From Opitutus sp. GAS368 (lineage in GTDB: Bacteria; Verrucomicrobiota; Verrucomicrobiia; Opitutales; Opitutaceae), in the NCBI GenBank assembly GCA_945868215.1, contig CAMBLN010000011.1, positions 1-34,167 on the forward strand: a stretch of 34,167 bases of DNA, written 5' to 3'. Positions 1 to 34,167 of the stretch are shown piece after piece; position 1 is the stretch's first letter; every line of letters starts with the position of its first letter. The notes beneath the pieces were generated by a model that saw only the letters and a list, made by a program, of their open reading frames with translations, was not told the origin of the DNA and made no database searches. Both the position numbers and the translations under genes were made by a program.

Positions 1-222
1 GTTGTGACTGTCCCACTGGAGTTCTTGGCGCAGGATTCTGGAAATAGCAGTAATTTTAACGGCACCGTCACCAGTATTGGATTACTTACGAGCGGTCTTG
101 GAAATACGTTAAATTTATCGCTAGATACATTGTCTGCGATTCCGGAGCCGGCGGCTTGGGCGGGGGTTTTGGGAGTTGGAGCGCTGGGAGTTGTGGGTCT
201 GCGCAGGCGGCGGAGGGTTTGA
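1..222 (+). CDS. PEP-CTERM sorting domain protein, C-terminal part (5' end outside window)
   Basis: The frame is open from base 1, so the true start lies outside the window. The visible 73 residues end in a classic PEP-CTERM tail: an IPEP motif near residue 47, a hydrophobic helix rich in Gly, Val and Leu, then a terminal Arg cluster (RRRRR). In known systems this tail directs the protein to the inner membrane for processing by an exosortase, with release or display outside the cell. The part before the tail is rich in Ser, Asn, Thr and Gly, as in many secreted PEP-CTERM proteins. Its DNA is clearly more AT-rich than the downstream genes. No exosortase gene is in the window, so the sorting enzyme must be elsewhere. 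The function of the mature protein cannot be judged from this end. Confidence 0.85.
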   Translation, partial: VVTVPLEFLAQDSGNSSNFNGTVTSIGLLTSGLGNTLNLSLDTLSAIPEPAAWAGVLGVGALGVVGLRRRRRV

Positions 223-250
223 GGGGCCTGACTCTGTTTATGGTTTGAAA

Positions 251-278
251 GCCCGCCCGATTCGGGCGGGTTTTTTGT
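251..278 (+). terminator. Rho-independent terminator after the PEP-CTERM gene
   Basis: A GC-rich inverted repeat (CCCGCCCGA / TCGGGCGGG around one T) is followed directly by a run of six T and a further T-rich stretch. It lies 29 bases after the PEP-CTERM stop and before the TPR gene, so it should separate the two transcription units. Confidence 0.85.
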
Positions 279-290
279 TTTCTGGTTTTT

Positions 291-1988
291 ATGGATAATG
301 ACGATCTGCCCAGCCCTCCGGATGCCTCCAAGGTGTCGGCGGAGGCGCGTGAGGTTTCGCCGGGGCTCGGCCTCGGGCGGTGGGCGCCGTTTCAATATGA
401 GCGGTCTGCGGACGCCACGGCGGTGCGTTTGTTTTGGGGGCGGATCATGGTGTGGCTGCTGGTGCTCGGGGGCATTGGGTGGGTGTCGCTGGCTTCGGGA
501 GCGTATGCGTTTGTCAAATACAGGCGGGGGTTCTCCGAGGTGAGTTACGGGCATATGTTGCTGCTGCCTTGGAAGCTCGAGGATTACCGGCGGGCGAAGG
601 GGGAGTTTCTGATTCGTCAGGGGCTGGAGTTGGCGGAGCGTCAGGAGTGGCGGGCGGCGTTCGGGTTGTTGCGTTCGGGGTTGCCGGCGGTGCCGGAGCA
701 TCGGGAGGCGCGGTTGATGGTGGCGCGGATTTATCTGATGGCGGGGCGGGCGGACATGACGCGGAGCACGCTGGCGGACGGGTTGCGGCATCACGGGGAC
801 GAGGTGGAGTATCTGCGGCAGGTGCTGGGGTTTTTCTTCGGGTTGCAGGCGGACGATACGGTGATCGGGTTGACGGATGAGTTGCGCGGGCGGCTGGAGG
901 CGGGGAGCGCGGCGTGGCGGATGGCGAACACGGCGCGGGCGTATGCGTTTTTCAACCGGGACCGCCATGCGGAGGCGGTGGCGGTGTTGGAGGAGGCGAA
1001 ATTGCTGGGGACGCCGGAAGGCCGGTTTGTGCTGGCGCGCATCGACTGGGAGGAAGGGCGGCGGGACGCGGCGACGACGCGGTTGCGGGAGTTGACGGCG
1101 CAGGTGCCGGAGGATTTCGAGATTTACCGGACGCTGGTGCATTATCTGCGGGAGCAGAAACGGTGGGGCGAGGTGCGGACGGCGGCCGTGGCGAGACAGC
1201 TGGCGTTGCCGGAGCGGGTGGAGGCGTATGTGGATTTTATCGCGGCGTGCGGGGACGAGGGGGACGACGTGCGCCGGGAGGAGGCGGAGCGGGCGTTTTT
1301 GACGCGGTTCGCGGGGGAGGCGGAGGCGTTGCTCAAGTTGGGCGAAGAGGCGGCGCGTGCGGGGCGCGTGGAGGTGGCGAAGGCGGTGGAGGGGCGTTGT
1401 CGGGAACTCGGTCGCGGGGAGGCGGATGCGGGGTTGTTGGTGGTGACGGCGCTGCTGGCGCGGGGGGATGCGGCGGGTGCGGTGGGGTGGAGCGACGAAC
1501 TCGTGAAGCGGGCGGGGGCCGGGGCGGCGGGGGGCGAAGCTTGGAGCGAGCGGGCGCGGCTGGTGTTGGGCGGACTGAGGGCGGTGGCGTTTTATGCGAC
1601 GGGGCGGGAGGCGGAGGCGGAGCCGCTGGTGAGGCGGGTGTGCGATACGCGGGTGTTGCCGGCGACGGTGTTGCTGGCGCTGGCCGAGCGGCTGGAGGGG
1701 GCGGGGCGGCGGGTGGAGGCGCAGCGGGTGTTGAGTCACGCGGTGGAGGTGGATCCGTTGAACCAGCCGACGCTGGCCATGTTGATGCGCGGGATGCTGG
1801 CGGACGGGAAGACGGAGGAGGCGTTGGAGCGGGTGGAGCGTTTGCTGGGGATGCGGAAGCCGCCGGCGGAGTTGCTGGCGCGGCTGGCGCGGACGCTGGA
1901 GTCGGATTTGTATTTGTTTTTACCGGGGCGGGAGCGTGGCTTGGGGATGATGACGGAGTGGCTGGCGGAGCGTGGGCGGCGGGGGTAG
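291..1988 (+). CDS. Membrane-anchored TPR-repeat protein
   Basis: The protein has 565 residues. A 50-residue polar N-terminus is followed by one membrane helix (about residues 52-75, starting at IMVWLLVLGGIGW) and then about 480 residues of Ala/Leu/Glu/Arg-rich helical repeats. Their spacing and motifs (for example GLELAERQEWRAAFGLLRSG and ARIYLMAGRADMTRSTLADG) are those of tetratricopeptide repeats. TPR proteins act as protein-protein scaffolds, and the single helix places this one at the inner membrane, probably with the repeats in the periplasm. The ATG at 291 has no clear Shine-Dalgarno sequence. The gene uses very G-rich third positions. No enzymatic domain is visible, and a role with the upstream PEP-CTERM protein is only a possibility. 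Confidence 0.75.
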   Translation: MDNDDLPSPPDASKVSAEAREVSPGLGLGRWAPFQYERSADATAVRLFWGRIMVWLLVLGGIGWVSLASGAYAFVKYRRGFSEVSYGHMLLLPWKLEDYRRAKGEFLIRQGLELAERQEWRAAFGLLRSGLPAVPEHREARLMVARIYLMAGRADMTRSTLADGLRHHGDEVEYLRQVLGFFFGLQADDTVIGLTDELRGRLEAGSAAWRMANTARAYAFFNRDRHAEAVAVLEEAKLLGTPEGRFVLARIDWEEGRRDAATTRLRELTAQVPEDFEIYRTLVHYLREQKRWGEVRTAAVARQLALPERVEAYVDFIAACGDEGDDVRREEAERAFLTRFAGEAEALLKLGEEAARAGRVEVAKAVEGRCRELGRGEADAGLLVVTALLARGDAAGAVGWSDELVKRAGAGAAGGEAWSERARLVLGGLRAVAFYATGREAEAEPLVRRVCDTRVLPATVLLALAERLEGAGRRVEAQRVLSHAVEVDPLNQPTLAMLMRGMLADGKTEEALERVERLLGMRKPPAELLARLARTLESDLYLFLPGRERGLGMMTEWLAERGRRG

Positions 1989-2039
1989 GCGGGGGCTGAT
2001 GGGGTTTGCGGATGAAGGTTTTTGAGGTTAGGGTCTGCC

Positions 2040-2501
2040 ATGAAAACAATCCTGACCCCTGTGGATTTTTCGTCGGCGACGCGTGGCGTGCTGGCGGTGG
2101 CGGTGGAACTGGCCAAGACGACCGGCGGCCGGGTCGTGTTGCTGCACGCGGTGCAGCATCCGGTGATCACGACCGACTATGGACTCACGGCCGAAGTGTT
2201 GCAGGAGACTCTGGCGATCAATGAAGGGGCCGCGCGCAAACAGATGGCGCATCTGGAGAAATCCCTTGCGGCGAAGGGTGTGCCGGTGGCGACGCGACTC
2301 GTGAGTGGTTTTGCGGCGGGGAATATTCTGGAGCAGGCAGGCAAGGTGCGGGCCGCCTACATCGTGCTCGGGTCGCATGGACACACGGCGTTCTATGATC
2401 TGCTGGTGGGTAGCACGACGAATGCGGTGCTCAAGAAAGCGCCGTGTCCGGTGGTGGTGGTGCCGCCGGAGCGGAAAAAGAAGGGGAAGAAGAAACGCTG
2501 A
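2040..2501 (+). CDS. Universal stress protein (UspA family)
   Basis: This 153-residue protein has the length of a single Usp domain. It begins MKTILTPVDFS, the usual first strand with the conserved Asp. It carries the ATP-binding signature G-2X-G-9X-G(S/T): Gly111, Gly114 and Gly124-Ser125 in GSHGHTAFYDLLVGS, followed by the final strand PCPVVVV. ATP-binding Usp proteins are cytoplasmic and help cells survive starvation or other stress. The ATG at 2040 is preferred to an upstream in-frame start at 2022 because the family begins at MKTILTPVD. The C-terminus is a basic tail (KKKGKKKR) not needed for the fold. It stands alone between the TPR gene and the orphan sensor-like gene. Confidence 0.92.
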   Translation: MKTILTPVDFSSATRGVLAVAVELAKTTGGRVVLLHAVQHPVITTDYGLTAEVLQETLAINEGAARKQMAHLEKSLAAKGVPVATRLVSGFAAGNILEQAGKVRAAYIVLGSHGHTAFYDLLVGSTTNAVLKKAPCPVVVVPPERKKKGKKKR

Positions 2502-2594
2502 GGCCGGCCGCGGCGGTAAAAGTGGCGGGGCGGGCCGCGCGGGGATTTCTACCGGCGGGGCAGGCGGCATGGTGGCGGTGCTGCGGCCACCCTT

Positions 2595-3053
2595 ATGAAA
2601 CCTTACCTGCGGGTTACTTTTGCGTATGCCGTGTTCGGCATTCTGTGGATTTTTTTATCGGACCGGCTGGTGGAGTTGATGACGGCGGACGCGGGTGAGC
2701 TGGCGTATTTGCAGACGATCAAGGGGTGGTTGTTCGTGGCGTTGTCCACGTTGCTGATCTTCACGATCACGCTGCGGGCGTTTGAGGATCACCGGCGGAC
2801 GGAGCAGGAGAAGCTCGCGGTGTTTCACAAGACGGTGGAAGGGTCTTATCACATTTTGCTGAACTATCTGAACCAGATGCAGCTCGTGGCGATCGAGGCG
2901 GAGCGGTGCGGGACGTTTGACCGGGAGGTTTTGAAGCTGGCGAACAACGCGACGGACGAGGCCACGACGGAGCTGATGAGATTGCGCGAGGTGCAGACGG
3001 TCACGGCGGAGAGCATCGACGCGGTGGTTTACGCGAAGATACGGAAGGCGTGA
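2595..3053 (+). CDS. Small two-helix membrane protein resembling an orphan sensor N-terminus
   Basis: The protein has 152 residues. Two membrane helices (about 6-24 and 44-62) flank a short extracytoplasmic loop, and the rest is a cytoplasmic helical segment. The pattern YAVFGILWIFLSDRLVEL ... QTIKGWLFVALSTLLIF resembles, from family knowledge, the membrane input module at the N-terminus of many PAS-containing histidine kinases and GGDEF proteins. Here no PAS, HATPase or GGDEF domain follows. The stretch around HKTVEGSYHILLNYLNQMQ looks like one half of a dimerisation helix and contains His residues, but no kinase function can be claimed. It could be a truncated receptor or an independent small membrane protein. 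It is convergent with the beta-mannosidase gene, with 55 bases between them. Confidence 0.6.
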   Translation: MKPYLRVTFAYAVFGILWIFLSDRLVELMTADAGELAYLQTIKGWLFVALSTLLIFTITLRAFEDHRRTEQEKLAVFHKTVEGSYHILLNYLNQMQLVAIEAERCGTFDREVLKLANNATDEATTELMRLREVQTVTAESIDAVVYAKIRKA

Positions 3054-3055
3054 CG

Positions 3056-3085
3056 CCCCGTCCCCGGCCGGGCAAGCGGACGGGG
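3056..3085. terminator. Hairpin between convergent genes, possible terminator
   Basis: An 8-bp inverted repeat (CCCCGTCC / GGACGGGG) with a 14-base loop sits in the short gap between two convergent genes. No T-run follows on either strand, so a role in termination is plausible but weakly supported. Confidence 0.3.
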
Positions 3086-3108
3086 ACAAGGGACGGAGTG
3101 GATCGCGC

Positions 3109-5604
3109 TCAGGCGTAGGTGTCGGCGAGGGAGCGGAACCGGAGGGCGGCGGCGAGGCGGGCTTTCGTGACGGGCTTGGTGAATTCGACGACGACCTCTT
3201 TTTTCTCGCGCGGGTAGAGTTCGAGGTAGTTGTCGCTGGCGGTGTGGGTGATGCCCGGGAGGTCGAAGGCGAAGCGGTGTTGGAAGACCGGAGACGTGAA
3301 CGACACGAGGGCCTTGGTGGGCGTGAGCAGCTTGATGGTCGTCGCGGTTTTCTTCGGCTTCGGGAGGTCGAGGAAGCGCGGCGGGGCGAGGAAGACGGTG
3401 TCTTCGCTCACGGTGGCGCCGTCGATGTCGAGGGCGATGCGCAGGTAGACGCGGTCGCGGGTGTGTTTCGCGAGCGGTTTGGCGAGATCGAGGGTTTTTT
3501 GGGAGATGCTTTCGCCGTGGCGGAGGACGATCTTCTTTTTTCCGGTGAGGATGATTTTGCCGTCGAGGGTGAAGAGGTCCCAGCGTAGTAGTCCTTTGGC
3601 GGATACAGGTGCGTCATAGACCGTGTAGAGGTGGACCTCGCCCACGGTGGACGTGCGGTAGTTGCCGATGATGACGCCCTCGTCGCCCGGGACGTGGGCG
3701 GAGACGAGTGCGGGGGCGTTGAAGCGGCGGGCGATGTGGTGGAGGGCCTTCCACTTGCCGGTGAACTCGATGGACGCCCAGGAGGCGACGGGCCAGCAGT
3801 CGTTGAGCTGCCAGTAGATCGCGCCCATGCAGCGCGGCATGAGCCGGCGGTAGTGCTCGACGCCGATGCTCATGCAGTAGGCCTGGTTTAGCTGGGAGAG
3901 GTAGATGAGATCCTCCTGGGATTTCGGGAAACGGTAGCGGCGAGAGACGTAGTCGAGGATGACCTGGTTGCCGCCGCGGTTCTTCTGGTGGTTCTCCATG
4001 ACCGCGTCGAAGACGTTGGCATCGGCGGGAGCGAAGGTGGCCTGGGTCTCGGGGGAGGAGTAGCTCTGCATGCCGAATTCGGAGCAGAAGCGGAAGGCCC
4101 ATTTCTCGTAGGATTTGACGGGCTGGCGGGCGTGCCAGACGTCCCAGTAGTGGGTGTCGCCGCGCTGTTCGCCGGTTTCGTGGGAGTTGTCGTGTTTCCA
4201 GTCGCCGCGCCATTGGGAGGTGGGCCAGTAGGACGTGACGCCGTCGTGGTCGGCGATGGCGGCGGGGAGGACGCCGTGGAAGATGTCCTCGTAGGCTTTG
4301 CGGTAGGAGGGGTTTTCGCGGAGGATTTTTTCGCCGAGCTGGACGATCTCGTTGTTGCCGCACCAGAGGGCCAAGCAGGCGTGGTGGCGGATGCGTTTGA
4401 TCTGGTGGACGGCCTCGGCGCGGACGCTGGCGAGGAAGGCTTCGTCGCCCGGGTAGAGCGTGCAGGCGAACATGAAGTCGTGCCAGACGAGCAGGCCGAG
4501 TTCGTCGCACAAGTCGTAGAAGTGTTCGCTCTCGTAGATGCCGCCGCCCCAGAGACGCATGCAGTTCATGTTGGCGAGGACGGCGGCGCGGAGGTCGCGG
4601 GCGTAGTCGGCGCGCGTGAGGTCGGCGACGAAGCTGTTAACGGGAATCCAGTTGGCGCCCTTGATGAAGACGGGGCGTCCGTTGACGAGGAATTGGAAAG
4701 ATTCGCCCCATTGGTCGGCGTGGCGGTCGAGGACGATGGTGCGCAGGCCGACGCGTTGTCGGACGGTGCCGAGCTCGCGTCCGTCGGAGTCAAAGGCGGT
4801 GACGGCGAGGTCGTAGAGCGGTTGTTCGCCCTGGCCGGCGGGCCACCAGAGTTGGGGATTCGGGACGGCGAACGAGAGGGAGTCGGACTCGACGACGGGA
4901 TTTCCGCCGAGGGAAAGAGTAACCCAATAGGTTACTCTGGGATCGGGGAGGGCGAGTTCGGGGGAGAGGGAGAGGGAGACGGCGGTGCGGGCGGGGGAGC
5001 CGGTGTGGAGCTGGGTGACGCGGACGTGGGCGAGGCGGTTGACGGAGCGGGCCTCGAGGCGGAGGCCGCGCCAGATGCCGGCGGTGACGAAGCGGGGACC
5101 CCAGTCCCAGCCGAACTGGCATTGTTGTTTGCGGATGCGCACGCAGCCGCCGACGGGGTCGTTGAATTCGGATGGAACGATGAAGTCGGGGCGGGCCTCG
5201 CGGATGTAGCGCATGGCGCTGCCGAAGACGATGCGGAGCTCGTTGGCGCCGGGGCGGAGGAGTTTTTTCACCTGCCAGCGGTGGCCGACGAACATGTTGT
5301 CGGTGGACGCGATTTTTTTGCCGTTGAGGTAGACGGTGGCGACGGTGTCGAGGCCGTCGGCGACGAGCTCAATGCCGGATTTGGAGAGCAGGGCGGCGGA
5401 AGCGGTGAACGTGGCTTTGTATTCCCAGTCGCGCTCCTCGATCCACTGGAGGCCGAGTTCGTTGGTGCCGTAGAAAGGGTCGGGGATCTGTTTGGCGCGG
5501 CGGAGGTCGGTGTGGACGCAGCCGGGGACGGTGGCGGGGAGCCAGGTTTTGGAGGAGGTGTCGCGGAACTGCCAGCGGGCTTTGCTGAGATCGAGGGTAG
5601 GCAT
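3109..5604 (-). CDS. Beta-mannosidase, glycoside hydrolase family 2
   Basis: This 831-residue protein matches the usual length and domain order of GH2 beta-mannosidases. It has an N-terminal jelly-roll (FRDTSSKTWLPATVPGCVHTD, then FYGTNELGLQWIEERDWEY), an Ig-like domain, a TIM barrel and C-terminal beta-sandwich domains. The acid/base is Glu419 in WCGNNE and the nucleophile is Glu509 in SEFGMQ. The enzyme removes beta-linked mannose from the non-reducing end of manno-oligosaccharides or N-glycan cores. No signal peptide is seen, so it is probably cytoplasmic. The start at 5604 (MPTLDLSKARW) is chosen over the longer frame to 5670, because the extra 22 residues are translated from a REP-like repeat. 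Residues 223-230 (RVTYWVTL) are encoded by a palindromic repeat that recurs at 20105. The gene is divergent from the XylR-like regulator. Confidence 0.93.
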   Translation of the reverse strand: MPTLDLSKARWQFRDTSSKTWLPATVPGCVHTDLRRAKQIPDPFYGTNELGLQWIEERDWEYKATFTASAALLSKSGIELVADGLDTVATVYLNGKKIASTDNMFVGHRWQVKKLLRPGANELRIVFGSAMRYIREARPDFIVPSEFNDPVGGCVRIRKQQCQFGWDWGPRFVTAGIWRGLRLEARSVNRLAHVRVTQLHTGSPARTAVSLSLSPELALPDPRVTYWVTLSLGGNPVVESDSLSFAVPNPQLWWPAGQGEQPLYDLAVTAFDSDGRELGTVRQRVGLRTIVLDRHADQWGESFQFLVNGRPVFIKGANWIPVNSFVADLTRADYARDLRAAVLANMNCMRLWGGGIYESEHFYDLCDELGLLVWHDFMFACTLYPGDEAFLASVRAEAVHQIKRIRHHACLALWCGNNEIVQLGEKILRENPSYRKAYEDIFHGVLPAAIADHDGVTSYWPTSQWRGDWKHDNSHETGEQRGDTHYWDVWHARQPVKSYEKWAFRFCSEFGMQSYSSPETQATFAPADANVFDAVMENHQKNRGGNQVILDYVSRRYRFPKSQEDLIYLSQLNQAYCMSIGVEHYRRLMPRCMGAIYWQLNDCWPVASWASIEFTGKWKALHHIARRFNAPALVSAHVPGDEGVIIGNYRTSTVGEVHLYTVYDAPVSAKGLLRWDLFTLDGKIILTGKKKIVLRHGESISQKTLDLAKPLAKHTRDRVYLRIALDIDGATVSEDTVFLAPPRFLDLPKPKKTATTIKLLTPTKALVSFTSPVFQHRFAFDLPGITHTASDNYLELYPREKKEVVVEFTKPVTKARLAAALRFRSLADTYA
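4914..4938 (-). repeat. Palindromic repeat, family 2, copy 1, inside the beta-mannosidase gene
   Basis: The inverted repeat AGAGTAACC-CAATA-GGTTACTCT lies at 4916-4938. Together with two adjoining bases, 25 bases are identical, on the opposite strand, to the copy at 20105-20129. It is read in frame by the beta-mannosidase as RVTYWVTL, within the Ig-like domain. A stem-loop of this perfection repeated at two unrelated loci is not expected from codon choice alone. Confidence 0.85.
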
Positions 5605-5645
5605 GGTGATGGAGGGAGTGGGGGAATGAGGGAGTGAGGGAAGGA

Positions 5646-5670
5646 ATCGCGAGCGAGCTCGCTCCCACAT
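5646..5670 (-). repeat. REP-like palindrome, copy 1, between beta-mannosidase and regulator
   Basis: The core is GCGAGC-GA-GCTCGC followed by TCCCACAT. It belongs to the same family as copies at 12845, 14263, 14602 and 31672. On the minus strand it reads ATGTGGGAGCGAG, which supplies a false in-frame ATG upstream of the beta-mannosidase. Confidence 0.85.
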
Positions 5671-5716
5671 TAGGGAGGAGGGAGTTTAGCGGAAAGGACG
5701 GATTGAGGCGTTGCGT

Positions 5717-5741
5717 AAAACGACAAATTTTGTGTCGTTTT
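5717..5741. promoter_or_regulatory. Palindromic operator candidate before the XylR-like regulator
   Basis: A perfect 9-bp inverted repeat, AAAACGACA / TGTCGTTTT with a 7-base spacer, ends 4 bases before the regulator's ATG at 5746. It lies in the 141-bp region between the regulator and the divergent beta-mannosidase. The position fits binding by the regulator for autorepression and control of both genes. This is inference; no second copy was found in the window. Confidence 0.6.
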
Positions 5742-5745
5742 GGAT

Positions 5746-6909
5746 ATGAGCAAAAAGGGCAGGATGCGCGGGCCGTTCCGGGTGCAGGTGGTGGCGGAGG
5801 AGACGCAGGGGTATTTTCGCGACACGGTGCTGGGGGCGAGGCGCTACGGATTTTCGACGGGCCGGATGGTGTTTGCGGACCGCTGGCTGGCGCATGAGCT
5901 GGCGGGGGATTTGCGGAAGCTGGTGAAACGCGACGGGGTGCAGGGCATCGTGGCGGCGATCCATTCGGCGGCGATGGAGAGGAGGTTTGCGGGGCTGGGG
6001 ATTCCGGTGGTGAACGTGTCGAATTCGGTGCCGCGGGCGCGGTTGCCGCTGGTGACGCAGGACGACGCGGGGGTGGGGCGGCTGGCGGCGGAGCACCTGC
6101 GGGCGTGCGGGTGCCGGGCGTTGGGATTTTGGGGTCAGCCGGGGGCGAGTTATTCGGAGGAGCGGCTGGCGGGGTTTGGCGGGGCGGCGAAGGCGGCGGG
6201 GCTGGCATGGAGCGCGGACGGTTGCGCGGATTGGGATGCGACCTCGTATGGGCGCATGAAGGCGTGGCTGGCGAGGCAGCCGAGGCCGCTGGGGGTGTTT
6301 GCGGTGTTGGATTTGTATGCGTTGTCGCTGATGCGGGCGGCGAGGGAGCTGGGGTGGCGGGTGCCGGAGGACGTGGCGGTGCTGGGGGCGGGCGACGAGG
6401 ATTTTCTGGTGGAGTTTGAGAGCGTGCCGTTGTCGAGCGTGCGGTTGCCGGCGCGGCAGGTCGGGCACGAGGCGGCGGCGTTGCTGGACCGGTTGATGAC
6501 GCGTGGACGGCGGGAGACGAAAGGTGTGCGGCTGGCGGGGGCGGAGATCGTGGCGCGGCGCTCGACGGACGTGATTTACGCGGAGGATGAGGCGGTGGGG
6601 CGGGCGGTGAGGTTTATCCGCGAACGGGCGGGAGAGAATCCGTATGTCGGCGACGTGGCGAAGGCGGCGGGGGTGTCGGTGGTGGCGTTGCAGACGCGGT
6701 TTCGTGAGGCGCTCGGGCGGACGGTTTTGGAGGAGATCACGCGCGTGCGGGTGGGGCGGGCGCAGGGATTGCTGGCGGGGACGGAGTTGAAGATGGCGGC
6801 GGTGGCGGAGCGGTGCGGGTTTCCGAATTCGCAGCGGTTCAGCGTGGTGTTTCGCCAGGTGGCGGGGGTGTCGCCGAGCGGGTATCGGCGGCAGTTCCGG
6901 GAAAGGTGA
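5746..6909 (+). CDS. XylR-like transcriptional regulator: LacI-type sugar-binding domain plus AraC HTH
   Basis: The protein has 387 residues. An N-terminal periplasmic-binding-protein-like domain of about 270 residues (for example VAAIHSAAMERRFAGLGIPVVNVSNS and EDVAVLGAGDEDF) resembles the effector domain of LacI/GalR and E. coli XylR proteins. The last 100 residues form an AraC-type double helix-turn-helix (YVGDVAKAAGVSVVALQTRF ... AERCGFPNSQRFSVVFRQ). Such hybrid regulators sense a sugar and control neighbouring catabolic genes. The ATG at 5746 is chosen because it follows the palindrome at 5717-5741 directly; a TTG two codons earlier is also open. No Shine-Dalgarno sequence is visible. Its stop codon abuts the stop of the convergent kinase gene (TGATCA across 6907-6912). 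A mannose- or GlcNAc-containing effector is likely from context but unproven. Confidence 0.9.
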   Translation: MSKKGRMRGPFRVQVVAEETQGYFRDTVLGARRYGFSTGRMVFADRWLAHELAGDLRKLVKRDGVQGIVAAIHSAAMERRFAGLGIPVVNVSNSVPRARLPLVTQDDAGVGRLAAEHLRACGCRALGFWGQPGASYSEERLAGFGGAAKAAGLAWSADGCADWDATSYGRMKAWLARQPRPLGVFAVLDLYALSLMRAARELGWRVPEDVAVLGAGDEDFLVEFESVPLSSVRLPARQVGHEAAALLDRLMTRGRRETKGVRLAGAEIVARRSTDVIYAEDEAVGRAVRFIRERAGENPYVGDVAKAAGVSVVALQTRFREALGRTVLEEITRVRVGRAQGLLAGTELKMAAVAERCGFPNSQRFSVVFRQVAGVSPSGYRRQFRER

Positions 6910-7794
6910 TCAGGCGAGCGGCTGGCGGAGGAGGAGGCGGCGGACGCCCTCGATGGGGGCTTCTTCGATGGGGCGGAGGTTGAGGGAGCTGCGGGACGCG
7001 AGCAAGGGGCGCACGGCGGCGTGGGTGAGGATGGGGCCGCTGACTCCGGCGCGGAGGGTGTCGCGGTGCCAGCCGGGGAAGAGTTTGGTCATGACGTCCT
7101 CGGAGAGTTGCAGGAGGGCGGTGATGGATTCGGCGACGATCTGGTGGGCGGCGTGGTCGCCCTCGGCGGCGAGACGGAGGAGGGCGGGGGCGAGCGCGGC
7201 GATCTGGCGGTTGGGCTCGGCGTGCTGGTAAAAGTGGCGGGTGATGGCGGCGGCTTGGACGAGGCCGGTGTGGTCGCGGACGACGGTCGAGAGGCTGGTG
7301 GGGAGTTGCCAGCCCTGGAGTTCGAGGAGGGCTTTGGCGATGGCGCGGCGTCCGATGTCGTAGCCGCTGCCCGGGTCGCCGAAGCGCCAGCCGGTGCCGC
7401 CGGCGTAGTGGAGGGAGCCGTCGGGAGCCTGGGCGGCGACGAAGGAACCGGTGCCGGCGTGGAGGACGAGGCCGGGGCGACCGTGGGTGGCGAGTTCGAG
7501 GACGGGGCGGGAGTCGTCGAGGGTGGAGACGGAGCCGAAGAGACCGCCGGCGTTGAGGGATTCGACGGTTTCGCGCCAGAAGGCGGGCGAGCCGGCCATG
7601 CACAGGAGCGTGTGGGAGACAGGGAAGTGGGCGGCGAGGGTGCCGAGACCTTCTTCCAGGATGATGCGGGCGTTTTCGGGGCCGGTGCTGTTGGGGTTGC
7701 AGCCGCCGGTGGTGCGGCGGGCGACGATGTCGCCGCGGTCGTCGATCAGGATGATCTCGGTTTTGGTGCCGCCACCATCAACGCCGATTTTCAT
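6910..7794 (-). CDS. BadF/BadG/BcrA/BcrD-type sugar kinase, probably N-acetylglucosamine kinase
   Basis: This 294-residue protein starts MKIGVDGGGTKT, the phosphate-1 loop of the ASKHA fold with Asp6. It continues with LHAGTGSFVAA (adenosine and phosphate-2 region) and the motif GGTGWRFGDPGSGYDIGRRA, which is typical of GlcNAc kinases of the BadF/BadG family. The expected reaction is ATP-dependent 6-phosphorylation of GlcNAc or a related amino sugar in the cytoplasm. The neighbours fit: a beta-mannosidase that could release GlcNAc-containing cores, a sugar-responsive regulator, and a SIS sugar-phosphate protein 116 bases upstream on the same strand. Glucosamine or another hexosamine as substrate cannot be excluded. 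Confidence 0.85.
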   Translation of the reverse strand: MKIGVDGGGTKTEIILIDDRGDIVARRTTGGCNPNSTGPENARIILEEGLGTLAAHFPVSHTLLCMAGSPAFWRETVESLNAGGLFGSVSTLDDSRPVLELATHGRPGLVLHAGTGSFVAAQAPDGSLHYAGGTGWRFGDPGSGYDIGRRAIAKALLELQGWQLPTSLSTVVRDHTGLVQAAAITRHFYQHAEPNRQIAALAPALLRLAAEGDHAAHQIVAESITALLQLSEDVMTKLFPGWHRDTLRAGVSGPILTHAAVRPLLASRSSLNLRPIEEAPIEGVRRLLLRQPLA

Positions 7795-7807
7795 TTTTGG
7801 GGGTAAT

Positions 7808-7909
7808 TAAGAGGAGTAAGAGGTGCAGGAGGAGTAAGAGGTGTAAGGTCAGAAAACCAGTGAGCCCGGCTTTCGCCCCTTACTCATCTTAGACTTCTTA
7901 CTCCTCTTA
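7808..7909. repeat. Imperfect inverted repeat filling the kinase-SIS gap, with an internal direct repeat
   Basis: The sequence TAAGAGGAGTAAGAGGT near 7808-7824 is matched on the other strand by ACTTCTTACTCCTCTTA near 7893-7909, with one mismatch. A 12-bp core is perfect (7809-7820 with 7897-7908). The left arm is followed by a direct repeat of GGAGTAAGAGGTG (7813 and 7831). The purine-rich left side and pyrimidine-rich right side could form a long hairpin in the transcript between the SIS and kinase genes. Its function is unknown. Confidence 0.7.
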
Positions 7910-7910
7910 T

Positions 7911-8636
7911 TCACCCGATCAGTTTGCTGAGGCGGGTGCGGTATTGTTTGGAGAGCTCGATGTTGGCTTCCATGCCGCCGGGGATGTTTTGGCTGGTGAC
8001 GAGGGGGAGGGGATGGTTGTGGGTTTTTAACCAGTCGAGGACCTCGAGGGTAAGGAGGTTCAGGAGCGTGGCGCCGATGAGGGTCGAGGTGGGGCCGGCG
8101 AAACGGCCGGGGTGGACCTCGGTGATGGCGTCGCCGGTGACGCCGAGGTTGTCCAAGGTGTAGTCGGCGATGGCGTGGAGGTTTTGTCCGCCGGGGTGGA
8201 CGGTTTTGGCGGTGGTGCTCATCTCGAGCGAGGTGAGGGCGATGACGGTGACGCCTTTTTTCTTGGCGTAGAGGGCGACCTCGATGGGGGAGGCGTTTTT
8301 GCCGGAGTTGGAGATGACGATGATGCTTTCGCCGGCTTTGAAGTGGTAGTGGTTGTCGTAGCGTTCGGCGAGGCGGGTGCCGTAGCCGACGACGTTTTCG
8401 GAGAAGCCGTAGCCGGGGTCGATGAGGCCGGTGACGGGCATGAGTCCGCCGGCGCGGCCGATGATCTCGCGGCCGATGAGTTCGGAGTGTCCGCTGCCGA
8501 ACGTGTGCAGGACGCCGCCGGCGGCGATGGAGGCGCCGATGTGCGGTGCGACGGCGCGGATGACCGGCATGTTTTTGTCACGCGCGCGGGCGAGCGTGGC
8601 GGTGGCGGTGGCGAAATATTGGTCGGCTAAGCTCAT
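7911..8636 (-). CDS. SIS-domain sugar-phosphate protein, UPF0309-like
   Basis: The protein has 241 residues and one SIS domain: GGVLHTFGSGHSELIGREI, then VISNSGKNASPIEVALYAKKKGVTVIALTSLEMS, then GPTSTLIGATLLNLLTLEV. This order and the ending VTSQNIPGGMEANIELSKQY match the UPF0309 group of predicted sugar isomerases. SIS domains bind phosphosugars and catalyse isomerisation, or sense them. Next to a GlcNAc-type kinase it may act on an amino-sugar phosphate, but the substrate is not shown by sequence. The start at 8636 (MSLADQYFAT) is preferred over an upstream in-frame ATG at 8657, which lies in a tandem TGACCAA repeat. It is a different family from MurQ etherases, although the fold is shared. 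Confidence 0.85.
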   Translation of the reverse strand: MSLADQYFATATATLARARDKNMPVIRAVAPHIGASIAAGGVLHTFGSGHSELIGREIIGRAGGLMPVTGLIDPGYGFSENVVGYGTRLAERYDNHYHFKAGESIIVISNSGKNASPIEVALYAKKKGVTVIALTSLEMSTTAKTVHPGGQNLHAIADYTLDNLGVTGDAITEVHPGRFAGPTSTLIGATLLNLLTLEVLDWLKTHNHPLPLVTSQNIPGGMEANIELSKQYRTRLSKLIG

Positions 8637-8642
8637 GGGGAA

Positions 8643-8673
8643 ATGACCAATGACCAATGTCCAATGACCAATG
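8643..8673. repeat. Tandem TGACCAA(T) repeat upstream of the SIS gene
   Basis: Four near-perfect units of TGACCAA/TGTCCAA stand in a row just before the SIS start codon on the minus strand. The same unit occurs at 9695-9722, inside the LpxR-like gene. It supplies an alternative in-frame ATG (8657) that could mislead start prediction. Confidence 0.8.
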
Positions 8674-8710
8674 AAGGATGAAATGTGCGGACGGCGAAAG
8701 GGGCGGGCGG

Positions 8711-9757
8711 TTAGTAGAAGAAGGAGAGGCTGAGGGAGCCGAAGACGGAGCGTTGGGGTTGGCCGACGTATTCGATGGTGCGGTAGGTCTGGGCGTAGGT
8801 GAGTTGCCAGTGGCGCGTGCCGAGGCCGAGGCCGGCGTAGAGGTCGGCGACGACGTGTTTTTTGTCGATGGAGTGGCTGTCGCGAAAGGTGTTTCCGTCG
8901 AGGGTGATGTCGCGGGCGACGGCGCGTCCGTCGGCGGCGGCGAAGAGGAAGACGTTGAAGGGGGCGCGGCGCAGGCTGTTGGAATCGCCGGAGGGGCGGA
9001 TCAAGTTGCTGCCGAAATCGGCGGGGAGGGCGAAGCCGGCGCGGACCTCGAAACCGGCGTTGGCGTAGGTGAAGATGTTGCCGAGCGAGATGCCGGCGTG
9101 GGGGATGAAGTCGGCTCCCCAGCCGGTGCGCGCGCCGGCGGTGGAAAAGCGGTATTTGCGTTCGTAGACGAGGTTCAGGCCGGGCTCGTTTTCGATCTGG
9201 TTGTCCCAGCCGTTGGCTTCGGCGACGTTGATGAGGTTGTGGAAGCCGTTTTGGAATTCGCGGCCGAGGGCGGCGGGGCCGACGACTCCGGCGGTGACCT
9301 CGAAGACGTCGAGGCGGGCGAGGCCGTCTTCGGTGGCGGGCGGGTGGTAAACTTGAAAGGCTACACCGACGTAAAGCCAGGCGGCGTAGGGGCGGTCGTT
9401 GGGGATAAGCGCGGTGGCGGCGGTGTTTTCGGGCGTGTAGATGTTTTGGCCGAAGGAGAGGCCGAGCTTGTAGGGGAGGTCGTCGGTGATGAGGCCGCCG
9501 AGGACGCGGGAGAGGCCGCGGATGGGCTTCGGCACGGAGTCGTCGGTGAAGCTGCGCAGGTCGGTGGAGAGCGCGGAGAGCTTGAGGCCGTTGGTGTAGT
9601 TCTGGTCGGTGCCGGCGAAGTATTTGTCGTTCTCGGTGTAGAGGGTGAAGGAGCCGATGCGCAGCGGCTCCGCCGCGCCGATGTCATCGGCGGCGAATGA
9701 CGAATGACCAATGACCAATGACGCAAGGAGGCCGAGGTAGATGCGGAGTCGGGGCAT
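8711..9757 (-). CDS. Lipid A 3'-O-deacylase-like outer-membrane protein (LpxR / DUF2219 family)
   Basis: This 348-residue protein has a signal peptide (about residues 1-22, cleavage after SFA) and then a beta-barrel-like sequence that ends in Tyr. Family features are seen: TENDKYFAGTDQNYTNGLKLS near the N-terminus, with the Asn43-Asp44 pair expected in the LpxR active site; NDRPYAAWLYVG; and FHNLINVAEANGWDNQIENEPG with a candidate catalytic His. In Salmonella, LpxR removes the 3'-acyloxyacyl chain of lipid A in the outer membrane and needs calcium. The length and the END motif support membership; activity is inferred. The start at 9757 gives MPRLRIYLGLLASLVIGHSS. Signal peptide residues 13-22 are encoded by a TGACCAA-type repeat. 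It starts 5 bases after the methyltransferase stop, so the two are probably cotranscribed. Confidence 0.87.
   Translation of the reverse strand: MPRLRIYLGLLASLVIGHSSFAADDIGAAEPLRIGSFTLYTENDKYFAGTDQNYTNGLKLSALSTDLRSFTDDSVPKPIRGLSRVLGGLITDDLPYKLGLSFGQNIYTPENTAATALIPNDRPYAAWLYVGVAFQVYHPPATEDGLARLDVFEVTAGVVGPAALGREFQNGFHNLINVAEANGWDNQIENEPGLNLVYERKYRFSTAGARTGWGADFIPHAGISLGNIFTYANAGFEVRAGFALPADFGSNLIRPSGDSNSLRRAPFNVFLFAAADGRAVARDITLDGNTFRDSHSIDKKHVVADLYAGLGLGTRHWQLTYAQTYRTIEYVGQPQRSVFGSLSLSFFY
9695..9722. repeat. TGACCAA-type repeat coding for part of the LpxR-like signal peptide
   Basis: Units TGACGAA-TGACCAA-TGACCAA lie in a row. On the minus strand they read TTGGTCATTGGTCATTCGTC and are translated as LVIGHSSF within the signal peptide. 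The related tract lies at 8643-8673, 1 kb away. Confidence 0.8.
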
Positions 9758-9762
9758 GGAGG

Positions 9763-10665
9763 TTAGTTTTCCCAGCGTCCGTAGATGCCGCAGGGGAGGA
9801 TTTTGCCGTCGGCCTGGACGGGGAGGCCGACTTCGCCGCCGGTGATGAGGCCGCCGCGACCGCGCATGAGCTCGGTGAGGAGGTTGACTACGACCGTGGG
9901 CGAGAGGCGGGCGGTGTAGGCGTTGATCAGGAAGAAGAGAGGCTTGGGGGTGAGGAGTTCGCGGCACTCGGTGAGGAGCGGCCAGAGGTGTTCCTCGAGT
10001 TTCCACATTTCGCCGGTGGCGCCGCGTCCGTAGGTGGGCGGGTCCATGATGATGGCGTCGTATTTTTTGCCGCGTTTGAGTTCGCGGCGGACGAATTTGA
10101 GGCAGTCGTCGGTGATGAAACGGATGGGCGCGTCTTTGAGGCCGGAGAGAGCGGCGTTTTCTTTGCACCACTTGACCATGCCCTCGGCGGCGTCGATGTG
10201 GGTGACGCTGGCGCCGGCCTTGGCGGCGGCGCAGGTGGCGGCGCCGGTGTAGCCGAAGAGGTTGAGGACGTTGATTTCGCGGCCTTGGGCGCGGGCGGCT
10301 TTTATGAGCGACGAGGACCACTCCCAGTTGACGGCCTGTTCGGGGAAGAGGCCGGTGTGTTTGAAGGAGGTGGGGTGGATGCGGAAGGTGAGGCCGAGCG
10401 ACTGGTATTTGATCTGCCAGGAGTCGGGGAGGGGTTTTTTATTTTCCCAGCGTCCGCCGCCTTTTTCGCTGCGGTGGTAGAAGGCGTCCCAAGATTTCCA
10501 TTCGGGGCCGGAGCGTTTGGGCCAGATGATCTGGGGGTCGGGGCGGACGAGGACGACGTCGCCCCAGCGCTCCTGTTTCATGCCGTCGCCGCAGTCGAGA
10601 AGTTGGTAGTCCTGCCAGCGGTCGGCGAGAATGAGGGAAGGGCGTTGGGTGGAATCGGCGGACAT
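9763..10665 (-). CDS. Class I SAM-dependent methyltransferase, RlmI-like, probably acting on RNA
   Basis: The protein has 300 residues. The SAM-binding motif I is VLNLFGYTGAATCAAAKAG, followed by the acidic motif II VTHIDAAEGMVKW. Motif IV, AIIMDPPTYGRG, is the DPP form common in base methyltransferases. The N-terminal part (LLDCGDGMKQERWGDVVLVRPDPQIIW) and overall layout resemble the RlmI/YccW-like family of 23S rRNA cytosine methyltransferases, but without a recognisable PUA domain. The RNA target is therefore uncertain. The start at 10665 (MSADSTQRPSLILADRW) is preferred; a frame to 10731 adds 22 residues that do not look conserved. The gene is divergent from the DUF481 gene. Confidence 0.82.
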   Translation of the reverse strand: MSADSTQRPSLILADRWQDYQLLDCGDGMKQERWGDVVLVRPDPQIIWPKRSGPEWKSWDAFYHRSEKGGGRWENKKPLPDSWQIKYQSLGLTFRIHPTSFKHTGLFPEQAVNWEWSSSLIKAARAQGREINVLNLFGYTGAATCAAAKAGASVTHIDAAEGMVKWCKENAALSGLKDAPIRFITDDCLKFVRRELKRGKKYDAIIMDPPTYGRGATGEMWKLEEHLWPLLTECRELLTPKPLFFLINAYTARLSPTVVVNLLTELMRGRGGLITGGEVGLPVQADGKILPCGIYGRWEN

Positions 10666-10754
10666 TCTATTTTCAACCAACGCGGCGGGTGCGGGGGTGT
10701 CGAGTGCCTTTCGGTCGCGGGGAAGGTTCACGCCGAAGAATCGGCGATAGGGGT

Positions 10755-10785
10755 TTGACGCATCCGAAAAGCCGCCTCGTTAATA
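10755..10785 (+). promoter_or_regulatory. Weak promoter candidate before the DUF481 gene
   Basis: TTGACG at 10755-10760 and TTAATA at 10780-10785 stand 19 bases apart, just upstream of the ATG at 10796. The spacing is longer than ideal and the -10 match is poor, so this is only a candidate. Confidence 0.25.
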
Positions 10786-10795
10786 GGGGTAACAT

Positions 10796-11836
10796 ATGCC
10801 CAAAGGACATCCATTCACACTCTCCGTCGCGATCCTGTTCGCGGCACTCGTCAACCAGGTCAGCGCGGATGTCGTCGAGACGAAGAGCGGGGCCCGGCTG
10901 GTGGGCAAAGTGACGGCCATCGATGCGTATGACATCACGTTGGGCACCGACTATGCGGGGGACATCAAGATCAAGAAGTCGGAGGTCGTGAGTGTGCAGA
11001 CGGACGAGCCGATGGTGGTGCGCCTGACCGGGGGCACGGTGATGGCGGGCAAGGTGGCGCCGGTGGCGGGCGGGGGCATCCGTATCAGCGGAGAGGACGG
11101 GGTGATCACGACCTCGGTGGAGAAGGTGGCGGCGACGTGGGCGCCGGGAGAAACGGATCCGGCGGTGGCGGCGTTGGAGCCGAAGTGGAGTTATGAGGCG
11201 GCGGCGGACATCAAGGGCAAGACGGGCAACAGCGAGGAGTTTGGCTCGGCGGTGAGCGCGCGGGCGAAGCGCGTGGGCGTGCATGACGTGTTGCAGTTTT
11301 ACACCGACTACAAGCGGCAGGAGTCCAATGGCGCGATTTCGGCCGATCAGTTCAAGGCGGGCATCGACTACGCCAATAATTTTGCGGGGCGCAGATCGTG
11401 GTATGTGCGCGACGAAGCCGGTTATGGCCGGGTGAAGGATATCGATTTCTACAATCTGGCGGCGGTGGGTCTGGGTTATGATTTTATCAAAGAGGACAAG
11501 CAGATCCTCACGGGCCGCGTGGGTGTGGCGCATCGTTATGAAAGCTACGGCGACCCGGCGACCGATGATTTGAACAGCGCCGGTTTGGACCTGGGGTTGC
11601 ATCACGAGTATACCTTCCGCACCGCCAAGATGGTGAATGATCTGACGTTTTTGCCGGCGTTTGACGACTTCACGAACTACCGCGCGGTCCATGAGTCCTA
11701 TTACGAGATTCCGCTGGCGGCGGCGCGTTGGAAGCTGCGCATGGGGGTGACCAATGACTACACGAGCCAGGTGGGTGCGGGGGTGGAGAAGCTTGATACG
11801 ACCTATTTCACGCGGTTTGTGCTGAGCTGGCAGTAA
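10796..11836 (+). CDS. DUF481 (YdiY-like) outer-membrane protein
   Basis: This 346-residue protein begins with a signal peptide (FTLSVAILFAALVNQVSA). About 90 residues of small beta-rich repeats follow (ETKSGARLVGKVTAIDAYDITLGTDYAGDIKIKKSEV). The C-terminal part from about residue 120 is a predicted beta-barrel of the DUF481 family: WSYEAAADIKGKTGNSEEFGSAVSARAKR, then alternating hydrophobic strands, ending FTRFVLSWQ. E. coli YdiY is the best-known relative and its function is unclear. The final aromatic-containing strand fits outer-membrane insertion. The ATG at 10796 is preceded by AGGGGT at a suitable distance. No partner genes suggest a substrate. Confidence 0.83.
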   Translation: MPKGHPFTLSVAILFAALVNQVSADVVETKSGARLVGKVTAIDAYDITLGTDYAGDIKIKKSEVVSVQTDEPMVVRLTGGTVMAGKVAPVAGGGIRISGEDGVITTSVEKVAATWAPGETDPAVAALEPKWSYEAAADIKGKTGNSEEFGSAVSARAKRVGVHDVLQFYTDYKRQESNGAISADQFKAGIDYANNFAGRRSWYVRDEAGYGRVKDIDFYNLAAVGLGYDFIKEDKQILTGRVGVAHRYESYGDPATDDLNSAGLDLGLHHEYTFRTAKMVNDLTFLPAFDDFTNYRAVHESYYEIPLAAARWKLRMGVTNDYTSQVGAGVEKLDTTYFTRFVLSWQ

Positions 11837-11903
11837 AGCGGGCGCGGAGCGGGACACAAAAAGGGGTTTTCATTCGGCCGGCTCTCGGGTGCAGTGGGAG
11901 ATC

Positions 11904-12365
11904 ATGCCGTCCAAACCCATTCCCGGTTCCACGGGGGAAGTGCTCACATGTCTGCCCTCGCCTTATCTGCCGCATCCGGCGACGGGGCTGCTGTATCTAC
12001 CGCGGTTTCTCGCGAAGTGCGCCTATGTGAAGGCACACGGCGCGTTGCCGAAGAGTTATGCGAAGAACTACAAGCGCGGCCTGGACCGGTTCCTGTGCAT
12101 GCATCTGGGCATCGATCCGGGGGCGGTGGAGAAGATCGTGCATGAGTCGGCGACCAACGATGAGATCGAGGCGAAGCTGAAGGAGCTCTTTCCGGCCGAT
12201 GTGAAGGCGATCAAGTGGAACCGTGAGCTTGCCCAGAAGGGGATGACGGTGGCGGGTCGGGAGTTTTTGACGGAGGCGCTGACCAACATGGGCTGCGCGG
12301 ATCGCGCCGAGCAGATCATCAGCGTGCCGGACCTGATCGATTTCGACGAAGGACGCATCGAGTGA
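11904..12365 (+). CDS. DUF5069 family protein
   Basis: The protein has 153 residues. The N-terminal segment SPYLPHPATGLLYLPRFLAKCAYVKAHG and the central LDRFLCMHLGIDPGAVEKIVHES match my memory of the DUF5069 family, common in Verrucomicrobiota and other soil bacteria. It has no signal peptide or membrane helix and is probably a soluble helical protein; no reaction is known. The ATG at 11904 is chosen because GTGGGAG, a good Shine-Dalgarno sequence, sits just before it; an upstream non-ATG start at 11889 is less likely. A second small gene follows after 48 bases on the same strand and may be cotranscribed. Confidence 0.75.
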   Translation: MPSKPIPGSTGEVLTCLPSPYLPHPATGLLYLPRFLAKCAYVKAHGALPKSYAKNYKRGLDRFLCMHLGIDPGAVEKIVHESATNDEIEAKLKELFPADVKAIKWNRELAQKGMTVAGREFLTEALTNMGCADRAEQIISVPDLIDFDEGRIE

Positions 12366-12413
12366 TCGCGGCGGCGTTGCGCCGGGCGGCAAAATCCCTA
12401 CGTTTCTCCCATC

Positions 12414-12755
12414 ATGGTCAAAGGTCAGAAAGTCGTTTGCACGAATGATAGTTTCACGGCGGTCATCCGCGCGATCTACAAGCAGCTTCCGGTGAAGGGT
12501 AACACCTACACGATCCGGGAGGTGTTTCTTGGTCGGGAAAAAGTCGTCAAGGGCGGGGACAGCGCGACGGTCGGCCTGTTGCTGAACGAGCTGGTGAACC
12601 CGCCGGATCCGTTTCATGCGGGTCAGCAGGAGCTCGGGTTTTCGTCGGAGCGGTTTGCGCCGCTGGAGGAGGTGCCGGCCGAGGAAGGCGAGGAGCAGCT
12701 GGAGGGCGTCGGTGTGGGTGGCGACGAGAAGGGCGGCGGGTATTGGATGAATTGA
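12414..12755 (+). CDS. Small uncharacterised protein with acidic, Gly-rich tail
   Basis: This 113-residue protein has a compact beta-rich N-terminal 85 residues (KGQKVVCTNDSF ... LPVKGNTYTIREVFLGREKVV ... GLLLNELVNPPDP ... ELGFSSERFAPLEE). It then has a low-complexity tail rich in Glu and Gly. The pattern (G-K/Q-V-V-C ... Y-T-I-R ... G-F-x-S-E-R-F-x-P-L) recalls small SH3-like proteins seen in phages and bacteria, and the RF-PL ending looks conserved, but no function can be named. The ATG is at 12414. The coding sequence ends just before a composite REP element. It could be cotranscribed with the DUF5069 gene. Confidence 0.65.
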   Translation: MVKGQKVVCTNDSFTAVIRAIYKQLPVKGNTYTIREVFLGREKVVKGGDSATVGLLLNELVNPPDPFHAGQQELGFSSERFAPLEEVPAEEGEEQLEGVGVGGDEKGGGYWMN

Positions 12756-12790
12756 GGCGTGGGCGGATGCGCCGGTTTGCGGATTGGAAG

Positions 12791-12866
12791 GTGGGAGCCT
12801 GCTTGTAGGCGATGAGAGGTAAACGAAGGCGTGGCTCTCTCGTATCGCGAGCAAGCTCGCTCCCAC
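12791..12866. repeat. Composite REP-like element (two hairpins within an outer inverted repeat)
   Basis: An outer inverted repeat GTGGGAGC (12791-12798) / GCTCCCAC (12859-12866) encloses two smaller palindromes: GCCTGC-TT-GTAGGC on the left and GCGAGC-AA-GCTCGC (12847-12860) on the right. It lies between convergent genes. It resembles a pair of REP units in opposite orientation, as in BIMEs of enterobacteria and pseudomonads. Confidence 0.8.
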
Positions 12867-12922
12867 ATTTCGGAGGTCGATCCATCGCCCATAAATGGGC
12901 TCCTCCCTCTGAAAAACGGGCA

Positions 12923-12953
12923 ATAAAAAGGCCGCCCGTTTTACCGGGCGGCC
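12923..12953 (-). terminator. Strong Rho-independent terminator of the histone-like gene
   Basis: On the minus strand, GGCCGCCCG, a 6-base loop and CGGGCGGCC are followed by TTTTT and a further TA-rich stretch. It lies 34 bases after the stop of the 31-residue Lys-rich gene. A 9-bp perfect GC stem with a T-run suggests strong termination. Confidence 0.9.
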
Positions 12954-12987
12954 TCAGGCCATAAAAAAAGCAACGGGCGTTAGCGCG

Positions 12988-13083
12988 TTACTTCTTCTTC
13001 TTGGCGGCGACTTTCTTCACAGCCTTTTTAGGGGCGGCTTTCTTAGCGACAACTTTCTTAACGGTCTTTTTGGCTTTGGCCAT
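12988..13083 (-). CDS. Histone H1-like Lys/Ala-rich small protein (31 residues)
   Basis: The predicted peptide has 31 residues, 15 of them Lys, arranged as Lys pairs separated by Val/Ala/Thr/Pro (AKKAAPKKAVKKVAAKKKK). This is the composition of the C-terminal tail of eukaryotic histone H1 and of bacterial Hc1/Hc2-type proteins, which bind DNA by charge. The start at 13083 (MAKAKKTVKK) is preferred over the longer frame to 13215, because the extra 44 residues are unlike it. The gene stands alone with a strong terminator, which suggests a dedicated and possibly abundant transcript. Nucleoid binding is an inference from composition only. Such short genes are often missed by automatic annotation. 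Confidence 0.75.
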   Translation of the reverse strand: MAKAKKTVKKVVAKKAAPKKAVKKVAAKKKK

Positions 13084-13249
13084 GGGATGTGGATGTTTTG
13101 GTTCTGGTATTGACGCCCGGAGAGAATCCCCGGGCGCTTGGCGCACTATGCGCCGCGCAGCGACAGCATCAGTGAGCGTGTAAGAATTGCAAGTGTCCAG
13201 TGAGCGTAAGCGCATGATTTTGCGGTGCGCGGTCCGGCTTTAAAACATC

Positions 13250-13268
13250 GTATCCTATATGTGGATAC
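13250..13268. promoter_or_regulatory. Short inverted repeat in the 13084-13375 intergenic region
   Basis: GTATCC / GGATAC with a 7-base spacer lies in an AT-rich part of the 292-bp gap between the divergent histone-like and deacetylase genes. It could be an operator, but it is short. Nothing else was recognised in the gap except the palindrome AAAAATATTTTT just before the deacetylase start. Confidence 0.3.
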
Positions 13269-13375
13269 CGTTTGAATTTCTCCTCTGAAAATCCGGTTTT
13301 TGATGTTTCGGGTTCGCGTTCGACACGGTGCGGACGGCCGCCTAAACCGTTTCGTCGAAAAAAATATTTTTCAAA

Positions 13376-14239
13376 ATGAGCACAGATTCGCCCCGTCCCG
13401 CGCGCATTGAGATCTGCCGTTTTCCCGCGGGGAAACGCATCGCCGTCACCACGAGTTGGGATGACGGGCACACGTTTGACCGGCGGATCGTGGAGGCATT
13501 CAACGCGTGGGGACTCAAGGGCACGTTCAACCTGAACTCGGCGAAGTTGCAGCGGACCGGCAAGCCGGCGGTCGAGGCTCCGGGAAAGGCGCGCACGTAT
13601 CTCGACGCGTCGGAAGTGGCGGAGCTGTATCGCGGGCACGAGGTGGCGATTCACACGGTGACGCATCCGTGGCTGGACCGGCTGGATGCTTCGCAGATCG
13701 CGACGGAGGTGTTGGAGGACCGGAAAGCGCTGGAGGATATCGTGGGTTATCCGGTGCGCGGGATGGCTTATCCGTTCGGGGCGTATGACGGACGGGTGAT
13801 CGAAGTGTTGAAGGGGTTGGGGATCGTTTACAGCCGCACGTGCGAGAACGCGGCGAACTGTTTTCCGCCGGCGGAGCCGCTGGCGTGGGCGAGCACGGCG
13901 CATCAATACGCGTCAAATCCCACGGTGACGGAGCGGTTTGCGCAGCTGCACGCGAATGCGCGCTACTCGGGGGTGTTCTATGTGTGGGGGCACGCGTTTG
14001 AGTTTGCGGACAAGGATGACTGGGCGGGGATCGAGCGGATTTTCAAGCCGCTCTCGGGTCATGCGGACGTGTGGTATTGCACGAACATCGAGTTGTTCGA
14101 TTACGAGGAGGCGAGGAAGCGGGTTCAGATCGCGGCGAACCGGGCGACGGTGTTCAACCCGAGCGCGTTGACGGTGACGTTGAACGTGGACGGCAAGCTG
14201 GTGGACGTGCCGCCGGGCGTGTTGGTGAAGTTGGGGTGA
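13376..14239 (+). CDS. Polysaccharide deacetylase, NodB-like (carbohydrate esterase 4 type)
   Basis: This 287-residue protein carries the CE4 signatures. Motif 1 is TTSWDDG (Asp-Asp near residue 29), giving the catalytic base and a metal ligand. Motif 2 is HTVTHP, the two metal-binding His. Further conserved strands are GMAYPFGAYDGRVIEVLKGLGIVYSRT and WGHAFEF. CE4 enzymes remove N- or O-acetyl groups from chitin, peptidoglycan or other sugars with a divalent metal. No signal peptide is visible, so it may act in the cytoplasm. The ATG at 13376 follows the palindrome AAAAATATTTTT and has no Shine-Dalgarno sequence. It is monocistronic and convergent with the lipoate-ligase-like gene, with a REP copy between them. 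The exact substrate is unknown. Confidence 0.88.
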   Translation: MSTDSPRPARIEICRFPAGKRIAVTTSWDDGHTFDRRIVEAFNAWGLKGTFNLNSAKLQRTGKPAVEAPGKARTYLDASEVAELYRGHEVAIHTVTHPWLDRLDASQIATEVLEDRKALEDIVGYPVRGMAYPFGAYDGRVIEVLKGLGIVYSRTCENAANCFPPAEPLAWASTAHQYASNPTVTERFAQLHANARYSGVFYVWGHAFEFADKDDWAGIERIFKPLSGHADVWYCTNIELFDYEEARKRVQIAANRATVFNPSALTVTLNVDGKLVDVPPGVLVKLG

Positions 14240-14262
14240 GGTTTCCGGCAGGGCGGGGCGTT

Positions 14263-14289
14263 TATCGCGAGCAAGCTCGCTCCTACATT
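14263..14289. repeat. REP-like palindrome, between convergent genes
   Basis: The core GCGAGC-AA-GCTCGC is followed by TCCTACAT, one base different from the other copies. It lies in the 57-base gap between the deacetylase and the lipoate-ligase-like gene. Confidence 0.85.
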
Positions 14290-14296
14290 TTCGATC

Positions 14297-15067
14297 CTAC
14301 CGATACTCGATCCACTCGGGGGACGAGTATTGTTCGGTGAGGCCGTCGTGTTCGCCTTCGGCGAATTCGGGCCAGGGCGTCGGCGTGGCTTCGGCACCGA
14401 GGAGCGCGGCGAGGCGGGTCGTGAAGGAGTCGGCGAAGGCGTCCCAATCGACGGACGGAGAGAGCACGGGTTTGGCGATGCTGCCTTGGAAGAGGAGGCC
14501 GTGCTTGGTGCGTTTCTGGGCGGCGCCGGCGACTTTTGCGCCGGTGTCGGCGTGGAGGACGTCGTAGAGTTCGGGGCGGGTGAAGCACACGGACGGGCCG
14601 GAATCGCGAGCAAGCTCGCTCCCACATGAGGCGGAGTCGGGTTCGCAGCGTTCTTTGAGGATGACGGGTTGGGATTGGTAGCGGAGGGCGGCGGTGAGGG
14701 CGGCGTGGACCTGGCGGTAGCTCTCGGTGGCGCGGGCGTCGTAGAGGGCGTGGCCGCGCGGGATCACGAGGGCGAAGGTCCAGTCGTCGCGATGATCGAC
14801 GATGCCGCCGCCGGTGGGGCGGCGGGTGAGGTCGACGGAAAGCGCGTTGGGGACAACGCGCTCCACCCCGGACGAGAGGATTTGGGCGAGTTGTTCGCGG
14901 ACGTAGGCGATTTTCTGGCTGTAGCCGAAGGTGAAGGCGGGGGCGCGCCAGTCGTAGTGGCGGAAGCGGGCGCGGGCGGGTTCGGGGTAGCGTTGCAGCA
15001 GGAGGAAGTCGGCCGCCATGTTTTCGGCGGCGCCGGCGGTGCGCACGGGCAGGAGGTCCAAAATCAT
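14297..15067 (-). CDS. Lipoate-protein ligase A-like protein (BPL/LplA/LipB fold)
   Basis: The protein has 256 residues. The family motif RRPTGGGIVDH and the lysine-containing strand KVAGAAQKRTKHGLLFQGSI are both clear; they bind lipoyl-AMP or octanoyl substrate in this fold. Such enzymes attach lipoate or octanoate to carrier proteins. Which of the two it does cannot be told here. The start at 15067 (MILDLLPVRTAGAAENMAAD) overlaps the stop of the upstream RmlD-like gene by four bases (ATGA), which indicates translational coupling. Residues near the middle (SCGSELARDSG) are encoded by a complete REP-like palindrome at 14602-14627, apparently inserted in frame into a variable loop before CFTRPELYD. 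The protein could still be active. Confidence 0.85.
   Translation of the reverse strand: MILDLLPVRTAGAAENMAADFLLLQRYPEPARARFRHYDWRAPAFTFGYSQKIAYVREQLAQILSSGVERVVPNALSVDLTRRPTGGGIVDHRDDWTFALVIPRGHALYDARATESYRQVHAALTAALRYQSQPVILKERCEPDSASCGSELARDSGPSVCFTRPELYDVLHADTGAKVAGAAQKRTKHGLLFQGSIAKPVLSPSVDWDAFADSFTTRLAALLGAEATPTPWPEFAEGEHDGLTEQYSSPEWIEYR
14602..14627 (-). repeat. REP-like palindrome inside the lipoate-ligase-like gene, in frame
   Basis: A complete copy of the family core, GCGAGC-AA-GCTCGC-TCCCAC, is read on the minus strand as TGT GGG AGC GAG CTT GCT CGC GAT (CGSELARD). The reading frame is kept on both sides and no stop is introduced. Confidence 0.88.
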
Positions 15068-15993
15068 GCGCTGAAATACCACGCGCGATAGGCGGGCGGG
15101 ATGATGAACTGGTCGAGTTGGGCGGCGAAGCTTTCGATGGGCGTCTTCACGACGCCGGCGAGGGGTTTCAGGTCGAGGGCGAGGCGGGCGGGGCGCTTGG
15201 AGGCTTCACGCGGGTTGGCTTCCCGGGTGATGGCCTCGAGCGGGGCGGATTGTTCGCTGAGTTTGAAATGCGTGCGGATGCGCACGGCGAGTTCGTGGCG
15301 GGAGAGGGCGTCGGCGCCGGCCCAGTGGACGATGCCGCGGACGTCGTTGCGCTCGAGGAGCTCGACCATGAGCTCGGCGAGGTTGGCGGCGGTGCAAGGC
15401 TGGCGGATTTCGTCGGTGTAAACCTTGGGGGTTTTGCCGGCGGACCAGTCGGCGAAGAGGCGTTCGTGCAGGCTACGTTTGCCGGTGAGGCTGTTGCCGG
15501 AGAGGAGCGGGGCGCGGAGCGTGATCGCGAAATCAGGGGCGGTGGTGTGGACGAGGCGTTCGCTCTCGACCTTCTGGCGGGCGTAGAGGTTGAGGGGTTT
15601 GACCGGGCTCTTGACGGAGTAGGCGTGGGTGGCGGTGCCGTCGAAGACCTGTTCGGAGGAGAGGTGGACGAGGCGGGCGCTGACGTGGTGGGCGAGGCGG
15701 GCGAGGTGGGCGGGGAGGGCGACGTTGAGGGCTTGGGCGCGGGCGGGGTCGGCGTCGCATTGGGCGGGCTCGGCGACGGCGGCGCAGTTGACGATGGCGT
15801 CGGGGAAAGTGTCGAGGACGAGGGCGGTGAGCGCGTGTTCGTCGGTGAGGTCGGCGGTGCGTTTCGACGCGAGGCCGGTGAGGTCGGCGGTGTGGGTGTT
15901 AACGAGACCGATGACGTGGTGTCCGCGGCGTTGGGCGGATTGGGCGAAGGCGTGGCCGACGAGGCCGGAGGCTCCGGTGAGGAGGATTTTCAT
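15064..15993 (-). CDS. RmlD-like NAD(P)-dependent sugar reductase / epimerase (extended SDR)
   Basis: This 309-residue protein starts MKILLTGASGLVGHAFAQ, with the Rossmann motif GASGLVG. NCAAVAEPAQCDADPARAQALNV and LVHLSSEQVFDG follow, which are typical of dTDP-4-dehydrorhamnose reductases, and then NLYARQKVESERLV with the SDR YxxxK catalytic pair. The RmlD family reduces nucleotide-linked keto sugars, but several relatives act on other substrates, and no rmlA, rmlB or rmlC gene lies here. Rhamnose synthesis is therefore not established. The ATG at 15993 lies 23 bases after the stop of the histidine kinase gene. Its own stop overlaps the next start. Confidence 0.82.
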   Translation of the reverse strand: MKILLTGASGLVGHAFAQSAQRRGHHVIGLVNTHTADLTGLASKRTADLTDEHALTALVLDTFPDAIVNCAAVAEPAQCDADPARAQALNVALPAHLARLAHHVSARLVHLSSEQVFDGTATHAYSVKSPVKPLNLYARQKVESERLVHTTAPDFAITLRAPLLSGNSLTGKRSLHERLFADWSAGKTPKVYTDEIRQPCTAANLAELMVELLERNDVRGIVHWAGADALSRHELAVRIRTHFKLSEQSAPLEAITREANPREASKRPARLALDLKPLAGVVKTPIESFAAQLDQFIIPPAYRAWYFSA

Positions 15994-16016
15994 GGGCGGA
16001 AGACGGGAGCCGGGGC

Positions 16017-17606
16017 TCAGGCTTTGCGGGGGCGGAGGGGCTTGCCCGGAGAGGGCTTGCCATCGAGCAAGGCGCGCACGGTGTGCAGGAGCGTGCTGAG
16101 GGCGTAGGGTTTGGAGAGGGTGACTTGCGCCTCGCGGCGGAGCCAGGTGAAGGGGGGGCCGGGCAGGCTGTCGGTGGCGATGATGTGCAAGGACGGGTGG
16201 CTGGCGTGGACGGCGCGGGCGAGCTTGGGGTCATCGGTCTGCTGCATGTTGCCGATGAGCAGGTGGACGGTTTTTTTGTGGCGGCGGGCGAGTTGGAGGG
16301 CCTTGGCGGGGGTGTTGGCGGCGAGGACGGTGTAGCCGTCGGTGGTGAGGATGCCGGCGACCATTTTGCAGACGACGGGATCGGCCTCGGCGATGAGGAT
16401 GGTTTCGCGTCCGCGGGTGGAAGGGAGAGGTCCGAGTGAGACGGGTTGGGGGTCGGCCGGTTCGTTCACCTCGGGGAGGAGGATTTCGAACGTGGAGCCG
16501 GCGCCCGGTGCGCTGCGGACGCCGATGTAGCCGCCGCTTTGCTGGACAACGCCGTAGACGAGGGCGAGGCCGAGGCCGGTGCCCTGGCCGTGTTCCTTGG
16601 TGGTGAAGAACGGTTCGAAGAGGTGGGCCTGGGTTTGTTCGTCCATGCCGCGGCCGTTGTCCTGGACGCAGAGTTGCAGGTAGTGGCCCGGGGGGGTGTC
16701 GCCGATGCGCGAATGGAAGCGTGCACCGATCTCGCGGTTGGCGGTGCTGATGGTGACGCGGCCGCCGGGGGCGAGGGAATCGCGGGCGTTGAGCGTGAGG
16801 TTGAGAAGAACCTGCTGGAGCTGGGACGGATCGACGAGGACGTGGTCGGAGGTGGCGTCGAGGGCGAGGGCGATGGATTTGCCGGTGCCGAGGAGCTTGG
16901 CGAAGATGCCGGCGTTGTCACGGACGAGCTGGTTGAGGCTCACGACCTTCGGGTCCATGGTCTGGCGTCGGCTGAAGGCGAGCAGCTGGCGCACGAGACC
17001 GGCGGCCTGCATACCCGCGCGGTGGATCTCGCCGATCTCGCGGGAGGCGTCTTTGCGGACGGACGGCTTGCTGCCGAGGATCTCGCAGTAGCCGTTGATG
17101 ACGGAGAGGAGGTTGTTGAAATCGTGGGCGACGCCGCCGGCGAGACGGTTCACGGCTTCGAGACGCTGGGAATGGATGAGAGCCTCCTGCAGGCTGCGCT
17201 TGGCGGTCATGTCGCGGTAGGTGATGGCGACATGGGTGATGCGCCCCCGGGTGTTGGCCACGAGGCTGAACGTCCAAGTGGTGTAGAGACGCGTGCCGTC
17301 GCGGCGGGTGAGATAACCCTCGCCGGTGAAAGTGCGCCCCGGGGTGGCCTTGGTGCGCCAGCGGCGCAAGTCGGCGAGATGGCGGTGGTCGGAGTGCAGA
17401 AAATCGTGGGGGCGGCGGCGCAGTTCGGCGGCGGACCAGCCAGTCATCGTGCAGATGCTTGTATTGACAAAAGCGATACGGAAGCCGCCGCGCTCCCAGC
17501 GTCCGTCGGCGATGATGACGCCCTCGCCGAGGGTTTCGAGGGCGGCGGCGAGGAGGCTGTCGGACGGGCGCGGGCGGGTGCGCGCGGTTTTTTTAGTAGC
17601 GGGCAC
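16017..17606 (-). CDS. PAS-containing hybrid histidine kinase with a degenerate receiver
   Basis: The protein has 529 residues. A PAS domain (about 20-135) is followed by the dimerisation/phosphoacceptor domain with His161 in [11 protein letters not shown]. The ATPase domain has the N box ([10 protein letters not shown]), G1 (DNGRGM), F (FEPFFTTK) and G2 (GTGLGLALV). A C-terminal receiver-like domain spans about 400-515. No membrane helix is seen, so it is a cytoplasmic sensor. In the receiver the usual acidic pair reads E407-A408, and the phosphoacceptor Asp position is Asn453 (LLIGNMQQ), while Lys499 in SKPY remains. The receiver therefore probably cannot accept phosphate. The start codon is GTG at 17606, 6 bases after the pdxH stop, so it belongs to that run of genes. 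The signal is unknown. Confidence 0.9.
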
Positions 17607-17612
17607 GGGGGT

Positions 17613-18251
17613 TCAAGGGGCGAGGCGCTCGACGATCCAGGCGCCGCCGGCTTCGCGGCGGTAGCGCAGACGGTCGTGAAGGCGGCTGCGGCGGCCCTGC
17701 CAGAATTCGACGCTTTCGGGGGAGAGCCGATAGCCGCCCCAGGCGGGCGGGAGGGGGATCTCGGCGCCGGCGTGCTTTTTTTCGAGGGCCTTCATGGCGT
17801 CTTCGAGCACGGAGCGGCCGGTGATGATGGAGCTTTGTTGGGAGACCCAGGCGCCGAGCTGGCTGGCGCGCGGGCGGCTGTGGAAATAGGCGGCGCTTTC
17901 TTCGCGACTGAGTTTGGCGAGGGTGCCCTCGATGATGACCTGGCGTTCGAGGGCGATCCACGGAAGCAAGAGGCTGGCGCGGGGGTTTTCGGAGAGTTCG
18001 CGACCCTTGCGGCTTTCGTAGTTGGTGTAGAAAACGAAGCCCCGGCCATCGACGCCCTTGAGGAGAACGGTGCGGGCGGAGGGACGGCCGTCGCGCGTGG
18101 CGGTGGCGAGCGTCATGGCGTTGGGTTCGACGAGCTTGGCGGCCTCGGCTTCTTGGAACCATTGGTCGAACTGGCGGAACGGGTCGCGTGCTAGGTCCTT
18201 TTCGAGAAGGCCGGACAGACTGTAATCTTTACGAAGATCGGCGAGGGACAT
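17613..18251 (-). CDS. pdxH: Pyridoxamine 5'-phosphate oxidase
   Basis: This 212-residue protein is close to the usual length of PdxH. It begins [32 protein letters not shown]. The FMN- and substrate-binding parts are typical: [48 protein letters not shown], later [16 protein letters not shown], and the C-terminus with [16 protein letters not shown] ... WIVERLAP. It oxidises pyridoxamine or pyridoxine 5'-phosphate to pyridoxal phosphate with FMN and oxygen, in the cytoplasm. The ATG at 18251 is chosen because the family begins there; the longer open frame upstream overlaps the DUF985 gene. It lies 43 bases after the DUF985 stop and 6 bases before the histidine kinase start. Confidence 0.95.
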
Positions 18252-18294
18252 GTTTGCTGGAAACGATGCGCGGGGCGGCGGGGCTGTCAAAAAA

Positions 18295-18783
18295 TCATCG
18301 CGTGAGGGCGTGAATATCGGCGGACCAATCGGGGAACGCGGTGACGAGGGTGTCGCGGCGGGCGAGGGAAAACTCCCGGTGGTCCCAACCCGGCGACATC
18401 GTGCAGCCGAGCAGTGCCCAGTCATGCGTGCGCGGGCCCGGTGCGAGCCGCGCGCCCTGGCAGGCGTGCGCAGGGACGATGAGTTGGGGGCGTTGACCGG
18501 CGGCAATGTCGGTGCCGAGGAGAGTTTTGGCGCCGGTGCGTGTGGACATATCGAACATGAGATGCTCGACCGGGTCGCCTGCGTAAAAGTGCCAGACCTC
18601 CTCGGTGGCGAGCGTGTGCAGCGCCGAGAATCCCCCGGGCGTGATCAGAAAATAAATCGCGGTGCCGGTCGGGCGTCCGCCGGGCAGCGAGACGTTGCTG
18701 ACATATGTTTGCCGGAAAAATCCACCTTCGTCGGGCAAGGGCTCCAGCTTCAGCAAGTCGATGGTCTCGGCGGCGGTGGGCAT
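18295..18783 (-). CDS. DUF985 cupin-family protein
   Basis: The protein has 162 residues. Its sequence [20 protein letters not shown] ... [39 protein letters not shown] ... [14 protein letters not shown] ... [24 protein letters not shown] matches the DUF985 (Cupin_5) group. Conserved His and Glu residues (SALHTL, EEVWHFY) are in cupin positions where a metal could be bound. No reaction is established for the family. It is the first gene of the five-gene minus-strand run, and its start at 18783 faces the M20 peptidase start, with 55 bases between them. Confidence 0.87.
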
Positions 18784-18838
18784 GGGATGGATGTTTATCG
18801 CCTCGCGCGGCGAGGCAACACGTCTAGTTTGCGAGGCG

Positions 18839-20080
18839 ATGTCGCCCGCCGCCTACATAGACGCCCATTCCGCCGATCTGGTCGCGCTGTTGCAGCGCCT
18901 CGTGCGCCTGCCGACGGTGAATCCGCCGGGCGAGCACTACGATGAGATCACGCGGTTGCTGGCGGACGAGTTGGGCGCGGCGGGACTGAAGACGCGCCGT
19001 TTTTCCGTGCCGCGGGAGCTGATGAAAAAAACGCTGCCACCCGAGCAGCACGGGTATCCGCGCTACAACGTTCTTGGCACGCTCGCGGCGCGCGGTGCGA
19101 AGAAGACGATTCATTTTAACGCGCACTATGACGTCGTGCCGGTTTCCGGCGCGTGGAAACACGGCGGCGCGTTCAGCGGCTCGGTCGAGGGCGGCTGGAT
19201 TTACGGACGCGGCACGGCGGACATGAAGGGGTCGCACGCGTCGCTGTTGCTGGCGCTGCGCGCGCTGAAGGCGACGGGGGTGGTTCCGCAGATGAATGTG
19301 GAAGTCTCGTTTACCGCCGACGAGGAAACGGATTCGGAGCTCGGCGCGGGCTGGCTGGTGCAACACGCGCCGATCCGTCCCGACTACGCGATCGTGATGG
19401 AAGGCGGCGAAGGCAACGGCATCTGTTGCGGGCACAACGGCGTGGTTTGGCTCAACGTCATCGTGCACGGCAAGGCGGCGCACGGCAGCCGGCCCGACCA
19501 AGGCGTCAACGCCCTCGAAAAAATGTCCGCCCTCGTGCGCGCGCTCGACGGCTACAAGCGGTTGCTGGCGAAACGCACGTTCACCGCGCCCGACGGCGTC
19601 GTGAAGACGCCCACGATCAATGTCGGCGGCGTGTTTGCATCCGGCGAAGGCGGGAAGATCAACACCGTGCCGGCGCTCGCGAGTTTCTCGATTGATCGCC
19701 GCGTGCTGCCCGTGGAGTCGGTGGACAAAGTCGAGCGTGAGCTGCGCGCGTTTTTGCGTGATGCGGCGAAGGCGATTCCTCAGTGCCGCATCACGGTGGA
19801 AAAAGTGTCGCACAACCACCCGTGTTTCACGCCGCCCGACGATCCGTTCTTCGGGGCGATGGCGGGGTGCGTGACGGGCGTGCGCGGGAAGAAGAGCGTT
19901 TTTCGCACGTCGTATGGATTTAACGACATGCACTTCTTTTCACATCACCTGAAGATTCCCACGCTCGGCTACGGTCCGGGCGGGGATAACTGTCATGCGG
20001 TCGATGAACGCGCGTCGGTGCGCGAACTGGTGGCGAGCGCGAAGATTTACGCGCAGTTGCTGACGACGTTTTCGGGGTGA
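18839..20080 (+). CDS. M20 family metallopeptidase (ArgE/DapE-like)
   Basis: This 413-residue protein has the two-domain M20 layout: a catalytic domain split by a dimerisation/lid domain. The di-zinc site motifs are present: His in NAHYDVVP, Asp in GRGTADMKGS, the Glu pair in FTADEETDSE, the acidic residue in VMEGGEG and the late His in GGDNCHAVDE. Members hydrolyse acyl-amino acids, succinyl-diaminopimelate or dipeptides, and the sequence alone does not pick one. No signal peptide is present, so it is cytoplasmic. The start at 18839 (MSPAAYIDAHSADLVALLQR) is preferred to a much longer open frame that overlaps the divergent DUF985 gene. GAGGCG before the ATG is a weak ribosome-binding site. 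Confidence 0.9.
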   Translation: MSPAAYIDAHSADLVALLQRLVRLPTVNPPGEHYDEITRLLADELGAAGLKTRRFSVPRELMKKTLPPEQHGYPRYNVLGTLAARGAKKTIHFNAHYDVVPVSGAWKHGGAFSGSVEGGWIYGRGTADMKGSHASLLLALRALKATGVVPQMNVEVSFTADEETDSELGAGWLVQHAPIRPDYAIVMEGGEGNGICCGHNGVVWLNVIVHGKAAHGSRPDQGVNALEKMSALVRALDGYKRLLAKRTFTAPDGVVKTPTINVGGVFASGEGGKINTVPALASFSIDRRVLPVESVDKVERELRAFLRDAAKAIPQCRITVEKVSHNHPCFTPPDDPFFGAMAGCVTGVRGKKSVFRTSYGFNDMHFFSHHLKIPTLGYGPGGDNCHAVDERASVRELVASAKIYAQLLTTFSG

Positions 20081-20100
20081 CCGAGGAATTTTCGCCCAAT

Positions 20101-20131
20101 GCAAAGAGTAACCTATTGGGTTACTCTTTGC
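20101..20131. repeat. Palindromic repeat, family 2, copy 2, upstream of the GH88 gene
   Basis: A perfect 13-bp stem, GCAAAGAGTAACC / GGTTACTCTTTGC, has a 5-base loop TATTG. Its central 25 bases are identical, in inverse orientation, to the copy inside the beta-mannosidase at 4914-4938. It stands 20 bases after the M20 stop. It could act as a transcript hairpin, but no T-run follows directly. Confidence 0.85.
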
Positions 20132-20236
20132 TTGGGGAGGGCGGGGCTGGTTTCGTGCTTGGATGGCGGGTTTGTGCTGACGGTTGGCCCTTGTTTAGCG
20201 GGGCGGCGCGACGCACGCTTTCCGCATCCATTCACC

Positions 20237-21649
20237 ATGAAAATCGACGCCACGCTGACCCCCGCCAAGCTGCAGAAGAAAGTTGACCGCGTATTTGAAC
20301 TCGCCGGTCAGAAGATCGATTCGATCAACAAATCCTGGGACCCGTCGAAGGGCACGCCCGTCTTCACCGTGAAGGGCAAATACACCTCGCGCGGCTGGAC
20401 CGAGTGGACGCAGGGCTTCCAGTTCGGCATGGCGTTCCTCCAATACGACGCGACCGGCGACGAACGTTTTCTCAAGCTTGGCCGCGAGAAGACCGTGCAG
20501 CTGATGGCCTCGCACGTTTCGCACACCGGCGTGCACGACCACGGCTTCAACAACGTCTCCACCTACGGCAATCTCCGCCGTCTCATGCTCGAAGGGAAAA
20601 TCCCCTTCAACCAGGACGAGCTCAACTTCACCGAGCTCGCGCTCAAGGTCTCCGGCGCCGTGCAGGCGGCGCGCCACGCGACGACGAACAACGTCACCCC
20701 GTGGTCGCCGGTCAAAGGCGTGCCCGGCGTGAAACCCTCCGGTTACGTTTACTCCTTCAACGGTCCGCAGTCGCTCTTCGCCGACACCATCCGCTCGATG
20801 CGTTCGCTGGTCGTGGCGCACCAGCTCGGCCATTCGTTGATGGGCGAGGGCGACAAGCCCGTGAACCTGCTCCACCGCGCTATCGAGCACGCCGCGACCA
20901 CCGCGCGTTACAACGTGTTTTTCGGACAAGGCCGCGACAGCTATGACGTGCGCGGACGCGTTGCGCACGAGTCGGTCTTCAATCGCAACGACGGCCAGTT
21001 CCGCTGTCCGTCCTCGCAGCAAGGTTACTCGCCGTTCACCACGTGGACGCGCGGGGCGGCGTGGATCATCGCCGGTTTCGCCGAGCAGCTGGAGTTTCTC
21101 GACACGGTCAAAGGCGCGGAGCTCGACGCGGTCGGCGGACGCCGCGCGGTCACCGGCCTCTTCCTCGAAACCGCGATGGCGACGAGCGACTACTACATCG
21201 ACGGTTACTCCGCGAAGGATGGCATTCCCTACTGGGACAGCGCCGCGCTCAACTGGGCCGCGCTCGGTGACATCACGCAAAAACCCGCCGATCCCTTCAA
21301 CGCCTTCGAGCCCGTGGACAGCTCCGCCGCCGCGATCGCCGCGCAAGGGTTCCTCCGCCTCGGCAACTGGCTCTCTTCGAAGGGCGAAAAGGTCGCCGGC
21401 AAACACTACACGCAAGCCGGTCTCACCGTGGCGAGTTCGCTGTTCTCCGACACGTATTTGTCCGCCGACCCGAAGCACCAGGGTCTGATCCTTCACAGTG
21501 TTTATCACCGTCCGAACGGCTGGGATCACATTCCCAAGGGACAAAAGGTTCCCTGCGGCGAGTCGTCCATGTGGGGCGATTACCATGCGATGGAACTTGC
21601 GCTCCTCATCAAGCGCATGGCCAAGGGCGATTACCTGACGTTTTTTTGA
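20237..21649 (+). CDS. Glycoside hydrolase family 88-like unsaturated glucuronyl hydrolase
   Basis: The protein has 470 residues, somewhat longer than typical GH88 enzymes (about 370-400). Family features appear in order: WTEWTQGFQFGMAFLQYDATGDERFL, then VHDHGFNNVSTYGN with one catalytic-type Asp, then SLFADTIRSMRSL with the second Asp. TTWTRGAAWIIAGFAEQLEFL, DSSAAAIAAQGFLRLGNWL and CGESSMWGDYHAMELAL follow, all typical of the six-hairpin (alpha/alpha)6 barrel. GH88 enzymes hydrate the double bond of unsaturated uronic acids left by polysaccharide lyases, releasing a monosaccharide. No signal peptide is seen, so it acts on imported oligosaccharides. No lyase is nearby, so the source polymer is unknown. 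The ATG at 20237 follows CACC and has no Shine-Dalgarno sequence. Third positions are strongly C-ending, unlike the plus-strand genes on the left. Confidence 0.83.
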   Translation: MKIDATLTPAKLQKKVDRVFELAGQKIDSINKSWDPSKGTPVFTVKGKYTSRGWTEWTQGFQFGMAFLQYDATGDERFLKLGREKTVQLMASHVSHTGVHDHGFNNVSTYGNLRRLMLEGKIPFNQDELNFTELALKVSGAVQAARHATTNNVTPWSPVKGVPGVKPSGYVYSFNGPQSLFADTIRSMRSLVVAHQLGHSLMGEGDKPVNLLHRAIEHAATTARYNVFFGQGRDSYDVRGRVAHESVFNRNDGQFRCPSSQQGYSPFTTWTRGAAWIIAGFAEQLEFLDTVKGAELDAVGGRRAVTGLFLETAMATSDYYIDGYSAKDGIPYWDSAALNWAALGDITQKPADPFNAFEPVDSSAAAIAAQGFLRLGNWLSSKGEKVAGKHYTQAGLTVASSLFSDTYLSADPKHQGLILHSVYHRPNGWDHIPKGQKVPCGESSMWGDYHAMELALLIKRMAKGDYLTFF

Positions 21650-21660
21650 CGAATCAGGGC

Positions 21661-21696
21661 AACGCCGGTCCGGCCCGATGCACCCGGGCCGGCGTT
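21661..21696 (+). terminator. Hairpin after the GH88 gene, possible terminator
   Basis: AACGCCGG at 21661 pairs with CCGGCGTT ending at 21696, and an inner GGCCC/GGGCC pair can extend the stem. It lies 11 bases after the GH88 stop. No clear T-run follows, so Rho-independent termination is uncertain. Confidence 0.4.
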
Positions 21697-21773
21697 GATT
21701 CCCGGTATGGCGCAAGCCATGCTTGAAAAGAGTCTGTAATCCGGCGGCTATTGTAGGCAGCCGACCTTTAACC

Positions 21774-22142
21774 ATGAGCTGCATCCTTCTTGTTGATGAC
21801 CACGCGGAATTCCTGGCAGTCCAGAAGGAGTTGCTGGAGGACGCCGGGCATACGGTCGTCACCGCAGCCAACGGCTTCAAGGCGCTGGCGGCGGTGGATG
21901 CGGGCGTCTTTGATCTCGTGATCACCGACATCATCATGCCGGGCAAGGAGGGCATCGAGACGATCATCGAGCTCCGGCGTCGCCACCCGTTGTTGAAAAT
22001 CATCGCGATGTCCGGAGGCGGCCGCGTGGGGGCGATGAGTTATCTCGAACTCGCGGAAAAACTCGGGGCCATCCACACGCTGGAGAAGCCGTTCAACGAG
22101 GCCGTGTTGCTCGAGGCGATCGATACGGTGCTGAAGGCGTGA
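21774..22142 (+). CDS. Single-domain CheY-like response regulator
   Basis: The protein has 122 residues, exactly one receiver domain with no output domain. It starts MSCILLVDDHAEFLAVQ with the acidic pocket. The phosphoacceptor Asp lies in LVITDIIMP, the conserved Ser in IIAMSGGG and the conserved Lys in TLEKPF. It should be phosphorylated by a histidine kinase and act by protein contact, for example as a phosphotransfer intermediate. No chemotaxis genes are near. Possible partners in the window are the kinases at 16017 (whose own receiver is defective) and 23604, but pairing is unproven. The ATG at 21774 (AACC before it, no Shine-Dalgarno sequence) is preferred to an upstream start at 21723. 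Confidence 0.92.
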   Translation: MSCILLVDDHAEFLAVQKELLEDAGHTVVTAANGFKALAAVDAGVFDLVITDIIMPGKEGIETIIELRRRHPLLKIIAMSGGGRVGAMSYLELAEKLGAIHTLEKPFNEAVLLEAIDTVLKA

Positions 22143-22228
22143 GCGGAGCGCGACATCAGGCGACGACGCTTCCGGCCGGGCGGGTGGCCGCTTGACGCAA
22201 CCGTGGGTTGGCGCGTGATGGGGCGTTC

Positions 22229-23593
22229 ATGTCCGAGCCTGCGCCCTACGCTCCCCACGATCCTTATGCCGCTCTCCGGCACACGGCCTACCGGCGTTAT
22301 TTGATCGGGACGTTTTGCGCGAATGTGGGCCGGCAGATGACGTCCGTCGCCGTCGCGTGGCAAATCTACCAGTGGACGCATTCCGCCACGGCGCTCGGCC
22401 TGGTCGGTTTGCTCAACGTCATTCCGCTCCTCGTGTGCTCGCTGCCGGCCGGTGCGCTGGCCGACCGTTTTGATCGTAAGCGGATAATCGCTTTCAGCAC
22501 CGCGGCGACCGCCGGTCTTTCGCTTTTGCTGGCCTGGGTGGCCTTCTTTCATGAATCGGTTCCGCGACTGGCCGTGCTCGATTCGCTCAACGGCGGGCTG
22601 CGACGGCTCGCGCTGCTCTTCGAGCAAAAGGCCGACCCGGCCTCGCTCGATTTCACCCATCCGGCCTTGCCCGTGGTATACGTCATTCTGCTGGTGATGG
22701 GGGTGATCCGGATTCTCGGCTGGCCAGCGCGCTCCGCCATCGTGCCGCAACTCGTGCCGGCGGGGGTGTTGAGCAACACGATGACGTGGAACTCCAGCGC
22801 CTTTGAAATCGCCACCATGGCCGGTCCGGCCATCGGCGGCTTCCTCATCGCCTGGGCGGGCTTTCCGGTCGTGTATGTGCTCGACGCATTGTTTGGCGTG
22901 ACGCTCGTCATCCTGTTGCGTCGCGTCCACGTGCCGCCGCCGGTGGCTCCCGTGATCGCCGTGGGCAAACGATCATTGCGCAGTCTTTTCGCCGGCGCGG
23001 AATTCATCTGGAGCAAAAAAGTGGTCCTCGCCGCCAGCGGTCTCGACATGTTCGCGGTGCTGCTCGGCGGAGCAGTCGCGTTGCTGCCGATTTATGCCGA
23101 CCAAATCCTGCGGGTCGGCCCCATCGGGCTCGGGTGGTTGCGGGCCGCGCCGAGCATCGGTGCGTTTGGCATGGCGATGTGGATCGCGCACCGCCGTCCG
23201 ATGCAGCGGCCCGGCGTGATGTTGCTATGGGCGGTCGCGGGATTCGGCGCGTCCATCGTGGTGTTTGGATTGTCCCACTGGTTCTGGCTTTCATTCATCG
23301 CGCTGTTGCTCACGGGTTCGTTCGACAACGTGAGCGTGGTCGTGCGCCAGTCGCTCGTGCAGCTGCTCACGCCCAACCACCTGCGCGGGCGGGTGACCTC
23401 GGTGAACCAGATTTTTGTGGGTTCCTCGAACGAGATCGGGACGTTGCGCGCGGGGTTGATGGCGGCGTTGATCGGGCCGGTGGGTGCGGTCGTGTGGGGC
23501 GGCGCGGGCACGATTCTCACGGTGCTGGTGATCGCGCGCGCCGTGCCGCAGCTGAAGGATGTGGCGCCGCTTGACCGGTTGCGGCCCGAGTAA
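22229..23593 (+). CDS. MFS exporter, EntS-like (MFS_3 family)
   Basis: This 454-residue protein has 10-12 predicted membrane helices. The first helices read YLIGTFCANVGRQMTSVAVAWQIYQWT, followed by the MFS loop motif GALADRFDRKRII. The second half has PIGLGWLRAAPSIGAFGMAMW and LTPNHLRGRVTSVNQIFVGSSNEIGTLRAGLMA, which are very typical of the EntS/MFS_3 group. E. coli EntS exports enterobactin; other members export small molecules or drugs. No siderophore genes are near, so the substrate is open. A region of about 40 residues between helices 3 and 4 (ESVPRLAVLDSLNGGLRRLALLFEQ ...) is longer than usual. The ATG at 22229 is preferred. The stop is 10 bases from the convergent kinase stop. Confidence 0.88.
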   Translation: MSEPAPYAPHDPYAALRHTAYRRYLIGTFCANVGRQMTSVAVAWQIYQWTHSATALGLVGLLNVIPLLVCSLPAGALADRFDRKRIIAFSTAATAGLSLLLAWVAFFHESVPRLAVLDSLNGGLRRLALLFEQKADPASLDFTHPALPVVYVILLVMGVIRILGWPARSAIVPQLVPAGVLSNTMTWNSSAFEIATMAGPAIGGFLIAWAGFPVVYVLDALFGVTLVILLRRVHVPPPVAPVIAVGKRSLRSLFAGAEFIWSKKVVLAASGLDMFAVLLGGAVALLPIYADQILRVGPIGLGWLRAAPSIGAFGMAMWIAHRRPMQRPGVMLLWAVAGFGASIVVFGLSHWFWLSFIALLLTGSFDNVSVVVRQSLVQLLTPNHLRGRVTSVNQIFVGSSNEIGTLRAGLMAALIGPVGAVVWGGAGTILTVLVIARAVPQLKDVAPLDRLRPE

Positions 23594-23603
23594 CCAAACG
23601 CGT

Positions 23604-26600
23604 TCAGCCGACGACGGGGGGCGACGGTTGATCGTCGATTACTCCGCGCAGGGTCTTCAGCAGAATTTCGGCGGAGTAGGGTTTGGGGATGAACTGTTTC
23701 ACGCCGGCGCCGGCGGCTTTGGCGACGGCGCCGTTGGCGGTGATGCCACTGGCCGCGATGATGCGGACCGCGGGATTGAGTTTCATCAGAATCTGGATCG
23801 CCGCCGCGCCGTCCATCACGGGCATCATCATGTCGATGATCACGGCCGCGATTCGGGCGCGGTGTTCCGCATAGGCGGCCACGCCCTGGGCGCCGTCCGA
23901 GGCGTCGAGCACTTGATAGCCGAAGGTCTCCAACGTGTGCCGGGTGACGTGACGGATGGAGGCTTCGTCGTCGATGACGAGGATGGTTTCGCCGCGGCCG
24001 CGGGGCAGGTTGGTTTTCAGGCCGGTGGCGGGCGCGGAGGATTCGGCGACGCGCGCGGGCAGATAAATGCGGAAGCGGGCGCCTTTGTTTTCCTCGCTGT
24101 AAACGCGGATGAACCCCTCGTGGCTTTTGATGATGGCGAGCGTGGTGGAAAGCCCGAGCCCGGTGCCTTTGCCCACATCCTTGGTCGTGAAAAACGGGTC
24201 GAAAATCTTTTCGATGATGGAGGCGGGGATGCCGGTGCCGGAGTCTTCGACGTCGATCACCACGTGGGGCCCGGCTTTCGCATCGATGTTCAGGGCGATG
24301 TCGGTGGCGTCGAGTGACACATTCTCCGCGCTGATGAGCAACTGGCCGCCGTCGGGCATGGCGTCGCGGGCGTTGACGCAGAGGTTGAGCAGCACCTGGT
24401 GGAGTTGCGTGGGGTCGCCGATGAGCGTCCACAAATCGCCGCTGATGCGGGTGTCGATGACGATGTTTTTGGGGAACGTGTCGTGGGCGATTTTCTCGAT
24501 GTCGTGGATGAGATGGCGGGCCTGGACCTCGATGCGCCGGCTGTCCAGACCGCGGGCGAAGGAGAGCACCTGGCTGACCATGTCGGCGCCGCGGCGGGCG
24601 CTGGCGGCAATGGTGTTGAGGAGGGACAGCTTGTGGGCGTCGGCTTCCTTGAGCCGGATGAGGTCCACGGCCATGATGACGGGGGCGAGGACGTTGTTGA
24701 GGTCGTGCGCGATGCCGCCGGCGAGTGTGCCGATGCTTTCCATGCGTTGGGCGCGGAGGAACTGGTGCTCGAGTTTTTTCTTGGCGGTGATGTCGGTGTT
24801 GATGGCGAGGACCGAGCGGGGCGTGCCGGTTTCCTCGCGCACGAGCGTCCAGCGGCCTTCGATCATGAGCTCGGCTCCGTGCTTGTTGATCTGGTGGAGT
24901 TCGCCGACCCATTCGCCTTGGGAGAGAACCTGACGCATGGCCTCGCGGAAGGACGAGCGGTCCTTGTAGAGCAGGTCAGATGCGGAACGATGGAGGGCCT
25001 CTTCGGCGGTCCAGCCGTAAAGACGTTCGGCGCTCTTGTTCCAGAAGGTGATGCGGTGGTCGAGGTCGCGGACGATGATGGCGTCCTGGGCCTTGTCGAG
25101 GAGGGCGGCCTGCTCGCGCAGACGCGAGTCCACCTGCCGGCGCTCGAGTTCGGAAGCGGCGCGGGAGGCGAGGATTTGCAGCGAGGAGGCGATGTAGTCG
25201 GCGCGCTCCAGAGGCTGGTGGTAGAGAACCGCCATGATGCCGAGCAGCTTGCCCTCGGAGGTGACGAGAGGGTGGCCGACGTAGGCTTCCACGCGCAGGT
25301 CGGCCATGAGTTTGCTGGAAGGATGGATTTTCCGGACGTCGCGGGGGATGATGCAGGGGAGGGCGGGCGATACGTTTTCACACGGCGCGCCGACGAGGCT
25401 GTAGGTGAAGTTGTCGATGCGCTGACCGCCGGCGACGACGCAAAGCGTGTGGCAGAGCGTGGGGTCTTCGGAGTCGATCATGGCGACGGTGGCGATGTCC
25501 GCGCCGAGGGCGGAAACCATGCTGTGGGTGAGTTGGTGGAAAAACTCGACGCCCACCGAGGCGGACACGGCGCGCGCGACGGTGATGAGGGCTTCTTGCG
25601 TTTTCCGTCTTTCGGCGCGGATGCGCAGGATGTTGAGACCGAAGGCGAGGTCGGCGGCGAGTTGTTCGAGGAGTTTGATCTCGTCGTCGCCGATGTTGAG
25701 GATTTCGCCGGAGTAAAGCGCGAGGAGGCCCTGGGTGCGGAGTTCGCCGACGAGCGGCAGGCAGATGACGCCGCGATAGCCGCGTGCGCGCGCCGGTTCG
25801 CGCCAGAATACAAGCGGTTCGGTGGTCTCGATGTCGGCCAGCAAGGTGGTGCAGCCTTTGCGGATGGTGTTGCCCGCGGGGCCTTGTCCGCCCGGGGTGG
25901 CTTCGTCCCAGTTGAGGGAGATCGCGGACAGGTAGCCGTTTTCCGCGCCGGCGTGACTGATCGGGCGGATGGTGCGTGCCTCGTCCTCAAGTGCGAAGCC
26001 GGCCCAGGCCATGCGATAGCCGCCGATCTCGACGGCGATGTTGCAGATATCGCGGAGAAGCGTGGATTCGGATTCGGCCCGGATGAGGGCTTCGTTGCAT
26101 GCGCCGAGCAGACGTTGGGCGTGGTTGACGCGGGCGAGTTCTTGCTCGGCCCGGTAACGTGCGCTGACGTCCTCGGCGACGACGATGATGCTGCCGGCGT
26201 GGCCCTCGGCGGGGCGCACGATGGAGACGCTGGCGCGTTTCCATACGAAGCCGCCGGTCTTTTTTATGCAGCGGACCTCGGTGGTAAAATCGTTTTCAGG
26301 TCCGGTTTGCAGTCCCTTGAAGAGATCGATGCAGGCGGGGCGGTCCTCGGGGTGGATGATCTCCAGAAGCTGCCTGGTTTGCAGTTCGGATTCCGTGTAG
26401 CCCGTCGTGGCACAGTAGGAGGGATTGGCCTGGAGAAAACGACCGTCGGTCGACAAGACGGCGATGCCGGTGGCGGCTCCGTTGAACATGAGCTGGAAAC
26501 GTTCCTCGCCGGCGCGCATCCCGGTTTCCGCACGGGTGCGCTGATGGACCTCGTCGGCAAGTTCGCGGGTGCGCTGGTGCACCTTGCGGCGGATTTGGAG

Positions 26601-27014
26601 GTTCCAGAGCAGGATCAAGGCGACCAGCACGGCGGCGGCCGAACCGAGGCGAAGCGCCCATCGCGTGGTTTCCGTCTGATTGGCGGCGTGCGGATCGTAG
26701 AGGAATCCCTCGAGGGAGACTTCGGCGGGAGCCATGCCGACTTCGACGAAGGTCCGGGCGATTTTTTCCCAACTGCCCGGGTTCATGTGGCCGATCTGGA
26801 CCACGTCGGAGAGAATGAACGGCTTCATCGCCTCGGCCTCGGCCAGGAGGGATTCACGGGTGACGGCGCGTTGTTTCACGCCTTCCATCGCCAGAATGAG
26901 GCCGGCGATTTCGCCGGGATTTTTCAGGGCGTAGTCCCAGCCGCGCATACTGGCGCGCACGAAGGCGGCGGTGCGTTCCGGGTCGCGCTCGATCTGGTGT
27001 TCGGTCGTGAACAA
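23604..27014 (-). CDS. Large hybrid histidine kinase (PAS/GAF/PAS, kinase, receiver), C-terminal part of a frameshifted gene
   Basis: The open frame gives 1136 residues. About 115 residues of the end of an NMT1/THI5-like binding domain come first, then one membrane helix (about 120-142, RLGSAAAVLVALILLWN) and a coiled segment. PAS, two GAF-like regions and another PAS follow, then the phosphoacceptor region (GGIAHDLNNVLAPV), the ATPase domain (DSGTGIP, FDPFFTTKD, GTGLGLSTTL) and an intact receiver with Asp in VIIDMMMP and Lys in IPKPY. It is a membrane sensor that would transfer phosphate within itself. The first in-frame start (TTG at 27014) lies inside the binding domain. It should be read with the fragment at 26924-27706; the two frames join at the T4 run at 27026-27029, where one T appears to be missing. 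Confidence 0.88.
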   Translation of the reverse strand: MFTTEHQIERDPERTAAFVRASMRGWDYALKNPGEIAGLILAMEGVKQRAVTRESLLAEAEAMKPFILSDVVQIGHMNPGSWEKIARTFVEVGMAPAEVSLEGFLYDPHAANQTETTRWALRLGSAAAVLVALILLWNLQIRRKVHQRTRELADEVHQRTRAETGMRAGEERFQLMFNGAATGIAVLSTDGRFLQANPSYCATTGYTESELQTRQLLEIIHPEDRPACIDLFKGLQTGPENDFTTEVRCIKKTGGFVWKRASVSIVRPAEGHAGSIIVVAEDVSARYRAEQELARVNHAQRLLGACNEALIRAESESTLLRDICNIAVEIGGYRMAWAGFALEDEARTIRPISHAGAENGYLSAISLNWDEATPGGQGPAGNTIRKGCTTLLADIETTEPLVFWREPARARGYRGVICLPLVGELRTQGLLALYSGEILNIGDDEIKLLEQLAADLAFGLNILRIRAERRKTQEALITVARAVSASVGVEFFHQLTHSMVSALGADIATVAMIDSEDPTLCHTLCVVAGGQRIDNFTYSLVGAPCENVSPALPCIIPRDVRKIHPSSKLMADLRVEAYVGHPLVTSEGKLLGIMAVLYHQPLERADYIASSLQILASRAASELERRQVDSRLREQAALLDKAQDAIIVRDLDHRITFWNKSAERLYGWTAEEALHRSASDLLYKDRSSFREAMRQVLSQGEWVGELHQINKHGAELMIEGRWTLVREETGTPRSVLAINTDITAKKKLEHQFLRAQRMESIGTLAGGIAHDLNNVLAPVIMAVDLIRLKEADAHKLSLLNTIAASARRGADMVSQVLSFARGLDSRRIEVQARHLIHDIEKIAHDTFPKNIVIDTRISGDLWTLIGDPTQLHQVLLNLCVNARDAMPDGGQLLISAENVSLDATDIALNIDAKAGPHVVIDVEDSGTGIPASIIEKIFDPFFTTKDVGKGTGLGLSTTLAIIKSHEGFIRVYSEENKGARFRIYLPARVAESSAPATGLKTNLPRGRGETILVIDDEASIRHVTRHTLETFGYQVLDASDGAQGVAAYAEHRARIAAVIIDMMMPVMDGAAAIQILMKLNPAVRIIAASGITANGAVAKAAGAGVKQFIPKPYSAEILLKTLRGVIDDQPSPPVVG

Positions 27015-27706
27015 CGTGTCGCCATAAAATCGACGCCGTAGTCGATGCTGCGGAGCAGGGCCGGTGTCACGCCGCGCATGCCCATCTGGATGGGTTCCTC
27101 GGTGGCGTAGGCGGTCATCGCGTCGACCCGCTTTTCGACGAGGTCGTCGATGCTCCAGGTGTGCGGAACGATTTCCACGGACCCGTGGGGAATCCCTTCG
27201 CGCAGCAGCATGGCGATCATCAACGCGCGACCTTGTTCACCCACGAGCATCACGCGGGCGTTCACCAGATCCGCGGGCGTGCGGATGTTGCGGTCGGCCC
27301 GGCTCATGATCACGTCGGGTGCGTGTTGGAGGATCGCCGCGCAGGCGACGAGCGGCTGGCCCTTGAGCCTGCGGAGCACGACCGAACTGTCGTTGATGCC
27401 GAAGTGAGCGTCACCGGCCAGCACGGCGTCCATTGACGAGATGGACGACCGGCCTTGTTCGATGCGCACATTGAGACCTTCTTCCGCGTAGTAACCCTTG
27501 GCCTGCGCCGCGTAGAAACCGGCGAATTGAAACTGGTGCCACCACTTCAGGCGCAGCACCAGGGTGTCGTCCGTCGCGGCCTGCAACGAAACCGCACCGC
27601 ACATCAGAACCGCCGCCAAGACGGCCGTCATGCGAGGCCAGCCGGTGGGAGTCGCCTTCAAGAGAAAAGGGCGTCTGTTCCGGGCGGAAGCTGCGAGGTC
27701 TGGCAT
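26924..27706 (-). pseudogene. NMT1/THI5-like sensor domain, N-terminal part of the frameshifted kinase gene
   Basis: The frame from 27706 encodes a signal sequence or membrane anchor (MTAVLAAVLMCGAVSLQAA) and a binding-protein domain: LRLKWWHQFQFAGFYAAQAKGYYAEEGLNVRIEQG, GDAHFGINDSSVVL, and ALLRSIDYGVDF. This is the ABC-type solute-binding fold related to thiamine-precursor proteins. After GVDF the frame leaves the family pattern (MATRCSRP...) and runs to a stop at 26924. In the -1 frame, the sequence YGDTLFTTEHQIERDPERTAAFVRAS continues the expected family ending and leads into the kinase. Adding one T to the T4 run at 27026-27029 restores one long frame of about 1,367 residues. It could be a sequencing error, a recent mutation, or programmed -1 slippage. 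The start at 27706 is tentative. Confidence 0.8.
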
Positions 27707-27840
27707 GGATGAGGGATAACCAAAGTGCAAAAGCCGGTGATTGCGTGGCCACGAACACATGACGGAGCACGGTCAAAGGCAAGCGGCCTGAGCCGGCCGC
27801 CGGGTCCGGACTCGGGGGAGTTGGGCGATGGTTCGATAAG

Positions 27841-29187
27841 TTAAGGGTTGTCCGCGCAAGCCGCGCGCACGCGTTCGCGCACGGAAAGCAGATGGGCGCG
27901 CAACCAGTAGAAACGATCCGCAAAGGACGCGGGGATCTTGAGGTGGTTCACGGCGTCTTCGATTTCATCGAGTCGCTCCAGCAGCTCCTTGGCGCGCCCG
28001 GGCGCGAGCGGCTCGAAACTTTCCTGCTCGATGCGCAGCAGCGGACGATAGCAGCGGTAGAGTCGCAGTTGGATGCTGAGCCGATACATCACGGGGAGCA
28101 GGCGGATCGCCGGGATGATGACCAGCGCCAGCGGCACCACGACCACCAGCAGGCGGTTGAGGAGGCTGGCCACCCAGAAGGAGCCGACCACGCGGTGCAA
28201 AAAGCCTTTGCCCGATTTGAAGTAGCGCACCGCCTCGTCGCTGAGCGGAATGTCGCGCTCGGTGAGCGCGGGAAATTCGGCCCGCCGCTGCAACAGGCCC
28301 GCGCGGCCGTGAACCTGTTTCGCCACGTCGAGCAACAGATCCGAAAGCGCCGCGTGCAGCTCCTCGCGCGCCACCAGTTCCACCGTCGGGCCGACCAGCA
28401 TGATGTCCTGAGCCGGCAGGTTTTTGCCGAGATCGATGGAGCCTTGCGGCAGGGGGATTTTATTCAGGAAGGCGTAGCGACGCTGATAGGCATCGGCCTG
28501 AGTGAACGTGAACAACTGCACGCCGGGCGCACGCACCAGAGTGCGCAGCGTTTGAATCGAAGCCGAGTCGCCCATCAGGAAAACCACGTCGAGTTTTTCC
28601 GCGAGCAGGGCCTCTGCGGCGGAGGAGGAGTCGAGGTCGCTGAAGACCGTCGGTTCGCCGGTGATGCCGTTGGACTGAAGCATGGCGAGCGCGAGCGCCC
28701 GCGTCGCACTGCCCTCGGTGCCGACCGCGATGCGCAGGCCTTCGAGTTGCGAGAGCCGCTGGATCGGCGCGTCGCCGCGATAGAATATCCAAAGCGGTTG
28801 GTTGCTTATGCTGCCGAGCGACATGAGGCCGGTGAGGTTTTCCTCTTTCACGTTGCCGCCCGCGACGAAGCCGATGTCGGCTCCGGCGGCCTGCAGACGG
28901 TGAAGGTTGTCGAGAGAGCCGGCGGACGGGATGATTTCGAGTGTCACGCCATGTTCGGCGAGGGCCTTTTGGTAAGCACCGGCCCAGCGGTGAAACGAAC
29001 TGCCCTCGGGTCCGCTGGTGAGCGTGAGTTTGCGTGGCGGCGCCGACTGCATGACCCAAGCGACGGCCAGCAAAAGCACGAACGAAATGAAGAGCGCGAC
29101 GACCAGTGCGAGCCCCGGGCTGAACCCGAAATTATCAATCAACGTGGCGACAAGCGGGAAGCGGCGGCGTGGTTTGGGTTTCGACAT
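27841..29187 (-). CDS. TAXI-family TRAP-type solute-binding protein with membrane anchors
   Basis: The protein has 448 residues. An N-terminal helix (about 24-46, LALVVALFISFVLLLAVAW) is followed by a periplasmic binding domain: LTLTSGPEGSSFHRWAGAYQKALAEHGVTLEII, AAGADIGFVAGGN, GLRIAVGTEGSATRALALAML, GEPTVFSDLDSSSAAEALLAEKLDVVFLMG. This is the TAXI (TRAP-associated extracytoplasmic immunogenic protein) pattern. A second hydrophobic segment (SLLNRLLVVVVPLALVIIPAIRLL) and a helical cytoplasmic tail follow, so it is anchored at both ends. No TRAP permease gene is present. It lies upstream of the NMT1-like sensor kinase on the same strand with 134 bases between them. A sensory accessory role is inferred rather than a transport role. 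Confidence 0.82.
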   Translation of the reverse strand: MSKPKPRRRFPLVATLIDNFGFSPGLALVVALFISFVLLLAVAWVMQSAPPRKLTLTSGPEGSSFHRWAGAYQKALAEHGVTLEIIPSAGSLDNLHRLQAAGADIGFVAGGNVKEENLTGLMSLGSISNQPLWIFYRGDAPIQRLSQLEGLRIAVGTEGSATRALALAMLQSNGITGEPTVFSDLDSSSAAEALLAEKLDVVFLMGDSASIQTLRTLVRAPGVQLFTFTQADAYQRRYAFLNKIPLPQGSIDLGKNLPAQDIMLVGPTVELVAREELHAALSDLLLDVAKQVHGRAGLLQRRAEFPALTERDIPLSDEAVRYFKSGKGFLHRVVGSFWVASLLNRLLVVVVPLALVIIPAIRLLPVMYRLSIQLRLYRCYRPLLRIEQESFEPLAPGRAKELLERLDEIEDAVNHLKIPASFADRFYWLRAHLLSVRERVRAACADNP

Positions 29188-29303
29188 GGCGTGTTTTCGA
29201 CACGGGCACGCTGGGCGGGTGCGCGGGAATATGCAATGAGCCGCACGCCACCGCGTGATTCGTCATCGACCTGCGCCCGCCGGAATCCTTTCTAATCGGC
29301 ATC

Positions 29304-31643
29304 TTGAAAGTCGTCCTCGCCGAAAAACCCTCCGTCGCCCGCGACATCGCCAAACATCTTGGCGCAACTTCGCGCGCCAATGGCTGGCTCGAGGGCAACG
29401 GCTGGGCCGTCACCTGGGCGTTCGGCCACCTCGTTGAGTTGCAGGAGCCCGAGGACTACACGCCCGATTGGAAACCCTGGCGCGTCTCCAATCTCCCCAT
29501 CATTCCCGAAAAATTCCGCCTGCGTCCGCGCGGCGATGCCGGTGCGCTCCAACAACTCGATACCGTTAAAAAACTGTTCACCGACGCCGAGGAAATCGTG
29601 TGCGCCACGGATGCCGGCCGCGAGGGCGAGCTCATCTTCCGCTACATCCTCGAATGGTCCGGCTGCCTCGAGAAAACCGTCCGCCGCCTCTGGATCAGCT
29701 CGCTCACCAACGAGGCCATCGAAAAAGGGTTCGCGAAACTCCAGCCCGGCTCCGACTTCGACAAACTCTACGCCGCCGCCCGCTGCCGCAGCGAGGCCGA
29801 CTGGATCGTGGGCCTCAACGCCACGCGTTTCTTCACCGTCGAATACGGCCGCCGCAATTTACTCCTCAGCCTCGGCCGCGTGCAGACGCCCATCCTTGCG
29901 ATGATCGTCGGCCGAGACCTCGAAGTGGAGCGCTTTGTCGCCGAGGATTTTTGGGAGGTCCACACCAAGTGCCGCGGCGCCGTCTTCAAGCACACGACCG
30001 GTAAATTCACCGCGCAACCCGTCGCCGAGGCCGTCGTGGCGAAGATCACCGGCCGGGACCTCGTCATCACCGGCGTCGTTAAGAAAAACGCCCTCGCGCA
30101 TCCGCCGTCGCTCTACGACCTCACGACGCTCCAGCGCGACATGAACAAGCGCCACGGCTTCACGGCAGACCACACGCTGAAACTCGCCCAAAGCCTCTAC
30201 GAAAAAAAACACCTCACCTATCCGCGCACCGACAGCTCCTACCTGAGCACCGACATCCAGCCGACCATCGCGCCGCTCCTCGAAAAACTCCGCGCCGTGA
30301 AACCCGCCGAGATCGCCAAGCTCGACCTCGCCGCGCTCCCGTTTTCCAAGCGCATCATCGACGATAAAAAAGTCTCCGACCACCACGCCATCATCCCGAC
30401 CCACGTCCTTGGCGGCGAACTCGACGGCGACGAGGCCAAACTCTACGACGCCGTCGTCACGCGCCTCATCGCCGCGTTTTATCCGCCGTGTATCCGGGCG
30501 ATCACTACTGTTGACGCCGCCTCCGCCGAAGAACCGTTCCGCGCCCGCGGCGTCGTCCTCATCGATGCCGGTTGGGAAGCGCTCTACGGTGGCGACGCGT
30601 CCGACGAGGAAAAGGACGGCAAAGACGCCGAGGCCGTGCAAAAACTTCCCGATTTCCAGGAGGGCGAACGCAACCCGCACGAGCCCAAACTCGCGCAGTT
30701 AAAGACTTCCGCGCCGAAGCGTTTCAACGAAGCGAGCCTTCTCCAGTTGATGGAAACCGCCGGCAAGATCGTGACCGACGAAACCCTCAAGGAAGCCCTC
30801 AAGGAAAAAGGCGTCGGCACACCCGCCACGCGCGCCTCGATCATCGAAGTGCTCATCACGCGCCAATACGTCGAGCGCCGCAAAAAGAACCTCGTGAGCA
30901 CCGACTCCGGCCGCGCGCTCATCTCGCTCGTCAAAGACGAACGCCTCAAATCCCCCGAGCTTACCGGCGACTGGGAGCACCGCCTCAAACGCATCGAACG
31001 CGGCGACTACGAAGCCTCCGTCTTCATGAAAGAGGTCGAGGCCTACACGCGCGAAATCCTGCAAGGCAACGCCGAGGCCACCATTGATCTTACCAACCTC
31101 GGCCCGTGTCCGTCGTGTTACGCGCCCGTCATGCGCGGACGCACCGGCTATGGCTGCACGAAGTGGAAGGACGGCTGCAAATTCGTCCTCCCCGGCGTGC
31201 TCTGGGGTCTGACGATTTCGCCGGTGCTCGCGCGGGAAATTCTCATCCACAAACGCAGCCTCACGCCGCACCCCATCGACGTGGATGGCACGCGCCACTT
31301 CGCGCACCTGCGTTTCGACAAAAAAGGAAACCCCGCCTACGACATCGCCGAGACCGCGCAAAAAGCCGCGTCCGGCGTGGAGTCGCTCGGCGCGTGTCCG
31401 GTGTGTGCGGGCGATGTGGTGGTCGGCCCGAAAGCCTACGGCTGTTCCAACTGGCGCGGCGGCTGCCGCTTCGTCGTGTGGAAGGTGATCGCGCAAAAAG
31501 AGATCACGCCCGACATCGTGCAACAGCTGCTCACCGCGCAAGTCACCGACACGCTCACCGGCTTCACGTCCAAGGCCGGCAAGACCTTCGACGCCAAACT
31601 CAAGGTCATCGGCGGCGAAGTGAAATTCGATTTCGGTGGGTAA
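29304..31643 (+). CDS. topB: DNA topoisomerase III-type type IA topoisomerase
   Basis: This 779-residue protein starts MKVVLAEKPSVARDIAKHLG, the Toprim domain with its catalytic Glu, and continues with the Toprim acidic motif CATDAGREGELIFRY (Asp103). The nucleophile is Tyr306 in TYPRTDSSYLS. The type IA core ends near residue 590. Two Cys-rich repeats follow (about 600-635 with CPSC ... GYGCTKWKDGCKF, and 695-725 with CPVC ... AYGCSNWRGGCRF), in zinc-ribbon style. The enzyme relaxes negative supercoils and decatenates DNA through a single-strand break in the cytoplasm. The start codon is TTG at 29304, supported by the family N-terminus; no closer ATG exists. Codons are strongly C-ending. A REP element follows the stop. 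Confidence 0.94.
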   Translation: MKVVLAEKPSVARDIAKHLGATSRANGWLEGNGWAVTWAFGHLVELQEPEDYTPDWKPWRVSNLPIIPEKFRLRPRGDAGALQQLDTVKKLFTDAEEIVCATDAGREGELIFRYILEWSGCLEKTVRRLWISSLTNEAIEKGFAKLQPGSDFDKLYAAARCRSEADWIVGLNATRFFTVEYGRRNLLLSLGRVQTPILAMIVGRDLEVERFVAEDFWEVHTKCRGAVFKHTTGKFTAQPVAEAVVAKITGRDLVITGVVKKNALAHPPSLYDLTTLQRDMNKRHGFTADHTLKLAQSLYEKKHLTYPRTDSSYLSTDIQPTIAPLLEKLRAVKPAEIAKLDLAALPFSKRIIDDKKVSDHHAIIPTHVLGGELDGDEAKLYDAVVTRLIAAFYPPCIRAITTVDAASAEEPFRARGVVLIDAGWEALYGGDASDEEKDGKDAEAVQKLPDFQEGERNPHEPKLAQLKTSAPKRFNEASLLQLMETAGKIVTDETLKEALKEKGVGTPATRASIIEVLITRQYVERRKKNLVSTDSGRALISLVKDERLKSPELTGDWEHRLKRIERGDYEASVFMKEVEAYTREILQGNAEATIDLTNLGPCPSCYAPVMRGRTGYGCTKWKDGCKFVLPGVLWGLTISPVLAREILIHKRSLTPHPIDVDGTRHFAHLRFDKKGNPAYDIAETAQKAASGVESLGACPVCAGDVVVGPKAYGCSNWRGGCRFVVWKVIAQKEITPDIVQQLLTAQVTDTLTGFTSKAGKTFDAKLKVIGGEVKFDFGG

Positions 31644-31664
31644 GGCGGTTCGTTGGATTCCGAA

Positions 31665-31720
31665 CGTAGGCCGCGAGCTTGCTCGCGCTCCGAACCGCTC
31701 CTGCAAGCAGGTGGCCTACG
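31665..31720. repeat. Composite REP-like element downstream of topB
   Basis: The outer inverted repeat CGTAGGCC (31665-31672) / GGCCTACG (31713-31720) encloses two hairpins: CGCGAGC-TT-GCTCGCG (31672-31687) and CCTGC-AA-GCAGG (31700-31711). The first hairpin is the common REP core of this window, in inverse orientation; the second recalls the left arm of the element at 12791. It lies between topB and the DJ-1-like gene. Confidence 0.85.
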
Positions 31721-31850
31721 AAAGTCTGCCGCAGTGCCATGGGTGAATCTACCAAGCGGCCACACGGGATTTCGCCCGTTTCTCGCACCTGCCTGCGACC
31801 GGCGTGAACGACGGGTGTCAGGTGGCCAAACCCTCAACCCGAAAGTCACC

Positions 31851-32423
31851 ATGAACACCAAATCCTCCATGCTCGCCGGCAAGAAAGTCGCCATCCTCAC
31901 CGCCGATGGTTTTGAAGAAAGCGAACTCCTCAAGCCGCGCGCCGCGCTCGAAGCCGCGGGCGCGACCACCGTGATTGTTTCGCCCAACCAGGAAGCCGTG
32001 AAGAGCTGGACCGGTGATGGTTTCGGCGCAGCTGTTGCCGTCGAGGTTCATGTGAGCAAAGCCGACGCCTCCCATTTCGACGCCTTGCTCCTGCCCGGCG
32101 GAGTGATCAACCCCGACAAACTTCGCGCCGAACCTGAAGCCGTGAAATTCGTGCGCGCCTTTTTCGAGGCCGGCAAACCCGTCGCCGCGATCTGCCATGG
32201 TCCGCAAACCTTGATCGAGGCCGGCGTGGTCAAGGGCCGCCGCCTCACTTCCTACGGTTCCATCAAGACCGACCTCATCAACGCCGGGGCCGACTGGGTC
32301 GATGAGGAAGTCGTGTGCGACCAAGGGCTCGTCACCAGCCGCAAGCCCGACGACATCCCCGCGTTCAGCAAAAAGTTCATCGAGGAAATCGCCGAAGGCG
32401 TGCACGACGGCCAGCACGCCTGA
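31851..32423 (+). CDS. PfpI/DJ-1-type glutamine amidotransferase-like protein (YhbO group)
   Basis: The protein has 190 residues. It has the DJ-1/PfpI fold: KKVAILTADGFEESELLKPRAALEAAGATTVIVSP with the conserved Glu in FEESE, and the nucleophile elbow PVAAICHGPQTL with Cys. TSYGSIKTDLINAGADWVDEEVVCD and LVTSRKPDDIPAFSKKFIEEI follow. Relatives such as E. coli YhbO protect against stress and are reported to act on glycated proteins or DNA, while PfpI of archaea is a protease. Which of these holds here is not shown. The start at 31851 (MNTKSSMLAGKKVAILTADG) after GTCACC is preferred to a longer open frame through the REP region. It is probably a separate unit from topB. Confidence 0.88.
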   Translation: MNTKSSMLAGKKVAILTADGFEESELLKPRAALEAAGATTVIVSPNQEAVKSWTGDGFGAAVAVEVHVSKADASHFDALLLPGGVINPDKLRAEPEAVKFVRAFFEAGKPVAAICHGPQTLIEAGVVKGRRLTSYGSIKTDLINAGADWVDEEVVCDQGLVTSRKPDDIPAFSKKFIEEIAEGVHDGQHA

Positions 32424-32556
32424 TTGACCGGGCACGGCTCCGTTAAGTTTTTTCCGCTCGGGCGGCGCCCGGTGGAGGGCGCGACGGGTTACGACCCCGC
32501 GTCCCGCCCGGTTTCCGTGCTGGCCAACCGCGACCTGTCCGGTGATCTGAATAGGG

Positions 32557-33510
32557 ATGACTACCCCCGTTTGTTCCGCGCGCTGGAGTCTTCGCCCCCT
32601 GCTTGTTCTCGTCGGCCTTCTGGTTTTCTGCGCCGGCCTGCGGGCCAACAGCGACGAACGCGCCTGGATACTTTCGGACGGGACAACGTTTCGCGCCGAG
32701 CTCGTCCGCTACGACGAGGCAGCCGGCAAGGTCTTCCTTCGGTTGCGTGACGATGCCGCGGCGGGCGAATACGCCATTGATCGTTTCGGCACCGTGGACC
32801 GTGCGTGGCTTGCGGAATGGGCCGAGCTGGAGGACGACCTCAACGCGCTCGTCGCCGAGTTGGGCGGGAAGTTGACCCACCTCGTCACGACCGGCGCGCA
32901 CCCCACCGATTTGTTTGTTTATGAGCCCTCGTCCGTCCGCAAAGCCGGCGCGGCGTTGCCCCCCGCGCTCGTGCTGTTCCATCCCGGCGGCAAGGCCGCG
33001 CGCTACGTGAAAAGCCACATGGAGGCGGCGGAAAAGTCCGGGTTGCTGCTCGTCGGTTGCGGACAGTTCACCAACACCCACAGCGAAGAAAAAACCGCGG
33101 AGATGCTCGTGCGATTCAAGGAAGTCTTCCCGCAAATCCTCTCCCGCGTGCGCCTGGACCCCGCGCGCATTTTCCTGGGCGGCACGTCGGGCGGGGCGTC
33201 GCGCGCCTACCACTACACCGCGCAAGTCGCGCATCCCTGGGCGGGGGTCTATGCGAACTGCGGCTGGTTGAATGGCCGGGAGTATTACAGCCTGCCGTAT
33301 CCCGCCGGCATGCGCGTCGCCATGGTGAACGGCAGCCTCGACGCCCCCGCCAACCATTGGGTGGACGCCGACGGCGCGGTGCTGAAGCGCGCGGGCAACA
33401 CGGTGGGAGTCTTTGCCTTTGAAGGCGGCCACCAGGTCCCGCCGCCCCTGCACCAGCACATCGCGTTCGAATGGCTGCTGGGCCGCGAGGCCGACACCCG
33501 CGCGCCCTGA
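32557..33510 (+). CDS. Secreted alpha/beta hydrolase with N-terminal SHD1-like segment
   Basis: The protein has 317 residues. A signal peptide (LLVLVGLLVFCAGLRA) is followed by about 50 residues, AWILSDGTTFRAELVRYDEAAGKVFLRL ... IDRFGTVDRAWL, that resemble the SHD1-like module found in planctomycete and verrucomicrobial secreted proteins. An alpha/beta hydrolase fold of the esterase / PHB-depolymerase-like type follows. It has PALVLFHPGGKAARYVKS, the nucleophile elbow GGTSGGASR with Ser, YANCGWLN, and late GGHQVPPPLHQHIAFEWL with the catalytic His. Substrate and location (periplasm or outside) are inferred. The ATG at 32557 overlaps AGGG and gives a standard signal peptide. No partner genes are evident. 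Confidence 0.78.
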   Translation: MTTPVCSARWSLRPLLVLVGLLVFCAGLRANSDERAWILSDGTTFRAELVRYDEAAGKVFLRLRDDAAAGEYAIDRFGTVDRAWLAEWAELEDDLNALVAELGGKLTHLVTTGAHPTDLFVYEPSSVRKAGAALPPALVLFHPGGKAARYVKSHMEAAEKSGLLLVGCGQFTNTHSEEKTAEMLVRFKEVFPQILSRVRLDPARIFLGGTSGGASRAYHYTAQVAHPWAGVYANCGWLNGREYYSLPYPAGMRVAMVNGSLDAPANHWVDADGAVLKRAGNTVGVFAFEGGHQVPPPLHQHIAFEWLLGREADTRAP

Positions 33511-33608
33511 AACCCGCGGGGTGAGAGAGAAATTCAAGAAGTTGAGGCACGCCTCCTTTTGTCGGACGCCCGAGGCCCGATAAATTGAGGGTTTTCCAAA
33601 TTGAAAAA

Positions 33609-33636
33609 AAATAAAACGTTAGCTAACGTTTTATTT
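33609..33636. promoter_or_regulatory. Perfect 28-bp palindrome before the nucleotidyltransferase-like gene
   Basis: The sequence AAATAAAACGTTAG is followed immediately by its exact reverse complement. The palindrome ends 2 bases before the ATG at 33639, in an AT-rich patch that contrasts with the surrounding DNA. The position suggests an operator for a dimeric repressor, possibly autoregulation; a weak bidirectional terminator hairpin is the alternative. Confidence 0.65.
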
Positions 33637-33638
33637 AA

Positions 33639-34167
33639 ATGCCTTACGAGCCGTTGGATCAAACTCGCCTGACACAAGCGCTGCGGCGCTTGGGCGAGCT
33701 CGCCGTGGCCGAAGGAGTCGAGCTGGAATTATCCCTCTACGGGGGCGCGGTGTTCACCTTGGTCTATGGTTCACGCGACAGCACCAAGGACGTGGATGCG
33801 TTGATTCGTCCCTCTGATATCGGTCACCGCCTCGCCCGCCAGGTTGCTCGCGAACAGGAGTTGCCCGAGGATTGGATCAACTCCGACGTGGCGCAGTTTT
33901 TATCCGGGCAGGAGGCGAAACGTGCACTGCCGGCGGACACCTTTGGGCCGGGACTCGCGGTCACCGTGCCCACCGCCGCCTACCTGCTGGCGTTGAAGTT
34001 GCGCGCCTGCCGGCCACCGCTGCCTGGTTATGCGGGCGACGCGCCCGACATCCGCTTCCTCCTAGGCAAACTCAAACCCACCAACCTTGAAGACGTGGAT
34101 GCGATCTTTGCGCGCTTTTTCCCTCACGACGTGCTCGCCGCCCGTGCACGGGAACTGGTCGAAACCT
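33639..34167 (+). CDS. Nucleotidyltransferase-like protein (DUF6036/AbiEii-like), 3' end outside window
   Basis: The open frame runs from ATG at 33639 to the window edge without a stop (176 codons visible). The N-terminal part includes VELELSLYGGAVFTLVYGSRDSTKDVDALI, in which GG ... R-D-S-T-K-D-V-D-A is the nucleotidyltransferase active-site pattern with two Asp residues for metal. LAVTVPTAAYLLALKLRAC and DAPDIRFLLGKLKPTNLEDVDAIFARFF follow, in the order seen in DUF6036 and AbiEii-type proteins. Relatives act in toxin-antitoxin or abortive infection systems, but the group is broad. The start is set by the palindrome and by the first ATG. The codon mix includes TTA, CTA and GGA, rarer in the other genes here, so transfer is possible. 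Confidence 0.75.
   Translation, partial: MPYEPLDQTRLTQALRRLGELAVAEGVELELSLYGGAVFTLVYGSRDSTKDVDALIRPSDIGHRLARQVAREQELPEDWINSDVAQFLSGQEAKRALPADTFGPGLAVTVPTAAYLLALKLRACRPPLPGYAGDAPDIRFLLGKLKPTNLEDVDAIFARFFPHDVLAARARELVET

Follow-up and report, generated by a model that had tools for sequence, protein, structure and literature searches.

The sensor domain described here is closest in sequence to a ThiY-type pyrimidine-precursor binding protein, the N-formyl-aminopyrimidine binding protein of PDB entry 3ix1 (E 1.9e-17 over query residues 23-251). This protein and yeast THI5 (PDB 4h65 and 4h6d) are free proteins of transport or biosynthesis, whereas the domain in the present locus is the sensor of a kinase. 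Because 3ix1 is its nearest relative by sequence, a pyrimidine or thiamine precursor would be a reasonable guess, and no more than a guess, for the ligand of this sensor. Hybrid kinases with such a sensor (Pfam NMT1, PF09084) are encoded in two genomes of the same genus, in Chitinophagaceae, in Sediminibacterium and in Magnetospirillum. The gene analysed here has their domain content, their domain order and the motif (V/I)DFYGD, but differs from them in that one base is missing. A literature search on NMT1-type kinases yielded nothing useful.

Frameshifts of this kind have been surveyed with GeneTack in 1106 prokaryote genomes, and those confirmed by BLAST and present in a single genome were attributed mainly to sequencing errors and otherwise to recent indels (PMC3711429). 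Our gene is like the singletons of such surveys, without notable difference: it is broken in one genome only and has homologues that span the break.

The window, i.e. the whole stretch of 34,167 nucleotides analysed here, is the entire contig 11 of a genome in 220 contigs with an estimated completeness of 99.8%. One locus within it encodes an NMT1/THI5-like sensor, a membrane helix (by inspection), HisKA, HATPase_c and a receiver, and no single uninterrupted frame runs through it (Table 1). We conclude that the locus is very probably an ordinary hybrid histidine kinase gene from which a single base has gone missing, an isolated break that is not programmed and reflects either a null mutation of recent origin or an error in the consensus at this one place. 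The significance of the locus lies mainly in annotation, where it should be entered as a single NMT1-type hybrid kinase gene with a frameshift, neither as two genes nor as a case of recoding.

Table 1. Features of the split kinase gene (positions in the window)
Feature	Position	Strand
ORF1: signal-peptide-like N terminus and most of the NMT1/THI5-like periplasmic binding domain	26924..27706	-
ORF1 tail past the frame change: ~34 unrelated residues, then TGA 26924		-
T4 run, point of the frame change; homologues usually have T5 (GAT TTT TAT/TAC GGx GAx)	27026..27029	-
ORF2 frame: end of the NMT1 domain, transmembrane helix, then (Pfam order) PAS, GAF, GAF, PAS, HisKA, HATPase_c, receiver	23604..27027	-

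The reading frame changes within the sensor domain

The minus strand around the site reads GGCGTCGATTTTATGGCGACACGTTGTTCACG (from 27040 downwards), with the codons GGC GTC GAT TTT ATG GCG ACA. The ORF1 frame is free of stops between TGA 27772 and TGA 26924 and offers three in-frame candidate starts (ATG 27760, 27706 and 27631). The downstream (-1) frame has no stop between about 27236 and TGA 23604, a stretch of 1210 codons, and its translation across the site is (R)FYGDTLFTTEHQIERDPERTAAF.

The earlier note had proposed that a one-base frameshift separates an NMT1-like sensor from its kinase at this point. We observed this split directly, since the NMT1 profile is divided between two frames, with positions 1-177 in ORF1 (E 1.8e-36) and positions 182-215 in ORF2 (E 5.6e-4), and the homology to an orthologue changes frame at the same place (see below). 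Both the translation and the Pfam matches also agree with the proposal that the -1 frame supplies the expected end of the binding domain, followed by the helix, which we located by inspection at WALRLGSAAAVLVALILLWNLQIRRK, and the kinase. Likewise, the length of about 1,367 residues predicted for the gene after addition of one T is reproduced with the start at ATG 27706, from which 1368 codons, or 1367 residues, are obtained up to the stop at 23604 when one base is added. When intact, a gene of this type encodes an ordinary hybrid histidine kinase that is bound to the membrane and carries a periplasmic sensor of the NMT1/THI5-like (pyrimidine-precursor) type.

The H, N and G motifs of ORF2 and those of its receiver are intact by eye. 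No further stop or frameshift was found across its ~1140 codons, in keeping with either a recent event or an error. As the kinase half keeps the membrane helix and its full set of catalytic motifs, and an in-frame ATG at 26948 precedes the ORF1 stop by 22 bases, we considered whether the locus might give two real products, one a binding protein that is secreted and the other a kinase translated from an internal start or by reinitiation. The position of the cut argues against this: it falls within the NMT1 fold, at profile position 177 of 216, so that neither piece holds a whole domain. Moreover, no clear ribosome-binding site was seen before ATG 26948, and none of the homologues has the split. 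Two separate products are therefore very unlikely.

Homologues encode the protein in one open frame

We read the site in 23 homologues from the window's own order, from Bacteroidota and from one Magnetospirillum. The motif (V/I)DFYGD was encoded in one frame in every one of them, and the split occurred in none. Their codons were mostly GAT TTT TAT or GAT TTT TAC, which contain a T5 run, and the others had GAC TTT or GAT TTC. In the window, the corresponding sequence is GAT TTT ATG and is one T short of T5. Judged from these sequences, the loss of one base from T5 to T4 would be the simplest account. As the related genes examined are all whole, the break points to an error in the sequence or to a mutation of recent date, not to a deliberate frameshift. 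Phase variation was also considered and is unlikely because a T4/T5 run is too short.

We searched 12 further genomes of the genus, and two of them contained a close relative of the gene, with 60% (G004) and 57% (G010) identity. Each of these orthologues is directly seen to be a single open frame, of 1639 codons in G004 and 1669 codons in G010. Both have the domain order found in the window with an unbroken NMT1 domain, and the same topoisomerase gene stands beside the kinase gene in all three genomes. In the window, the homology to these orthologues switches frame exactly at 27026-27029. The earlier note had called for a comparison with orthologues, and these proved to be single ORFs, usually with T5, and not two separate genes.

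When the G010 orthologue was aligned with the window, its residues 114-311 matched frame -3 up to 27026 and its residues 311-619 matched frame -2 from 27029. The alignment is gapless at the junction and places the frame switch no more than 4 bases from the T run. On this alignment, the coincidence of the switch with the T run is not due to chance.

Two further differences between these genomes were noted. In the same-genus orthologues, the sensor and the remaining kinase appear to be separated by ~237 additional residues, an extra region of PAS type without counterpart in the window gene. In addition, a second NMT1-like gene (Pfam NMT1_3, PF16868, TAXI-type; 27841-29187, minus strand) sits immediately upstream of the split kinase gene and is apparently missing between topoisomerase and kinase in both relatives.

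Signals for recoding at the frame change

In programmed -1 ribosomal frameshifting or transcriptional slippage, the tRNA at TTT would move back by one base and join the two frames to give DFYGDTLF. The earlier note had regarded programmed frameshifting as conceivable. A slip at this position would yield exactly the conserved DFYGD, and ORF2 is intact. However, a simple loss of one base predicts the same conserved product, which is therefore no evidence for recoding.

The signals themselves were absent. The site has C GAT TTT in place of an in-phase slippery heptamer X_XXY_YYZ, so that only a one-tRNA slip (T TTT) is possible at the T run. The RNA downstream of the site folds no better than shuffled sequences (z +0.98 and +0.47), and no Shine-Dalgarno-like or purine-rich element is visible just upstream. 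A T4 run is also far below the runs associated with transcriptional slippage (Tn, n > 8; PMC3711429). Furthermore, the frame transition is not conserved, as none of the 23 homologues needs a frameshift to read the motif. With single-ORF orthologues, a site that is not a heptamer, no stimulatory structure and a split shared by no homologue, programmed frameshifting is unsupported and must be considered extremely improbable.

The one-tRNA slip permitted by the T run might allow read-through in traces. If T4 is real and a few ribosomes slip, some full-length sensor kinase would still arise, in small amount, beside a secreted decoy sensor; we give hardly any weight to this combination.

We return to the loss of a single base outside any programmed mechanism, for which two origins are considered. 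There is about an even chance that a null mutation of recent date is present in the cells that were sequenced. If the base is truly missing, the locus would yield a truncated binding domain that is secreted and ends in an unrelated tail. The kinase would not arise in its normal form and would be lost, or be made in trace amounts only, from internal starts. This species would then have lost a sensor that is kept whole in two genomes of the same genus. A consensus wrong at a single base is a serious possibility, though at somewhat less than even chances, and in that case the locus would be a normal NMT1-type hybrid kinase gene.

Frameshifts elsewhere in the genome

As a test of the background, we searched 1.14 Mb of the present genome with ORFs taken from 0.82 Mb of G010. 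This comparison covers a portion of the genome, and with identities of 40-90% it would miss breaks near gene ends. About 150 G010 ORFs gave matches that could be used, with 51,071 aligned residues. Among four pairs of matches with a change of frame, the NMT1 kinase gene was the only one in which both halves fell in their best frame. In each of the other three pairs, at least one half fitted another frame better, and usually these were spurious antisense ORFs in GC-rich DNA; real genes in other frames account for all three. A second clean frameshift was thus not found in the ~150 gene comparisons with G010, which indicates that the assembly is not generally full of indel errors. This clean background speaks against an assembly that is error-prone throughout, but a single wrong base would be compatible with it.

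An apparent second break relative to G010 (18289-18783, near 18780) turned out to be an artefact, the true gene being on the minus strand (18295-18783) beside a divergent gene on the plus strand. Finally, an open frame of 880 codons (24399-27041, plus strand) runs antisense to most of the kinase, and its end is next to the frameshift site. As long antisense frames occur commonly in this GC-rich genome, and in the relatives as well, this one is unlikely to be a gene.
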